Positions 1-64,000 of a DNA stretch of 64,000 bases are shown here, in pieces (the first letter of the stretch is position 1; each line of letters opens with the position of its first letter). The position numbers were made by a program, and so were the translations under genes. A model generated the notes under the pieces. The model had not been told where the DNA came from and searched no databases. It was given only the letters and a program-made list of their open reading frames with translations. This DNA is from Lysobacterales bacterium PRO7 (lineage in GTDB: Bacteria; Pseudomonadota; Gammaproteobacteria; Xanthomonadales; Rhodanobacteraceae): positions 52,241 to 116,240 of the forward strand of contig QWHH01000007.1 in NCBI GenBank assembly GCA_021404785.1, read 5' to 3'.

Positions 1-364
1 CGGGTTTGTCCGCCGCAACAACCTCGATCATGTAGGGCAGCAAGTTGGTCTGCACCGGCTTGGGCCCGGTGCGGAAATGCATCAGCCGGGTATCTTCATC
101 CCGTTCAAGTCGCGCCAGCGCCGTTTCGAGTTTGGCGATGGCGTCCCAGGATCCCTGTGCCAGCACGAGTACGCCGATTTCGCTGCCCAGCGCGGACACG
201 CGCGTCTCGGCGATGTTGCAGCCGGCGTCGCTTACGCGCTTGGCGATCGCGGTGAGCGGCGAACGCGCGGCGGGCGCAAAGGCGTTGATCAACAGGTAGT
301 TTTCGTTCGCGGCCGGACGCGGGGCTGGATCGATGGGTGCGGCGGCTTCCGGAATCTTGCGCAT
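1..364 (-). CDS. gcvR: GcvR-like ACT-domain regulator (partial, C-terminus beyond the left edge)
   Basis: The reverse strand is open from an ATG at 364 to the window edge, giving 121 residues. The protein starts MRKIPEAAAP and then shows an ACT fold: YLLINAFAP, SPLTAIAKRVSDAGCNI, ETRVSALGSEIGVLVLAQG, and a second ACT domain beginning LLPYMIEVVAADKPG. Tandem ACT domains and the position directly divergent from dapA match GcvR, the glycine cleavage system repressor, which is divergent from dapA in E. coli too. GcvR acts by antagonising GcvA rather than by binding DNA itself (family knowledge). The C-terminal part is missing here. The gap to dapA is about 95 bp and must hold both promoters. The identity rests on the ACT pattern plus synteny. 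Confidence 0.8.
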   Translation of the reverse strand, partial: MRKIPEAAAPIDPAPRPAANENYLLINAFAPAARSPLTAIAKRVSDAGCNIAETRVSALGSEIGVLVLAQGSWDAIAKLETALARLERDEDTRLMHFRTGPKPVQTNLLPYMIEVVAADKP

Positions 365-458
365 GTCGGGGTGATTGCCAGCGTCGCCTGCGAGAATACT
401 TGCCGCTTCCGCGGGTGGCAAGTAACATCGCCAACCCACGCGATTTCCGGGCCAGGCC

Positions 459-1361
459 TTGAAGAATCTCACCGGCAGCATCTGTGCGCTGGCCACGCCG
501 TTTCGCGACGACGCGCCTGATCTGCCTGCATTTGGCGCGTTGATCGAATACCAGATTGAGAGCGGCACGCAAGCGCTGGTCGTCGCCGGCTCGACCGGCG
601 AAGCGCACGCGCTCAGCGAATCGGAATTCGACCGCTTGCTTGCCTTCTGCATCGAACGCGTGGGCGGACGCGTGCCGGTGCTCGCCGGAACCGGCACGGC
701 GAACACGCACAAGACGATCCTCGCGACCCGGCGTGCGGCGACGCTCGGCGCCGATGCCGCCCTGATCGTCACCCCGTACTACGTGCGCCCGACCCAGGAA
801 GGATTGTTCCGACACTTTTCCGTGGTCGCGGATGAGGCAGGGATACCAATTGTTTTGTACAACGTACCGTCGCGCACCGGTTGCGACATGCTGCCGGAAA
901 CCGTTGCGCGCCTGGCTGCACACGAACGCATCGTCGGCATCAAGGAAGCCGTTGGAGAAGTCGCGCGGGTTTCGGCGCTGCTGGCACTGCAGACGCCGGA
1001 CTTCTCGGTTTTCAGTGGCGACGACCCGACCTGCGCGCGAGCGATGTTGGCTGGTGCGCGCGGTGTCGTGTCGGTTGCGGCGAACGCAGCGCCTGCCGCG
1101 ATGCGGGCCTTGTGCGACGCGGCATTGCACCGCGACGACTCCGGCGCGGAACGCGTTGACGCCGAGCTTGCCGATCTTTACGTCCTGCTTGGCGCCGAAC
1201 CGAACCCGATTCCGGTAAAATGGTTATTGCACGAGCTTGGCCTGGGTTCGCCCGAGCCGCGTTTGCCGCTGTTGACGCTGACCGCAGGACACCGTGCGCG
1301 CGCGAGGCAAGTACTCGATGCACTGCACCTGGTTCAGCAACGGCACAGCGGTGCCGCGTAA
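459..1361 (+). CDS. dapA: 4-hydroxy-tetrahydrodipicolinate synthase
   Basis: DapA condenses pyruvate with aspartate semialdehyde, the first committed step of lysine and diaminopimelate synthesis, in the cytoplasm. The 300-residue TIM-barrel protein has the usual length. The Schiff-base lysine is K162 in GIKEAVG, the catalytic tyrosine is Y134 in VLYNVPSRTG, and the substrate loop is GSTGEA, where many homologues have GTTGES. The start is a TTG at 459 (MKNLTGSICALATPF), chosen because it aligns with the family N-terminus and no ATG is close. bamC follows 35 bp downstream, as in E. coli, so the two are probably cotranscribed. Confidence 0.96.
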   Translation: MKNLTGSICALATPFRDDAPDLPAFGALIEYQIESGTQALVVAGSTGEAHALSESEFDRLLAFCIERVGGRVPVLAGTGTANTHKTILATRRAATLGADAALIVTPYYVRPTQEGLFRHFSVVADEAGIPIVLYNVPSRTGCDMLPETVARLAAHERIVGIKEAVGEVARVSALLALQTPDFSVFSGDDPTCARAMLAGARGVVSVAANAAPAAMRALCDAALHRDDSGAERVDAELADLYVLLGAEPNPIPVKWLLHELGLGSPEPRLPLLTLTAGHRARARQVLDALHLVQQRHSGAA

Positions 1362-1396
1362 GCTCTCCGATTCAACGCTTCCCGACAGGATTCGCC

Positions 1397-2014
1397 GTGA
1401 ACCGCATTCATTCCATTCGCTGGACCATTTCCCTCATCGCCGTCGCAGGCCTGCTCGGCGGCTGCAGCTGGTTTCGTCAAAACACCAACTACTACGACAA
1501 GGCGCGCGAAACCCAACCGCTCGAGGTGCCGCCGGACCTGGATACGCCGGTGTCCTCCGACACGTTGTCGATACCGCAGTCGGGATCGGGCAGTGCCGCA
1601 CAGGCATCCGCCGCGCAACCCGGCAGTGCGCCTCCGGCAGGTGTGATCGCCGGCGGCGGCAGCTTGCGGATCAGCGATAGCGTCGATCATGCCTGGCAGC
1701 GCGTCGGCTTGGCCCTGGAACGCGCGCAAGCCGGCACGATCAGCGCGCGTGACGCCGTGGCGCACACCTACACGCTTGAAGTTTCCGGCCTGCGCGCGCC
1801 AGCTGCGGTTGCCGCGCCTGCCGAGCACCACTGGTATTCGCGCATCCTGCACCCGTTCGGTGGCGGATCGAAGACGCCCGCCGATACCGGCCCGGTGAGC
1901 GGAAACCTCACCGTGACAGTCAGCGCCGATGGTGATGGCGCGCGCGTGGAAGTGAACGGTCCCGAGGAGGCCGCGCGTCGCGTGTTGGCGATCTTGCGCG
2001 AGCGTCTCTCGTAA
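1397..2014 (+). CDS. bamC: outer-membrane assembly lipoprotein BamC (short form)
   Basis: BamC is a lipoprotein of the BAM complex that folds beta-barrels into the outer membrane. I chose the GTG start at 1397 because it begins a lipoprotein signal peptide (VNRIHSIRWTISLIAV) ending in the lipobox LLGGC. The mature part has the BamC-type motif NTNYYDKARETQPLEVPPDL, then a low-complexity Ala/Pro/Ser linker and one helix-grip domain (LRISDSVDHAWQRVGLALER to RRVLAILRERLS). At 205 residues it is much shorter than E. coli BamC (about 344), so it seems to have one C-terminal globular domain where E. coli has two. It sits downstream of dapA, as in enterics. Confidence 0.88.
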   Translation: MNRIHSIRWTISLIAVAGLLGGCSWFRQNTNYYDKARETQPLEVPPDLDTPVSSDTLSIPQSGSGSAAQASAAQPGSAPPAGVIAGGGSLRISDSVDHAWQRVGLALERAQAGTISARDAVAHTYTLEVSGLRAPAAVAAPAEHHWYSRILHPFGGGSKTPADTGPVSGNLTVTVSADGDGARVEVNGPEEAARRVLAILRERLS

Positions 2015-2026
2015 GCCGGACTTTTT

Positions 2027-2350
2027 TCAGCGTTCCAGCAACGGCAACTTGCCGGCCTTGCCGTCCCACTCCTTGGCGTCGGCAGGCGCGTCCTTGCGTT
2101 CGGTCAACACGGGCCAAAGGCGCGCCAGTTCGGCATTGAGCGCGACGAAATGCTCCTGGCCCGCCGGCACGTCGTCTTCCGGAAAGATCGCGTTGGCCGG
2201 GCATTCCGGCTCGCACAGGGTGCAATCGATGCATTCCTCGGGATCGATCACGAGGAAGTTCGGCCCCTCGTGGAAGCAATCGACCGGGCACACTTCAACG
2301 CAATCGGTGTATTTGCACTTGATGCAGTTTTCGACGACGACGAAAGGCAT
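2027..2350 (-). CDS. fdxA: 7Fe ferredoxin ([3Fe-4S][4Fe-4S]) FdxA
   Basis: This is a low-potential electron carrier of 107 residues, very close in length and sequence to Azotobacter FdI. The first cluster region is [18 protein letters not shown] and the second is [16 protein letters not shown]. By family rules Cys9, Cys17 and Cys50 (counting the initiator Met) bind the 3Fe cluster, and the remaining ligands bind the 4Fe cluster. The C-terminal extension ending KLPLLER is typical of the FdxA type. The start is the ATG at 2350 (MPFVVVENC). Upstream in-frame codons run into a terminator hairpin and the tRNA-Glu gene and are not used. The gene is convergent with bamC, with only 12 bp between stop codons. 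Confidence 0.96.
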
Positions 2351-2374
2351 GGGCGACGCGCTGTTTCTTTTGAT

Positions 2375-2401
2375 AGAAAAGTCCGGCCACGGAATGGCCG
2401 G
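2375..2401 (-). terminator. hairpin terminator downstream of tRNA-Glu
   Basis: Read on the minus strand, the hairpin CCGGCCA-TTCCG-TGGCCGG is followed by ACTTTTCT. It lies between tRNA-Glu and fdxA. It could end the tRNA transcript or attenuate read-through into fdxA. A second 7-bp hairpin (TGCGATC/GATCGCA, 2416-2435) lies just upstream of it on the same strand. Confidence 0.6.
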
Positions 2402-2446
2402 TTCTTCTTTTAGTTTGCGATCAGGGAAGATCGCACAAATAACGGT

Positions 2447-2522
2447 TGGCGCTCCCAAGGGGATTCGAACCCCTGTTTAGGCCTTGAGAGGGCCCCGTCC
2501 TAGGCCTCTAGACGATGGGAGC
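2447..2522 (-). tRNA. tRNA-Glu (anticodon CTC)
   Basis: The minus strand folds as a cloverleaf with acceptor GCTCCCA/TGGGAGC, D-arm GTCTAGAGGCCTAGGAC, anticodon loop CTCTCAA (anticodon CTC, reading GAG), T-arm AGGGG-TTCGAAT-CCCCT, discriminator G and an encoded CCA. The length is 76 nt. It is a single tRNA between pcnB and fdxA. Confidence 0.96.
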
Positions 2523-2603
2523 GCGCGCGGGCCGCAGTATACCGGCACGCCCCTACATGGGACAATTCCCGCGTGCGCACGAAGCGCACCTGAAGAACAT
2601 TCA

Positions 2604-3962
2604 ATGAACGAATCCAATCCGAATCAGGCCGCGCTGCGCATCATTCCGCGTGAGGCGCATTGCATTTCCCGAAAGCAGATATCCAGCGGCGCACTCCGCG
2701 TCCTGTACCGACTCAACGAAGCCGGCTACGCCGCCTACCTGGTCGGCGGCGCCGTGCGCGATCTGCTGATCGGCGGCCAGCCCAAGGATTTCGACGTCGC
2801 CACGGATGCCACGCCTGAAGACGTGCGCCGGCTGTTCCGCAATTGCCGCCTGATCGGGCGGCGTTTTCGCCTCGCCCATGTCGTGTTCGGGCCTGAAATC
2901 GTCGAAGTCGCCACATTCCGCGGCAACGGTGGTGACGACATCGACACCGATGGCGACCGCCAGGTTGTCGATGGACGCATCGTGCGCGACAACGTCTGGG
3001 GCACGATCGAGGAGGACGCGCTGCGCCGCGATTTCACCGCCAACGCGCTGTACTACGACATTGCCGATTTCTCCGTGCGCGATTACGTCGGCGGATACGA
3101 CGACGTGCAACGCCGCGTGCTGCGCCTGATCGGCGATCCGCTGCAGCGCTATCGCGAAGATCCGGTGCGCATGCTGCGTGCCGTGCGTTTGTCGGCGAAG
3201 CTCGGCTTTTCGATTTCGCCCGAAGCGCGCGCGCCATTCGCGGAACTTGGCGTGTTGCTCACGCAAGCCCCGCCGGCACGGTTGTTCGATGAATCCCTGA
3301 AGATGTTCCTTGCCGGCAGCGGATTGAAGAGTTTCCGTGCGCTGGAACAATTTGGTCTGCTCGGCGCTGTGTTTCCACTCACGGCGCGCGCGCTCGCGTT
3401 TCGCGGTGGCGAGTCATTCCGCGCCGTGCTGGAGGCCGGACTCGCGGGAACGGATGCGCGCGTGAGCGAAGGCAAATCCGTCACCCCAGCGTTTCTGTTC
3501 GCCGTGCTGCTGTGGGGCGCGGTGCGCGCGCAAGCCGAACGCGAAATTGCACGCGGCGTTGATCCGAATCTGGCCTGGCAGCGCGTGAGCCACCAGATCA
3601 TCACCGAACAGGCCAAGCACGTGGCGATTCCGCGCCGCTTCGGACAGGTCATGCAGGAAATCTGGACGCTGCAGCCGCGTTTCGCCGACCGGCAGAAGAA
3701 AAAGGTGTTTCGTTTGCTTGCGCATCCGCGCTTTCGCGGCGCCTATGATTTCCTGCTGCTGCGCGCGCCAGAAGGCGCCGACATTGCCGAGCTCGGTCGC
3801 TGGTGGACGCATGCGCAATCCACGCCGCACGAGGCGCTGGCAGAAGAACTGTCCGCCGCACCGACATCCGCCGCTGCGCCTGCGAGTGACGCGCCGAAAA
3901 AGCGCCGGCGGCGCAGGCGCAAGCCGTCCGCGCAAGCCAGCGCTGCCACCGATTCACAGTGA
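2604..3962 (+). CDS. pcnB: poly(A) polymerase I
   Basis: PcnB adds 3' poly(A) tails that mark RNAs for decay. The 452-residue protein carries the nucleotidyltransferase core LVGGAVRDLLIG and KDFDVAT (catalytic Asp pair), followed by the PAP signature LFRNCRLIGRRFRLAHV. This separates it from CCA-adding enzymes. Further conserved blocks are RDFTANALYYDI and REDPVRMLRAVR. The C-terminus is very basic (KKRRRRRRKP), typical of RNA-binding tails. The start at 2604 (MNESNPNQAAL) was chosen because upstream in-frame codons lie inside tRNA-Glu. folK begins 4 bp after the stop, so they form an operon, as pcnB-folK does in E. coli. Confidence 0.97.
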   Translation: MNESNPNQAALRIIPREAHCISRKQISSGALRVLYRLNEAGYAAYLVGGAVRDLLIGGQPKDFDVATDATPEDVRRLFRNCRLIGRRFRLAHVVFGPEIVEVATFRGNGGDDIDTDGDRQVVDGRIVRDNVWGTIEEDALRRDFTANALYYDIADFSVRDYVGGYDDVQRRVLRLIGDPLQRYREDPVRMLRAVRLSAKLGFSISPEARAPFAELGVLLTQAPPARLFDESLKMFLAGSGLKSFRALEQFGLLGAVFPLTARALAFRGGESFRAVLEAGLAGTDARVSEGKSVTPAFLFAVLLWGAVRAQAEREIARGVDPNLAWQRVSHQIITEQAKHVAIPRRFGQVMQEIWTLQPRFADRQKKKVFRLLAHPRFRGAYDFLLLRAPEGADIAELGRWWTHAQSTPHEALAEELSAAPTSAAAPASDAPKKRRRRRRKPSAQASAATDSQ

Positions 3963-3966
3963 CACA

Positions 3967-4452
3967 ATGGAAAATGTATACATCGGGCTCGGCAGCAATC
4001 TTGCCGATCCGAACGCACAGGTTGAAGCAGCCTTGGCCGTTCTTGCCAAGCTGCCCGCAACGCGCCTCGTTGCGCGTTCACGCCGCTATCGCAGTGCGCC
4101 CTGGGGGCGAGCCGATCAACCGGAATTCGTCAACGCCGTGGCGCATTTGCACACAGCAATGCCACCGCACGAACTTCTCCAGGCGCTGTTGGCGATCGAG
4201 CGTGCAGCGGGACGCGTGCGCGATGGCACGCGCTGGGGGCCGCGCGTGCTGGATCTGGACATCCTTGTCTACGGCGATCGGGTTTTGAACGAATCTGGCC
4301 TGCATGTGCCGCATCCGCATTTGCACGAGCGCGCTTTCGTGTTGGCGCCGCTTGCGGAAATCGCGCCGGATCTGGAAATTCCCGGCCTCGGTAGCGTGGT
4401 GTACCTGCTCGCGCATGTCGATGCATCGACCTGTTTGCGCATGGCAGAATAG
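3967..4452 (+). CDS. folK: 2-amino-4-hydroxy-6-hydroxymethyldihydropteridine pyrophosphokinase (HPPK)
   Basis: FolK transfers pyrophosphate from ATP to the pterin in folate synthesis. The 161-residue protein starts MENVYIGLGSNLADP. It contains the HPPK signature GPRVLDLDILVYG with the two Mg-binding aspartates, and the C-terminal motif PHPHLHERAFVLAPL. The residues around RYRSAPWG form the substrate loop. It is translationally close to pcnB (4-bp gap) and is followed 23 bp later by panB, so pcnB-folK-panB-panC is probably one transcript. Confidence 0.96.
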   Translation: MENVYIGLGSNLADPNAQVEAALAVLAKLPATRLVARSRRYRSAPWGRADQPEFVNAVAHLHTAMPPHELLQALLAIERAAGRVRDGTRWGPRVLDLDILVYGDRVLNESGLHVPHPHLHERAFVLAPLAEIAPDLEIPGLGSVVYLLAHVDASTCLRMAE

Positions 4453-4475
4453 GCGTTCGGCTTCCGGAGTTCGCC

Positions 4476-5297
4476 ATGTACGCCAACGCCAAATCCACGG
4501 TGCGTACCGCCATCACCGTGCCGCAGTTGCACGCCATGAAGGGCAAGCGCGAAAAGATCGTCATGCTGACCGCCTACGACGCCAGCTTCGCCGCGCAATG
4601 CGACGCGGCGGGTGTCGATGCCGTGCTGGTCGGCGATTCGTTGGGCATGGTCGTACAAGGGCGTGACAGCACACTGCCGGTGAGCGTCGATGAAATGGTC
4701 TATCACTGCGCAGCCGCGGCGCGCGGGGTGCGCAGCGCGCTGTTGATCGCCGACATGCCGTTCCTGAGTTTTCGCGATGCGGATACGGCGTTGCGCAACG
4801 CCGGACGTTTGCTTGCCGAAGGCGGCGCGGCGATGGTCAAACTCGAAGGCGCCGGCTATGTACTCGATGTCATCCGCACGCTGGCACAACACGCGATTCC
4901 GGTCTGTGCGCACCTGGGCCTGACGCCGCAATCCGTGCACAAGTTCGGCGGTTACCGTGTGCAGGGCAAAACGAAAGACGCCGCCACGCAGCTCATGGCG
5001 GACGCACATGCAGTCGCCGAAGCCGGCGCCGATCTGCTCGTGCTCGAATGCGTGCCGGCGACGCTGGCCAGGCGCATCACTGCGGAAATTCCGATCCCGA
5101 CCATCGGCATCGGCGCCGGCACGGATTGTGACGGCCAGGTGCTGGTCATCTACGACATGCTCGGCATCACGGTCGGCAAACGGCCGAAATTCACCAAGGA
5201 TTTTCTCGCTGGTCGCAGCTCGATCGGCGATGCGATCCGCGCCTATGCGGATGAAGTGCGCAGCGGAAAATTCCCCGCTCCGGAGCACGCATTTTGA
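4476..5297 (+). CDS. panB: 3-methyl-2-oxobutanoate hydroxymethyltransferase
   Basis: PanB makes ketopantoate from alpha-ketoisovalerate and 5,10-methylene-THF in pantothenate and CoA synthesis. The 273-residue protein has the family core MLTAYDASFA, VLVGDSLGMVVQG (metal-binding Asp), HLGLTPQSVHKFGGY and IPTIGIGAG. The stop TGA shares its A with the ATG of panC, indicating translational coupling. panD is not part of this cluster. After panC there is a terminator and then the convergent queG. Confidence 0.97.
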   Translation: MYANAKSTVRTAITVPQLHAMKGKREKIVMLTAYDASFAAQCDAAGVDAVLVGDSLGMVVQGRDSTLPVSVDEMVYHCAAAARGVRSALLIADMPFLSFRDADTALRNAGRLLAEGGAAMVKLEGAGYVLDVIRTLAQHAIPVCAHLGLTPQSVHKFGGYRVQGKTKDAATQLMADAHAVAEAGADLLVLECVPATLARRITAEIPIPTIGIGAGTDCDGQVLVIYDMLGITVGKRPKFTKDFLAGRSSIGDAIRAYADEVRSGKFPAPEHAF

Positions 5298-6145
5298 TGG
5301 ATGTCGTTCATTCCGCCGCAGACATGCGTGCACGCGTGTGCGCGTGGCGTCGCGCAGGCGCGCGCATCGGCTTTGTGCCGACGATGGGCAATCTGCACGC
5401 CGGCCATTTGTCGTTGGTCGAACTGGCGCGCAAGCGCGCAGATACAGTCGTTGCCAGTGTGTTCGTGAATCCGGCCCAGTTCGGTCCGAACGAGGATTTC
5501 GCGAGCTATCCGCGCACACTCGATGCCGATCGCGCCGGCCTTGCCGCGCATGGCTGCGATGCGTTGTTCGCACCGGGTGTGGATGAAATGTATCCCTTCG
5601 GCGTGGCCGAAGGCGTGCGCGTGGATGTTCCCAAAATCAGCGAAGTCCTGGAAGGGGAGTTGCGTCCCGGTCATTTCGCTGGCGTGGCGACCGTGGTGAC
5701 GAAATTGTTCAACCTCGTGCAGCCGGATGTCGCCGTATTTGGCCAGAAGGATTACCAGCAGTTGCTGGTCGTCCGGCGGATGACGATGGATTTGCGTCTG
5801 CCCATCGACATCATCGCCGCGCCGACGCGGCGCGAGTCGAACGGGTTGGCGATGAGTTCGCGCAACCAGTATTTGAGCAGCGAGGAACGCGAACGCGCCG
5901 GTGTCATTTATCGCGCCTTGTGCGCAATGCGTGAACAATGGAATGCCGGGCGACCGATCGCCGCCATCGAATCGGATGCGCGTGCGGTGCTGGAGGCGGC
6001 GGGTTCGATTCCGGACTATGCAACGATCCGGCGTGCAGACGATTTGTCTGCACCATATCCGTCCGATCGCTGCGGTGCAATCGCCCTGATCGCTATTCGC
6101 ATGGGCCGCGCACGACTGATCGACAATCTGCTTCTCGACCCCTAG
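5297..6145 (+). CDS. panC: pantothenate synthetase
   Basis: PanC condenses pantoate and beta-alanine with ATP via a pantoyl-adenylate. The 282-residue protein shows the HIGH-like motif TMGNLHAGHLSLV, the conserved VFVNPAQFGPNEDF, VFGQKDYQQL and the KMSKS-equivalent MSSRNQYLS. The ATG at 5297 overlaps the panB stop by one base (TGATG). A TTG one codon upstream is possible but less likely. The aspartate decarboxylase gene panD, often next to panC, is absent from the window. Confidence 0.97.
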   Translation: MDVVHSAADMRARVCAWRRAGARIGFVPTMGNLHAGHLSLVELARKRADTVVASVFVNPAQFGPNEDFASYPRTLDADRAGLAAHGCDALFAPGVDEMYPFGVAEGVRVDVPKISEVLEGELRPGHFAGVATVVTKLFNLVQPDVAVFGQKDYQQLLVVRRMTMDLRLPIDIIAAPTRRESNGLAMSSRNQYLSSEERERAGVIYRALCAMREQWNAGRPIAAIESDARAVLEAAGSIPDYATIRRADDLSAPYPSDRCGAIALIAIRMGRARLIDNLLLDP

Positions 6146-6261
6146 CATTTGCGCAACGGCTGTGGTATTCTCGCCACTGCCATCGGGGTTTTTGCAACGT
6201 TCGCGCGTTGCCCCAGGCTAGCAGGGCGGCATCGTTCTGGTAATCGTCACTCCTATAATTC

Positions 6262-6292
6262 AACCCCCGCAGTATCTGCGGGGGTTTTTTTT
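6262..6292 (+). terminator. strong Rho-independent terminator after panC
   Basis: A perfect GC-rich hairpin CCCCCGCAG-TAT-CTGCGGGGG, extended by AA/TT pairs, is followed by eight T residues. It ends the pan transcript or a short transcript starting in the 115-nt interval after panC. Confidence 0.9.
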
Positions 6293-6373
6293 CGGCTGTT
6301 TTTTGACCGGCCCTTCGATGTTGCGTAAATGAGACGTATGTCCGCATGCCGCGAATTTGGGTGAGCGTAAGTT

Positions 6374-7441
6374 TCAGACGACAGCCATTTCCCGGTGACG
6401 GCCTAGCGCCCAGGCGACATGTTCGCGTACCAGCACGGACGGATGGTCCGCGCGCGATTTCAGGGCAATTGTGATGGCTGCACTTCGTGGAGCGTTGCCC
6501 ATGGCGACCGCAATATTGCGCAGCCAGCATTCGTATCCGATACGGCGGATCGCCGAGCCTTCGGTGCGGGCGAGAAATTCCGATTCGCTCCAGCCGAACA
6601 AATCGGCCAGCGTAGCGCCGTCTAGGCCGTGGCGCACGGCGAAATCAGGCTCCACGCTTTTTTTTGCGAACTTGTTCCACGGGCATACGAGCTGGCAATC
6701 GTCGCAGCCGTAGATGCGATTGCCGATCAGCGGGCGCAACTCGACCGGAATGCTGCCGCGCAGTTCGATGGTCAGGTAGGAAATGCAGCGGCGCGCATCG
6801 AGTTGCTGCGGGCCGACGATGGCCTGGGTTGGGCAGACCTCGATGCAGCGTGTGCAGGTGCCGCAGTGATCGGTTGCAGGCGCGTCGCTGGGTAACGGCA
6901 AATCGGTATACAACTCGCCGAGAAAGAACCACGATCCGGCACGATGATCGATCAGGCAAGTGTGCTTGCCAATCCAGCCAAGCCCCGCATTGCGCGCCAG
7001 CGCTTTTTCCAGCACCGGGGCAGAGTCGGAAAACGCGCGGTAGCCGAACGGGCCGATTTCCTGCGTGATGCGATCGGCGAGTTTTTGCAGGCGCGCGCGC
7101 ATGAGCTTGTGGTAATCGCGGCCCAGCGCGTAGCGCGAGACGTAGCCGAGGGTGGGATCGTCAAGTATTTCCCAACCATCGCGCGCGCGGGGTGGGTCGT
7201 AATCCATGCGCGCCGAGATCACGCGCACTGTACCGGGATGCAACTCTGCGGGACGGCTGCGTTTCGTGCCATGGCGCTGCATGTAATCCATCTCGCCGTG
7301 CCGACCCTGCGCCAGCCAGTCGAGCAGATGTGTTTCGTCGTCGAAGAGCTGCGTCGTGGTGATGCCGATTTGCGCGAAGCCTATTTCCACGCCCCAATGT
7401 TTGATCGCGCTGGCAAGTTCGATGTAGTCGGGCGAGTTCAT
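6374..7441 (-). CDS. queG: epoxyqueuosine reductase QueG
   Basis: QueG performs the last step of tRNA queuosine synthesis, reducing epoxyqueuosine with cobalamin and two [4Fe-4S] clusters. The 355-residue protein has ferredoxin-type motifs CGTCTRCIEVCPTQAI and CDDCQLVCPWN. Upstream lie the core motifs GRDYHKLM and GLGWIGKHTCLI, and a C-terminal HEAT-like segment (YECWLRNIAVAMGNA, VREHVAWALGRH). The start is the ATG at 7441 (MNSPDYIELA). It is divergent from nnr with only 23 bp between start codons, as in E. coli, so the promoters must overlap coding sequence. Confidence 0.96.
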   Translation of the reverse strand: MNSPDYIELASAIKHWGVEIGFAQIGITTTQLFDDETHLLDWLAQGRHGEMDYMQRHGTKRSRPAELHPGTVRVISARMDYDPPRARDGWEILDDPTLGYVSRYALGRDYHKLMRARLQKLADRITQEIGPFGYRAFSDSAPVLEKALARNAGLGWIGKHTCLIDHRAGSWFFLGELYTDLPLPSDAPATDHCGTCTRCIEVCPTQAIVGPQQLDARRCISYLTIELRGSIPVELRPLIGNRIYGCDDCQLVCPWNKFAKKSVEPDFAVRHGLDGATLADLFGWSESEFLARTEGSAIRRIGYECWLRNIAVAMGNAPRSAAITIALKSRADHPSVLVREHVAWALGRHREMAVV

Positions 7442-7464
7442 GGCACAAAGTATAAACTTGCAGG

Positions 7465-8940
7465 ATGAGTACTCGTTTGTATACCGCCGCACAGGTGCGC
7501 GAACTCGACCGCCATGCGATCGAGGATTTGGGGATAGCCGGTTTCGACCTCATGCAGCGCGCCGCCGGCGCGGCATGGCGCGTGCTCGCCGCGCGTTGGC
7601 CGCGGATTCGCAAAATCGCGGTGCTGTGCGGTGCCGGTAACAACGGCGGGGATGGTTATCTGCTGGCTTGTCAGGCGCGCGCGGCCGGGTTGCAAGTGGT
7701 CGTGCTTGCGCTGGGCGAACCGGCGACGACCGACGCCAGACGCGCGCGCGACGCCTGGCGCGATGCGGGTGGGGACATCGTCGTCGCTGAACCTGGCCTG
7801 CCGGCGGCTGATGTCTACGTCGATGCGATGCTCGGCACGGGCTTGCAGCGTCCGGTGGAAGGCGAACTCGCACGGGCAATTCAACATCTGAACGCGACCG
7901 GCAAGCCGGTGCTCGCTCTGGATGTTCCATCGGGCATCGACGCTGACACGGGCGCGGTGCTCGGCATTGCGGTACGCGCAGAAATCACGGTGAGCTTCAT
8001 CGCGCGCAAGCGCGGACTGTCGACCGGCGCGGCGCTGGATTACTGCGGCGTCGTCGTGCTGGATCGTCTCGGATTGCCGGAAGAAGCGTTTGCCGATGTG
8101 GCTTTTGACGCGCGCCTGCTCGATCCACGCCGGATGGCGTCTTGGTTGCCGCCGCGCGCACGCGGTGCGCACAAGGGCGATTTCGGCCATGTACTCGCGA
8201 TCGGTGGCGATGCCGGCATGGGTGGTGCGATTCGTTTGTGCGCGGAGGCTGCGCTGCGCGTTGGCGCCGGTCTGGTCAGTGCCGCGACACGCGCGGAAAA
8301 CATCATCGCCATCAATGCCGCGCGGCCCGAAGTGATGGCACATGCCGCAGGTGATGCCATGGAAATGGCGCCATTGCTCGAGCGCGCGAGTGTGCTCGCG
8401 CTCGGGCCTGGGCTGGGCCAGTCCGATTGGAGCTGCAAGATCTGGCATGCAGCTCTGGGTTCGTTCAAGCCGGTAGTTGTCGATGCGGATGCGCTGAACC
8501 TGCTCGCCGCGCAGGTGATGGTATTGCCGCCGGAAAGCGTGATAACGCCGCATCCCGGCGAGGCGGCGCGTTTGCTCGGCTGCGCTACGCCGCAGATCGC
8601 CCGCGATCGCTTCGCCGCCGTGCGCGAACTCGCCGCGCGACACCGCTGCGTGGCCGTGCTCAAGGGCGCAGGCACCCTGATCGCGCACGAACAAGGCGAC
8701 GTGGCGGTGTGCCCGTGGGGCAATCCGGGCATGGCCTCGGGCGGCATGGGCGATGTGTTGACCGGAATCATCGCCGGATCGATGGCGCAGGGGCTCAATG
8801 CCTGGCGTGCGGCGCGACTGGGAGTCGCCTTGCACGCCCAGGCCGGCGATGCTGCTGCGCGAGATGGCGAGGCGGGAACGCTGGCCAGCGATTTGTTCGC
8901 GCATCTGCGTCGACTTCGAAATGGATTGACCGATGGCTGA
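7465..8940 (+). CDS. nnr: bifunctional NAD(P)H-hydrate epimerase / ADP-dependent dehydratase
   Basis: Nnr repairs hydrated NAD(P)H: the N-terminal half epimerises NAD(P)HX and the C-terminal half dehydrates the S form with ADP. The 491-residue protein has both halves. The YjeF_N domain spans about residues 1-215 (VLCGAGNNGGDGYLLA, VDAMLGTGLQRPVEG, ALDVPSGIDADTG). The ribokinase-like domain follows from about 225 (HKGDFGHVLAIGGDAGMGGA, ALGPGLGQ, VITPHPGEAARLLG, VLKGAGTLI, GNPGMASGGMGDVLTG). It overlaps tsaE by 8 bp. Confidence 0.96.
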   Translation: MSTRLYTAAQVRELDRHAIEDLGIAGFDLMQRAAGAAWRVLAARWPRIRKIAVLCGAGNNGGDGYLLACQARAAGLQVVVLALGEPATTDARRARDAWRDAGGDIVVAEPGLPAADVYVDAMLGTGLQRPVEGELARAIQHLNATGKPVLALDVPSGIDADTGAVLGIAVRAEITVSFIARKRGLSTGAALDYCGVVVLDRLGLPEEAFADVAFDARLLDPRRMASWLPPRARGAHKGDFGHVLAIGGDAGMGGAIRLCAEAALRVGAGLVSAATRAENIIAINAARPEVMAHAAGDAMEMAPLLERASVLALGPGLGQSDWSCKIWHAALGSFKPVVVDADALNLLAAQVMVLPPESVITPHPGEAARLLGCATPQIARDRFAAVRELAARHRCVAVLKGAGTLIAHEQGDVAVCPWGNPGMASGGMGDVLTGIIAGSMAQGLNAWRAARLGVALHAQAGDAAARDGEAGTLASDLFAHLRRLRNGLTDG

Positions 8941-9436
8941 AATTGCCTTGAATGGGATCGACGAGGATGCGCTTGTCGCGCTCGCACGCGAACTCGCGTC
9001 ACGGGTGCGCAGTGGCGGCAGCATCCATCTGGCCGGACCGCTGGGTGCGGGCAAGACCACGTTCGCGCGCGCCCTGCTGCGCGCTCTCGGAGCCGGCGCA
9101 CGGATCAAGAGTCCGACCTACACCTTGATTGAAACTTACGCATTGGCCGGTCTGACCGTGCAGCATCTGGATCTTTACCGCATCGCTGCTGCCGAGGAAC
9201 TGGAATGGCTCGGTTTGCGCGATCTCGCCGACGGCCCGGTCCTGTGGCTGATCGAATGGCCGGAGCGCGGCACGGGAGCCATTCCCGCGCCGGATTTGAC
9301 GATCCGGCTGGCGCACGCGGACTCGGGTCGCGATGTTCATCTGCACGCCCACGGCGAAAACGCAGCTGGCTGGCTGAAGGCCCTGCATATCGAATCCGAT
9401 GTGAATTCAGGACAGCAGCTTAGCAGCGATTCCTGA
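8933..9436 (+). CDS. tsaE: tRNA threonylcarbamoyladenosine biosynthesis ATPase TsaE
   Basis: TsaE is the P-loop ATPase that powers t6A37 modification of tRNA with TsaB, TsaC and TsaD. In the 167-residue protein the Walker A motif is GPLGAGKTTFARALLRALG (residues 35-53). It is followed by the family motifs KSPTYTLIETY and QHLDLYRI and the C-terminal IEWPERG. The gene overlaps nnr by 8 bp and is followed 88 bp later by the amidase, the conserved nnr-tsaE-ami order. Unlike E. coli, mutL does not follow. Confidence 0.96.
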   Translation: MAEIALNGIDEDALVALARELASRVRSGGSIHLAGPLGAGKTTFARALLRALGAGARIKSPTYTLIETYALAGLTVQHLDLYRIAAAEELEWLGLRDLADGPVLWLIEWPERGTGAIPAPDLTIRLAHADSGRDVHLHAHGENAAGWLKALHIESDVNSGQQLSSDS

Positions 9437-9524
9437 GTTAGGCGGGAGGTTAGTCGCGCAAATCATCGATTCATAAAGAGAAAATACTTGAAATTCGCGG
9501 TGGTTTTGCGTTTGAATATGCCGC

Positions 9525-10784
9525 ATGAGGGGAGTAGCGGCCCGAATCGGATGTTTTCTCGCCTGCGCAGCCGTGCTGGCCGCGCCGGCGCGGGCGGCAG
9601 AAATCCGATCTGTAAAGGCAAGCCAATCCGGCGACCGCGTGCGTGTCAGCTTCGATCTTTCTGGCATGGCGGACTACAAACTGTTCGAGATTGCCAATCC
9701 CGATCGACTGGTAATCGATGTGAGCGATGCCGCGATTGCGCGCGGATTTGTCGCGCCGGCTGCCACGGGCGTACTCAAGGGCGTGCGTACCGGTCGGCAT
9801 GGCAAGGACGGCGCGCGCATCGTGCTGGACCTGTCCGCCGCGGCGCGGCCAAAAACCAGTGTACAGGCATACGGCAAGTCCGGCGCCTACCGGCTCATTG
9901 TGGATTTGTACACCAAGGAACGGGCCAGTGCAGTCAAGAGCATGGCAGCGCTCGCGGCCAAGCCGCGCGATGTGGTGGTTGCCATTGATGCCGGCCATGG
10001 CGGCGTGGACCCGGGCGCAACCGGTGCCGGCGGCACGCACGAAAAGGACATCACTCTGGCGGTGGCGCGCGATCTGGCCAAACTCATCGACAAGCAGTCG
10101 GGCATGCATGCCGTGCTCACGCGCGACAGCGACACCTTCATCCCGCTGCAGGAACGCTATCAGAAGGCGCGCGAGGCCAAGGCCGACCTGTTCGTGTCGA
10201 TCCACGCTGATGCGTATGCCAGCGGCGACGCACGCGGTTCGTCGGTGTGGGTGTTGTCGCCGCGCGGCGCGACCAACGAGGCGGCGCGCTGGCTGGCGGA
10301 TCGCGAAAACCGTGCCGATCTCGTCGGTGGCGTCAAGCTCGAGGACAAGGACAACACACTGGCGGCGGTGCTGCTGGATCTTTCCCAGGGCGCGACCGCC
10401 GAGGCGAGTGATGCCGTGGCCAAGCGGGTCCTGCAAGCGCTTGCGAAGATTGGCCCGACCCATCGCGGCTTCGTGGAAAAGGCGAATTTTGTCGTGCTGC
10501 GTTCGCCGGATGTCCCCTCGATTCTGGTCGAGACCGCCTTCATCTCGAATCCTTCCGAAGAAAAGCGCCTGAAGAATCCCGCACAACGCCAAAAACTGGC
10601 AACGGCGATTCTCGATGGCGTGCGTGGCTATTTCGAGGCCACACCGCCGCCCGGCAGCCTGTTCGCGGCGAATGCGCGCCGTGACAAGCTGCGCAATGTC
10701 GCGCGTCGCGATAAAGCGCAATCCGATTCGGATGCCGCAGACCTTGCCGACGACACGGTCGCTTCGCGTAGTCCGAAATCCTGA
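9525..10784 (+). CDS. N-acetylmuramoyl-L-alanine amidase (AMIN + Amidase_3)
   Basis: This periplasmic zinc hydrolase cleaves septal peptidoglycan during daughter-cell separation. The 419-residue protein has a Sec signal peptide (MRGVAARIGCFLACAAVLAAPARA), an AMIN targeting domain (about 25-130) and an Amidase_3 domain (about 145-375). The zinc ligand motifs are AIDAGHGGVDPGA, GTHEKDITLAV and FVSIHADAYA, with the catalytic glutamate in VETAFISN. A long insertion after VWVLSPRGATNEAARWLADREN is the regulatory helix typical of EnvC/NlpD-activated AmiB/AmiC types. No LysM domain follows, only a basic, disordered tail. The AmiB versus AmiC label is not decidable by sequence alone: context suggests AmiB, domain content AmiC. 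Confidence 0.93.
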   Translation: MRGVAARIGCFLACAAVLAAPARAAEIRSVKASQSGDRVRVSFDLSGMADYKLFEIANPDRLVIDVSDAAIARGFVAPAATGVLKGVRTGRHGKDGARIVLDLSAAARPKTSVQAYGKSGAYRLIVDLYTKERASAVKSMAALAAKPRDVVVAIDAGHGGVDPGATGAGGTHEKDITLAVARDLAKLIDKQSGMHAVLTRDSDTFIPLQERYQKAREAKADLFVSIHADAYASGDARGSSVWVLSPRGATNEAARWLADRENRADLVGGVKLEDKDNTLAAVLLDLSQGATAEASDAVAKRVLQALAKIGPTHRGFVEKANFVVLRSPDVPSILVETAFISNPSEEKRLKNPAQRQKLATAILDGVRGYFEATPPPGSLFAANARRDKLRNVARRDKAQSDSDAADLADDTVASRSPKS

Positions 10785-10895
10785 AGCGCGCTTGAGCGCA
10801 TCTTGAAAATCTGTCGGCGCGTCGTCACTTGACGAATCTTGCGCGTGCGCTCACGCTGCCCGTGGAGCCGCGCCACCTCGCCGACAGGAATCGCA

Positions 10896-13349
10896 ATGGA
10901 ATCCAGCGTCAAGTCCGAAAAATCCTCTGCCATCGCCGAATTGCCGGTGCTGCCGCTGCGCGACGTGGTGGTCTACCCGCACATGGTGATTCCGCTGTTT
11001 GTCGGCCGCGAGAAATCCATGAAGGCGCTGGACATGACCATGGCCGGCGACAAGCGCATCCTGCTGGTCGCGCAACGCGGGGCGGATATCGACGACCCCA
11101 AGGCCGGCGATCTGTACCCGATCGGCACGGTCGCCAGCATCCTGCAATTGCTCAAGCTGCCTGATGGAACGGTCAAGGTTTTGGTCGAAGGCGGCACGCG
11201 CGCCGAGGTGGTGCGCTACGGCGAACGTGATGGCGTAATGACCGGCCACGTACGCGCGCTCGATCCTGCGTACACGCGTGGCGCGCGCGAGATCGAAGTT
11301 GTCGCGCGCACGGTGGTGTCGCAGTTCGAAAACTTCGTCAAGCTCAATCGCAAGATTCCACCAGAGCTGCTGACCACGCTGGCCGGCATCGACGACGCCT
11401 CGCGCCTGGCCGATACGATAGCTGCGCACCTGTCGATCCGACTTGCCGACAAGCAGCGCCTGCTCGAGACGCCCGATGTCGCCGATCGCCTGGAAATGCT
11501 GATCGGTTTCGTCGAAGGCGAGATCGACGTTCAGCAGATCGAAAAACGCATCCGCGGCCGTGTCAAGACGCAGATGGAGAAGAGCCAGCGCGAGTATTAC
11601 CTCAATGAACAGATGAAGGCGATCCAGAAGGAACTGGGCGACAACGAGGAAGCGCCGAACGAAGTCGAGGAACTCGGCAAGAAAATCGAAAAGGCAGGCA
11701 TGCCCAAGCCGGTCGAGAAGAAGGCGCGCGCGGAGCTCAACAAGCTCAAGCAGATGTCGCCGATGTCGGCCGAGGCCACGGTTGTGCGCAACTACATCGA
11801 CTGGCTGGTCGGTGCGCCGTGGCGCAAGCGCAGCAAGGTGCGCAGGAACCTGAAAGCCGCCGAGGATGTACTCGATGCCGATCACTACGGCCTGGAAAAG
11901 GTCAAGGAACGCATCGTTGAATACCTCGCCGTGCAGCAGCGCGTGAAGAAGATGAAGGCGCCGATCCTGTGCCTGGTCGGCCCGCCGGGCGTGGGCAAGA
12001 CTTCGCTCGGCCAGTCCATTGCGCGCGCGACCAATCGCAAATTCGTACGCATGTCGCTGGGCGGGGTGCGTGACGAAGCCGAAATCCGCGGCCACCGGCG
12101 CACGTACATTGGATCAATGCCGGGCAGAATCGTGCAGAACATGAACAAGGTGGGCACGAAAAACCCGCTGTTCATGCTCGACGAGATCGACAAGATGTCG
12201 ATGGATTTCCGTGGCGATCCGTCCTCGGCCTTGCTCGAAGTGCTCGACCCGGAACAGAACCATGCCTTCAACGATCATTACCTGGAAGTGGACTTCGACT
12301 TGTCCGAGGTGATGTTCATCGCCACGGCGAATTCGCTGAACATCCCGGGTCCGTTGCTCGACCGCATGGAAGTGATCCGCATCCCCGGCTATACCGAGGA
12401 CGAGAAGATCAACATTGCGCAACGTTATCTTCTGCCGAAACAGATCAAGGCGAATGGCCTGCGCGATACCGAAATCCAGATCGCCGAAGGAGCGCTGCGC
12501 GACATGGTGCGCTACTACACGCGCGAATCCGGCGTGCGCAACCTCGAACGCGAGATTTCCAAGATCTGCCGCAAGGTCGTCAAGGAGCTCACGCTTGCCG
12601 CGGACAAGGGCGCGAAGAAGCGCGGCAAGGTTTCGGTGTCGAGCAAGAATCTCGAACATTACCTCGGCGTGCGCAAGTTCACCTACGGGCGCGCCGAACA
12701 GAAGAACGAATTCGGCCTGGTCACCGGCCTGGCCTGGACCGAAGTCGGCGGCGACCTGCTCAGTATCGAGGCGACGGTGGTGCCCGGCAAAGGCAAGCTG
12801 ATCCACACCGGTCAGCTCGGCGAGGTGATGCAGGAATCCATCCAGGCTGCGCTGTCGGTCGTGCGCGCGCGCGCGGAACGCCTCGGCATCGACCCGGAAT
12901 TCCACAACAAGTACGACATTCACGTGCACGTGCCCGAGGGCGCCACGCCCAAGGATGGCCCTAGCGCGGGCATCGCCATGTGCACGGCACTGGTGTCGGC
13001 ATTGACCCGCGATCCGGTACGTTCGGTCGTGGCCATGACTGGTGAAATCACCTTGCGCGGCCGCGTGCTGCCGATTGGTGGCCTGAAGGAAAAGCTGCTC
13101 GCGGCGCACCGCGGCGGCATCGAGACGGTGATCATCCCCGAAGAAAACGTCAAGGATCTGGCCGATATTCCGAAGAACGTGACCGGGTCGCTGACGATCA
13201 AGCCGGTGCGCTGGATCGACGAGGTTCTGGACCTGGCGCTGGAACGCCCGCTGTCGCCATTGCCGGTAAAAGTGGAAAACGCTGAAAAATCCACTCTGGA
13301 CCCGGCGCGCAAGGATGATGGTGACGATACGCACCCGCGCGCACATTGA
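10896..13349 (+). CDS. lon: ATP-dependent Lon protease
   Basis: Lon is the cytoplasmic AAA+ protease that degrades misfolded and regulatory proteins. The 817-residue protein has a LON substrate-binding domain ([19 protein letters not shown], residues 15-210), a coiled region ([19 protein letters not shown]), an AAA+ module with Walker [12 protein letters not shown] and Walker [11 protein letters not shown], and a C-terminal peptidase domain. The Ser-Lys dyad is S690 in PKDGPSAG and K733 in [10 protein letters not shown]. The start at 10896 ([11 protein letters not shown]) has an AGGAA Shine-Dalgarno sequence just upstream. The 111-bp upstream gap contains CTTGAAA at 10802-10808, which resembles a sigma-32 -35 box, but I see no convincing -10. 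lon-hupB order is conserved in gammaproteobacteria. Confidence 0.98.
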
Positions 13350-13461
13350 ACGCGCCGGCTGCCGCATGCAAATTTCTTACCCGCGTGTCAAGCGGAATTT
13401 TTCTGATTGACCGGCATTTTTGTTTTTGGCGGATCCGCGCAAATCCGCATGGCGGCTTGTG

Positions 13462-13490
13462 TTGCGCCCGTTCGCGGGCGCTGGTATAAA
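13462..13490 (+). promoter_or_regulatory. sigma-70-like promoter upstream of hupB
   Basis: A TTGCGC -35 (13462-13467), a 17-bp spacer and a TATAAA -10 (13485-13490) lie 140 bp before hupB, in the 282-bp gap after lon. Spacing and hexamers are good, and the transcript would run through hupB towards the two tRNAs. The rest of the gap holds no gene I can support. Confidence 0.6.
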
Positions 13491-13631
13491 GTCTGCGCCG
13501 CGATCCGGGTGACCAACAAGTCCGGGCGGTCGCGGGGAAGCGATGCGAATGCTGGCATCCGGATGCGGATCAACTTCGCCTCGCGCAGACATCACACGTT
13601 GCGGCCATCAGAATCCGCTCGGGAGAGATAA

Positions 13632-13904
13632 ATGAATAAAGCAGAATTTATTAGTGCTGTGTCTGAACACGCCGGCCTGACCAAGGTCGAAGGCGGCAAA
13701 GCGGTGGAAGCCGTCATCGAAGTCGTCAAGAAGGCGCTTAAGAAGGGCGATACCATTGCGCTCGTAGGCTTCGGCACGTTCGTGGTGCGCAAGCGCGCTG
13801 CGCGTACCGGCCGCAATCCGCGCACCGGCCAGCAGATCAAGATCAAGGCCTCGAAGAATCCTTCCTTCAAGGCTGGCAAAGCGCTCAAGGATGCCATAAA
13901 CTAA
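13632..13904 (+). CDS. hupB: nucleoid protein HU-beta
   Basis: HU is a histone-like dimer that bends and compacts DNA. The 90-residue protein is full length, begins MNKAEFISAVSEHAGLT, and contains the signature GDTIALVGFGTFVVRKRAAR and the DNA-binding arm motif GRNPRTGQQIKI, ending KAGKALKDAIN. GGGAGA lies just before the ATG. It is placed after lon and before ppiD as in E. coli, with two tRNA genes inserted between hupB and ppiD. Confidence 0.98.
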   Translation: MNKAEFISAVSEHAGLTKVEGGKAVEAVIEVVKKALKKGDTIALVGFGTFVVRKRAARTGRNPRTGQQIKIKASKNPSFKAGKALKDAIN

Positions 13905-13930
13905 GCGGCTTGCCCGAAAGGTGTTTGTAA

Positions 13931-14005
<75 letters not shown>

Positions 14006-14033
14006 GCACCTGGATGCGGATCATTCCGCAAGG

Positions 14034-14062
14034 AAATCCTGCAGCGTAAGGCCGCAGGATTT
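14034..14062 (+). terminator. hairpin between the two tRNA genes
   Basis: A 9-bp perfect stem AAATCCTGC / GCAGGATTT with an 11-nt loop lies between tRNA-Val and tRNA-Asp. Only a short T run follows, so it may be a weak terminator or a processing site for the tRNA transcript. Confidence 0.35.
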
Positions 14063-14075
14063 TCGGAAACAACGC

Positions 14076-14152
14076 GGAGTGGTAGTTCAGCTGGTTAGAA
14101 TACCGGCCTGTCACGCCGGGGGTCGCGGGTTCGAGTCCCGTCCACTCCGCCA
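14076..14152 (+). tRNA. tRNA-Asp (anticodon GTC)
   Basis: The cloverleaf has acceptor GGAGTGG/CCACTCC, D-arm GTTCAGCTGGTTAGAAT, anticodon loop CTGTCAC (anticodon GTC), T-arm CGGGTTCGAGTCCCG, discriminator G and encoded CCA, 77 nt. The pair tRNA-Val and tRNA-Asp between hupB and ppiD is shared with xanthomonads (from memory). Confidence 0.96.
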
Positions 14153-14162
14153 CGTTTTCCCG

Positions 14163-14191
14163 AAGGGCGCCACAGGGCGCCCTTTATTTTT
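14163..14191 (+). terminator. Rho-independent terminator after tRNA-Asp
   Basis: The stem AAGGGCGCC / GGCGCCCTT with an ACAG loop is followed by TATTTTTG. It ends the tRNA transcript about 19 bp before ppiD starts, so ppiD depends on read-through or on a promoter within this stretch. Confidence 0.8.
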
Positions 14192-14209
14192 GTCCAAACG
14201 GTGTCGTCT

Positions 14210-16120
14210 ATGGCTCGTACGCTCCACGAAAGGTTTTCCGGTCCCTTCGTCAAGGTCGTTCTTGGCATCATCGGTGTGGTATTCGGCGGATTCTTCGGCA
14301 TCCAGCAGTATTTCAACCCGCGCAGTGAGACCTACGTCGCCACCGTCAACGGCCACGAGATTTCCCAGGACGAATTCCGCGATCGCTACAACAATTACCG
14401 TGCGCAGACGCAGCGCATGATGGGTGCGCAGTTCGACGCACAGGAATTCGATACTCCCGAACGCAAGCGCGAATTGCTCGACCAGATGATCAACGAGCAG
14501 TTGCTCCTGCAGGCGAACGAGAAACTCGGGATTGTGGTGCCGGTAACCGCGATTCGCGAGGAAATCATGGGTATTCCCGCGTTCCAGGTCGACGGCAAGT
14601 TCAACCCGGACCAGTACCGCCTGCTGCTCGCTTCGCAGCGCAAGTCACCGGAAGAGTTCGAGCAAAGCGTGAGCCAGGATATCGCACTGCGCCAGCTCAC
14701 CGGCCAGATCGCCTTGTCCAGCCTGGTCACGACCGCCGACGTCAACACGTACTTGCGCCTGCGTGACCAGACCCGCGATTTCTGGTTCGTGAAACTGCCC
14801 AAGCCGGACGCGGGTGCAGCAATCGCCGATGCCGATATCGACGCCTATTACAAGGCGCACGCCGACCAGTTCATGACCCCGGAAAAGGTTTCGCTGGATT
14901 ACGTCGAACTGGATGCCTCGAAGATGCAGTCCGACACCAAACCAGACGATGCTGCGCTCAAGAAAATGTACGACGAGCAGAAGTCGAAGTTCGTCAGCCC
15001 CGAACAGCGCGAGGCATCGCATATTCTCATCGCGGTCGGCAAGAATGCCGACGCTGCCGCGCAAAAGGCAGCGCTGGCAAAGGCCGAAGGCATCGAGAAG
15101 GAACTCAAGGCGGGCAAGGACTTCGCCACTCTGGCCAAGGCCGACTCGGACGACCTGGGTTCCAAAACCCAGGGCGGCGACCTGGGCTGGCTGGAAAAAG
15201 GCGTGACCGATCCCGCGTTCGAGTCCGCCTTGTTCGCGATGAAGAAGGGCGATGTTTCCGATCCGGTCAAATCCGCCGATGGCTACCACATCATCTGGCT
15301 ACGCGACGTCCATCCGGAAGCGGTGCGCAGCTTCGACGAGGTCAAGGACGAACTGGCCAAGAAGTATGTGGACGAGCAGCGCGAGCACGAATACAGTGAC
15401 ATTTCCGGCAAACTGACGGATGCGATCTACCAGGATCCGTCGTCACTTGCGCCGGCTGCGAAAGCGCTTGGCCTGGAAGTGCAGAAGACCGGATTGTTCG
15501 CGCGCAGCGGCGGCACCGGCATTGCCACGAATCCGGCCGTGGTCAAGGCCGCGTTCTCGAACAGCGTGCTCTCTGAAGGCAACACGTCGGATCCGATCGA
15601 GCTGGGCACCGACCACATCGTGGTCGTGCGCGTGGACCAGCACGTCAAGCCGGAACCCCAGCCACTGGATGCCGTGCGTGAGCAGATCCGCACGACGCTG
15701 AGTGCGCAACAATCGGCCAAGGCCGCCAAGGAGCGCGCCGATGCATTGCTCGCGCGCCTGCGCAAAGGCGAGGCGCTGGACAAGGTTGCGGCGGAATTGA
15801 AGCTGGCCCCGGTCGAGGAAAAGGGCATCGGCCGCGATGCCGCGAACCTGGAAAAGCCGCTGGTCGACGCCGTGTTTGCGCTGCCGCGTCCGGCAGCCGG
15901 GAAATCCGTGCCGGGCATGGTTGCGCTGAACGCCGACAGCTATGCGTTGTTCCAGCTCGATGCAGTCAAGGAAGGCGATCCGTCCAAGCTCGACCCGCGC
16001 ACGCGCGAAGCCGCATTGAACCAGCTGCGTCAGGGCGTTGGTTACGAATCGATGACCGGCTTCCTCGACAGCCTGCGCAAGGCGGCAAAGATCGAGATCG
16101 CGGAAAACCGGCTGCAGTAA
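14210..16120 (+). CDS. ppiD: periplasmic folding chaperone / peptidyl-prolyl isomerase PpiD
   Basis: PpiD is an inner-membrane-anchored periplasmic chaperone near the Sec translocon. The 636-residue protein has an N-terminal anchor (FVKVVLGIIGVVFGGFFGI, about residues 14-32) and a SurA_N-like region with VATVNGHEISQDEFRDRY. A parvulin domain follows at about 268-360 (REASHILIAVGK, QGGDLGWLEKG, DPVKSADGYHIIWL), with a long C-terminal chaperone region. The ATG at 14210 (MARTLHERF) is preferred over a GTG three codons upstream. There is no clear Shine-Dalgarno sequence. The gene is convergent with fabI, with a perfect palindrome between them. Confidence 0.93.
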   Translation: MARTLHERFSGPFVKVVLGIIGVVFGGFFGIQQYFNPRSETYVATVNGHEISQDEFRDRYNNYRAQTQRMMGAQFDAQEFDTPERKRELLDQMINEQLLLQANEKLGIVVPVTAIREEIMGIPAFQVDGKFNPDQYRLLLASQRKSPEEFEQSVSQDIALRQLTGQIALSSLVTTADVNTYLRLRDQTRDFWFVKLPKPDAGAAIADADIDAYYKAHADQFMTPEKVSLDYVELDASKMQSDTKPDDAALKKMYDEQKSKFVSPEQREASHILIAVGKNADAAAQKAALAKAEGIEKELKAGKDFATLAKADSDDLGSKTQGGDLGWLEKGVTDPAFESALFAMKKGDVSDPVKSADGYHIIWLRDVHPEAVRSFDEVKDELAKKYVDEQREHEYSDISGKLTDAIYQDPSSLAPAAKALGLEVQKTGLFARSGGTGIATNPAVVKAAFSNSVLSEGNTSDPIELGTDHIVVVRVDQHVKPEPQPLDAVREQIRTTLSAQQSAKAAKERADALLARLRKGEALDKVAAELKLAPVEEKGIGRDAANLEKPLVDAVFALPRPAAGKSVPGMVALNADSYALFQLDAVKEGDPSKLDPRTREAALNQLRQGVGYESMTGFLDSLRKAAKIEIAENRLQ

Positions 16121-16124
16121 TTGG

Positions 16125-16176
16125 AAACGGGGTCAGATCCAGTTAATCTGCCAATTAACTGGATCTGACCCCGTTT
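16125..16176. repeat. perfect 23-bp palindrome between convergent ppiD and fabI
   Basis: The left arm is 16125-16147 and the right arm 16154-16176, with a 6-nt loop. The arms are exact reverse complements and contain GGGGTCAGATCC / GGATCTGACCCC. The element fills almost the whole 59-bp gap between the two stop codons. The AT pairs and T/A ends would let it terminate both transcripts. The GGGGTCAGA core is known to me as a recurring sequence in beta- and gammaproteobacterial genomes, often near Y1 (REP-type) transposases, so this may be a mobile palindromic repeat. Confidence 0.85.
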
Positions 16177-16179
16177 TAG

Positions 16180-16962
16180 CTAGAGTCCAGTCATGCCGAG
16201 AATGTTGTATCCGGCATCGACGTAGGTAACTTCGCCGGTGATCCCCGAGGCGAGGTCCGAGCACAGGAACGCGGCGGCATTGCCGACTTCCTCAATGCTC
16301 ACGCTGCGACGCAGCGGGGCGTTCTGCTCGGCATGGTCGAGCATCTTGCGGAAGTTCGCGATGCCCGCCGCGGCCAAGGTCTTGATCGGGCCGGCCGAAA
16401 TCGCATTGACGCGCGTGCCTTCCGGCCCGAGGTTGTAGGCGAGATAACGCACGCCGGCCTCCAGGCTGGCCTTGGCCAGCCCCATCACGTTGTAATTGGC
16501 CAGTGCGCGTTCTGCGCCGAGATAGGTCAGGGTGAGGATCGCGCCATTGCGCCCCTTCATCAGCGGCCGCGCGGCTTTTGCCAGGGCCGGCAGGCTGTAC
16601 GCCGAAATATCGTGGGCGATCCGGAAATTCTCGCGCGTCAGGCCATCGAGGAATTCGCCAGCCAGCGCGTCACCGGGGGCGAAGCCGATGGAATGAATCA
16701 GGATGTCGAAGCCGTCCCAGCGCTTGCCCAAGTCCGCGAACAACTGTTCGATCTGCGCATCGCTGGTTACGTCGCACGGCAGGACGATATCCGAACCAAA
16801 GGTCTTCGCCGCTTCATCCACGCGGCCCTTGAGCTTGTCGTTGACATAGGTGAAGGCCAGTTGTGCGCCTTCGCGGTGCATCGCTTCGGCGATGCCCCAG
16901 GCGATGGAGCGTTGGCTGATGATGCCGGTGATGAGCGCGCGCTTGCCGTGCAGAAATCCCAT
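16180..16962 (-). CDS. fabI: enoyl-[acyl-carrier-protein] reductase (NADH) FabI
   Basis: FabI reduces trans-2-enoyl-ACP in each round of type II fatty acid synthesis and is the triclosan target. The 260-residue SDR protein has the divergent cofactor motif [28 protein letters not shown] and the FabI triad residues Y147, Y157 and K164 in [20 protein letters not shown]. It ends with [12 protein letters not shown]. Its length and sequence are standard for the family. It is transcribed alone on the minus strand, with mltD upstream in the same direction after a 60-bp gap. Confidence 0.97.
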
Positions 16963-17022
16963 GGTCGAGTCCCGATGTGTAGCCGTGATGGACGCTGATT
17001 CTAGCCGACACGCCGTACCACG

Positions 17023-18474
17023 TCAGTCCGGACTTGCCACGGCCGTGGCGGACACGCCGCCGCGATCCGGCGCCTGCAGGCGCAAACGCTGGCCGGGACG
17101 CAAGACCGAGCGTGGCGTCAGGTCGTTCCAACGCAGCAGGTCGGACAGCAAAACATGCCCGTCGCGGGCGATGCTCCACAAACTGTCGCCCGACCTCACG
17201 ATGTGGATGTCGGCGGGAATGGCAGCGTTCGCTCGCGCCGGCTCTGGCGGTTCTTCGCCGCGTCCCGGCAGCAGGACGCGCGTTCCCGCGGCGAGCGTGG
17301 CATCCATGGCAATCGCATTCGCGGCGGCAAGCGTCGGCGCATCCAGGCCATGCGCCTGCGCGAGCACATCCAGCGGCTCGGCGTTGCGCAGTACGATCTC
17401 GTGCCAGTCGCGCCACAGCGGTTGCGGCACATGGTCCAATGCCGTCGTCAGAGTGCGGCCTTGCTGCTTGGGAAGCAGCAGCCGGAACGGCCCGGAGGGC
17501 GGCATGCGGCCGCGCAAGTAGCCGGGATTGAGCTGGCGCAGACGCGCGGCGTCCATGCCCGACATGCGCGCGGCGAGGGTCAGGTCCAGCTGGGCGGGAA
17601 GGTGAACCACCTCGAGGTCGTCGCCGGCATCGGGTTCCGGCAGTTTGACATCGAATCGCGCTGGATCCGACACGATGCAGGCAACGGCCAGCAGCTTCGC
17701 AAGGTGGCGGTGCGTGTGCGCATCCACGCGCAGGCGCGACAATTCCGCCGCGCTGGCTGGCACGTCCGAATCACCAAGCAATTTGGCAATGCGGTAGGGG
17801 CCGGCATTGAACGCCATGTCGGATACACGCCAGTCGCCGAAGCGGTCGTGGTAGCGATCGAGCAGGTTCAGCGCCGTGTCGGTGGCTGCGACGACATCCA
17901 GGCGTCCGTCGTAACCGCTACCGATGTGCAGGCCGGCTTCGCGCGCGGTGTCCGGAAGCAACTGCCAGATGCCGGCCGCATGGTCGCCGGTCGAGGAAAT
18001 CGGCACGTAGTTGCTCTCGATGTACGGCAACAAGACGAACTCGCCCGGCATGCCGCGCTCTTCGACGCTGTTCGCAACGTAAAGCAGGAATGGCAGCGCC
18101 TGGCGCAGCGACTCGGCAAATCCGCTCGGGTCGGCGGCAAACCAGTGTGCAAGGCGTGTGACCTCAGGGCTGTAGTCACAGTCGGCCAGTGCAAAACGGT
18201 TGCGCAATTGCTGCCACGACGAAAGCGCCGGTACGGCTTCGGGTGGCGTGGATGTAGCAGGTGCAGCTTGCGCTTCAGCGGGAATGGGACTTGGTGTCGT
18301 TGCCTGTTCTGCTATCAGTGGTTTTTGCGGTGCGGTGCTGCAGGCCGCGAGCAACACGCAGATGGCACCCAGGGTCGTGCAACCACTGCCAAGCAATGCC
18401 AGCCGCCAATCGCGCTCGTGCCGTGGCGGCGATTTCCCGGGCAAATGGTGGCTGGCAGGTATGACGCGCCGCAT
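17023..18474 (-). CDS. mltD: membrane-bound lytic murein transglycosylase with LysM (MltD type)
   Basis: MltD cleaves the MurNAc-GlcNAc bond of peptidoglycan in the periplasm. The 483-residue protein has a signal sequence ending in the lipobox LLAAC (after a long charged n-region of about 25 residues). An SLT domain follows at about 115-225, with catalytic Glu in LLPYIESNYVPI, then GIWQLLPDTAREAGL and FNAGPYRI. There is one clear C-terminal LysM (HIVRSGDSLWSIARD to LRPGQRLRL) and one degenerate LysM-like region before it. The start is the ATG at 18474. The neighbours yafS, rnhA and dnaQ match the E. coli mltD locus, but gloB, which lies between mltD and yafS there, is absent. Confidence 0.92.
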   Translation of the reverse strand: MRRVIPASHHLPGKSPPRHERDWRLALLGSGCTTLGAICVLLAACSTAPQKPLIAEQATTPSPIPAEAQAAPATSTPPEAVPALSSWQQLRNRFALADCDYSPEVTRLAHWFAADPSGFAESLRQALPFLLYVANSVEERGMPGEFVLLPYIESNYVPISSTGDHAAGIWQLLPDTAREAGLHIGSGYDGRLDVVAATDTALNLLDRYHDRFGDWRVSDMAFNAGPYRIAKLLGDSDVPASAAELSRLRVDAHTHRHLAKLLAVACIVSDPARFDVKLPEPDAGDDLEVVHLPAQLDLTLAARMSGMDAARLRQLNPGYLRGRMPPSGPFRLLLPKQQGRTLTTALDHVPQPLWRDWHEIVLRNAEPLDVLAQAHGLDAPTLAAANAIAMDATLAAGTRVLLPGRGEEPPEPARANAAIPADIHIVRSGDSLWSIARDGHVLLSDLLRWNDLTPRSVLRPGQRLRLQAPDRGGVSATAVASPD

Positions 18475-18632
18475 CCTCGGTTTGCCCCTCCCCGGGCAAA
18501 AACGGGCGCGCACTATAACAGCGAACGGGTAAGGGGCCGTTATCCCGAATCGTGCGGTGCAGCATGCGGGTTTACCCGTCGCCATCGTTTCGCGCACAAT
18601 CGGGGTCTGTGAGCCGAGCACGAAATCCATTG

Positions 18633-19319
18633 ATGGCCGAAGTTGCCGATGTTTACACCAGTGCGCCGATGCGGGCCTTGCTTGCGCGCGAGACGGCGGC
18701 GCTGGCGCCAATCCTGTCTGGCGCATACGGCAACTACGGCTTGATCCTGCGTCCGTGCCAGGTCAGCGCGGACCTGCCGCCACATCTGCTCGGCACGATT
18801 GCCGAGATGCATGTCGACGCGCACGGGATGCTCGCCGGATCCGTGCAATGCGCGCCATGGCAGTTGCCGTTCGCCAGCGAGAGTTTCAAGCTGCTGATTG
18901 CGCAGCATGCGCTGGAGCGCATCGTGGATGGCAGCGATTGCATTGCCGAGCTTGCACGCGTGCTTGCGCCCGAAGGCATTGCGCTTGTTCTCGGATTCAA
19001 TCCCTACGGTACCTGGCGGCCGTGGTTGTTGCGACGTGCAAGCGGTTTGCGCCTTGGTTCTGCGCAAACATGCAGCGCGCAATTCGCGCGCGAACGCATC
19101 GACACCTTGCAGGTGCGATTCCCCGGCTTGATGTGGCCGCGCGCGCAAGCGAACGTTGTGGAAACGCCAGTCTCGCGGCTCGCCCGGTTCGGCAGCTCAT
19201 GGTTGCTGATCGCGCGCAAGCGTCGTAGCGCACTTACGCCGATCCGGCCGCGTGCCAGCGCACGCGATCCGGCGCGCACGCCGCAACTGGCGCCCGGCGC
19301 GCGCAGGAATGTCGCGTGA
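18633..19319 (+). CDS. yafS: YafS-like SAM-dependent methyltransferase
   Basis: This is a 228-residue class I methyltransferase-like protein of unknown substrate. Visible features are the late Rossmann motifs [20 protein letters not shown] and [18 protein letters not shown], while motif I near the N-terminus is weak. The C-terminus is strongly basic ([17 protein letters not shown]). Both the GFNP segment and the basic tail resemble E. coli YafS, and the position just upstream of rnhA is the same. The stop overlaps the GTG of rnhA (GTGA), so yafS-rnhA-dnaQ are translationally coupled. It is divergent from mltD, with 158 bp between starts. Confidence 0.82.
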
Positions 19320-19768
19320 GCATTCCCCATGGCGTCGAAATATTCACCGACGGCGCGTGTCTGGGCAATCCCGGACCCGGCGGATGGGCGGCGTTGTTGC
19401 GCTACAAGACGCTGGAAAAGGAGATCAGTGGCGGCGAACGCGAGACCACCAACAACCGCATGGAGTTGATGGCGGCGATTTGTGCGCTGGAATCCCTGCG
19501 CCGCGGCAGTACCGTGCGCTTGACCACCGATTCCCAATACGTGCTGCAAGGCATCCAACAATGGTTGCCGCGATGGTTGGCCAATGGCTGGCGCACCTCC
19601 GATCGCAAGCCGGTGAAGAACCAGGATTTGTGGCAGCGCCTGTCCGCTGCCATTTTGCCGCATCGCATACAGTGGCAATGGACGCGCGGTCATTCGGGGC
19701 ATCCGGAAAACGAGCGCGTCGATGAATTGGCGCGTGCGGCGGCGCATGCCGCAGCGGAGGCACGATGA
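19316..19768 (+). CDS. rnhA: ribonuclease HI
   Basis: RNase HI removes RNA from RNA-DNA hybrids. The 150-residue protein has all catalytic residues: the first Asp in [18 protein letters not shown], Glu in [11 protein letters not shown], Asp in TTDSQYV, and the His/Asp pair in [16 protein letters not shown]. The GTG start at 19316 overlaps the yafS stop, and its own stop overlaps the dnaQ ATG (ATGA), so expression is coupled with the proofreading subunit gene, as is usual in gammaproteobacteria (although E. coli has them divergent). Confidence 0.97.
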
Positions 19769-20463
19769 GACAAGTCATACTCGACACGGAAACCACTGGC
19801 CTGGAGGTTGGCAAGGGCCATCGCATCATCGAAATCGGCTGCATCGAGCTCATCGAGCGCCGTGCCAGCGGGCGCCGCTTCCACCGCTACCTGAATCCGC
19901 AGCGCACGGTCGACGAAGGCGCGCGCGCGGTGCACGGGATCAGTGACGAATTCCTCGCCGACAAGCCGCGCTTCGCCGAGGTCGCCGCTGAGTTCCTGCA
20001 ATTCGTCGAAGGCGCCGAGCTCGTTATCCACAACGCTACGTTCGATCTGGCATTCCTCGACGCAGAACTGGCGCTGGTCGATCCCGGACTGGGACGCATG
20101 ACAGACCACACCAGCGTACTCGATACTCTGGCGCTGGCGCGCGAAAAATATCCCGGTCAGCGCATTTCGCTGGATGCGCTGTGCAAGCGCCTGAACATCG
20201 ACAATCGCCATCGCGAATTGCATGGTGCGATGCTCGATGCGCAACTGCTCGCCGATGTCTATCTTGCAATGAGCGGCGGGCAGGGCGATCTGGGCCTGCT
20301 CAATGCGCCGCTTGCCGCCGCGACAGCACACGTCGGGCAACGGCCGGTTTCGGATTCGCCGTTGCGCGTGCGTCGGGCAAATGCCTTGGAGCAAGCGGCG
20401 CATGAAACGCGCTTGCAGGCCATCGACAAGGCTAGCAAGGGCCATTGCCTGTGGCGCGCCTGA
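19765..20463 (+). CDS. dnaQ: DNA polymerase III epsilon subunit (3'-5' proofreading exonuclease)
   Basis: DnaQ is the proofreading exonuclease of the replicase core. The 232-residue protein shows ExoI ([11 protein letters not shown]), ExoII ([16 protein letters not shown]) and ExoIII with the HxD pair ([19 protein letters not shown]). The C-terminal segment after about residue 185 is the linker and tail that bind the alpha subunit. The ATG overlaps the rnhA stop. It ends a yafS-rnhA-dnaQ operon. Confidence 0.97.
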
Positions 20464-20517
20464 TAGCGTGACGGTATGATCGCCCGGTAGGTCGGACCGG
20501 TCCTGGGGAGGAAGGCG

Positions 20518-21831
20518 ATGAAAGCGACGACTGCGCTGCTCGCGTCAATCATCTTGTGCGCAACGGCTGCTCGTGCCGAATCTGCGGTCGATACCATTGC
20601 CGCGCACAAGCACATGGGCGTGGCCACCTGCAGCAACAGCGTCTGCCACGGCGCGTCGCAGCCGTTTCGCGATTCCGACATCGCCCAGAACGAATTCGCG
20701 ATCTGGCAGGAGTTCGATCCGCATGCCAAGGCCTACCAGGTACTCGAGCAGCCGCGTTCGCAGTCGATCGCGCGCAAACTGGGGCTGGGCGATGCAACCA
20801 AGGCCAAGGTTTGCCTGGACTGCCACGCCGACAATGTCCCGGCGGGTGATCGTGGCGAGCGTTTCCAGATTTCCGATGGCGTGGGTTGCGAAGCCTGCCA
20901 TGGCGGCGCCGAGTTGTGGCTGAACTCGCATGCGGACCGCAAAGTCACGCATGCCGACAATCTGGCCAAAGGCATGTACGCGACGGCCGATCCGGTCAAG
21001 CGCGCGCAATTGTGCCTGTCCTGCCACATGGGCGAAAAGGAACGCATGATCACGCACCGGATCATGGGCGCCGGACATCCGCGGCTTTCGTTCGAGCTGG
21101 ATACCTTCACCTGGCTCAAGCCGCACTACAAGATCACGGCGAACTGGATCAAGCGCAAGGGCGAATGGAATGGCGTGCGCGACTGGGCCGTGGGCCAGGG
21201 TGTCGCGGCCGAAAATCTGCTCGATCTGTTGGTCGACCCGAAAACCGGGTGGCAGGGCATTTTCCCGGAACTCGTGCTGTTCAATTGCCAAGCCTGCCAC
21301 AAGCTGATGAAGGACAACAGCTGGGGACCGCGTCAAGGTACGGGCCTTGGCCCCGGCGTGGTCCGGCTCAACGACGCGAATCTGGTGACGTTCCGTTATG
21401 CGCTCGCGCCGGTGGACAAATCCGCGGCGCAACGCGTGTTCGAACAGACACGCGCGTTGCACCAGGCCACTACGCAGAGCCGCGATGCCACGTTCGCCGC
21501 GGCGCGCAATTTGCGCGGCACGCTTGAATCGATCCTGCCCAAGGTCGCCGCATACGACTATGCCGCAACGAGCCTGAATCCGATCCTCGACGCCATGCTC
21601 GCCGATGCGCGCAATGGCGAATTCCGCGATTACGCGGCGGCCGAGCAGTCGGCGATGGCTTCCGAGTCCATCGTTCTGGCGTTCGAGAACGACGGCAAGC
21701 TTGACAAGGCCATGGCTGCATCGCTGCACACAAAACTCGATGCCTTGTACGTGACCGTAAAGGACGAGGATCGCTATTCGATGACGCCGTTCGTGGCCGC
21801 ATTGAAGGACTTGCGCGCCGCCGTGCCATGA
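20518..21831 (+). CDS. multihaem c-type cytochrome (cytochrome c554-like)
   Basis: This is a 437-residue periplasmic electron-transfer protein. It has a Sec signal peptide (MKATTALLASIILCATAARA) and four canonical CxxCH haem sites (C99-H103, C124-H128, C166-H170, C257-H261), plus an N-terminal site of the rarer form CX4CH (C38-H44, CSNSVCH). The arrangement resembles cytochrome c554-type multihaem proteins. The C-terminal 150 residues are helical without haem motifs. GGGGAGGAAGG just before the ATG is a very strong ribosome-binding site. The STPK gene starts only 10 bp after the stop, so the two may be cotranscribed. Donor and acceptor are unknown. Confidence 0.8.
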   Translation: MKATTALLASIILCATAARAESAVDTIAAHKHMGVATCSNSVCHGASQPFRDSDIAQNEFAIWQEFDPHAKAYQVLEQPRSQSIARKLGLGDATKAKVCLDCHADNVPAGDRGERFQISDGVGCEACHGGAELWLNSHADRKVTHADNLAKGMYATADPVKRAQLCLSCHMGEKERMITHRIMGAGHPRLSFELDTFTWLKPHYKITANWIKRKGEWNGVRDWAVGQGVAAENLLDLLVDPKTGWQGIFPELVLFNCQACHKLMKDNSWGPRQGTGLGPGVVRLNDANLVTFRYALAPVDKSAAQRVFEQTRALHQATTQSRDATFAAARNLRGTLESILPKVAAYDYAATSLNPILDAMLADARNGEFRDYAAAEQSAMASESIVLAFENDGKLDKAMAASLHTKLDALYVTVKDEDRYSMTPFVAALKDLRAAVP

Positions 21832-21841
21832 GTTGCATGCG

Positions 21842-23266
21842 ATGACCGAAAACGTCCAGGTATCCGGCTACAAACTGGTTCAGAAAATCGGCGAAGGCGG
21901 CATGGCCACGGTCTATCTGGCCATGCAGGAGTCGCTCGACCGCGAAGTCGCGCTCAAAATCATGGCGCCGACGCTGGCCGCGAACGAGACGTTTCGCGAA
22001 CAGTTCATGAAGGAAGGCCGCATCGCGGCCAAGCTGACGCATCCGCACCTGATGACCGTCCACGACATCGGCTCGGAGAAGGGTGTTTATTACCTTGCCA
22101 GCGAATATCTTCCAGCCGGTACCCTGCGTGACCGCATGCAACGACTCAACACGGCTGAAGTACTCGAGATCGTGCGCGACGTGGCATCCGGACTTTCCTA
22201 TGCGCATGAAATGGGTTTCGTGCATCGCGACGTGAAACCCGGCAACATCATGTTCCGCAGCAATGGTTCGGCGGTGCTGGCGGACTTCGGCATCGCCAAG
22301 GCGATCAAATCGGTAAGCGCGGCGACGATGGCGGGCAATGCGATCGGCACGCCCGACTACATGAGTCCGGAACAGGCGCAGGCGACGCCGGTGGATGGGC
22401 GTTCGGACTTGTACAGTCTTGGCGCCGTGCTGTTCGAGTGCCTGGCCGGGCACAAGCCTTACGAGGCTGGCGACGCGTATGCCGTCGCCTTGATGCATGT
22501 GACCGAGCCGGTGCCCAAGTTGCCGGAGAAACTCGGCTGGCTGCAACCGTTGATCGACAAGTCGATGGCCAAGCAGCCGGCCGAACGCTTTGCCACCGGC
22601 GATGCCTTTGTCGCCGAGCTCGATCGCCTGCTCGCCGCGAATCCGAAGATGGATGCGGTGATGCGCGAATCGCGCAGCGCGCGCCGGCGCGCAGTGTCGG
22701 CGGCCAAGTCCTCGTCTTCCACCGCGACCGCGCCGGGCGGCCGAAAATGGATTTTCGCTATCGGTGGTATTGCCGCGGCGATTGTATTGGCAGGGTTGTC
22801 ATGGTGGTTTTGGCACGGCAGGGCAGCAACTCCGGCCGCAACGACAATCGTAAATGTCCCGCCACCAACCGAACCGACATTGACCGCGCCGTCGCCGATT
22901 CCCGAGCCTGCCCCGGCTGCCGACGCAGCCCTCGTGCAACTGGACCTGCCCACCTTGCTTTCGCGCGGCAGCGAATACTTTGCCTATGGCCAGAAAAACG
23001 GCGGCGAAAAGATGAGTTTTCCACCCGGCGATAACGCCGTGGATTTGTTCCACGAGGTGCTCAAGCGCGATCCCGGCAACGCGCAGGCGACCCAAGGTTT
23101 GCAGAAGATCGCGGACTTCTACGCCAACGGTGCGCAGACCGCACTCAAGAACGGGTTGTACACGGGTGCGGATGTGCTGGTGGAATCGGGATTGCGCGCG
23201 GATCCGAAAAATGCCGCCTTGCTGCAACTCAAGACGCAACTGGCGAAAGCCGAGGGCGGCGGCTGA
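21842..23266 (+). CDS. transmembrane eukaryotic-like Ser/Thr protein kinase
   Basis: The 474-residue protein has a cytoplasmic Hanks-type kinase domain (about 10-265): glycine loop IGEGGMATVYLA, ATP-binding K39, catalytic HRDVKPGN (D130), DFG D148 and GTPDYMSPEQ. A juxtamembrane basic linker (RRRAVSAAK) precedes one transmembrane helix (about 303-324), then a Pro-rich stretch and an extracytoplasmic helical domain that looks TPR-like. The architecture suggests an envelope sensor kinase. I prefer the ATG at 21842, but a TTG three codons earlier is possible. A PP2C phosphatase is encoded convergently with stops 5 bp apart, forming a probable kinase/phosphatase pair. No T6SS genes, a frequent setting for such pairs, are in view. 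Confidence 0.93.
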   Translation: MTENVQVSGYKLVQKIGEGGMATVYLAMQESLDREVALKIMAPTLAANETFREQFMKEGRIAAKLTHPHLMTVHDIGSEKGVYYLASEYLPAGTLRDRMQRLNTAEVLEIVRDVASGLSYAHEMGFVHRDVKPGNIMFRSNGSAVLADFGIAKAIKSVSAATMAGNAIGTPDYMSPEQAQATPVDGRSDLYSLGAVLFECLAGHKPYEAGDAYAVALMHVTEPVPKLPEKLGWLQPLIDKSMAKQPAERFATGDAFVAELDRLLAANPKMDAVMRESRSARRRAVSAAKSSSSTATAPGGRKWIFAIGGIAAAIVLAGLSWWFWHGRAATPAATTIVNVPPPTEPTLTAPSPIPEPAPAADAALVQLDLPTLLSRGSEYFAYGQKNGGEKMSFPPGDNAVDLFHEVLKRDPGNAQATQGLQKIADFYANGAQTALKNGLYTGADVLVESGLRADPKNAALLQLKTQLAKAEGGG

Positions 23267-23271
23267 AATAG

Positions 23272-23973
23272 CTAGCGGTCGCGGATCAGGATGACCGTTA
23301 CATTATCCGATCCGCCGCCTTCCAGCGCGGCCAGGATCAGGTGGTCGACGCATTCCTGCGCGGAAAGGTCCTGGCGCGCCAACACGGCGCCGATGTCCTT
23401 GTCGTCGACTTCCTCGGTCAAGCCATCGGAGCACAGCAACACCTGCATGCCCGGTTGCAAGGTGCCGCGGATCGTCTCCACACGCAGGCTTTCCGGATCG
23501 GTAACACCCAGCGCCTGGGTGACGACATTGCGGTGTGGGTGGGTACGTGCCTGTTCGTGCGTGATCGCGCCTTGCTGGATCAGCTCCTGCACATAGGAGT
23601 GATCGCGTGAAAGTTGCTTGAGTTCGCCATTCCACAGGTAAACGCGGCTGTCGCCGACCCAGCAGATTTCGTAGTCGGCGCCCTGCAGGCGCATTGCGGC
23701 GATGGTGGTGCCCATCGGCAGCGCCTCGGCCTTCTTGCTCGAATGCTGGATGATTTCCTCATCCGCGCGTTGCACCGCGTGGGCCAGCGGCATGCCGGCC
23801 CCGATCTCGCGCACGACCGCGTCGCGCGCGATTGCGCTGGCGACTTCGCCATGTTCGTGCCCGCCCATGCCGTCGGCAACCAGCCACAGGCCAAGTTCGG
23901 CGTCGGCGTAATACGTGTCTTCGTTGTGCTCGCGGCGCAATCCGACATGGGTGCTGTGGCCGAATTCGATCAT
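23272..23973 (-). CDS. PP2C-family Ser/Thr protein phosphatase
   Basis: This is a 233-residue cytoplasmic metal-dependent phosphatase of the Stp1/PppA type. The motifs are RREHNEDTYYAD, VADGMGGHEHGE (metal-binding Asp/Gly), TTIAAMRL, WVGDSRVYL, RDHSYVQELI, LCSDGLTEEV and the terminal GGGSDNVTVIL. The start is the ATG at 23973 (MIEFGHSTHVG). It probably reverses phosphorylation by the convergent kinase gene (inference from position). Confidence 0.94.
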   Translation of the reverse strand: MIEFGHSTHVGLRREHNEDTYYADAELGLWLVADGMGGHEHGEVASAIARDAVVREIGAGMPLAHAVQRADEEIIQHSSKKAEALPMGTTIAAMRLQGADYEICWVGDSRVYLWNGELKQLSRDHSYVQELIQQGAITHEQARTHPHRNVVTQALGVTDPESLRVETIRGTLQPGMQVLLCSDGLTEEVDDKDIGAVLARQDLSAQECVDHLILAALEGGGSDNVTVILIRDR

Positions 23974-24097
23974 GCTGACGGTGTCATCCCCGGGCGCGGG
24001 CCGATCTTGCTGTGGCCATCTCGCGCGACGACCATAGCATGCCGTGTCCACGCCCGTGCGCGCAAGTAGAGTCCGCAGTGCGAGGTATCGCGCATCC

Positions 24098-26773
24098 TCA
24101 GAACTCAATACGGATTCCGACGGACAAGCGATCGGCGTGTGCGCCGGCACGGCCGGCCATGTGTTCGTAGTACACATAGGCGGAACGCCCTTGCGCGAAC
24201 ACCGCGTTCAGGCCCAGGCCGAGGTTGAAGTAGTTGGAATCCGGCGCCTTGTCGGTCAGCGAAATCGGCGTCTGCGTCGGGTCGGCAAGGAAGCGCACCA
24301 CGACGGTCTGCGGGTCGTTGCGGAACTCGTGGTTCCACTCGACTACCGCGTTCGGCACGAGCACGCCCCAGTCGGTGCTCATGGTGTAGCTCACGCGCGC
24401 ACCCGCAACGCCCAGCATCGAATCCATCGAACGACTCGCCACGGACGTACCAAGTCCGGCGCCGGCGGCATTCGGGTCGGACATCGTTTCGCTGAAACCG
24501 TCCAGGCTCGTGTGCGAATACACGCCGCGCAGGTAGGGGCTGAATGTCCACGCCTTGCGATTGAAATCACGTCCCGCCGACAGCGAGAACGAATTCTGGT
24601 CGCCGCTCGGCGATGCGAGGGCGGTTTGCGCCACCGTGGTGGTGCCGCCCGACAGGCTCGCGATCTGGTATGTGATGTTGCGGCTCAGGTCGAAATCGAG
24701 CTTGTCGTAAATCAGCGAGCCTTCGACGTACCAATCGCCCCGGTACCAGCTGAAGTAGCCATTCAAGCTGTATGCGTTTACGTCCGTCTTGCCCGCATTG
24801 GCATCAAAGCTGGAATTGTTCTGGTTGTAACCGAACGCCGCGCCAGCCACGAACGAATCGGTGAAGCGATAGTCGACACCTGCGGTCAGCGAGGCATTGT
24901 GGTAGTCGAATCCCGGGCGCAACGCGGTGGCATCGAAGCCGCCGCGCTCGATCATGCCGGTGGCGAAGAATCCCCAGCGCGAAAAATCCTTGCCGACCTC
25001 ATCACTATTGGCCGGATCCTTGCGGAACAGGTCGCCGAGCATGGCCAGCGGCAAGCCATGTCCGTCCAGATTGAAGGTCAGTCCGCCAGCACTGAATCCG
25101 CTCGCGCCTTGGCGCAACTCGGCAAAGCGTGTGTTGAGATTGTCGAACTGGCCTTGCTGCACACCCTGCGCCATGGCGCGTTGCGGCAGCGCCTTGTTGT
25201 TGAGCATGGCGTCGAGCGCATCCGGCACCTGCTGCGGATTGCTGCCTGATCCGATCACGAGTTCCGAGCAACGCTGCAGGAAGTCCTTCTGCTGTGGCGT
25301 CAGCGGTGCGTTTGCAGTAGCCAGGGCCGGGCAGGCCTTGTCGATGGTGTTCGCAACTCCACTTTGGGCTGGTGACAGGCCAGGCAGATTTCCCACGCCG
25401 TTGCTGAAGGTGAACGACAGCGGCGGGATGCTGGAAATCCCTGCGATTTGCGCCGAGACCGTATAGCTGCCCGGAAGGACAACGGTGAGCGTGTTCTGCG
25501 CAGTTCCGTCTGCGCCGGTCGGGGTATTTGCATTGGCCAGGCTACCGGTTGCGCCGGTGACGCTCCACTGGATAACCGCGCCAGGTACTGCCGTGCCATC
25601 GGTCGAGGCGAGCTTGACCACCAGCGGTTGCGATGGCTGATTGGGCACGAGAGCCTGGTTGTTGCCGGATACGATCGTAAAGACCGTGCTGCCGGAGCTG
25701 ATTTTTGGAATCGCGATCGCACTGAACGTGATGCTTCCGGCTCCGGCCACGGTCGCTTGCACAAGATTGGTGCCGGGGTTGGTGCCGAGCGTCAGGGTAT
25801 TGCTGGTGCGTCCGCTGGCGTCGGTGACAGTCTGCGACGAAGCAAGGCTGCCACCGCCTTGCAACACCGACCACGTCACCGCGATGCCGCCCAAGGCGGC
25901 CGGACTCGAAGACTGTACGCCGCTACCGGTGGATCCGGCTGGGCCGATCTGCACGACAAACGGTTGCAACGTCGTGCCGACTTGGCCGGTTTGGCTGCTG
26001 CCGCTGATGGCGTTTACTGCAGGAGCATAGGCGCTCGCATTGAAGGTCACCTGGCTGCCACCGACGCTGGCCTGGATTGTTAGCGGCCCGGGCGCAGTGC
26101 CATAGGTGAACGTGATCGATGCGTTGCCATTGCCGTCGCTGATCGAGCTGGTTGCGCCTAGCGTGGCCTGACCGCTGCTGACTGTCCACGCTATGGACTG
26201 GTTGGCCACGGGAACGCCGTTGGAGGTCAATTGGACGGTTAGCGGAGCGCTTGCAGAAGTACCCGCAGGACCACTTTGGTTGTTGCCCGACACGATCTGC
26301 AAGACAGATTGCATGGTCGTGAGGTTGTAATCTTGGATGTAAGGATCCCCGCCTTGCGTGGCGCAAAGGTTGCAGAACGCCCTGACCAGTACAGGCCCCG
26401 GCGTCTGTCCGAGGACTACGTGGACCGATGTGGGTAGTGAGAACGGACTGGCACCGGACGGCAAAGAGATGCTGTCGTCATAACGCGGACCGTTGCCTTC
26501 GACGATCGTCGCGCTGCCTTTGAGAACTTGCCAGACAATGGTGATCGAACCACCGTCACTACCGGCCTTGATCTTCAAGGCGGCTGCCAGTGGCTGTGGC
26601 AGTGTAGCGTTTGGCGAGCCGGTCTGGTTGTTGCCGCCCACATACGCCAGCGTCGGTGCGTAGGGATTGTTGGATTGGGCCGCAACTTGTGTGGCAGTAC
26701 TACCCAGCACAACGCACGGGATCAGTAAAAGCCAGCAGATCGCTTGTCGTGCTTCAGAAAATACGCAACGCAT
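24098..26773 (-). CDS. autotransporter with Ig-like repeats and C-terminal beta-barrel
   Basis: The 891-residue protein has a signal peptide (residues 1-33, ending VAAQ). Four tandem Ig-like (Big_1-type) modules follow, each opening with a Gly-Asn/Ser-Asn/Ser-Gln motif (GGNNQTG at 46, SGNNQSG at 162, SGSSQTG at 257, SGNNQAL at 369). Each contains a WxVxxGxxxL core (WQVLKGSATI, WTVSSGQATL, WSVLQGGGSL, WSVTGATGSL). After a linker comes an autotransporter barrel from about residue 598 to the C-terminal phenylalanine (SVGIRIEF), with repeated amphipathic strands ending in aromatic residues. It should sit in the outer membrane, but whether the Ig stalk is exposed or released cannot be told. It is divergent from the caspase gene across an 87-bp gap. 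The start at 26773 was chosen for the signal peptide. Confidence 0.88.
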   Translation of the reverse strand: MRCVFSEARQAICWLLLIPCVVLGSTATQVAAQSNNPYAPTLAYVGGNNQTGSPNATLPQPLAAALKIKAGSDGGSITIVWQVLKGSATIVEGNGPRYDDSISLPSGASPFSLPTSVHVVLGQTPGPVLVRAFCNLCATQGGDPYIQDYNLTTMQSVLQIVSGNNQSGPAGTSASAPLTVQLTSNGVPVANQSIAWTVSSGQATLGATSSISDGNGNASITFTYGTAPGPLTIQASVGGSQVTFNASAYAPAVNAISGSSQTGQVGTTLQPFVVQIGPAGSTGSGVQSSSPAALGGIAVTWSVLQGGGSLASSQTVTDASGRTSNTLTLGTNPGTNLVQATVAGAGSITFSAIAIPKISSGSTVFTIVSGNNQALVPNQPSQPLVVKLASTDGTAVPGAVIQWSVTGATGSLANANTPTGADGTAQNTLTVVLPGSYTVSAQIAGISSIPPLSFTFSNGVGNLPGLSPAQSGVANTIDKACPALATANAPLTPQQKDFLQRCSELVIGSGSNPQQVPDALDAMLNNKALPQRAMAQGVQQGQFDNLNTRFAELRQGASGFSAGGLTFNLDGHGLPLAMLGDLFRKDPANSDEVGKDFSRWGFFATGMIERGGFDATALRPGFDYHNASLTAGVDYRFTDSFVAGAAFGYNQNNSSFDANAGKTDVNAYSLNGYFSWYRGDWYVEGSLIYDKLDFDLSRNITYQIASLSGGTTTVAQTALASPSGDQNSFSLSAGRDFNRKAWTFSPYLRGVYSHTSLDGFSETMSDPNAAGAGLGTSVASRSMDSMLGVAGARVSYTMSTDWGVLVPNAVVEWNHEFRNDPQTVVVRFLADPTQTPISLTDKAPDSNYFNLGLGLNAVFAQGRSAYVYYEHMAGRAGAHADRLSVGIRIEF

Positions 26774-26860
26774 GACGCATACTCCCCGTGACCGCCCTAT
26801 AATGAAGAGTATAGCGGCAAATCCTGCACATGCAGGTTCATACCACTGCGGGAGATCGTC
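26774..26860. promoter_or_regulatory. shared 87-bp divergent promoter region
   Basis: This AT-richer gap separates the divergent autotransporter and caspase genes. It contains a consensus TATAAT (26798-26803) on the plus strand and TATACT read on the minus strand (complement of 26807-26812). Neither has a clear -35 at ideal spacing. Because the two -10 boxes almost touch, the transcripts probably interfere or are co-regulated. GGGAG (26850) is the ribosome-binding site of the caspase gene. Confidence 0.4.
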
Positions 26861-29317
26861 ATGGGGATGCTCGGAACTTTGCGCTATCGCTTGCGGCCAC
26901 TTGCCCTGGCTGCCGGCTTCGTGTGTGCGGGAATCGTGGGCCTGTGCGTGCAGGTTCAACCGGCGCAGGCCACGGTCACCACACGCAATCCGGAGGACCT
27001 GTTGATCGTCGATTGCCTGCTGCCGGGCCAGGTGCGCAAGCTTGGCCGCGCGGCCACCTACATGAGTGCGCGCCGGCCGATTCGAACCACGCAATCCGAT
27101 TGCGAGATTCGTGGCGGCGAATATGTGTCCTATGATCGCGCCAATTACGAAACTGCGCTCAAGGTCTGGATGGGGCAGGCCGATTCAGGCGATGCCGAAG
27201 CGCAAAACTATGTGGGCGAGATCTATCTCAAGGGGCTCGGCACCGAGCCCGATTACGCCAAGGCGCGCGCATGGTTCGAGAAGGCCGCCGCGCAAGGCGA
27301 CAAGCGCGCGCGCATCAATCTGGGTTATCTGTACGAACAGGGTCTGGGCGTTCCCAAAGACCTCGCCAAGGCCTTGAACCTGTACGGCGAGGCCTCCGGC
27401 GTCGACAACGACAAGCTGGTTTTCGCATCGACCGTCACCGCGCAGGTGCAGGAAGCGAAGAACGAATCTGCGGCCTTGCGCGAACAGCTGAGCGCCGAGC
27501 AGCAGAAGTCCGCCCAGTTGCGCGCGCAAGTCGGCAAGCTGCAATCCGAGTTGCAGCAAAAGCAGCAAAGCTATCAAAAGTCGCAAAGCGAACTGGACAG
27601 CATCCGGCGCGAGCTCGATGCCGAGCAGGCGCGTGCTGGCATCGACAAGAATCCGGATTTCGTCAAGCTGCAAGATGAAACGCAGTCGCGCGAAAAGGAT
27701 CTGGCCGCGCAACGCGACGCGTTGAAGGCGCAACAGGATTCGTCAACCAGGCAGCTTGCCGATGCCGAGGACCAGATCGCGAAGCTCAAGGCGCGCGAGC
27801 GCGAATTGCTGGCGCGGCAGTCCTCGCCCGACAACGATCAGGCCCTCGCCACACTACGCGCATCGGCGTCGCAGATGGATACGGCCTTGCGCGAAAGCCG
27901 CGAACGCCTGCAACTCGTGCAGCAGCAGATGGCGCGGAACGACCAGCAGCGCCAGGAAGCACAGGCGAAGTTCGACCAGGCACGCGCGCAACTCGCGCTC
28001 GAGCATGCGCAGAACGAGAGCTCGAAGCAATTGCTCAAGCTGATGGAAGCGCAGTTGTCCGAGAAGCGTCAGGAACTTGCCAGCCAGCGTACGCAGATGG
28101 CGAGCCTGCAAAGCCAGATCGACGGCGCCAAGTATGCTTCCTTGCCCCCGGGATTCGCGACAGCCAGCCTGACCGGCGATTTGCGCGTGGAAATCCTGCA
28201 GCCCGCTCTCGCCGTCACGCGCGGCTTGAACAAGCCGGCGGCATCCGTGCCGCCCGCGCAGAACGGCATCGACGTGGTCGGACGCGTGCAGGCGCCAGCG
28301 GGCCTGACGTCGGTCACGCTGAACGGCCAGACCGTGGCGGTCGGTGCGGGCGGCTTGTTCAAGACCCACGTGGTTTTGGCGGGCGGCAATGACACGCCGG
28401 TGCGCGTTGCCGCCTCCGACAAGACCGGAGGCGAGGCCGTACTCGACTTCATGCTCCTGCCGGGGCCGGGCGGCAAGGCCGTGCGAGAGGCGGCGCCGAG
28501 CGGGCAGTCGCTGCCAGCCGGCGTGCGCCTGGGAAAGTACTACGCATTGATCATCGGCAACGACAGCTACGCCGCATTCCCGGCGCTGGCCAGCGCCGCG
28601 GAAGACGCCAAGGCCGTGGGCGGCGTGTTGCAATCGCGCTATGGCTACGACGTGAAAACGCTGACCAACGCGAACCGTTTCGAAATCCTGTCCGCGCTCA
28701 ACGACCTGCGCGAAGCGTTGACCGACAAGGACAACCTGCTGGTGTATTACGCGGGGCACGGCGAAATCGATGCGCAGCGCCAGGGCTACTGGCTGCCGGT
28801 GGATGCGCAGCTCAACCAGCCCAACAGCTGGATTTCCAACCGTGCGATCAGTGACATTCTCACCACCATGCAGGCACGGCATGTGCTGGTGATCGCCGAC
28901 TCGTGCTATTCGGGCACGATGACGCGCTCGGCGCTGGCGACGTTTGGCGGCGGCATGGCAGACAACGTCTGGGGCGACTGGGTCAAGGCCATGAGCGCGG
29001 GCCGCTCGCGCACGGCATTGACCTCGGGCGGCGTGCAGCCGGTCGCCGACGCGACGAGCAAGGGCGGTCATTCCGTGTTCGCCACGGCACTGCTGACCGT
29101 ATTGCGCGACAACAACCAGTTGCTCACCGGTCAGGAAATGTTCCGCGAGATCGCCGCCGGCATGGCCCTGCGCAGTGCGAACGCCGGCTTGCAGCAGGCG
29201 CCGGAATATGCGCCGATCCAGTTCGCCGGGCACGAGGCGGGCGAATTCTTCCTGATGCCGGAAAACGGCGGACGCAAGACCGCCGCGCTGGCCGGGTCGC
29301 GCGGCGACGGCGTTTAG
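26861..29317 (+). CDS. envelope-anchored caspase-like (C14) protein with Sel1 repeats and coiled coil
   Basis: This 818-residue multidomain protein begins with a signal/anchor segment (about 10-37). Two Sel1 repeats follow (about 112-180: AQNYVGEIYLKGLG, ARINLGYLYEQGLG), then a long Gln/Glu/Ala-rich coiled coil (about 190-425) and a small beta-rich domain (about 435-545). The C-terminal caspase/metacaspase domain spans about 558-800. The catalytic dyad is present: H633 in YYAGHGE and C682 in IADSCYSG. A GGxSVFATALL block matches the p10-like part. It is probably an active cysteine protease in or across the envelope, but its substrate and specificity are unknown. It is divergent from the autotransporter, and its stop overlaps that of the EcsC gene by 4 bp. 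Confidence 0.88.
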   Translation: MGMLGTLRYRLRPLALAAGFVCAGIVGLCVQVQPAQATVTTRNPEDLLIVDCLLPGQVRKLGRAATYMSARRPIRTTQSDCEIRGGEYVSYDRANYETALKVWMGQADSGDAEAQNYVGEIYLKGLGTEPDYAKARAWFEKAAAQGDKRARINLGYLYEQGLGVPKDLAKALNLYGEASGVDNDKLVFASTVTAQVQEAKNESAALREQLSAEQQKSAQLRAQVGKLQSELQQKQQSYQKSQSELDSIRRELDAEQARAGIDKNPDFVKLQDETQSREKDLAAQRDALKAQQDSSTRQLADAEDQIAKLKARERELLARQSSPDNDQALATLRASASQMDTALRESRERLQLVQQQMARNDQQRQEAQAKFDQARAQLALEHAQNESSKQLLKLMEAQLSEKRQELASQRTQMASLQSQIDGAKYASLPPGFATASLTGDLRVEILQPALAVTRGLNKPAASVPPAQNGIDVVGRVQAPAGLTSVTLNGQTVAVGAGGLFKTHVVLAGGNDTPVRVAASDKTGGEAVLDFMLLPGPGGKAVREAAPSGQSLPAGVRLGKYYALIIGNDSYAAFPALASAAEDAKAVGGVLQSRYGYDVKTLTNANRFEILSALNDLREALTDKDNLLVYYAGHGEIDAQRQGYWLPVDAQLNQPNSWISNRAISDILTTMQARHVLVIADSCYSGTMTRSALATFGGGMADNVWGDWVKAMSAGRSRTALTSGGVQPVADATSKGGHSVFATALLTVLRDNNQLLTGQEMFREIAAGMALRSANAGLQQAPEYAPIQFAGHEAGEFFLMPENGGRKTAALAGSRGDGV

Positions 29318-29988
29318 GCACGCCGCGATTTCGCCGGGCGTACGGTCGAGGCGGCGCGTTTGGCCGCCTTGCCGACTCCGGCGATTGCGCTTTTGGCCGC
29401 GCCCAGCGACCACGCCACGATGCGGCGTTCGTCGATGCCGGTGAAGGCGCGCAGCGCGTCGGGCATGCCGGCGATGGGCACCTGCGGCAGTCGTGCCGCT
29501 GCCTGTGCGCGCTTGCCGATCGCGTAGGTCACCGTCGCGTTTGCCAGTGCCGAAGAAAAAATGGCCGCCACCGGCAGCGCACGCCCTGCGACGAGGCTTC
29601 CAGCGCTGCGCAACAGGCGATGCAGCAGGCCACGGCCAATTGCGTCGCTGGCTACGCTTGCGCCGGTTCCGAACAAGAGCACTTTGTGTACAAGTGAATT
29701 TTGCAGCACGGCAGGCAGGTTCAGCCCATACAGGCGGAAAGTTTCCTCGATGAGTTCACGCTGGGTCGCCGCCAGCATTTCCGCATCGATGAGTTCGCCG
29801 AACACCACGCCGAGCGCTTTGCCGAGGCCGGGCAGGGACTCCGCCGCCGCGGTGCAAGCGCCGATGGTCGCGGCGCGCACGCACTTGCGCCGCAGCAGCG
29901 CAAGAAACTCTTTCGCGTGCGGATCCGATGGCCGTGCTCGACGTCGAATTACGACGATTTCGCGGCTGCGGACAACGAGAGATTTCAT
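29314..29988 (-). CDS. EcsC-family protein
   Basis: The 224-residue protein has an EcsC-like core: [30 protein letters not shown], then [15 protein letters not shown], and a second alpha-helical segment ending in a Lys/Arg/Ala-rich tail. EcsC proteins are poorly understood. The name comes from the Bacillus ecsABC locus, and no enzymatic role is established. It is convergent with the caspase gene, sharing 4 bp at the stops. Whether it belongs functionally to that locus is unknown. Confidence 0.7.
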
Positions 29989-30047
29989 GCGCCAATGCTA
30001 ACAGCAAGTGGACGCATCGGTTATCCTGCGCATCTTTGGAACCGCAC

Positions 30048-31064
30048 ATGCCGTCACTTGACCATCACGATACCATCCGCGCGGTCACTTGGACTGATGG
30101 CGTGTTGCGCCTGCTCGATCAGCGCCGCTTGCCTTTTGTTGAAACCTGGCTCGATTGTCGCAACGCGGACGAAGTCGCTGCCGCGATCCGCGATCTGGTC
30201 GTGCGCGGCGCGCCGGCCATCGGCATCGCCGCTGCTTGGGGTGTAGTGCTGGCCGCGCGGCAGGGCGCAGACCTCGATGCGGCGATCGCACGCCTGCGCG
30301 CGGCACGGCCGACGGCGGTCAACTTGATGTGGGCGCTGGACCGGATGCGTGCGCGCAGTGCGGCCGGCGCTGATGCCGCCGCACTGGAACGCGAGGCGCA
30401 GTCGATACAAGACGAAGACCTGGCCGCCAACCGGCGCATGGGCGAACTCGGCGCCGCGTTGATCGCGCCCGGATCGAGCGTGCTGACGCACTGCAATACC
30501 GGATCACTTGCCACCGCCGGCTTCGGCACGGCATTGGGTGTGATCCGCGCCGGGTACGCGAATGGAAAAATTGCACAAGTATACGCCGGCGAGACACGGC
30601 CCTGGCTGCAGGGCGCACGCTTGACGATGTGGGAACTTTTGCGCGACGGCATCCCGGCGAAATTGATCGCCGATTCGGCGGCTTCGCACTTGATGAAGTC
30701 GGGTGCCGTGCAATGGGTGATTGTCGGCGCCGACCGCATCGCCGCGAACGGCGACACCGCGAACAAGATCGGCACTTATCAGCTCGCCATTGCCGCGCGC
30801 CATCATGGCGTCAAGTTCATGGTCGTGGCGCCTTCCTCGACAGTCGACATGCACACAGCTACCGGCGCCGACATCGACATCGAACTGCGCGATCCCGCCG
30901 AATTGTTCGCCGTCGGCGGGCAGCGCACCGTGGTCGCAGGCGCGCAGGCCTGGAATCCGGTGTTCGACATGACGCCGCATGAACTGATCGATGCCATCGT
31001 CAGCGAACGCGGCGTGATCGAGCGTCCGCACGCTGAACGCCTGCGCGCGGTGTTCGGTGCATGA
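30048..31064 (+). CDS. mtnA: methylthioribose-1-phosphate isomerase
   Basis: MtnA isomerises 5-methylthioribose-1-phosphate to the ribulose form in methionine salvage. The 338-residue protein is related to eIF2B and has the catalytic C149 in [10 protein letters not shown] and D229 in [19 protein letters not shown], plus the [13 protein letters not shown] substrate loop. The start at 30048 ([13 protein letters not shown]) fits the family N-terminus. The stop overlaps the GtrA start (ATGA). Its place just upstream of gyrA is shared with xanthomonads (from memory). Confidence 0.95.
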
Positions 31065-31498
31065 AATCACATCTGCGCCGGCTGGCAATGTTCAGTCTTG
31101 TCGGCGTAGTCGGCTTCATCGTCGATGCCGGCGTTCTGCAACTGCTCGTGCTCGGCCTGGCCTGGGACCGCTACACGGGCCGGTTGATTTCATTCCTGTT
31201 CGCGGCTACGGCAACCTGGCTGCTCAACCGGCGCTATACGTTCCGCGGCCAGCGCACGCATTCGCTCGGCGTGGAATGGGCGCGTTACATCCTCGCCATG
31301 AGTGGCGGATTCGCCTGCAATTTCGCCGCGTATTCGGCGCTCGTATACTTTTTCAACGTCGACCGGCAGTGGTTGATCCTCGCCGTCGCCGCCGGCTCCG
31401 TGGCCGGCCTTGGGGTCAATTACACGGCCTCGCATTACTGGGTTTACCGGCACCAGCGCAGGCCAGCGGCGCACAGTGGCGAAGGCGCCGCGAAATGA
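31061..31498 (+). CDS. GtrA-like membrane protein
   Basis: This 145-residue protein with four predicted transmembrane helices belongs to the GtrA/DPMS family. Helix 1 starts [14 protein letters not shown], the motif LNRRYTFRG follows helix 2, and ASHYWVYR ends helix 4. GtrA-type proteins are thought to flip lipid-linked sugars across the inner membrane, with a glycosyltransferase partner. No such partner is adjacent here. It is coupled to mtnA by a 4-bp overlap. Confidence 0.88.
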
Positions 31499-31565
31499 CC
31501 ACAGTAAACAGGCATTCTATGTAGTAAAATCAATGGCTTACGCTGCATCGTTGGATGCCGGAATG

Positions 31566-31574
31566 TGGTAGAAT
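31566..31574 (+). promoter_or_regulatory. extended -10 element upstream of gyrA
   Basis: TGGTAGAAT, an extended -10 (TGn plus TAGAAT), lies 80 bp before the gyrA ATG. No -35 with ideal spacing is visible. The 155-bp gap is AT-richer than its surroundings. This is a guess from sequence pattern only. Confidence 0.35.
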
Positions 31575-31653
31575 TCCAAGGCTGAAAAACCCCCTTCCAG
31601 GGCCCGTGCAAGGCGGGTCCTGAAATCCGAAAAATTCCAGGGAAAAAACCTCA

Positions 31654-34248
<2,595 letters not shown>

Positions 34249-34253
34249 AGAAA

Positions 34254-34274
34254 CCTCCCGCTGATTGCGGGAGG
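34254..34274. terminator. bidirectional hairpin between gyrA and peroxiredoxin
   Basis: The perfect stem CCTCCCGC-TGATT-GCGGGAGG lies between the convergent stops. On the plus strand it is followed by CGGTTTC, and on the minus strand by TTTCTTC. It could terminate both transcripts, though the T runs are short. Confidence 0.55.
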
Positions 34275-34279
34275 CGGTT

Positions 34280-34759
34280 TCAGGCAAGCGTTTCCAACAT
34301 CGCCTCGGCGGCGGATACTTTGAATTCGCCCGGCGCCTCGATGTTGAGTTTCTTCACGACGCCATCCTCGGCATAAAGGGCAAAGCGCTTGCCGCGCATG
34401 CCGAGGCCGAACGCAGTGCCGTCCATATCGAGTCCCAGCGCTTTCGAGAACGTGCCATTGCCGTCGGCGAGCATGCGCAGGTTCTCCGGCACTTTCTGGT
34501 TCTTCGCCCAGGCATCCATCACGAACGCGTCATTGACGGCGAGGCATGCTACATCGATGCCCTTGTTCGTGAACTTGGCAAGGTTCTCGACATAGCCGGG
34601 CAAATGCTTGGCCGAGCAAGTCGGCGTGAATGCGCCGGGCACCGAAAACAGCACCACCTTCTTGCCCTTGAAGATTTCGTCCGTGCTGATTGCCTGCACG
34701 CCGTCCTTCAGGTAGTTGAGCGTGGCGTTGGGAATGCGGTCGCCGATCTGGATCGTCAT
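34280..34759 (-). CDS. peroxiredoxin (Prx5-like, redoxin family)
   Basis: This 159-residue thiol peroxidase has the peroxidatic motif PGAFTPTCSAKHLPGY, where the Cys follows PT. It also has the Prx5-type blocks KVVLFSVPGAF, VNDAFVMDAWAKNQ and MRGKRFALYAEDGVVKKL. The start is the ATG at 34759 (MTIQIGDRIPNATL). It would detoxify peroxides with glutaredoxin or thioredoxin as reductant. It is divergent from the hsp20 gene. Confidence 0.93.
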   Translation of the reverse strand: MTIQIGDRIPNATLNYLKDGVQAISTDEIFKGKKVVLFSVPGAFTPTCSAKHLPGYVENLAKFTNKGIDVACLAVNDAFVMDAWAKNQKVPENLRMLADGNGTFSKALGLDMDGTAFGLGMRGKRFALYAEDGVVKKLNIEAPGEFKVSAAEAMLETLA

Positions 34760-34820
34760 GGGCTGTCCTTCGATGATTTTGGAGGCTCCATGATAGCGGC
34801 GCCATGGCGCCGGCGACACC

Positions 34821-34846
34821 CTTGAAAGTGGGGACGGCGCCCACAA
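34821..34846 (+). promoter_or_regulatory. sigma-32-like heat-shock promoter upstream of hsp20
   Basis: CTTGAAA (34821-34827), an exact match to the sigma-32 -35 consensus, is followed 12 bp later by CCCACAA (34840-34846), a partial match to the CCCCAT-type -10. It lies 51 bp before the hsp20 ATG. Position and gene function support each other. Confidence 0.6.
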
Positions 34847-34897
34847 CTGGTGCGCATACGGGCCTGCAGTGCCCGATCCACAGCAACGGAGGCAATC

Positions 34898-35341
34898 ATG
34901 GCAATCGTACGTTATGAGCCCTGGGGCCAGTTCGACCGCTTCCAGGAAGAGATGAAACAGGTTTTCGGCCAGTTCTTCGGCGAAAACGGCGACCAGTCCA
35001 ACGTGGTGACCAGCCAGTGGGCGCCGCGCGTCGATATCCGCGAGGAAGAAAAGCGTTTCGTGATCCTCGCCGATATCCCCGGAGTCGACCCCAAGGACAT
35101 TGAAATCAGCATGGACAAGGGCATCCTCTCCATCAAGGGCGAGCGCAACGCCGAGAACAAGGAGCAAGCCGGCAAGTTCACGCGCGTGGAGCGGTCGTGG
35201 GGTTCGTTCTACCGGCGTTTCGCGCTGCCCGACAGTGCCGACGCCGATGGCATCAGCGCCAGCGGCAAGCATGGCGTGCTGGAAATTTCCATACCGAAGA
35301 AGCCGGAAACCACGCCGCGCAAGATCGAAATCAAGCACTGA
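34898..35341 (+). CDS. small heat-shock protein Hsp20 (alpha-crystallin domain)
   Basis: This 147-residue holdase keeps unfolding proteins soluble. It has the short N-terminal arm (VRYEPWGQFDRFQEEM), an alpha-crystallin domain with VDIREEEKRFVILADIPGV and GILSIKGER, and the conserved FYRRFALPDSADADGI and GVLEISIPKK motifs. The start at 34898 has a GGAGG ribosome-binding site. A heat-shock-type promoter lies upstream and a DnaJ-like cochaperone gene lies downstream, separated by a hairpin. Confidence 0.96.
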   Translation: MAIVRYEPWGQFDRFQEEMKQVFGQFFGENGDQSNVVTSQWAPRVDIREEEKRFVILADIPGVDPKDIEISMDKGILSIKGERNAENKEQAGKFTRVERSWGSFYRRFALPDSADADGISASGKHGVLEISIPKKPETTPRKIEIKH

Positions 35342-35360
35342 GCGAGCAACCGCTGCAGCG

Positions 35361-35393
35361 ATACCCGCGGCTGTCTCGCACAGCCGCGGGTAT
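35361..35393 (+). terminator. 14-bp perfect hairpin after hsp20
   Basis: The arms are ATACCCGCGGCTGT and its exact complement, with a 5-nt loop. The T run after it is poor (TCGTGTT). It may stabilise the hsp20 mRNA end or partly terminate before the DnaJ-like gene. Confidence 0.55.
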
Positions 35394-35469
35394 TCGTGTT
35401 CAGGCGAGGCGTGTGTTTCGACTTCGCGCGCCAGGCGCGCTACGCTCAGCGTGAACGGAGTGACCGACG

Positions 35470-36345
35470 ATGCAATTCAAGGATTACTACGACATCCTCG
35501 GCGTGAAGCCGGGCGCGAGCGACGCGGAAATCAAGACCGCGTATCGCAAGCTGGCGCGCAAATACCACCCGGATGTGAGCAAGGAAAAGGGCGCGGAGGA
35601 GAAATTCAAGGGCGTCAACGAAGCGTACGAGGCGCTCAAGGACCCGGCCAAGCGCAAGGCGTATGACCAATTGCGCGCGCAGGGTTACCGGCCCGGCGAG
35701 GAGTTCCATCCGCCGCCGAATTTCGGCGAGGGACAGGGGTTCGATCCTTCCGATCTTGGCGAAGGCGGATTCTCGGATTTCTTCGAGTCGCTGTTCCGGC
35801 ACGAACGCGGCCGCGGCGGGCAGCCGCGCCCGCGGCGCGGTCGCGATGTGCAGGCGCGGATCGAGATTCCGTTGGCCACGGCGTTTAGCGGCGGTCGCGA
35901 ACGTTTTAGTTTGCGCGACGGCGGCGGCGAACGCACGCTCGAAGTGAAGATTCCGGCCGGCGTCCTCCCCGGCCAGCAGATTCGATTGGGCGGGCAGGGC
36001 TCACCCGGCAGCAATGGCGCGCCGTCGGGCGACCTCTTGCTGGAAATCGGCGTGCGCGACGATCCGCGCTTCCATCTGGAAGGCCATGATGTGCACTACA
36101 CGCTGGCGCTGCCGCCGTGGCAAGCCGCGCTCGGCGCGACGGTCACGGTGCCGACGCTCGGCGGCGATGTGGAGTTGAAGATTCCGGCTGGCTCCGACAG
36201 CGGCAAACGCATGCGCTTGCGCGGACGCGGTATGCCGGGCGCCAAACCGGGCGATCAGTTCGTCACCCTGCAAATCCACGCGCCTCCGGCACATACCGAG
36301 GCACAGCGCAAGCTCTACGAGCAGATGGCCAAGGCTTTTGCCTGA
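35470..36345 (+). CDS. cbpA: DnaJ-family cochaperone CbpA
   Basis: This 291-residue type II Hsp40 lacks the zinc-finger domain. The J-domain (residues 4-70) contains the HPD motif in [12 protein letters not shown] Gly/Phe-rich linker follows (residues 75-115: [20 protein letters not shown]), then two C-terminal client-binding beta-domains ([42 protein letters not shown]). It would deliver clients to DnaK. It follows hsp20 in the same direction with 128 bp between them. Confidence 0.94.
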
Positions 36346-36359
36346 CGTCGTTGGCCGGA

Positions 36360-36728
36360 TCAGGCTGCGGGCAGGAGTTTGTTGATCGTCTCCACCAATT
36401 CGCTTTCGTTCACGGGTTTCGTGACGTAGGCCTTGGCACCCTGACGCATGCCCCAGACGCGGTCGGTTTCCTGGTCCTTGGTAGTGACCAGGATGATCGG
36501 GATATGGCTGGTCTTGGCGTCCTTGGAAATGCTGCGTGTGGCCTGGAAGCCGTTCAGGTTCGGCATGACCACATCCATCAGGATGAGATCGGGGACTTCG
36601 CGCTTGGCCGCCTCGACGCCCGCGGCGCCATCGTCAGCCGTGATCGTCTGGTGGCCGAGTTTCTCCACGATCCGTTTGATTCCGACCAACTGCGAGGGCG
36701 AATCGTCCACGATAAGAATGCGCGCCAT
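36360..36728 (-). CDS. pilH: single-domain response regulator, PilH-like
   Basis: This 122-residue CheY-like receiver has no output domain. The phosphoacceptor is D52 in LILMDVVMPNLNGFQATR, with the acidic pocket at D8/D9, Thr in ILVTTKD and Lys in AYVTKPV. The sequence, especially MARILIVDDSPSQ and DRVWGMRQGAKAYVTKPV, fits PilH, which in the Pil-Chp system tunes type IV pilus retraction. No other pil or chp genes are nearby, so it is an orphan here and the gene name is tentative. Confidence 0.8.
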   Translation of the reverse strand: MARILIVDDSPSQLVGIKRIVEKLGHQTITADDGAAGVEAAKREVPDLILMDVVMPNLNGFQATRSISKDAKTSHIPIILVTTKDQETDRVWGMRQGAKAYVTKPVNESELVETINKLLPAA

Positions 36729-36883
36729 GAGTTACCGGTTCCTTTCACCCCCGCTTGTGCGGGCATCGCATTCTAAGACGCGGCGCGACGATATTTCCAG
36801 CGCGACACAGATCGCAAAAAAATCTTCTTGTGTTCCAGATTGTTGACGCGATTTCTTGATCAAAAATCGAGATCGAATTCCGC

Positions 36884-37882
36884 TCAAAGTTTGACCACGG
36901 TGCGTCCGAACGAGCCGCCCGCGAGCATCGTGTCGAACACGCCGGGCAGGTCGGCAAGGCCGACTTCGCGCGTGGCGATGCGCTCCAGGTGCGCCGGTTT
37001 CCAGTCCGTGGACAACAGCGCCCAGACCTTGTCGCGAATCGTGCGCGCGGTCCCGGCCGAGGCGATGCCGAGCAGGCTCAGCCCGCGAATGATGAACGGC
37101 ATCACGGTGGTTTGCAGTTCCGGTGCGGCGGCGAGTCCGCAACTGGCGATATTGCCGTAGGGCTTGATCACGCGGGTTAGCCCGGAGAGCATGTCGCCGC
37201 CGACGTTATCGATCGCGCCGGCCCAATGCGCTGATTCCAACGGGCGCTGGCCCCAGTACAGGTCCTTGCGCGAAATGCACTGTTTGGCGCCAAGCGCGAT
37301 CAGGTCATCGAAACGGTCAAGCTTGCCGGTTATCGCATGTGCGTCGAAGCCGGCGCGGGTGAGTATGTCGATCGCGAGCGAGCCCACGCCGCCGGTCGCA
37401 CCGGTGACGACGATCGGACCCATGTCCGGGGTTTGGCCATTGCGCCGCATCTGATACACCGACAGCGCCGCGGTGAATCCTGCCGTGCCGATCACCATCG
37501 ATTCGCGCAGAGTGAGCCCCGTCGGCAGTGGAATCGTCCACTTCGATTCGAGGCGCGCGAACTGCGCGTAACCGCCGTCGCGCGTTTCCGATAGTCCGCA
37601 ACCGGTGCACAGCACCTCGTCGCCTTCCTTGAATTTCGGGTCGGTCGATGCTGCAACGTAACCGGCCACATCAATGCCGCCATTCAACACCGGCTCGCGA
37701 AGGATCTTGCCCTTGCCGGTTCCAGCGAGCGCATCCTTGTAGTTGACCGACGAATACGCGACCTTGATCAGCACTTCGCCGGGCGAAAGCTCGTCCGTGC
37801 GCATCGATTCGATGCCGGCGCGATAGGGTTTTTCCTCGGCGTGGATGCGGAAGGCGGAGAAGGGTTGGTTTGTGGCACTCAT
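36884..37882 (-). CDS. acuI: YhdH/AcuI-type NADPH-dependent quinone or acryloyl-CoA reductase
   Basis: This is a 332-residue medium-chain dehydrogenase/reductase. It has VAYSSVNYKDALAGTGKGKI, LNGGIDVAGYV and the Rossmann motif VTGATGGVGSLAIDIL, followed by AIDNVGGD. There are no structural-zinc cysteines. The YhdH/YhfP family includes AcuI, which reduces toxic acryloyl-CoA, and the specific substrate here is not proven. It lies 41 bp downstream of lpd in the same direction. A palindromic repeat sits in that gap. Confidence 0.85.
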   Translation of the reverse strand: MSATNQPFSAFRIHAEEKPYRAGIESMRTDELSPGEVLIKVAYSSVNYKDALAGTGKGKILREPVLNGGIDVAGYVAASTDPKFKEGDEVLCTGCGLSETRDGGYAQFARLESKWTIPLPTGLTLRESMVIGTAGFTAALSVYQMRRNGQTPDMGPIVVTGATGGVGSLAIDILTRAGFDAHAITGKLDRFDDLIALGAKQCISRKDLYWGQRPLESAHWAGAIDNVGGDMLSGLTRVIKPYGNIASCGLAAAPELQTTVMPFIIRGLSLLGIASAGTARTIRDKVWALLSTDWKPAHLERIATREVGLADLPGVFDTMLAGGSFGRTVVKL

Positions 37883-37893
37883 TTGCTTTGCTC

Positions 37894-37922
37894 GTCATTC
37901 CGGCAGTCCCTGCCGGAATGAC
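37894..37922. repeat. REP-like palindrome (13-bp arms)
   Basis: GTCATTCCGGCAG and its exact complement flank a 3-nt loop between acuI and lpd. The same core (ATTCCGGCAG / CTGCCGGAAT) recurs in the repeat at 44683-44713. It overlaps no coding sequence and ends just before the lpd stop codon. Confidence 0.85.
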
Positions 37923-37923
37923 A

Positions 37924-39348
37924 TTAGTTGGCCTTGTGTATCGCCCGCTTGTCCACCGACATCGCGGCTTCGTGCACCGCTTCGCTTAGTGTCGGATGCG
38001 CGTGGATGATACGCGCCAGGTCTTCCGACGATCCCTTGAACGACATCGCGACGACGCATTCGGCGACGAGTTCGGAAACCTCTGCGCCGACAAGGTGCAC
38101 GCCCAAAATGCGATCGGTCTGCGCATGGGCAATCATCTTCACGAAGCCGGCGGGTTCGTTCATGGCGACGGCGCGGCCGATCGCGGCGAACGGGAACGAA
38201 CCGGTCCTGTACGGAATGTTCTCGGCCTTGCACTGCTGCTCGGTCTTGCCGACCCAGGCGATTTCCGGTTCGGTGTAGATGACCCACGGGATGACGTCGT
38301 AGTCGACGTGGCCGGCCTTGCCGGCGATGAGCTCGGCGACGGCAATGCCTTCCTCGAAGCCCTTGTGCGCGAGCATCGGTCCGCGCACGCAGTCGCCGAC
38401 CGCCCACACGCCGTCGACGCCGGTCCAGCAGTGTTCGTCGACGACGACGCGGCCGCGCTCGTCGAGCTTGACGCCGGTGCCGTCGCCGAGCAGGCCGTCG
38501 GTGAAGGCGCGACGGCCGACCGCGACGAGCAGCTTGTCGACGACGAGTTGTTTCTCGCCGTCCTTGCCGGCGTAGGTGAGCTGCACTTCGTTGCCCTTGA
38601 CCTCGGCTTTCGACAGCTTGGCGCCGAGTTCGATCTTGAGGCCCTGCTTGGTCAGTTCCCGGAGCGCGGCCTTGGCGACTTCCGCATCGGCCGTGCCGAG
38701 GAAGTCGGGTAATGCTTCGATGATCGTTACGTCGCTGCCGAGGCGTTTCCACACGCTGCCGAGTTCGAGGCCGATGACGCCCGCGCCGATCACGCCGAGG
38801 CGCCTGGGTACGGCTTCGAAGGCGAGCGCGCCGGCGTTGTCGACGATGGTCTTGCCGTCGAACCTGGCAAACGGCAGTTCGATCGGTGCGGAGCCCGTCG
38901 CAATAATCACGTTCGTGCCGGCGATCGTCTGCTTGCCGCCGTCGGGCGCGGTGATCTCGACCTGGCGATCCTTGAGCAGCCGCGCCTTGCCGAGGAACGA
39001 GGCGATCTTGTTGCCCTTGAACAGCATCGCCACGCCGCCGGTGAATTGTTTGACGATCTTGTCCTTGCGGCCGACCATCGTCTTCACGTCGATGCTCGGA
39101 TTCGCGGCGTTGATGCCGTGATCCTTGAACGAATGCGTGAGGTTGTGGAACTGCTTGGACGAATCGAGTAGAGCTTTCGACGGAATGCAGCCGACGTTGA
39201 GGCAGGTGCCGCCGAGCGCGGCCTTGTTGTCGGCGCCGGTCCACGCATCGACGCAGGCGGTCTTGAGGCCCAGTTGCGCGGCACGGATTGCGGCGTGATA
39301 ACCGGCGGGACCGCCGCCGATGACGATGACATCGAATTGCTCTGCCAT
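37924..39348 (-). CDS. lpdA: dihydrolipoyl dehydrogenase (E3)
   Basis: E3 is the FAD-dependent subunit that reoxidises lipoyl groups of 2-oxoacid dehydrogenases. The 474-residue protein has the FAD motif VIVIGGGPAGYHAA, the redox disulfide C49/C54 in GGTCLNVGCIPSKALL, the NAD motif GVIGAGVIGLELG, GDCVRGPMLAHKG and the C-terminal His-Glu pair in HAHPTLSEA. The start is the ATG at 39348 (MAEQFDVIVIG). It is the third gene after sucA and sucB, so it probably serves the 2-oxoglutarate complex. Confidence 0.97.
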   Translation of the reverse strand: MAEQFDVIVIGGGPAGYHAAIRAAQLGLKTACVDAWTGADNKAALGGTCLNVGCIPSKALLDSSKQFHNLTHSFKDHGINAANPSIDVKTMVGRKDKIVKQFTGGVAMLFKGNKIASFLGKARLLKDRQVEITAPDGGKQTIAGTNVIIATGSAPIELPFARFDGKTIVDNAGALAFEAVPRRLGVIGAGVIGLELGSVWKRLGSDVTIIEALPDFLGTADAEVAKAALRELTKQGLKIELGAKLSKAEVKGNEVQLTYAGKDGEKQLVVDKLLVAVGRRAFTDGLLGDGTGVKLDERGRVVVDEHCWTGVDGVWAVGDCVRGPMLAHKGFEEGIAVAELIAGKAGHVDYDVIPWVIYTEPEIAWVGKTEQQCKAENIPYRTGSFPFAAIGRAVAMNEPAGFVKMIAHAQTDRILGVHLVGAEVSELVAECVVAMSFKGSSEDLARIIHAHPTLSEAVHEAAMSVDKRAIHKAN

Positions 39349-39373
39349 GTTTTTTCCTTCGCGAGCGAGGCGC

Positions 39374-40609
39374 TTACATTCCAAGCAGCATGCGCTGCGG
39401 GTTCTCGAGCTGGTTCTTGATGTCGACGAGGAACAGCACCGCATCCTTGCCGTCGATGATGCGGTGATCGTAGCTGATCGCCACATACATCATCGGCGCG
39501 GCGATCACCTGCCCGTTCTCGACCACGGCGCGTTCCTTGATCGTGTGCATGCCGAGGATCGCGCTCTGCGGCGGATTGACGATCGGCGTGGAGAACAGCG
39601 ATCCGAACGTGCCGCCGTTGGTGATCGTGAACGTGCCGCCTTGCAGGTCTTCGAGCTTCAAACCGCCTTCGCGCGCGGCTTTGGCGTAAGCGGCGATGGC
39701 TTTTTCCACGTCCGCGAAACTCATGGACTGCGCGTCGCGCAGCACCGGCGTGACCAGGCCCTTGTCGGTGGACACGGCGACGGAGATGTCCTGATAACCG
39801 TGGTAGATGACGTCGTTGCCGTCGACCGACGCGTTGACGATGGGATGGCGCTTGAGCGCCTCGCAGGCGGCCTTGACGAAGAAGCTCATGTAGCCGAGCT
39901 TGATGCCGTTGGCCTTCTCGAAGGCTTCGCCGAGTTCCTTGCGCATCGCCGCGACCTTGGCCAGGTTGATCTCGTTGAACGAGGTCAGCATGGCGATGGA
40001 GTTCTTCGACTGCATCAGACGCTCGGCGATCTTGGCGCGCATGCGCGTCATCGGCACGCGCTCTTCCGGACGCGATCCCGGCGTAGGCGCGGCCGTCGGC
40101 ACAGACGCGGCCTTTGCTGCGGGTGCGGCGGGCTGGCCGCCGCGCATGAAGTTGACCAGGTCTTCTTTGGTCACCTGACCACGCACGCCGGTGCCGGCGA
40201 CCTGCGCCGGATCGATCTTGTTCTCGGTCGCAACGCGCTGGCCGGCCGGCGAAAGATTCGCGGCGGCCGGATTCTGTGCTGGCGCTGGCGGCGCGGGTGC
40301 GGCGGGTGCGGCAGGCACAGGTGCGGCCGCCTTCGGCGCTGGCGCAGTCGCTGGCGTTGCAGCGGCCACAGCGCCTTCCTCGATGATCGCGAGCAATTGC
40401 CCGCTCGTCACCGTCGCGCCGGTCTGCTGCTTGATTTCCTTGAGCACGCCGTCGGCGGGCGCAGGCACTTCGAGCACGACCTTGTCGGTTTCAAGGTCCA
40501 CAAGGTTCTCGTCGCGCCGGATCGCGTCGCCGGGCTTCTTGTGCCAGCTCGCGATGGTCGCGTCGGCAACGGATTCGGGCAGTACCGGAACTTTGACTTC
40601 GAGTGCCAT
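39374..40609 (-). CDS. sucB: 2-oxoglutarate dehydrogenase E2 (dihydrolipoyl succinyltransferase)
   Basis: This E2 forms the core of the TCA-cycle 2-oxoglutarate complex. The 411-residue protein has a lipoyl domain with K43 in [12 protein letters not shown] and a flexible Ala/Pro linker. The peripheral-subunit-binding domain follows ([22 protein letters not shown]), then the catalytic domain with [12 protein letters not shown]. The start is the ATG at 40609 ([13 protein letters not shown]). It lies 26 bp after sucA. Confidence 0.97.
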
Positions 40610-40635
40610 GATTTGCGTCCTGTGACTGTATATTT

Positions 40636-43479
40636 TTAGTCGGCTGCGTAATTCGTGCCGGGTGCGGCGACCAGCGCCTGCTCGACCAGCGCCGCCTGTT
40701 CGACCAGGTGCGTGGCGAGGTGTCCGGCTGCCGGAGCGGGCGAACGCGTGCGGCCGGCGTAATGCAGCGAGCGGCCTTCGCCGAGCACGTTGAGCAGGTG
40801 ATGCTCGATCTGGTACCACGCGCCCTGGTTCATCGGTTCTTCCTGACACCAGAAAAGTTCTTGCGCGGCCGGATACTTCGCCAATTCCACGGCGACTTCC
40901 TTGCGCGGGAACGGATACAACTGTTCGACACGGATGATCGCGACATCGTTGACACCACGCTTGGCCGCATCTTCGACGAGATCGTAATAGACCTTGCCCG
41001 AGCACAACACGATGCGGCGCACTTTCTGTCCCGGCTTGGCGCTGGAATCCGGGATAACGAGCTGGAAACTGCCATTGGCCAGGTCATCCAGCGACGACAC
41101 CGCGAGTTTGTGACGCAGCAGCGACTTGGGCGTCAGGACGATCAGCGGCTTGCGGCAATCGCGCAGCATCTGCCGGCGTAGCATGTGGAACATCTGCGCG
41201 GGCGTGGTCGGTACGCACACCTGCATGTTCTGCAGCGCGCACAGTTGCAGGTAGCGCTCAAGGCGCGCGGACGAATGCTCGGGCCCCTGGCCTTCGTAGC
41301 CGTGCGGCAGGAACAGCGTGAGCGCACACAAACGATCCCATTTGGCTTCACCGGCAGCAATGAACTGGTCGATGACGACCTGCGCGCCGTTTGCGAAATC
41401 GCCGAACTGGCCTTCCCAGATGACGAGCGTGTGCGGATCGGCGGTGGAATAGCCGTATTCGAACGCCATCACTGCCTCTTCGCTGAGCAGTGAGTCGATG
41501 ACCTGCACGTTCGCTTCTTTGCGCACGTCCTCGAGCGGCACGTGGATCTTGCCGGTCTTCTGGTCGTGCAGCTCGGCGTGGCGATGGAAGAACGTGCCAC
41601 GGCCGGAATCCTGTCCGACCAGACGCAGATCGTAGCCGTCGGCGAGGATCGTGGCGTAGGCGAGGTTCTCGGCGAAGCCCCAATCCATCGGATGCGTGCC
41701 CGCTGCCATCGTCACGCGATCGGCGTATATCTTCGCCACGCGTGGATGCAGCACCAATTCCGGCGGCTGGGTGAGGATCGTCGTGTTGAGTGCAGCGAGT
41801 TTGTCCTTCGCCACACCGGTTTTCACCGGTTGGTCGAGTTTGGCGCCGATATGCTTCGTCCAGTCGACCGCGAATGCGTCCTTGAACGCGGTGTCGATGT
41901 TGGCGATTTCCTGGCCGGCCTCGAGCTTGGCGCGATAGGCATCGACAAGTTTCTGATCGTCGCCGCTGGCGAGAACGCCATCGGCGACGAGCCTCGAAGC
42001 GTACAACTCGCGTGCGGTCGGTCGCGCGCGGATGATCTGGTACATCAGCGGCTGCGTCGCGGCGGGTTCATCCGCCTCGTTGTGGCCGTGGCGACGGTAA
42101 CAGACGAGATCGATCACGACGTCGCGCTTGAACCTGGCGCGGAAATCGAACGCGAGGCGTGCGCAGAACACTACGGCTTCCGGATCGTCGCCGTTCACGT
42201 GCAGCACTGGCGCGTTGACCATCTTGGCAACATCGGTGCAATACAAGGTCGAGCGCGCATCGTGTGGATCGGACGTGGTGAAACCGATCTGGTTGTTGAT
42301 CACGACATGGATCGAGCCGCCGACGCCAAAACCGCGCGCCTGCGACATGTTGAACACTTCCATGTTCACGCCTTGACCCGCGAGCGCGGCATCGCCGTGG
42401 ATCATTACTGGCAATACTTGTTCGCGATTGACGTCCTTGCGCCGCGTCTGCCGCGCACGCACGGAACCGGCTACCACCGGATTGACGATTTCCAGATGCG
42501 AGGGATTGAACGCAAGCGCCAGATGCACCGTGTGGCCGGCGGTTTTCACGTCGGCGGAAAATCCCATGTGATATTTCACGTCGCCCGAATGCGCCGGGTC
42601 GTCGACGTGATCGAACTTGCCTTCGAACTCGGCAAAGAGCTTTTGCGGCGCCTTGCCGAGCGTGTTGACCAGCACGTTCAGGCGGCCACGATGCGCCATA
42701 CCGATGACCATGTCGCGCACGCCGTCCTCACCGCCACGACGTATGAACTCGTCGAGCATCGGGATTAGGCTGTCGCCGCCTTCCAGCGAAAAACGCTTCT
42801 GGCCGACGTACTTGGTGTGCAGATAGCGTTCCAGCCCTTCGGCCTGCGTGAGCAATTCCAGCGTGTGCTTGCGCTCGTCTGCCGACAATCCGAATTGCCC
42901 GGCCGCGGCTTCGAGGCGCTCGTGCACCCAACGCCGCTGTTCGGTGTTGCTGATGTGCATGAACTCCGCGCCGATGCTCGTCGCGTAGGTCGCTTTCAGG
43001 CGTGAGATCAGGTCCTTGAGCTTGAGCGTCTGCGGGCCGGCCAACGCGCCGGTGGAGAACTCCATATCCATGTCCGCGTCGGTGAGGCCGTGGAATGCGG
43101 GATCCAGATCCGGTGCGGGCAGTTTTTGCGCCATGCCGAGCGGGTCGAGATCGGCGGCCAGATGTCCGCGCGAACGATAGGCGGTCACCAGTTTCAACAC
43201 TGCCGCCTGCTTCTGCGCCTGCGCGTCGGGAACCGGCACGGCAAATGCGGCGCGCGCGTGGCCGTTGCGTTGTTGCGCCGCCTCGATGCGCGCGATCGCG
43301 TCCGCGTGCGGCACATCCCCGGCTTCGCGGCCCTTGAACGTGTCGAAGTAGTTGCGCCATTCCGGCGCGACAGTATCCGGGTCGCGCAGCCAGGTTTCGT
43401 ACAGTTCTTCGATGAATCCGGCGTTCGTGCCGGAAAGCTGGGAGGTTGCTGCAAATTGCTGGAGAAGACTCTGACTCAC
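40636..43479 (-). CDS. sucA: 2-oxoglutarate dehydrogenase E1
   Basis: SucA is the thiamine-diphosphate-dependent E1 of the 2-oxoglutarate complex. The 947-residue protein contains [32 protein letters not shown], the ThDP region [14 protein letters not shown] and [13 protein letters not shown], and [19 protein letters not shown] chose the GTG at 43479 (VSQSLLQQF) because AGGA lies 7 nt upstream and the N-terminus matches the family. An ATG further upstream would add 16 atypical residues. The order sucA-sucB-lpd, with succinyl-CoA synthetase genes elsewhere, fits Lysobacterales. Confidence 0.97.
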
Positions 43480-43536
43480 GATGTCCTGCCGGGGGTCGAA
43501 ATCGGCGCTCGCAGGGCGCGGACGCACGAACCGGGA

Positions 43537-43542
43537 ATTATA
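43537..43542 (-). promoter_or_regulatory. consensus -10 (TATAAT) upstream of sucA
   Basis: A perfect TATAAT on the minus strand lies 57 bp before the sucA GTG. A 17-bp spacer leads to CGCAAC, a poor -35, so an activator may be needed. No other clear promoter is seen in the 101-bp gap. Confidence 0.5.
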
Positions 43543-43580
43543 CGCAATTCGGGGCGGATGTTGCGGTGCGCAAGAGCCGG

Positions 43581-44543
43581 TTACAGGCTCAACTGCCGCA
43601 AATCCTCGCTGGTCTCGGAACGCTCCCAGACCTGGTTGAAGTACTCCTGCAACTGCGCGTGGCGGCCCGGACCGTAGTTCACCGCCTCGCCTTCGAAACG
43701 GTTGCCGAGTACACGGAAGTAGTAGCCGCGCGCGTCGTTGATGAGAAACGCCGAAGGATATTGCAGGTCGTTGTCCTCGACTGGCGTGCGCAGCGTGAAC
43801 ACGCTGCTCAAGCGTTGCGCCAGTGGCAACAGGCGATGGCCGCGCGTGGCTACGCTACGCGGGTCCTGTATGAGCATGCGGATGCTCGCGCCGCGTCCTG
43901 TGATCGCCACGCGCTTGAGCGCTTCGAGCGCCGCGTCGCTTTCGAACAAATCCGGATCGAGCGCGCGGGTGTAGATGCACAATTCCCGTTTCGCGTCGCC
44001 GATCAGGCGTAGGGTTTCGGCCAGCGCCTGCTCGCGCGAATCCACCGCGACGTTGCGTACCTCGGGGCGCGGCGGCAGCGGCGCGAATTCGCGGGCGGCG
44101 AGCGGTTCCAGCTCGCGGCGCATGTGGGAATGCCTGATTGCGCATTCCTCGAATTCGTCGCCAAACTTCTCGAAGCCGAACTTCGCGTAGAACGGCACCG
44201 CATGCGTCTGCGCATGCAATTCCAGTTCGTGATAGCCGAGCGCGCGCGCCTGCTCGAGCAAGAGATTCATGATCGCCTCGCCGACATGTTTGCCGCGCCA
44301 GTCGGCGAGCACGGCCATGCGACCAATCTTGCGTTCCGGCGTCAGCCGTCCGGTGCCGATGGGATTGCCGGCGAGGTCGCGCGCCAGGACGTGGCGCGAC
44401 GTTGCATCGAGGCTGTCCCATTCGTCCTCGCGCGGCACGTTCTGGCCGATGATGAACACCTGCTCGCGCACTGCGCGGCAGGCGTCGCGCTCGGCGTCGT
44501 TGTTCCAGTCGATGGTGCTGATGGTGAAGTCGGTGGGGATCAT
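43581..44543 (-). CDS. GNAT N-acetyltransferase fused to a PLD-like C-terminal domain
   Basis: The 320-residue protein has an N-terminal GNAT domain (about 1-155). It shows IGTGRLTPERKIGRMAVLADWRGKHVGEAIM, where RGKHVG is the acetyl-CoA loop, and HAQTHAVPFYAKFGFEKFGDEF. The C-terminal half (about 180-320: RELCIYTRALDPDLFES, ALKRVAITGRGASIRMLIQDP, YPSAFLINDARGYYFR) looks like a degenerate phospholipase-D-type fold without HKD motifs. The substrate is unknown. The ATG at 44543 (MIPTDFTIS) is the chosen start. A REPIN-like repeat lies upstream. Confidence 0.85.
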   Translation of the reverse strand: MIPTDFTISTIDWNNDAERDACRAVREQVFIIGQNVPREDEWDSLDATSRHVLARDLAGNPIGTGRLTPERKIGRMAVLADWRGKHVGEAIMNLLLEQARALGYHELELHAQTHAVPFYAKFGFEKFGDEFEECAIRHSHMRRELEPLAAREFAPLPPRPEVRNVAVDSREQALAETLRLIGDAKRELCIYTRALDPDLFESDAALEALKRVAITGRGASIRMLIQDPRSVATRGHRLLPLAQRLSSVFTLRTPVEDNDLQYPSAFLINDARGYYFRVLGNRFEGEAVNYGPGRHAQLQEYFNQVWERSETSEDLRQLSL

Positions 44544-44606
44544 GGCTGCCAAAGGAGGCTGGATGCTTAAGGGATTGTAGCGGCGGCAGCGCTGCTCTAG
44601 GAATCT

Positions 44607-44713
44607 CGTCATCCCGGCATGGATTGCCGGGATCCAGTTGCCAAGGATGGCGCAGCTTCACGAAGTACCACGTCTATGTGTTCTGGATTCCGGCAGTCCC
44701 TGCCGGAATGACG
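44607..44713. repeat. REPIN-like pair of inverted REP palindromes
   Basis: Two 31-nt elements, 44607-44637 and 44683-44713, face each other in opposite orientation across a 45-nt spacer. Each is itself a hairpin (ATCCCGGCA/TGCCGGGAT and ATTCCGGCAG/CTGCCGGAAT). When one is reverse-complemented they match except at five positions. The design of two inverted REPs with a short spacer is that of a REPIN mobilised by RAYT transposases. The second unit ends just before the roxA stop codon. Confidence 0.85.
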
Positions 44714-44715
44714 AT

Positions 44716-45882
44716 TTATAGCAATCGCAAATGTCCGCCATTGACCAGTGTTGCAAGCGTTTCTTGCCCGCCCAGTCGCGCCAATGAAGCGCCTTCGAGT
44801 TCTCGCCTCGCGCACAACGCCTGTGCGAGCGAGATGGAACACGCGTGGCTTTCGCCAGCCACGAACAGCAGCGCGCCGCGCCCCAAGCGCGTCCAGGAAA
44901 AACGGCTGAACGGATTGCGCAGCAGGCGGGCCGACGGCAGCCGCTTCGCCAATTGCGCAGGCGACAGCGGCCGTTGCGGAGAAACCGCAATCTGCGCACT
45001 GCGATAGCGCGTGATGAAGCATCCGAACCAGCGCGCGATTGTCACATTGTCCACACTGGAAAAATGCGGCATTGCGGCGCGCACGCGCGAAATCGCGGCG
45101 GCGTCGATCTCGCCGATATTGCGCACGGGGAGCAAATCCGGATCGGAGAGACGCTGTTCCTCGCCCAGCGGTTCGGCGAGGAATTCGGAAAAATCCAGTA
45201 GCAATTCGGCCTGCGATGGCGCGCGCATGCCGACGGAAAAAGTCGTGCACTCGCCGATGGCGGTGCCTTCATGCGGTACGCCGGGCGGCAAGTACAGCGC
45301 GTCGCCGGGTTCGAGAACCCAGTCGTGCGTGGCGACGAATTTGCGCAATAGTTTAAGCTCGGCATCAGCTCGGAAATCCTTCGGCGCGCGTGGATCGGTG
45401 CTGATCCGCCAGTGCCGCTGGCCGATGCCCTGCACGAGGAATACGTCGTACTGATCCACGTGCGCACCGACGCCGCCGCCGTCGGTGGCGTAGCTCAGCA
45501 TTACATCGTCCACACGCCACGACGGAATGAACGCGAACGCATCGAGTAGCGCCGCCACGTCCATGTCCCACTTGTCGACGTCCTGGACCAGCAAGGTCCA
45601 GTGTGTCTTCGGCAGCTTTGCGAAATCCGATTCCGCGAACGGACCATTGTGCAATGTGTAGCGATCACGTTGCGCGTCGTGCAGCACGATGCGCGACAAC
45701 GCCGCTTCTTCGCAGGCGAGTCCGGCCAGATCATCCGGCGCGATGGCCTTGCCGAAAGTTGGAAATCCACCGCGTATCAGCAATGGCCGCTTCTGCCAGT
45801 AATCGCGCAGGAAACGCGCCGGCGACATGCCGAGCGGCTGCCGGGGCGTTGCGCCAACCTCGATGCTTGGCGCGCGCTTCAC
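44716..45882 (-). CDS. roxA: ribosomal protein uL16 3-hydroxylase (ribosomal oxygenase)
   Basis: RoxA (YcfD) is a Fe(II)/2-oxoglutarate JmjC-type oxygenase that hydroxylates an arginine of ribosomal protein L16. The 388-residue protein has the cupin metal motif H141-x-D143 in GVGAHVDQYDVFLVQG and the third ligand H204 in PPGVPHEGTAIG. Further features are the N-terminal FLRDYWQKRPLLIRGG and the C-terminal winged-helix segment. The GTG start at 45882 overlaps the stop of the upstream HxlR gene (GTGA), so translation is coupled. Confidence 0.93.
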   Translation of the reverse strand: MKRAPSIEVGATPRQPLGMSPARFLRDYWQKRPLLIRGGFPTFGKAIAPDDLAGLACEEAALSRIVLHDAQRDRYTLHNGPFAESDFAKLPKTHWTLLVQDVDKWDMDVAALLDAFAFIPSWRVDDVMLSYATDGGGVGAHVDQYDVFLVQGIGQRHWRISTDPRAPKDFRADAELKLLRKFVATHDWVLEPGDALYLPPGVPHEGTAIGECTTFSVGMRAPSQAELLLDFSEFLAEPLGEEQRLSDPDLLPVRNIGEIDAAAISRVRAAMPHFSSVDNVTIARWFGCFITRYRSAQIAVSPQRPLSPAQLAKRLPSARLLRNPFSRFSWTRLGRGALLFVAGESHACSISLAQALCARRELEGASLARLGGQETLATLVNGGHLRLL

Positions 45883-46244
45883 GCCGCCAGCTTCCGCTTC
45901 GGCGCGGCATCATGCCTGAGTTTGGCCCCGACCTTGACGATGGCGTCGAGCGCGGGCAGCAACTCCTGACCAAGTTCGGTGAGTTCGTATTCTGCCGACG
46001 GTGGCGAGGTGTCGAGCAGGCGGCGCACGATCATGCCGCGCGCTTCCAGCTCGCGCAGGCGTGCACTGAGCACGCGCGCAGAGATGCGCGGGATGTCGTG
46101 GCGCAGCTCGCCGAAACGGCGCGCGCCGCCGCGCAGGTACCAGAGCACGTTCGGCGCCCAGGCACCGCGCAGCAGATCCATGCACATGCTCAGCGGACAT
46201 TGTGGCGGCGGCATGACCTTGCTTTTGCGTAACGGCAGTCCCAT
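45879..46244 (-). CDS. HxlR-family winged-helix transcriptional regulator
   Basis: The 121-residue protein has CPLSMCMDLLRGAWAPNVLWYLRGGARRFGELRHDIPRIS, a winged helix with LSARLRELEARGMIVRR, and YELTELGQELLPAL, the HxlR pattern. Family members respond to thiol-reactive or electrophilic stress, sometimes through the N-terminal cysteine seen here. It is divergent from a glutathione transferase gene and overlaps roxA by 4 bp, so it probably controls both directions from the AT-rich gap. Confidence 0.9.
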   Translation of the reverse strand: MGLPLRKSKVMPPPQCPLSMCMDLLRGAWAPNVLWYLRGGARRFGELRHDIPRISARVLSARLRELEARGMIVRRLLDTSPPSAEYELTELGQELLPALDAIVKVGAKLRHDAAPKRKLAA

Positions 46245-46290
46245 GGCTGTTGTCCCTGGTAATTGCGGGGTGAGCGGGTAACCGCCCAGT

Positions 46291-46326
46291 TACCACATTC
46301 TATCAGTAATTAATGGATATGTGGTA
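46291..46326. promoter_or_regulatory. inverted repeat, candidate HxlR operator
   Basis: TACCACAT (46291-46298) and its exact complement ATGTGGTA (46319-46326) lie 20 bp apart in the 167-bp divergent gap between hxlR and gst. The gap is markedly AT-rich compared with its surroundings. A second pair, GTAAC/GTTAC (46278-46292), overlaps the left arm. Binding by the neighbouring regulator is inference. Confidence 0.45.
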
Positions 46327-46411
46327 TCGAATAGTAACTAGATAGTGATAGGATACTCCACGTCGCCAGTCTGCTGGCGCGAATTCCCCCAATCAAAAAA
46401 GGATGGAAGCC

Positions 46412-47035
46412 ATGAAACTCTATTATTCACCCGGCGCCTGCTCGCTGTCCCCGCATATCGTCGCGCACGAACTCGGTCTGCCGGTGGCGATCGAAAAGGT
46501 CGACACCAAGACCAAGCGCACCGCGACCGACCGCGACTATTGGCAGATCAACCCGAAAGGCTCGGTGCCCGCGCTGGAGCTGGACAATGGCGAAGTGCTG
46601 ACCGAAGGCCCGGCGATCGTGCAGTATCTTGCCGATCTCAAGGGCAATACCGCGCTCGCTCCTGCGAATAGCACGCTGGCGCGCGCGCGCCTGCAGGAAA
46701 CACTCAACTACATTACCAGCGAAATCCACAAGACCTACAGCCCGTTATTCAGCGAAGCCACGCCAGAAGCCACGCGTGAGGAGCGCAAGGCGTATCTGAA
46801 CAAGCGTTACGCCTTGATCGAGAAAATCCTGGCCAAGCAACCGTATCTGCTGGGCGATCACTTCACCGTGGCCGACGCCTATCTGTTCACGGTCACGCGC
46901 TGGGCCGATTTCGTGAAGCTGGATCTGTCCGCGTTCCCGTCGCTGCAAGCGTTCCAGAAGCGCGTCGCCGCGCGTCCGGCGGTACAGGCCGCGATGGCTG
47001 CGGAAGGTTTGATCAAGGCGGCGAAGGCAGCGTAA
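46412..47035 (+). CDS. gstA: beta-class glutathione S-transferase
   Basis: This 207-residue enzyme conjugates glutathione to electrophiles. The catalytic Cys10 lies in MKLYYSPGACSLSPH, typical of bacterial beta-class GSTs, and the N-terminal fold continues with NPKGSVPALELDNGEVLTEG. The helical domain ends with FTVADAYLFTVTRWADFVKLDL. I chose the ATG at 46412 because AAGGA precedes it at good spacing and the protein then matches E. coli GstA. An in-frame ATG nine bases upstream is within the ribosome-binding region. It is divergent from the HxlR regulator. Confidence 0.95.
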   Translation: MKLYYSPGACSLSPHIVAHELGLPVAIEKVDTKTKRTATDRDYWQINPKGSVPALELDNGEVLTEGPAIVQYLADLKGNTALAPANSTLARARLQETLNYITSEIHKTYSPLFSEATPEATREERKAYLNKRYALIEKILAKQPYLLGDHFTVADAYLFTVTRWADFVKLDLSAFPSLQAFQKRVAARPAVQAAMAAEGLIKAAKAA

Positions 47036-47048
47036 TTTTGTCGTGACA

Positions 47049-47078
47049 AGCGCCGGGCGGAGCGATCCGTCCGGCGCT
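47049..47078. terminator. bidirectional hairpin between gstA and vapC
   Basis: The 13-bp stem from AGCGCCGGGCGGA to TCCGTCCGGCGCT (one G-T wobble) with a GCGA tetraloop separates the convergent gst and toxin genes. T-rich sequence is present on the minus-strand side (TTGTCACGACAAAATT), so it could stop both transcripts. Confidence 0.6.
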
Positions 47079-47080
47079 GT

Positions 47081-47500
47081 TCAGTCGAAGACTTTCCCGC
47101 CCGCCTTGCGCATGGCGGCCACAAGTTGCCGGTCGAAACTCGCCAGACGCGCATCGCTGCGCAGCGCCAATTCCAGGTAGGCGGCATCGTAGACCGACAG
47201 CGTGAAGCGGCGCGCCAGTTCAAGAACGATGTCGCGCCGCGTTTGCATGGGCGCCGAATCGGTGTCGATCGGAAGGGCGTTCAGGCGCGTGAGGAAATCT
47301 GTGGATTGTGCTTCGCTGGCGATCTTGCGCCGTTCCGCAACGACCAGTGCGTTGCAGACCTCGCTGTGCCATAGCGCAGGGACCAATCCGCCGTCTTCGG
47401 CGAGCGCGTCGAGCATGGTGTCCGCGCGTTTGCGTTCGGCCTTGTCGTCGCGCCCGAACAACCAGGCCAGCGCGGCCGAGGCATCGAGAACCACCGTCAC
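47081..47500 (-). CDS. vapC: PIN-domain toxin VapC (first TA locus)
   Basis: This 139-residue PIN-domain ribonuclease has the first acidic residue in VVLDASAALAWLFG (D6), a central Glu in LWHSEVCNALV, and the C-terminal pair in LSVYDAAYLELAL and SDARLASFDRQL. VapC toxins cleave initiator tRNA or other RNAs. The ATG overlaps the antitoxin stop by 4 bp (ATGA), the standard TA arrangement. It is a different subfamily from the VapC at 51227. Confidence 0.9.
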   Translation of the reverse strand: MTVVLDASAALAWLFGRDDKAERKRADTMLDALAEDGGLVPALWHSEVCNALVVAERRKIASEAQSTDFLTRLNALPIDTDSAPMQTRRDIVLELARRFTLSVYDAAYLELALRSDARLASFDRQLVAAMRKAGGKVFD

Positions 47501-47739
47501 TTGCGGCCCTCGCTGACCCAGGCGCGCACGGACTGTCCTATTGGGACCCGCAATTTCGGCACGGCGCGCATCGCCGCGATTGCGGCACGGCGATCGCTGC
47601 GGGCTGCAGGTCGGCTTGGCACCAGATCCGCTACGGGTTTGCCGCGCAAGGTAATCGTAAAAGCGCGGCCGGCTGCGATTTCGCGCAGCAATTCCGGCAG
47701 ACGCGTCTTGGCATCATAGGAACCGATTTCCGGGTGCAT
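47497..47739 (-). CDS. Phd/YefM-type antitoxin (partner of VapC at 47081)
   Basis: The 80-residue protein starts MHPEIGSYDAKTRLPELLRE and continues AAGRAFTITLRGKPVADLVP, the classic Phd/YefM N-terminal DNA-binding fold. The variable C-terminus (VPKLRVPIGQSVRAWVSEGRK) should bind the toxin. The ATG at 47739 has GGAA upstream. A TTG four codons earlier is possible. It should autoregulate the operon. Confidence 0.88.
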   Translation of the reverse strand: MHPEIGSYDAKTRLPELLREIAAGRAFTITLRGKPVADLVPSRPAARSDRRAAIAAMRAVPKLRVPIGQSVRAWVSEGRK

Positions 47740-47818
47740 GGCCAATTCCAATCTGGTCGGCAGACTGGTCTAGTCTAGCATGATTTGGATCGACCGGCGC
47801 TGTGGTGAAACCGTCGTC

Positions 47819-49486
47819 TCACAACGCCTGCCGCAACAACACCCGCAGGCGCGTTCCCTTCCGGTTGCCGACAACACGCACGAGTCCGTTCAATGCCAGC
47901 GCGCGGTCGCGCATGCCTTGCAAGCCATGACCGCCGCGCGATGCGGCCGTCGCATCGGCGATGCCGATGCCATCGTCGCGCAAATCCAGTATCGCCAGCG
48001 CGTTCGCGCCGCGCACGCCCACGCGCAGGCGTGCACGGAAACTCGTTGCGCGCGCATGCCGCACCGTATTCGTCGCCGCTTCCTGTACGATGCGCCAGAT
48101 CGCGATTTGCGTGGCTTCGTCTAGCGCTGCGATCAGCGTCGGGTCGCCGCGCAAGTCGAATTCGTAGCGCAACCCGGCGCGTTCGACGAGATCGCGCAAC
48201 GGCCCTTCGCGCAACGCGCGCACGAGGCCGAATTCGTCCAGCACCGGCGGGCGCAGCGAATCCATCAGCCCGCGCACCGAGCCGCGCATGGTGGCGAGAA
48301 TCTCGTAGATCGACGTGGTGACATCGCCCAACTGCGCCGCGTTCAGGCGATCGGCGGCGAGCTTGACGCGCGTGTGCACGGCGGTGAGGTTCTGGCCGAG
48401 TTCGTCGTGGATTTCCGTGGCGATGCGTCGGCGTTGTTCCTCCTCCATGCGCAAGTTGCGCTGCGCCGCTTCGCGCAGTTCCGTGCCGAGGTGATCTAGC
48501 CCTGCGTTCGCCGATTCGAGTGCGGCATTCTGCATCGTCAGCTCGTCTTGTGCCGCGCGCTGCGCGTCGATGGCCGAACCGAGCAGCAAGGCCGCCGTGC
48601 CGGCGATGGCGAGCAGCATCTGCGTGAACAGGTCACGATACGCATCCGCCGGATGCAGGGCTGGCACCAGCGCGACAAGCGTGCTGCACAACGCGAGCGC
48701 GATTGCGCCACCGCGCCAGCCGTGGCGGAATGCGATGAGAAATACCGGGATCAGCACCAGCGCGCGACTGTATTCGTAGATCACGATATGCGATTGCAGA
48801 CGCATCAGCGCGGCGTAAGCGACCCCGACCGCAATCAGCAAAACCGCATCCGGCCACGCCTCGCGCCAGCGCCAAGGCCGATCTGCCGGCAGACACAACG
48901 CGAACACAGCCGGCGCTACGGCGATCACGCCGATATAGTCGCCAGTGATCTTGCCGGCAATAAACCGTGTCGCGCTTATCGGCAAATGCGGTGGCGGTGG
49001 GGTGAACAGGACATTGATGATATTGCCCAGCGAATCGCCGATTGCGCTGACAAGGCAGGCCAGCAGAACATATCCCATGACGCGCGGTTGGCGCAGTTGC
49101 GCCAGATCGGGAACCCAACGACGTAGGTACCACGATCCGGGCAAAGCCAGGATCGGTGCCAGAAAGATCACCGTCAGCGAGTCCCAGTTCCACACTCGCA
49201 GGAAAAAATCCGATAGCGAATGCGGATCGAGGAGACTCGCGGCATAGTGTGTGCGCGCAAGAAACTCGCCCGCGATGATCCACGGCCACCAGCGCAGAGG
49301 CAGCAGCGCCAGACACGCCACCCGCAACCCGCACGGCACAAACCAGTAGAACCGCGCGACGTGGGTCAGCAGCAGCCAGTACACCAGCGCGAACGCCAGC
49401 ATGGCGAGCGGGCGCAGGATGGCGTAGGGGAGGCGGGGGCTGTCGATTATTCGCGCACCGGCGATATTGGGCGGTTCAAGTTTCAT
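47819..49486 (-). CDS. MASE1-type membrane sensor histidine kinase (NarL-family)
   Basis: The 555-residue protein has about eight transmembrane helices in a MASE1-like sensor (residues 20-310; for example LAMLAFALVYWLLL, SLTVIFLAPILAL, KITGDYIGVIAVAPAVFAL). A coiled linker and a HisKA_3 dimerisation domain follow, with phosphoacceptor H360 in RRIATEIHDELGQNLTAV. The HATPase domain shows AIWRIVQEAATNTVRHA, LDLRDDGIGI and GGHGLQGMRDRA. The cognate regulator is likely the NarL-type gene at 50377, about 0.9 kb away on the other strand, although a PEBP gene lies between them. The ligand is unknown. Confidence 0.9.
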   Translation of the reverse strand: MKLEPPNIAGARIIDSPRLPYAILRPLAMLAFALVYWLLLTHVARFYWFVPCGLRVACLALLPLRWWPWIIAGEFLARTHYAASLLDPHSLSDFFLRVWNWDSLTVIFLAPILALPGSWYLRRWVPDLAQLRQPRVMGYVLLACLVSAIGDSLGNIINVLFTPPPPHLPISATRFIAGKITGDYIGVIAVAPAVFALCLPADRPWRWREAWPDAVLLIAVGVAYAALMRLQSHIVIYEYSRALVLIPVFLIAFRHGWRGGAIALALCSTLVALVPALHPADAYRDLFTQMLLAIAGTAALLLGSAIDAQRAAQDELTMQNAALESANAGLDHLGTELREAAQRNLRMEEEQRRRIATEIHDELGQNLTAVHTRVKLAADRLNAAQLGDVTTSIYEILATMRGSVRGLMDSLRPPVLDEFGLVRALREGPLRDLVERAGLRYEFDLRGDPTLIAALDEATQIAIWRIVQEAATNTVRHARATSFRARLRVGVRGANALAILDLRDDGIGIADATAASRGGHGLQGMRDRALALNGLVRVVGNRKGTRLRVLLRQAL

Positions 49487-49679
49487 TGACCGAGCATTGT
49501 AGGGCGAGAACTTACCGACCCGCGGCAATGCCGGTCACCACCATGTTAACCGGTGCAACGGCTGATAACGACGATCCTGCTGTCCTTCTATTCGACCGGG
49601 CAAGACAGTGATTCCGACTCAAAGCCGTTGCGATCGATGAGGTCAGCACTCAACACCGTCAAGCCAGTGCCGTGATGCG

Positions 49680-50228
49680 CTACGGTTCGAACCCGTTGAC
49701 GAAGATCACGTCAGATGACCAAGGCACGGTTTGACCATATACGCGCGTGCCGAGAAGATCTGCCTGCGGTGCGGCGGTGAGTTGATTATCGGTCGGCTCG
49801 GTCGTGCCAGTAATCGTCAGTGCGTATGCCGCGAACAAATAGAAATGTGTCTGACCGTCAGGGGGTGCGCACGGGCCGCCGTAACCGTACGTTCCAAACT
49901 GATTATTTGCTTGTGTGCCAGCCGGCATTGTCGAAGCGTAGTTGTAGGGCAATGACACGCTCGTTCCGGAAACCGGAATACCCCACGCATACCAATGAAG
50001 CCACGGGTTGGTTATATCGTACAGCTGGATTGCTAGTGTATTTGTGCCGGCTGGGATGCCGGATATTGCTAGCGGCGGGGACCAGTTGTTTCCGCCCGTG
50101 CACTGCCCCGGGGGGCCTTGGTTGTATTGAAACGGATCAGGAATCGGATTGCCATTGATAAAGGCCGACGAAGTAATGCTCATCTGGGCGCTCGCCGCGG
50201 TGGCGACAAGGATGGAACCGAATATCAA
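49680..50228 (-). CDS. secreted PEBP (YbhB/YbcL) family protein, 5' end possibly disrupted
   Basis: The product resembles phosphatidylethanolamine-binding proteins: LHWYAWGIPVSG, and YGGPCAPPDGQTHFYLFAAYAL, the ligand-site motif. It ends VIFVNGFEP. The only in-frame start after the last stop is a TTG at 50228, giving a signal peptide without a basic n-region (MIFGSILVATAASAQ). A better start is the ATG at 50261, with AAGGA upstream, encoding MLRFA followed by an in-frame TAA (50244-50246) and then SAIRRLIFG. This suggests a nonsense mutation in codon 6. The local GC content is visibly lower than in neighbouring genes. Confidence 0.7.
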   Translation of the reverse strand: MIFGSILVATAASAQMSITSSAFINGNPIPDPFQYNQGPPGQCTGGNNWSPPLAISGIPAGTNTLAIQLYDITNPWLHWYAWGIPVSGTSVSLPYNYASTMPAGTQANNQFGTYGYGGPCAPPDGQTHFYLFAAYALTITGTTEPTDNQLTAAPQADLLGTRVYGQTVPWSSDVIFVNGFEP

Positions 50229-50376
50229 TCGACGAATGGCGGATTAGGCGAAGCGCAGCATTGCTATTCCTTCATGGGGAACGACAGTAAACGCCTCGCA
50301 GCATAGCCATGCGACGAAAGTGGGCAATCAGAAAAATTCCTACCTTGCGCACCCGTCTGCGCGCGACAATGCCCGC

Positions 50377-50991
50377 ATGATCCGCATCGCACTCACCGAC
50401 GACCACGCCATCGTGCGCACGGGTTTCCGTGCGCTGATCGAGCGCGAGGCGGATATGACAATCGCGGCGGAGTGCGGTTCACTGGCGGATGCCGAACGTG
50501 CGCTGACGGATCACACGGTGGATGTGCTGGTGCTTGATCTGACCCTTCGCGGCGAAAGCGGAATCGAGGCGTTGCCGTCGCTGCGCGCTCGCTTTCCGGC
50601 GCTACGCATCCTCGTCATGAGCATGCACGAGGGCGAATCCTACGTGGACGAGGCGCTGGCGCGCGGCGCGGATGGTTACGTGACCAAGGCGGTCGCGCCG
50701 GATGAGTTGGTGACGGGAATCCGCGAAGTGATGGCGGGACGGCGCCATCTGAGCAGCGATCTGTGCGGACGCAAATCCGTCGCAGTGCCACTCGACCGGC
50801 TCAGCGCGCGTGAGCGCGACGTATTCCTGCTGCTGGCGCACGGCAAGACGACCAAGCAGGTGGCGGATGCGCTCGGCGTCGCGGCGAAGACGGCATATGT
50901 GCATCGCGCGCATGTGCTGGAAAAACTCGCCGCGCGCAACGACCGCGAGTTGTACCGTATCGCGCTGGCGTGTGGGTTAATCGGCGCGTGA
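50377..50991 (+). CDS. NarL/UhpA-type response regulator
   Basis: This 204-residue regulator has a receiver domain with D54 in LVLDLTLRGESGIEAL, acidic D8/D9, and Lys in GYVTKAVAPDEL. A LuxR-type HTH follows: LSARERDVFLLLAHGKTTKQVADALGVAAKTAYVHRAHVLEKL. It is the probable partner of the HisKA_3 kinase at 47819. The start at 50377 (MIRIALTDDHAIVRTGF) is typical of the family. Confidence 0.93.
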   Translation: MIRIALTDDHAIVRTGFRALIEREADMTIAAECGSLADAERALTDHTVDVLVLDLTLRGESGIEALPSLRARFPALRILVMSMHEGESYVDEALARGADGYVTKAVAPDELVTGIREVMAGRRHLSSDLCGRKSVAVPLDRLSARERDVFLLLAHGKTTKQVADALGVAAKTAYVHRAHVLEKLAARNDRELYRIALACGLIGA

Positions 50992-51026
50992 TTGCCTTGT
51001 GTTGCCGATTGTGTAAGGATTGACAC

Positions 51027-51230
51027 ATGGCAACCAATCTCGCTATCGACGAACATCTGCTCGAACAGGCGCTGCGCGCGGGCGGGCATCGCACTAAGAA
51101 AGCGACGGTGAACGAGGCGCTGGCCGAGTACATCCGTCGGCGCCAGCAACTCGGCGTAGTCGCGCTGTTCGGCAAGGTCGATATCGATCCGCGCTACGAC
51201 TACAAGAAGCAGCGGCGCGTGAAACGGTGA
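51027..51230 (+). CDS. vapB: VapB-type antitoxin (second TA locus)
   Basis: The 67-residue protein starts MATNLAIDEHLLEQALRAGG, followed by KKATVNEALAEYIRRRQ (ribbon-helix-helix N-terminal fold) and a short toxin-binding tail DPRYDYKKQRRVKR. This matches the VapB group that pairs with PIN toxins. The stop overlaps the toxin GTG (GTGA). Confidence 0.9.
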   Translation: MATNLAIDEHLLEQALRAGGHRTKKATVNEALAEYIRRRQQLGVVALFGKVDIDPRYDYKKQRRVKR

Positions 51231-51634
51231 ATGTGCTGGTCGATACCTCGGTATGGTCGCTCGCCTTGCGTCGCAAGGCGGCGCACGCCGGGGACGAAGC
51301 GCGGGCGCTTGCGGAGCTGATCCGCGAAGGCCGTGTGCTGATGATCGGCCCGGTGCGTCAGGAACTGCTTTCTGGAATCCGCGACAAGGCGCAGTTCGAT
51401 GCGCTGCGTGAGCATTTGCGCGCGTTCCCGGATGAGCCCTTGCACGAACCCGATTTCGAGCAAGCCGCCGCCTGTTACAACCGATGTCGCGAAGGTGGTG
51501 TGCAGGGATTGAATACGGATTTTTTGCTCTGCGCTGTTGCGTTGCGACGCAAGATTCCGGTATTCACCACAGACAAGGATTTCGACCGGTATGCCGTTGT
51601 GCTTGGCCTGCAGCTTTATCGACCGACGCAGTAG
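51227..51634 (+). CDS. vapC: PIN-domain toxin VapC (second TA locus)
   Basis: This 135-residue PIN-domain protein has D6 in MNVLVDTSVWSLALRR, E46 in GPVRQELLSGI and the C-terminal acidic cluster in GLNTDFLLCAVALRR and PVFTTDKDFDRYA. The start is a GTG overlapping the antitoxin stop. It shares little with the VapC at 47081 beyond the PIN core, so the two modules are independent acquisitions. Confidence 0.92.
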   Translation: MNVLVDTSVWSLALRRKAAHAGDEARALAELIREGRVLMIGPVRQELLSGIRDKAQFDALREHLRAFPDEPLHEPDFEQAAACYNRCREGGVQGLNTDFLLCAVALRRKIPVFTTDKDFDRYAVVLGLQLYRPTQ

Positions 51635-51661
51635 TCGCGGAGCAATATCGGGAGCTAAGCA

Positions 51662-52012
51662 TCAATCCGACCGACCATGCTCCAGGTGAAACCGGTGCAG
51701 GAACCGGTGCACGATGGGCGCGAAGATGATGCCGGCGATCGCAATCACCATGAAGCCGCAATACAACGCGTAGAGTCCCGCGAATAGCTTGCCACCGGCC
51801 GTGTGCACCGGGTCGACCGGTCCCATACCACCGAGCAGCATCGACGCGTTCACGAATGCATCGAGCCACGAAAGATTTTCGAGGATGTGGTAGCCGAGCA
51901 TCCCGATGACCAGCGAAACGATGATCAAGCCTGCGCCAACAGTCGCGCAGCGGACAAGACGGCCGAAAAATTTCTGGCGCGGCAGCAGCGGGTCGGTGCG
52001 GTGTTCGAACAC
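51662..52012 (-). CDS. two-TM membrane protein of unknown function
   Basis: From a GTG at 52012, 5 bp after the purB stop, the frame gives 116 residues (VFEHRTDPLLPRQKFF). There are two strong transmembrane helices (GAGLIIVSLVIGMLGYHIL; YALYCGFMVIAIAGIIFAPIV) joined by a loop WLDAFVNASMLLGGMGPVDPVHTAGGK. The layout resembles a two-TM ion-channel subunit with a re-entrant loop, but the selectivity filter TVGYG is absent. The C-terminus is His/Arg-rich. The start is uncertain. Cotranscription with purB is likely. Confidence 0.65.
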   Translation of the reverse strand: MFEHRTDPLLPRQKFFGRLVRCATVGAGLIIVSLVIGMLGYHILENLSWLDAFVNASMLLGGMGPVDPVHTAGGKLFAGLYALYCGFMVIAIAGIIFAPIVHRFLHRFHLEHGRSD

Positions 52013-52017
52013 GTTGC

Positions 52018-53427
<1,410 letters not shown>

Positions 53428-53428
53428 T

Positions 53429-53434
53429 TATAAT
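53429..53434 (+). promoter_or_regulatory. consensus -10 (TATAAT) upstream of fumC
   Basis: TATAAT lies 38 bp before the fumC ATG in the 87-bp divergent gap with purB. No good -35 is visible at 16-18 bp. The purB promoter must lie in the same gap. Confidence 0.45.
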
Positions 53435-53472
53435 CGCCGGCCGATTCCTGACCTGATTTTTGGAGTTTTTCG

Positions 53473-54867
<1,395 letters not shown>

Positions 54868-54960
54868 CGTGCCGAACGTCGCATGCCTGCAGATGCGGTC
54901 GTGGCAGACGTGCAAACCGTTTTTTATACCGAGTGGTTCAACAGGGTGCCGGAGATGAAA

Positions 54961-56097
54961 ATGTACAGATTTATACCTTTTGTCGTGCTGTTGTTTGCCG
55001 GCAGCGCGCTGGCGCAGCAAGTCGATGTCAATGGCAAGGATTTCCTGTCCGGCGCGGGCGACGCCAAGCTCGCCGCCATCGCGCAGCAGGCGTCTGCTGC
55101 CGGAAAATCGCTGGAAGTGACCGCGCCGTCGTACTGGCAGGCCAAGGTCGCGGCCAAATTGCACGCCGGCGCCGCGAATGTGCCGATCAAGGAAAACGAC
55201 GGTTTTTTCGAAAATGTACTGGTAAAGATGGTCGAGGCCGCTCCGGCAAAACCGGCGGCGCCATCGGCTGATGCCTCCGCAGCGAAGGCTGCGGCGGAAA
55301 AGGCTGCTGCGCAAAAGGCCGCCGAAGAAAAAGCCACGCAGGAAAAAGCCGCTGCCGAGAAGGCGGCTGCTGCGCGCGCGGCAGCTCAGGCGGCCGCTGC
55401 AAAGGCAGCCGCGGAGCAGGCTGCCGCGGACAAGGCTGCGGCCGAAAAGGCGGCGGCGGACAAACTGGCTGCAGAACAAGCCGCTGCTGCGAAGGCAGCC
55501 GCGGAAAAAGCTGCAGCGGAAAAGGCCGCTGCCGACAAGCGCGAGGCCATGCGCAATAGCATGCTCAAGAATCTCAATGGCGGCCGCCCCGCCGAAGGCG
55601 ACTTGCAGGCTGGCCAACTGCTCGCGGGCGACGTGGTTTATGTCGATGGCGACCTGCGCGGCGTCGTGCGCCGCGGCAGTTCACGCTTGCAGTTCTACTG
55701 GCTGCAAGGTGACCTGAATCTGGAACGCATCGAGCTGGCGCCGAATGGCGAGGGCCGTTACACGGTGGTGCGCGCGATCGACATGAATGCGACCCCGGTG
55801 TTGCGCACGCGCAGCGGCGGCACGCTGGCAGCTGCCGTTCCGGCATCGGGTTCGCAAGCGCGCAAGTCCTTGCAGGATCAATACGCGGATGGGCGCGAAG
55901 TTGTCGATTCGCTCAAGCCCGTGGATCTTCGCCAGGGCGACACGCTTTACACCGGGCAAGGCGCCGCGCTGGTGGTACGGCGCGTTGGCGGACAGCTGGC
56001 GCGTTTCTGGCTGACCGGCTCGCTGGACCTTGGCCAGATCGGCCTGCAGAGCCAGGGCGGTAATGTGTACAAGGTTCTTTCCGACACGATCAAGTGA
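54961..56097 (+). CDS. periplasmic protein with Ala/Lys/Glu-rich coiled coil and duplicated C-terminal domain
   Basis: The 378-residue protein has a signal peptide (MYRFIPFVVLLFAGSALA). A small N-terminal domain (20-95, containing VDVNGKDFLSG and APSYWQAKVAAKLHAG) precedes a TolA-like alpha-helical stretch of AAAEKAA/AAADKAA repeats (about 101-195). Two copies of a beta-rich module of about 60 residues follow: 212-270 (EGDLQAGQLLAGDVVYVDG, LQFYWLQGDLNLERIEL, GRYTVVRAI) and 310-375 (DLRQGDTLYTGQGAAL, ARFWLTGSLDLGQIGL, GNVYKVL). I recognise no family. The long helix could span the periplasm. The start at 54961 has GGAG upstream. An ATG two codons earlier is possible. Confidence 0.72.
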   Translation: MYRFIPFVVLLFAGSALAQQVDVNGKDFLSGAGDAKLAAIAQQASAAGKSLEVTAPSYWQAKVAAKLHAGAANVPIKENDGFFENVLVKMVEAAPAKPAAPSADASAAKAAAEKAAAQKAAEEKATQEKAAAEKAAAARAAAQAAAAKAAAEQAAADKAAAEKAAADKLAAEQAAAAKAAAEKAAAEKAAADKREAMRNSMLKNLNGGRPAEGDLQAGQLLAGDVVYVDGDLRGVVRRGSSRLQFYWLQGDLNLERIELAPNGEGRYTVVRAIDMNATPVLRTRSGGTLAAAVPASGSQARKSLQDQYADGREVVDSLKPVDLRQGDTLYTGQGAALVVRRVGGQLARFWLTGSLDLGQIGLQSQGGNVYKVLSDTIK

Positions 56098-56108
56098 CCG
56101 ATGAAGCG

Positions 56109-56131
56109 CGGGCCGCCGCTATGGCGGCCCG
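56109..56131. terminator. GC-rich hairpin between convergent genes
   Basis: CGGGCCGCC-GCTAT-GGCGGCCCG lies between the stops of the coiled-coil gene and the convergent lipoprotein gene. No T run follows, so termination is uncertain. Confidence 0.4.
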
Positions 56132-56142
56132 TGCCGGTCCGT

Positions 56143-56664
56143 TCAGTCGGGTTTGCAATCGTCCACTTCGCGCTGCCCTATTGTCGCGTAGGGTTTGAAC
56201 GACGGCACCGCGCTGGCGAGATCGTCCTGCGCCTTCGCCAGCATTTGCAAATCGACGCAAAGCTTGTTCGCCGCGGCGTCGACCTTTGCCGCGCTCGCGT
56301 TCACCTTCGCATCGATCGAGTCGGTATCGCCCGAGGCCAATCCCGCGGCGACGCTGGTGATCGCGGTCGCCGCAGTGGCTGCACCTGCAGCACCAGTCTT
56401 CACGGCGTCGCTGCGTAGCGCCATGGCGCTGGTGAAATAGCGCGCCACGATTTGTGATTGTGCCGCATCCAGCGTGACGGGCTTGCCGTCGATCAGAAGG
56501 TCGCCCTGCGCCGACACGATCGCATCCGTGCCGGCATGCGCATGCACCGCGATGCGGGTGTCGCTGAGCACGCTCAAATGCTGGAATACCGAGTCGTCAT
56601 ATTGGACGCAGCCAGCGGCGGCGACCGACAACGCAGCAATGCAAAGGATTTTCGTCGTGATCAT
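56143..56664 (-). CDS. lipoprotein of unknown function (weakly DUF2884/YggN-like)
   Basis: The 173-residue protein has a lipoprotein signal peptide, MITTKILCIAALSVAAAGC, with Cys19 as the lipidation site. The motif AIVSAQGDLLIDGKPVTLDAAQSQIVARYF resembles the conserved part of the DUF2884/YggN group. An Ala-rich helix follows (KTGAAGAATAATAIT, NASAAKVDAAANKL), and the C-terminus is KPYATIGQREVDDCKPD. The start at 56664 has GGAGG 8 nt upstream. Function is unknown, and the family link is tentative. Confidence 0.65.
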   Translation of the reverse strand: MITTKILCIAALSVAAAGCVQYDDSVFQHLSVLSDTRIAVHAHAGTDAIVSAQGDLLIDGKPVTLDAAQSQIVARYFTSAMALRSDAVKTGAAGAATAATAITSVAAGLASGDTDSIDAKVNASAAKVDAAANKLCVDLQMLAKAQDDLASAVPSFKPYATIGQREVDDCKPD

Positions 56665-56682
56665 GATCTCATCCTCCATCGA

Positions 56683-57099
56683 TTACGCAAGAGCTCGTTT
56701 CGGCCAGGTCCACGCATACCAGATGGTCAGTAATCCGATTGCGATCTCCAAGGCACCCAAGAGAATGTAAAACGACCATGCCCCGGGCATGGTCAAGGCC
56801 ATGATGGCAATGTAGGCAGCAGCCAAAATGATGTTGAGCCAGCGGGTCAGTTTTGGCGGCAAAACCAGCGAAAGAAACACCATGATGCCCGGGACCGCCA
56901 GCATGATCGAGGTGGCAATCAAGGTGTTTTGACTAACGGGCCCAAAGGGTCCTTCGCCGGCGAGCATTCCCTTTAGCTTTCCCGGGACATAAAGGCCGAA
57001 GTAATCGCCATAGATGTAGCAAAACATCAAGGTAGCCCAAAGTGCAGACAATTTGATCCGCACGTGTACCTTCAAGTCGTCCAGATGTGCAGTAGCCAT
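56683..57099 (-). CDS. four-TM membrane protein, probably DUF6326 family
   Basis: The 138-residue protein begins MATAHLDDLKVHVRIKLSAL, then ATLMFCYIYGDYFGLYVPGKL and three further hydrophobic helices, ending WYAWTWPKRALA. The first-helix pattern with YGDYFGLYVPG fits my memory of DUF6326-type proteins. Function is unknown. GC content is lower than in the flanking metabolic genes. It lies 36 bp downstream of the DUF4386 gene in the same direction. Confidence 0.65.
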   Translation of the reverse strand: MATAHLDDLKVHVRIKLSALWATLMFCYIYGDYFGLYVPGKLKGMLAGEGPFGPVSQNTLIATSIMLAVPGIMVFLSLVLPPKLTRWLNIILAAAYIAIMALTMPGAWSFYILLGALEIAIGLLTIWYAWTWPKRALA

Positions 57100-57135
57100 A
57101 GGGTCCCAAGGTGGATTGTTGAATGGAGAGGTGGA

Positions 57136-57816
57136 CTAACGCGCGTGGCGTGCACGCACGCCGACTACGAGCAGCCAGAGACAAATGCCGATTTCGCCCG
57201 CTGCGGCCGGGAACAACACGAAATCCGGGAAGCGGATAGTCGGAACGAGGACTTCCCAGAACACTTGGGCCACATAGCCAAGACCACCGAGAAACAGAAG
57301 GATGCCGAGGATCTTTGGCAGGAACCCGGACCGTATGACCAGGCATCCGAAGGGGAGCAACCAAAGCCCCCAAAACAGGGTTGCGACCAACAGGCCATTG
57401 CCGTAAGCGTTGAGGGCCAGCACGGCATGCGATTGAATCTGGTTTGGTGAGAGCGCCTGACTGTACGAGCCACCGATGATATCCAGCACATCCAGCCGAT
57501 TCGTCAAACTGACCAAAGCGATCGGCACGCTGACAGCGGCGAGCGCTACCATGAGGACCGCCATGCTTTGGTGAACGGGACGCAGCAGTTTGAACAGCGC
57601 GAGCGGCAGGAGCAGAAACGCCACTTGCTTGATCAGGAACACCGCGATGCCGGCTCGAAACAAGGAGTTGTGAGCGACGATGTTACCGACGGTTGCATGG
57701 GCATCGCCGGACACGTTGACCTGGGAAGGCACATACAAAAGGCTGAACAGACCGGTCACGACCACGACGAGGTAAATGGCACCGGCCAATCTGCTGATCT
57801 TGTTTTCGTTGCTCAT
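57136..57816 (-). CDS. DUF4386 family integral membrane protein
   Basis: The 226-residue protein has about six transmembrane helices. It begins MSNENKISRLAGAIYLVVVVTGLFSLLYVPSQV and continues FRAGIAVFLIKQVAFLLLPLALFKLL, NAYGNGLLVATLFWGLWLLPFGCLVIRS and LPKILGILLFLGGLGYVAQVF, a typical DUF4386 pattern. Function is unknown. It lies 22 bp after the ABC permease gene in the same direction, so it may be the tail of that operon. Confidence 0.85.
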   Translation of the reverse strand: MSNENKISRLAGAIYLVVVVTGLFSLLYVPSQVNVSGDAHATVGNIVAHNSLFRAGIAVFLIKQVAFLLLPLALFKLLRPVHQSMAVLMVALAAVSVPIALVSLTNRLDVLDIIGGSYSQALSPNQIQSHAVLALNAYGNGLLVATLFWGLWLLPFGCLVIRSGFLPKILGILLFLGGLGYVAQVFWEVLVPTIRFPDFVLFPAAAGEIGICLWLLVVGVRARHAR

Positions 57817-57838
57817 CGATAAATTCCGTTGCGTGAGA

Positions 57839-58834
57839 TTAGGAATACGCTTCCACGCGCTTGCGCCGCAGCCAGATCGCAGCGGCGATCATGGCGAGGC
57901 CAGCGGCGACACCGATCACGAAATTCGCGCTGGCCATCCGGTCGGCAATCGCGCCGAACGAGAACAAGTTGCTCAGTGCTATCGACGGATCCGCGCCGGC
58001 ATGGTCGAGCGACTTGAGGCTTTCGAGATTGATCCAGCTTTCCGGAATCAGGCTCAGCAGCACTCGACCGATGACGTGCTGCCAGAACCAGCCGCTGTGC
58101 AACGAGAACGATTGCATCAACTGCATCCAGGTGATGATCACGCCGGTGACGACCGGCAGCATCACCGCCCACAGGAACGGCTTGGAGCGCGCCCAGGCCG
58201 AGCACAGCAGCAGCCAGCCCATCGTCGGCAGCGCCCACAGCGCGTTGACCGGAATCAGCACGGCAAACTTGATCCACATCGCTATCAGATGCGTCGGCGA
58301 CCAGAGATACGGCAGGGCGTTGATGCCGTGCAGCGCCGCATACAACGTGAACAGGATCAAAAAGCCCAGTTGCAGCACGATCATGCCGAACACGGCGAGC
58401 GCCGGCGCGAGGATTAGCCCAGCGGCGACCTTCGACAACACCGTTTGCGTATCCGACAGCGGCAGCGACTTCCAGAACAGCACGCTGCGGTCGGCGCGGT
58501 CGTTGTACAACGCACCGAGCGCGTAGAAGAACACGACCACGAACAGGGCGATGCGGATCGGCATTCCCATCGTGATCAGGCCGACGTCGAGCGCGCCCTG
58601 GAACTTGGCCATGTCGTCCGCGTCGATATGGCTGGTGAGCTGATCGATATGAATGCCGTTCAGGGTGAAGCCGGCTCTTTGCGCGGTGAGTTCGGCAGTC
58701 ACCAGGCCCATTGCGATGAAGGCGAGCATGACCAGCGCGATGATCACCGGAGTCCACAGGAATCCGCCGCGGTGTTCCCAGAATTCGCGCTTGATCTGCC
58801 AGAGGAATTTGCTCGAAGGAGTGATGGCGTTCAT
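57839..58834 (-). CDS. ABC-2 type transporter permease
   Basis: This 331-residue inner-membrane permease has about six transmembrane helices (GGFLWTPVIIALVMLAFIAMG, IRIALFVVVFFYALGALYNDR, ILAPALAVFGMIVLQLGFLILF, WAVMLPVVTGVIITWMQ, NFVIGVAAGLAMIAAAIWLRR). A sizeable periplasmic loop follows helix 1, and DRADRSVLFWKSLPLSD is an ABC-2 coupling motif. The start overlaps the ATPase stop by 4 bp. The substrate is unknown. GntR/YtrA-type operons of this layout often respond to cell-envelope antibiotics. Confidence 0.88.
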   Translation of the reverse strand: MNAITPSSKFLWQIKREFWEHRGGFLWTPVIIALVMLAFIAMGLVTAELTAQRAGFTLNGIHIDQLTSHIDADDMAKFQGALDVGLITMGMPIRIALFVVVFFYALGALYNDRADRSVLFWKSLPLSDTQTVLSKVAAGLILAPALAVFGMIVLQLGFLILFTLYAALHGINALPYLWSPTHLIAMWIKFAVLIPVNALWALPTMGWLLLCSAWARSKPFLWAVMLPVVTGVIITWMQLMQSFSLHSGWFWQHVIGRVLLSLIPESWINLESLKSLDHAGADPSIALSNLFSFGAIADRMASANFVIGVAAGLAMIAAAIWLRRKRVEAYS

Positions 58835-59688
58835 GCGTACGTTCCTTTCATGGTCGCGACGAACAGATCGGCGACACTCGGTTTATGCAATTCGCCCAGT
58901 TCCGCCAGGCGCGACTTGTCGATGCCGTCGAACAGGAAAATCGACTTGCCGAAGATCTGGCGCTCGTACAGCGGCTTGAGCGTGCGCGCCGCATCGGCCT
59001 TGTCCGGATTGACCATGACTTCGGCGAAACGCTCGCCGACGTCGTCCATGGTGGCATCGAGCACAATCTTGCCTTCCTTGATGAACAGCAGGTCGGTGAG
59101 GATGTGTTCGATCTCCTCGATCTGGTGCGTGGTCACAAGGATGGTTTTCTGCTCGTCGAAATAATCGCTGAGCAGGTTGTTGTAGAACTCCTTGCGATAC
59201 AGGATGTCCAGGCCCAGGGTCGGTTCGTCGAGGATCAGCAATTTCGCGTCGATCGCCATGACCAGGGCCAGGTGCAATTGCACGATCATGCCCTTGGACA
59301 GTTCGCGTACGCGCTGGGTCGGCTTGATCTTGGTGCGTGCGAGCAGTTTTTCGCATTTCTCGCGCGAGAAGCGCGGATGCACGCCGCCGACGAAATCCAC
59401 CGCATCACCCACGCGCAGCCAGCGCGGCAGCACGGCCACGTCCGCGATGAAGCACACCTGTTCCATCAGTTGCGTGCGGTGCGTGCGTGGGTCCAGACCG
59501 AGCACGGACAGCGATCCGTCGAATTCCGCCAGGCCGAGGATGGCCTTGAGCGCCGTGGTCTTGCCGGCGCCGTTTGGGCCGACCAGGCCGACGATGCGGC
59601 CAGCTTCGATGTCGAAACTGACATTGTCCAACGCCACCGTGTTGCCGTAGCGCTTGGACAGTCCCTTTGCCTGCACGACGGCGGTCAT
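58831..59688 (-). CDS. ABC transporter ATP-binding protein
   Basis: This 285-residue ATPase has Walker A in GLVGPNGAGKTTALKAILGL, the signature region RELSKGMIVQLHLALVMAIDAKLLILDEPT (LSKGM in place of LSGGQ, a form common in YtrB-like subunits), and the H-loop TTHQIEE. The C-terminal 60 residues are an extra regulatory segment. It overlaps both the GntR gene and the permease gene by 4 bp, so the three are translationally coupled. Confidence 0.94.
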   Translation of the reverse strand: MTAVVQAKGLSKRYGNTVALDNVSFDIEAGRIVGLVGPNGAGKTTALKAILGLAEFDGSLSVLGLDPRTHRTQLMEQVCFIADVAVLPRWLRVGDAVDFVGGVHPRFSREKCEKLLARTKIKPTQRVRELSKGMIVQLHLALVMAIDAKLLILDEPTLGLDILYRKEFYNNLLSDYFDEQKTILVTTHQIEEIEHILTDLLFIKEGKIVLDATMDDVGERFAEVMVNPDKADAARTLKPLYERQIFGKSIFLFDGIDKSRLAELGELHKPSVADLFVATMKGTYA

Positions 59689-60056
59689 GGCTTTTCTCCC
59701 GTGTTTTCAGCGTTCTTGACCAGTGTGGCCAAGTCCAGGTTCATGCGCTGGATGCGCGCGAACACGGCGGGCCATTCTTCCTTCAGGAATCGTTCGCGCT
59801 CGGATTTCATCAGCGCCGCGCGTGCGCCTTCGCTTACGTACATGCCCAGTCCCCTGCGTTTTTCCACGAGTTGTTCGTCCACGAGTTCCTGATATCCCTT
59901 CGACACGGTGATCGGGTTGAGTTGGAAGTCGGCCGCGACCTGGCGCACCGAGGGCAGCGCGTCGCCGGGCTTGAGCACGCCGTCCAGAATCATCGCCACC
60001 ACGCGGTCGCGCAGTTGGCGGTAGATCGGCGCGTTGTCGTTCCAGGTGATACTCAT
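59685..60056 (-). CDS. GntR-family (YtrA subfamily) transcriptional repressor
   Basis: The 123-residue protein begins SITWNDNAPIYRQLRDRVVAMILDGVLKPGDALPSVRQVAADFQLNPITVSKGYQELVDEQLVEKRRG, the GntR winged helix. It ends with a short helical tail of about 45 residues, as in YtrA regulators. It starts 2 bp after the stop of the gene at 60059. It probably represses its own operon through the palindrome over the promoter at 60462-60483. Confidence 0.94.
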   Translation of the reverse strand: MSITWNDNAPIYRQLRDRVVAMILDGVLKPGDALPSVRQVAADFQLNPITVSKGYQELVDEQLVEKRRGLGMYVSEGARAALMKSERERFLKEEWPAVFARIQRMNLDLATLVKNAENTGEKP

Positions 60057-60058
60057 GC

Positions 60059-60430
60059 TTATTCCTTGGCGCCGATGCGCGGCAGAACCTTGCCGAAGGA
60101 ATAGTAGGGCATGTCCAGGCGCGCGCTGGCCGAAGGTTTGTTCGTCGGCACGCCGGCGTCAACTTCGAACACGGCATGGATGAACATTCCCGTTCCCGAG
60201 GGTACGGAGGGTTGCGCCGCCGCCATGCGCTGCGCCAAGGTGGGTCGCACATGGATTGTCGGCAAGGTCACGGGCTCGGCGACGCTGACCGTATGGGGTT
60301 TCACGGACAATGTCGGCTTGGCGGTAAATGCTTCGGCTGGCTTTGCATGGTTCAGCGCAATGCCGGCGGCCATTGCCAGGCCGGCTGCGATCGAAACGCT
60401 GGCGCGGATCAGCAGGGCTTGCAGGTTCAT
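60059..60430 (-). CDS. small secreted or membrane-anchored protein of unknown function, first gene of the ABC operon
   Basis: The 123-residue protein starts MNLQALLIRASVSIAAGLAMAAGIALNHA, a signal or anchor segment. A proline/threonine-rich region follows (KPTLSVKPHTVSVAEPVTLPTIHVRPTLAQRM), and the protein ends LDMPYYSFGKVLPRIGAKE. No family is recognised. The start has GAGGAG at good spacing and the promoter and operator are directly upstream, so it is the leader gene of the operon with the GntR regulator, ATPase and permease. It might be an accessory or sensing protein for the transporter (inference). Confidence 0.75.
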   Translation of the reverse strand: MNLQALLIRASVSIAAGLAMAAGIALNHAKPAEAFTAKPTLSVKPHTVSVAEPVTLPTIHVRPTLAQRMAAAQPSVPSGTGMFIHAVFEVDAGVPTNKPSASARLDMPYYSFGKVLPRIGAKE

Positions 60431-60461
60431 GGTGGACTCCTCTTGGTGAACTGTAGTACTA

Positions 60462-60501
60462 GTGTTGTATGTAAGTATAACACCTAGACGAGACTTGTCA
60501 A
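60462..60501 (-). promoter_or_regulatory. strong promoter with overlapping GntR-type operator
   Basis: On the minus strand a perfect TTGACA (60496-60501), a 16-bp spacer and TATACT (60474-60479) form a near-consensus sigma-70 promoter for the operon. An imperfect palindrome (60462-60483) with outer arms GTGTT / AACAC and inner TA/TA pairs covers the -10. That is the layout expected for autorepression by the YtrA-type regulator encoded second in the operon. Confidence 0.8.
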
Positions 60502-60563
60502 GCACCCAATTGCAATCCGGTATAACCTGAGTATCCGCAGTGGGTGTTTTCTGGGGGAGAATC

Positions 60564-61841
60564 ATGCGCAGAATCCTTTGCGCGACCGTCGTTGCGCTTG
60601 CTTCGCAGTCGTTACCGGCACAAAGCTGCACCGGCCTGTGCCTGCAACAACAAATCTGCCCGGGTGGCGGCAGCACGACGGTCAGCGGGACCGTCTACAT
60701 GCCCAACGGGACCGTGCCGTTGCCCAATGCGCTGGTGTACGTGCCGAACGCGCCTGTCGCAGCATTTACGCCAGGCGTGGCCTGCGACAGTTGCTCGCCC
60801 AGCGGCTCGCCGCTGGTCAGTGCGATCTCGGGCCCGAACGGCACTTTTGCCATCACCAACATGCCGGTTGGCGCGAACATTCCGTTGGTGATCCAGGTCG
60901 GCCGCTGGCGTCGGCAGGTCGTCCTGCCCAACGTCGTGGCGTGCGTGAACACGCCAGTCCCGGCGTCGATTTCACGCTTGCCGCGGACCAAGGCCGAGGG
61001 CGATATCCCGCTGACTGCTGTCGTGACCGGCAATGTGGACGCGGAGGAGTGCCTGCTGCGCCAGATTGGCATGGACGACGCTGAATTTACCAATCCCTCC
61101 GGCAACGGGCGAATCCGGTTCTACACCGGGAGCGCTCCCGGTGGCGCAGGCGCCGTGATCAACGTCAATACGCCGGACGAAACGAATCTGGTTGCTTCAC
61201 AGGCGGCCATCAACCAGTACGACGGCGTCCTGATGAATTGCCAGGGCATTACGGCAAATCCGTCGGCGGCTGCGAAAGGGTATTTCACCGGTTTCCTGAA
61301 CAGCGGTGGCCGCGCCTTGATGTTTCACTTCGCCGACGGCTATTTGCAGAACAATCCACCGCTATCGTCGTTGGTGACCTGGAACCCCGGTGCGGGCGGC
61401 ATCACCAGCGACCCGCAGACCGGATACATCGACACTGGCGACGCGGACGGTGCGAGGTTCGCACAATGGCTCCAGCTCGTGGCCGGCGGAACCTACGGTC
61501 AGCTCACGTTGGGCCTGTTGCGCCACGACTACGATGGCGTCATCGCGCCTGCGGTCAACCGGATCAGCCTGAACCAGTCCGGCCAGATCATTCCGCAGCA
61601 ATTCAGCTTCAACGCACCGGTCGGTGTTCCGGCCGGCAGTCAATGCGGGCGCGTTACGTTTCTCGACAATCATCCGGTCTACACGTCGGGTACTGCCGGC
61701 ATAACGTTTCCTGCCGAATGCACCGCCGGGCCGATGACTGCACAGCAATTGGCCGCTGCCTACACGTTGTTTGAGACGGAAAACTGCCTCGCAGGAGCTT
61801 ACGATCGCATTTTCGCCTCGGGATTCGAAACGGGGGGCTGA
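60564..61841 (+). CDS. secreted protein with carboxypeptidase-regulatory-like domain and C-terminal GFE motif
   Basis: The 425-residue protein has a signal peptide (MRRILCATVVALASQSLPAQS) and a Cys-rich start. A beta-sandwich like the carboxypeptidase regulatory domain follows (VSGTVYMPNGTVPLPNALVYVPN, FAITNMPVGANIPLVIQVGRWRRQVVL). The long C-terminal region (GQITANP-like YDGVLMNCQGITANPS, GGRALMFHFADGYL, FLDNHPVYT) looks like a glutamine-amidotransferase-type Rossmann fold without an obvious nucleophile. It ends AYDRIFASGFETGG. Function is unknown. GGGGGAGA precedes the ATG at 60564. It is divergent from the ABC operon. Confidence 0.72.
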   Translation: MRRILCATVVALASQSLPAQSCTGLCLQQQICPGGGSTTVSGTVYMPNGTVPLPNALVYVPNAPVAAFTPGVACDSCSPSGSPLVSAISGPNGTFAITNMPVGANIPLVIQVGRWRRQVVLPNVVACVNTPVPASISRLPRTKAEGDIPLTAVVTGNVDAEECLLRQIGMDDAEFTNPSGNGRIRFYTGSAPGGAGAVINVNTPDETNLVASQAAINQYDGVLMNCQGITANPSAAAKGYFTGFLNSGGRALMFHFADGYLQNNPPLSSLVTWNPGAGGITSDPQTGYIDTGDADGARFAQWLQLVAGGTYGQLTLGLLRHDYDGVIAPAVNRISLNQSGQIIPQQFSFNAPVGVPAGSQCGRVTFLDNHPVYTSGTAGITFPAECTAGPMTAQQLAAAYTLFETENCLAGAYDRIFASGFETGG

Positions 61842-61865
61842 TCGAGCCGAACCGACGCCTGTGGA

Positions 61866-63752
61866 TCAGCCGCTCGCGGCTTCCAGCTCCTCGTGTGCCG
61901 TCAGCCAGCGCGCTTCCAGATCGGCCAATTCGGATGCCAGGCTGCTGGCTTGGCGGGTCAATTCCTGCACGCGCGCCTTCGAACTGTCTTCGTACAATTC
62001 CGGATCATTCAAGGCGGCATCCGCCTGACGCTTGTCCGACTCGACCTGCGCGATGCGTTTCTCCAGACGCTGCACTTCCTGCTTCAGCGGCGCAGTCCGC
62101 GCACGATCGTCAGCGCGCGCGCGGCGATCGCCTTGACGTTTGTCACCGGATGCGGCTTTATCGGATGTCTGTGCTGGCGCATTCGCAGCTCGCATCACCT
62201 GGCGCGCATAGTCATCCAGATCGCCCGAATACGGAGCGACACACCCGCCGCCAACATGCAGCAGTGTGTCGCAACAAGCGCGGATCAGGGCGCGATCGTG
62301 CGACACCAGAACCACCGCACCCGCGAAATCGTTCAGCGCTTCGGTCAAGGCCTCGCGCATGTCCAGGTCCAGGTGATTGGTCGGCTCGTCGAGCAACAAC
62401 AGGTTCGGACGCTGGAAAACCGTCAGCGCCAGGCACAGCCGCGCCTTCTCGCCGCCGGAAAATGGCGCGACGGGCTCCAATGCGCGTTCGCCGGCAAAGC
62501 CGAATCCGCCGAGAAAATCGCGTGCGGCTTTTTCGCCGAGGGCAGGGTTCAACTCCAGCAAGTGGGCGACGGGGCTAGCCGCCGGGTCGAGCTGTTCGAG
62601 TTGATGCTGGGCGAAGTAGCCGATGGCGAGATCTTTCGCGGAAATGCGTTCTCCGGCGAGCGGCGCAATTTCACCCGCCAGCAGTTTGACCAGCGTGGAC
62701 TTGCCCGCGCCATTGGCGCCGAGCAGGGCGATGCGGTCGCCGGGGGCAAGAATCAGGGTGATGTCATCCAGCACGTGGCGCTCGCCGTAGCCGGCGGCGG
62801 CGTCGTCGAGCTTGAGCAATGGCGCCGGCAGGCGCGCCGGTTCGCGGAACTCGAACTGGATCGTCGACGCGGCGCGGATCGGCGCGATGTCGACCATGCG
62901 TTCCAGCGCCTTGATGCGGCTTTGTGCCTGGCGCGCCTTGGTCGCCTGTGCACGAAAGCGATCGACGAAGCGTTGCAGGTGCGCGCGCTCGCGCTGCTGT
63001 TTCTCGAACGCCGCCGATTGTTGCGCGAGTTGTTCGGCGCGCTTGCGTTCGAAACCTGTTAGATCGCCGGCGAACAAATCGGCGCGGCGATCGGCGATCG
63101 ACAAGACATGAGTGACGACGGCGTCGAGAAATTCGCGGTCGTGCGAAATCAGCAGCAAGGTGCCCGGATACTTCGACAGCCAGTCCTGCAACCACAAAAC
63201 CGCATCGAGGTCGAGGTGATTGGTCGGCTCGTCGAGCAGCAACAAATCCGATCGGCACATCAGCGCTTGCGCCAGGTTCAAGCGCATGCGCCAACCGCCG
63301 GAGAACTGCGCCACGCTTCGTGTTTCGTCGCCGGATTTGAAGCCCAGGCCATGCAACAAGGCGCCGGCGCGCGCGGGCGCCGCGTAGCCGCCGATCGTGT
63401 GCAGGCGCTCGTGCAGGTGCGCGATGCGCATGCCGTCGTGGGCATCTTCGGCGGCAACCAGTTCACGTTCTATGGCGCGCAGTTCGGCGTCACCGTCCAG
63501 CACGTAATCCAGCGCCGTGGTTTCCAGCGCCGGAACTTCCTGCCGCACCCAGGCCATGGACCAGTTGGCCGGACGCTCGAAATGGCCGGCGTCCGGCGCC
63601 AGTTCGCCGGCAACAAGGGCAAGCAGGCTGGATTTGCCCGCGCCATTGCGGCCGCTGATGCCCACGCGCCAGCCGGCATGCAGGGCAAGGTCGACGTTTT
63701 CGAGCAGGACTTGCGGCCCGCGGCGCAGGGTAAGGCGATCGAATCGGATCAT
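61866..63752 (-). CDS. ABC-F family ATPase (YheS-like)
   Basis: This 628-residue protein has two ABC cassettes and no membrane part. Walker A motifs are GRNGAGKSSLLALVAG and GANGAGKSTLVKLLAG. Signatures are FSGGWRMRLNLAQAL and FSGGEKARLCLAL. Both Walker B motifs read LLLLDEPTNHLDLD. The interdomain linker (FERKRAEQLAQQSAAFEKQQRERAHLQRFVDRFRAQATKA in part) and a C-terminal coiled coil (KQEVQRLEKRIAQVESDKRQ) fit the YheS/Uup class. ABC-F proteins act on the ribosomal E-site to relieve stalling. Target specificity is not predictable. Confidence 0.94.
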   Translation of the reverse strand: MIRFDRLTLRRGPQVLLENVDLALHAGWRVGISGRNGAGKSSLLALVAGELAPDAGHFERPANWSMAWVRQEVPALETTALDYVLDGDAELRAIERELVAAEDAHDGMRIAHLHERLHTIGGYAAPARAGALLHGLGFKSGDETRSVAQFSGGWRMRLNLAQALMCRSDLLLLDEPTNHLDLDAVLWLQDWLSKYPGTLLLISHDREFLDAVVTHVLSIADRRADLFAGDLTGFERKRAEQLAQQSAAFEKQQRERAHLQRFVDRFRAQATKARQAQSRIKALERMVDIAPIRAASTIQFEFREPARLPAPLLKLDDAAAGYGERHVLDDITLILAPGDRIALLGANGAGKSTLVKLLAGEIAPLAGERISAKDLAIGYFAQHQLEQLDPAASPVAHLLELNPALGEKAARDFLGGFGFAGERALEPVAPFSGGEKARLCLALTVFQRPNLLLLDEPTNHLDLDMREALTEALNDFAGAVVLVSHDRALIRACCDTLLHVGGGCVAPYSGDLDDYARQVMRAANAPAQTSDKAASGDKRQGDRRARADDRARTAPLKQEVQRLEKRIAQVESDKRQADAALNDPELYEDSSKARVQELTRQASSLASELADLEARWLTAHEELEAASG

Positions 63753-63910
63753 CCGGTGATTTTAGCGTACCTGGCGGGGAACCCTGTCGTCGGGTTGCAG
63801 TCCAAGCCGAACCCGTTTGCCTTCGGCGGTCCGGAACCTCACAATACGCGGCCGCCAAGATTTCCAGGCATGCCGCGCGATCGGCAATACCATCCATCCA
63901 GGAGCACACA

Positions 63911-64000
63911 TGACGAAGTTTTTACGCAAGACCCTGACTGCCGCAGCCGTTGCCGCTGCGCTCGCCGCCGGCTCCGCCGGTGCGGCCGAGACCAAGCCCG
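63911..64000 (+). CDS. secreted protein, N-terminus only (cut by the right edge)
   Basis: An ATG at 63911, with AGGAG ten bases upstream, opens a frame that stays open to the window end: MTKFLRKTLTAAAVAAAL, then AAGSAGAAETKP. This is a clear Sec signal peptide with predicted cleavage near AGAA. Nothing of the mature protein beyond five or six residues is visible, so no function can be given. Confidence 0.7.

Follow-up and report, generated by a model that had tools for sequence, protein, structure and literature searches.

In the PEP-CTERM/exosortase systems, a C-terminal tag built of a PEP motif, a helix and a basic tail is borne by many proteins, including cargo with choice-of-anchor domains, whose name itself links such cargo to anchoring tags. 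In Bacteroidota, the C-terminal domain (CTD) of type IX secretion is a folded domain. This C-terminal signal is carried by proteins with a signal peptide and is described as necessary for crossing the outer membrane (PMC12618676). As for GlyGly-CTERM/rhombosortase, one short signal with a GG motif, a membrane helix and a basic tail is present on many unrelated exported hydrolases; genomes with GlyGly-CTERM are reported to have a type II secretion system (T2SS) as well (PMC3237569, PMC13393428), and in the 2011 paper rhombosortase did not mark out any particular T2SS subclass (PMC3237569). Cargo selection by the T2SS is called elusive or poorly understood in recent abstracts, the known signals including loops in Pel3 and an Ig-fold in VesB read via the PDZ domain of EpsC/GspC (PMC7949064, PMC12369372).

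The nine-residue C-terminal tag presented here can be set against each of these systems. It reads D-x-[ILV]-F-x-[ND]-G-F-[ED] in consensus, and in most cases 0-6 further residues come after it. Like GlyGly-CTERM, the tag is one short signal on many unrelated exported proteins and, like PEP-CTERM, it obeys a many-to-one logic with choice-of-anchor cargo. The likeness to both drawn in an earlier note on this DNA thus stands for the logic (unrelated cargos, one tag, choice-of-anchor) but fails for the build, because helix and basic tail are absent; neither the GG motif of the former nor the PEP motif of the latter is present in the 165 tails collected. Besides, the new tag follows one T2SS subclass, whereas none was found to go with rhombosortase in the 2011 paper. 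It shares with the type IX CTD a C-terminal position on proteins with a signal peptide, but comprises nine residues instead of a folded domain. As with Pel3 and VesB, the information would be borne by the cargo and read by the T2SS; those signals are composite or folded and belong to single proteins, whereas the new tag would be linear and common to many.

The tag in the window and in its genome

Both proteins of interest in the window (the whole 64,000-nucleotide stretch of DNA analysed; Table 1) end in D-x-I-F-x-x-G-F-E, namely SSDVIFVNGFEP at the C-terminal end of the PEBP protein and AYDRIFASGFETGG at that of the second protein (ORF 60540-61841, ATG at 60564), which confirms and lengthens the shared I-F-x-x-G-F-E end noticed earlier. 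As had also been claimed, they share nothing else: the best BLASTP segment between them is the nine-residue tail itself (E 0.25), with nothing better. In the PEBP protein, residues 44-149 correspond to Pfam PBP (E 2.3e-21) and the TIGR00481 match exceeds the model cut-off; an AlphaFold model from the single sequence was too poor to use (mean pLDDT 49, last blocks 26-27). A signal peptide had been claimed for both proteins; for the PEBP protein this was put too firmly, signal peptide and start codon being uncertain because the ORF opens with TTG at 50228 (or a rare ATT) shortly behind an in-frame TAA, with the nearest in-frame ATG preceding that stop. The second protein has a tagged relative elsewhere in its own genome (L057:925-2208, 48% identity).

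Table 1. Tagged proteins of the window and their tails (window positions; G000 is the window's own genome)
Feature	Position	Strand	Basis
PEBP/YbhB-like (Raf kinase inhibitor-like) protein, exported-looking, tagged	49680..50228	-	Pfam PBP, TIGR00481, sequence
C-terminal tag D-V-I-F-V-N-G-F-E of the PEBP protein, residues 173-181, then P-stop	49686..49712	-	sequence; = G000:C3:101926-101952
Exported protein, unknown fold, tagged	60564..61841	+	sequence; Pfam matches all below cut-off
C-terminal tag D-R-I-F-A-S-G-F-E of the second protein, then T-G-G-stop	61803..61829	+	sequence; = G000:C3:114043-114069

The expectation of many more copies in the genome was borne out, with 24 matches of the strict pattern I-F-x-x-G-F-E in own-genome DNA vs. 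0 for the reversed control, and 77 vs. 15 for the looser F-x-x-G-F-[DE], 33 of these 77 lying at most 18 codons from an in-frame stop. A C-terminal excess over chance is evident, as 18 of the 24 strict matches end within 12 residues after E, against about one expected on the assumption of a 13/300 chance at each site (binomial P 3e-20). The six others (L034, L041, L044, L067, L070 and L072) are not C-terminal; by eye, the proteins containing them resemble exported ones, and the copy in L044 sits directly behind a signal peptide; L094 and L281, from relatives, hold further copies placed off the C-terminus. Altogether, the genome encodes 32 tagged proteins in 21 unrelated groups, with D two positions before I in 84% and N or D before G in 90% of them. 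Of note, these D and N/D positions fall outside the loose search pattern, yet are conserved.

Anatomy, cargo and taxonomic range

In all, 165 tagged proteins were gathered (motif at most 19 codons from the stop, ORF of at least 50 codons, one row per distinct tail), in which 0-12 residues follow the last E, a tail length conditional on that selection. By eye, the 165 tails contain neither the hydrophobic membrane helix nor the basic tail, in line with what had been noticed in the window, and nothing is conserved before D. Loci from L102 onward came from a stop-including pattern and are uninformative on C-terminal placement; in stretches of relatives chosen regardless of stops, at most 11 residues follow E in 22 of 24 copies of the motif. 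Once the tail is removed, the 165 proteins fall into 84 clusters, 57 of which are singletons. One ordinary C-terminal domain family is rejected as the source of the tails, there being no common homology beyond them among the 165 or among the 32 own-genome proteins (21 clusters).

The cargo encompasses choice-of-anchor Q, D and B proteins, S8 and M64 peptidases, as well as ExeM/NucH and endonuclease I nucleases (106 proteins profiled out of 108 picked from the 165 at a maximum of two per cluster, L195 and L208 being dropped as doubtful short ORFs); adhesin-like repeats also occur. The choice-of-anchor Q domain stops shortly ahead of the tag. When ten tails were compared with Pfam and NCBIfam, no model covered the tag itself, the only matches being choice-of-anchor Q ahead of it in three, each scoring too low for the model cut-off with the 39-residue piece, and a single DUF6990 match, likewise below cut-off; a known Pfam/NCBIfam family is thereby rejected. 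No type IX CTD or Por-secretion model matched these ten tails, nor was a type IX CTD present among the 25 commonest of the 71 and 103 families matched by the 106 proteins. None of the papers searched deals with this motif or gives such a tag a name, in line with the earlier view that it corresponds to no named tag.

Regarding export, a home-made rule, as opposed to a trained predictor, scored a signal peptide in 102/125 tagged proteins vs. 153/476 untagged nearby ORFs in its stricter, crude form; the lenient form (116/125 vs. 274/476) discriminates less and the stricter one is therefore cited. A twin-arginine scan of the tagged set retrieved a single protein of 125, with a dubious start, while KRR occurs at the start of two tagged DUF1501 proteins from genomes other than the window's own, one of which matches the TAT_signal model just under the cut-off. 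The Sec or Tat signal peptide that T2SS cargo should possess is thus observed. With these signals, the C-terminal position and the diverse cargo, the nine residues constitute a tag on exported proteins, as the earlier note had proposed in terms of sorting or processing; any sorting by it would be a further step.

Among the sampled genomes, it is only within the order Xanthomonadales/Lysobacterales that the tag exceeds background, Marinicella, Dokdonella and Rudaea being among the bacteria concerned. Within the order, 93/250 genomes have matches and just 2 have control matches; outside, 13/338 have one match each and none has two, with the control in 5. Matched tags use varied codons, in AT-rich and GC-rich genomes alike.

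Co-distribution with a T2SS subclass

It had been suggested that a peptidase or secretion gene might co-occur with the tag. Exosortase (PF09721) is rejected as partner: it is present in 18 of 40 genomes tested, some of them tag-free; the window's own genome and 12 further tagged ones among the 40 lack it. A recurrent neighbour gene acting as dedicated reader is likewise rejected, as no family among the 727 ORFs around tagged genes (100 tagged ORFs among them being left out of the clustering) reaches more than four loci, and families at that level are unrelated to sorting by eye. The best match is a T2SS subclass. In the GspD tree, a canonical clade A (gspC-D-E) stands apart from an Xps-like clade B, and in the own genome gspC-gspD-gspE follows immediately on an rhlB-like gene. 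A GspD of one type or another is nearly universal (67/68 genomes); only the subclass is therefore informative, and any T2SS as correlate is rejected.

Order-wide, at least two tags occur in 66/110 genomes with type A vs. 10/140 without (Fisher 3e-20), where sixteen f2 genomes with a 440-575-bit GspD were scored as not type A, and fragments as well as 650-712-bit genomes of other families as type A. Put differently, type-A GspD accompanies the tag in 66 of the 76 genomes with at least two tags, as expected of T2SS cargo, with type-A-like fragments in four more and none in six. In the window's family (234 genomes), 43/44 type-A genomes vs. 8/190 others have at least three tag-plus-stop matches (P 1e-37), with G720 (792 bits, one match) and a further 16 genomes, of 612-683 bits, scored as not type A; adding G720 gives 43/45 and adding all 17 gives 43/61. 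The bit-score line for type A was set after viewing the score list. The 16 genomes at 612-683 bits, whose GspD is divergent, have only 0-2 matches. The pattern, ending in TRR, admits TGG besides the three stops, which adds background to the tag-plus-stop counts.

Related genomes are not independent, and about three independent contrasts are available. In the window's genus, the number of matches is 3-14 in 11 type-A genomes and 0-2 in six without type A. In family f2, true type A occurs among 53 genomes only in G091 and G237, with 24 and 26 C-terminal matches (control 0), and three f2 genomes without type A that were tested are at background. In family f9, G019 is the sole tag-free genome among 33 sampled, and it has no T2SS GspD. 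The tag and type A are co-distributed, and this co-distribution is a correlation.

It has exceptions. In genus g28 of f10, type A is present in 27/30 genomes; the strict tag is absent from 24 of these 27, and 1, 1 and 2 copies occur in the remaining three. The relaxed pattern gives 8 matches vs. 9 for the control in nine of the 27. T2SSs elsewhere function without such a tag. Conversely, type A was not found in two near-complete tagged f8 genomes, G063 (4/5 matches C-terminal) and G097 (2/2), in six further members of f8 that have a single C-terminal tag (G056, G092, G122, G147, G171, G216), in G048 (3/3 C-terminal), in the incomplete tagged genomes G059, G178, G182, G609, G699 and G767, or in the complete G769 (four tag-plus-stop matches).

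Interpretation

As genomes with the tag usually also have one T2SS type, an address label for that machine is suggested, and we lean towards the view that the nine C-terminal residues act as a linear address tag on T2SS cargo in Xanthomonadales/Lysobacterales. From the above, we infer reading by the T2SS, the component involved and the destination of the cargo as follows. Tagged proteins would reach the periplasm via Sec, occasionally Tat, signal peptides and fold there with the short tail left exposed; the canonical gspC-gspD-gspE T2SS would then recognise this tail, most likely through a periplasmic portion of either GspD or GspC, in the latter case the HR or PDZ domain, and the cargo would cross the outer membrane in its folded state. 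That the nine residues alone act as a short, portable linear export signal marking folded proteins of many unrelated kinds for a single T2SS subclass is quite conceivable, and is put forward with more reserve. Such a signal would stand out, T2SS substrate signals being described as structural and poorly understood. If true, T2SS cargo would become predictable from sequence in this order, providing a cargo list for genomes where many such proteins match no known family, and removing or transplanting the tag in Marinicella or Dokdonella, which include named strains, would make T2SS cargo choice directly testable.

We consider it rather unlikely that the tail is instead a surface-retention handle, binding polysaccharide, LPS or an outer-membrane protein once the proteins have left via the T2SS thanks to other signals of a structural kind. 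Retention agrees with the choice-of-anchor domains and adhesin-like repeats in the cargo, tandem double tags (5/165 proteins) would suit binding, and GlyGly-CTERM proteins are described as leaving by the T2SS through a separate signal and staying on the surface (PMC13393428); however, neither a membrane helix nor a lipobox nor any cleavage-type motif could be seen, many cargos resemble soluble enzymes and no neighbour gene recurs. Less probable still is another envelope factor, be it a protease, a chaperone or an unknown transporter, whose gain and loss happen to coincide with those of type A, an explanation favoured by the tagged f8 genomes and by g28, and by the room left for further correlates beside the T2SS secretins and exosortase profiled, but at odds with the very tight correlation in the window's genus, family and f2 and with the failure of exosortase to track the tag. 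Protection from C-terminal proteolysis, or help in folding, with no sorting role would accord with a very short tail at the extreme end without conserved flank; it predicts neither dependence on a T2SS subclass nor limitation to exported proteins of one order, and is very improbable. Chance or a single ordinary domain family has a practically negligible likelihood, with nothing seen in its favour, being refuted by 24 vs. 0 matches, 84 clusters and a variety of codons in AT-rich as well as GC-rich genomes. Returning to the address tag, one may speculate that its arrangement as I-F / [ND]-G / F-E would lend itself to a very small beta-hairpin or to an added strand.

A shared tail on unrelated exported proteins

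Pairwise comparison gives the tail as the best common segment of the two tagged proteins of the window, which the earlier note had read by eye as sharing nothing else. In the PEBP-like protein, the tag (residues 173-181) lies outside the PEBP domain (residues 44-149; Pfam). Upstream (50228-50258, minus strand), an in-frame TAA separates the nearest in-frame ATG of this ORF from a signal-peptide-like stretch, so that, judged from the sequence, the gene would either start at TTG/ATT or be interrupted.

Positions of the two tagged proteins in the window and of the type A secretion genes in the source genome (stretch L222)
Feature	Position	Strand	Remark
PEBP-like protein	49680-50228	minus	C-terminal end D-V-I-F-V-N-G-F-E-P
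Second tagged protein	60564-61841	plus	C-terminal end D-R-I-F-A-S-G-F-E-T-G-G
Clade A gspC, own genome	L222:7696-8589		above NCBIfam cut-off
Clade A gspD, own genome	L222:8618-10684		above NCBIfam cut-off
Clade A gspE, own genome	L222:10681-12162		above NCBIfam cut-off

The further copies predicted at that stage are present in the source genome (2.8 Mb, 19 contigs), where the strict pattern I-F-x-x-G-F-E yields 24 matches (reversed control 0) and the loose pattern F-x-x-G-F-[DE] yields 77 (control 15), with an in-frame stop at most 18 codons from the motif in 33 of these 77. Their C-terminal placement also exceeds chance, 18 of the 24 strict matches ending at most 12 residues after E where about one was expected. 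Conservation in 32 own-genome tails extends to two positions that the loose pattern does not include, with D two before I in 84% of them and G preceded by N or D in 90%, and no position upstream of this D is conserved; 0-6 residues follow E in 31 of the 32, tail lengths coming from a set restricted to motifs at most 19 codons before the stop. In 20 stretches from relatives, chosen regardless of stops, at most 11 residues follow E in 22 of 24 strict copies, the other two being the first of a tandem pair (20 residues after E) and a copy 120 residues before the stop (L094).

Tandem double tags end five of 165 tagged proteins (L049, L096, L101, L124, L181). Six of the 24 strict own-genome copies are internal (L034, L041, L044, L067, L070, L072), in host proteins that look exported by eye, with sites including the inside of a subtilase-like protein, the junction between beta-sandwich-like and cellulase-like domains (L070) and the position straight after a signal peptide (L044). 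The motif is likewise early or mid-protein in two stretches from relatives, L281 and L094. In these last four cases, it is as if the motif worked or persisted away from the C-terminus. The single internal matches of G096 and G203 (family f2) and G125 (family f1) look like chance.

Regarding the carriers, 165 tagged proteins were collected from the source genome, its relatives and named genomes. Once the tail is removed, they fall into 84 clusters including 57 singletons (21 clusters for the 32 own-genome proteins), which bears out their unrelatedness and argues against one ordinary domain family. Of the 125 tagged proteins whose start is complete, 102 satisfy a crude signal-peptide rule in its stricter form, vs. 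153 of 476 untagged ORFs nearby. NCBIfam and Pfam were run on 106 of the 165, and among the 25 commonest of 71 and of 103 families figure hydrolases (S8 and M64 peptidases, ExeM/NucH and endonuclease I nucleases), choice-of-anchor domains Q (7), D (3) and B (1), delta-60 and SBBP repeats, beta-helices and glucose/sorbosone dehydrogenase-like proteins; a GH44 glycosidase model matches one own-genome protein well under cut-off. No NCBIfam or Pfam model covers the tag in the 10 tails searched. Choice-of-anchor domains are named from the differing anchors found behind them in different species; in L042, a tail piece of 39 residues matches choice-of-anchor Q up to residue 27 and ends with the nine-residue tag, which here stands where the anchor would be.

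Distribution of the tag and of type A secretion systems

Of 250 genomes in the order, 93 contain the pattern D-x-x-I-F-x-x-G-F-E, at up to 70 copies per genome (reversed control in 2). In a phylum sample outside the order, it matches once in each of 13 of 338 genomes and twice in none (control in 5). With the stop included, a scan of named genomes returned at least 118 stretches; by their labels, the 80 listed comprise 51 Lysobacterales (Marinicella 27, Dokdonella 4, Rudaea 2, Pseudofulvimonas 1, others 17), 13 bins labelled just Proteobacteria, Pseudomonadota or Gammaproteobacteria, six labelled Alcanivoracaceae (label alone) and 10 from other phyla, a number that could be near chance level for so large a collection.

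In a search for type II secretion system (T2SS) secretins across 68 genomes, tagged genomes of the window's family displayed a second, higher-scoring GspD. A tree of 40 GspD rows separates clade A (25 rows, canonical, hereafter type A) from clade B (15 rows, Xps-like). Clustering of ORFs in the 25 clade A stretches recovers gspE-like genes in 21, gspF-like in 10 and gspC-like in 13, with gspC masked by antisense ORFs in some stretches, own genome included; in 8-10 stretches there are ORFs that by eye resemble rho, rhlB, ftsE and ftsX. The own-genome GspC exceeds the Pfam cut-off for T2SSC and is slightly under it for PDZ.

With a clade A profile over the 250 genomes of the order, at least two tags are found in 66 of 110 genomes with type A vs. 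10 of 140 without; in four of these 10 (G118, G123, G167, G212), a laxer search yields fragments that look clade-A-like by their bits per position, and two of the fragments sit at contig ends. The co-occurring secretion gene envisaged in the earlier note emerges most sharply from tag-plus-stop matches in the whole family of the window (234 genomes), with at least three matches in 43 of 44 type A genomes vs. 8 of 190 others (P 1e-37), and in 33 of 33 vs. 5 of 163 among genomes at least 90% complete. Matches number 1-20 (median 8) in the 44 type A genomes, 0-2 in 16 genomes with a divergent GspD (612-683 bits to the type A profile), one in G720 (792 bits), and a median of 1 in the 173 without such a GspD, whose maximum of 15 and other top counts belong to incomplete bins of tagged genera. 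In the window's genus, 11 type A genomes have 3-14 matches and six without type A have 0-2. The divergent type comprises G230 and relatives (genus g16) and part of genus g11, with tags at background; G230, the one sampled, pairs with an f2 GspD on a long branch of the tree.

Elsewhere in the order, true type A occurs in just two of 53 f2 genomes (G091 and G237), which have 24 and 26 C-terminal matches (control 0), vs. 0, 2 and 1 matches in three further f2 genomes (control 5, 1 and 2). Among 33 f9 genomes, tags are missing from G019 alone, and it has no T2SS GspD. Two f7 genomes with type A, in which the strict pattern finds no tag, show 3 and 7 relaxed C-terminal matches (control 0 and 1).

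Exceptions to the correlation

In genus g28 (family f10), type A is present in 27 of 30 genomes. Strict tags are absent from 24 of the 27, and the relaxed pattern gives background in nine (8 matches vs. 9 control), so that this T2SS can do without the tag; possibly, g28 lost the tag naturally and kept the T2SS. In the GspD tree, g28 genomes (e.g. G009 and G044) group with G163, for which the strict pattern gives 19 matches. Conversely, in the near-complete f8 genomes G063 and G097, type A was not found and just Xps-like GspD was, with C-terminal tags making up 4 of 5 matches in the first and 2 of 2 in the second. Two of these tags end DUF1501 proteins whose starts are twin-arginine-like (L280, L290). 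A single C-terminal tag is present in each of six further f8 genomes. G769, from the window's family, and several incomplete bins are possible further exceptions. Related genomes are not independent, and the number of separate contrasts is put at about three, not in the hundreds.

Candidate role of the tail

Most simply, the tail would be a label for type A T2SS cargo, which would explain an exported, diverse and hydrolase-rich cargo, a tail beyond the folded domains, the absence of a membrane anchor and the dependence on one T2SS subclass. Its main rival is a surface handle for T2SS-exported proteins. In T2SSs, GspD has a role in recognition. The T2SS signals of recent reports are composite or folded and are read in one case through the PDZ domain of GspC (PMC7949064; PMC12369372). 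The nearest relative in logic is GlyGly-CTERM, which likewise accompanies T2SS but, unlike the tag, needs a separate T2SS signal and works via a membrane segment and a rhomboid protease (PMC13393428; PMC3237569). Literature searches, covering few subscription papers, found no description of the motif, and the gene neighbourhoods of tagged genes revealed no candidate reader. At three loci (L146, L148, L213), an ECF-type sigma factor and a large Ser/Thr-kinase-like protein, both identified by eye, lie near tagged genes.
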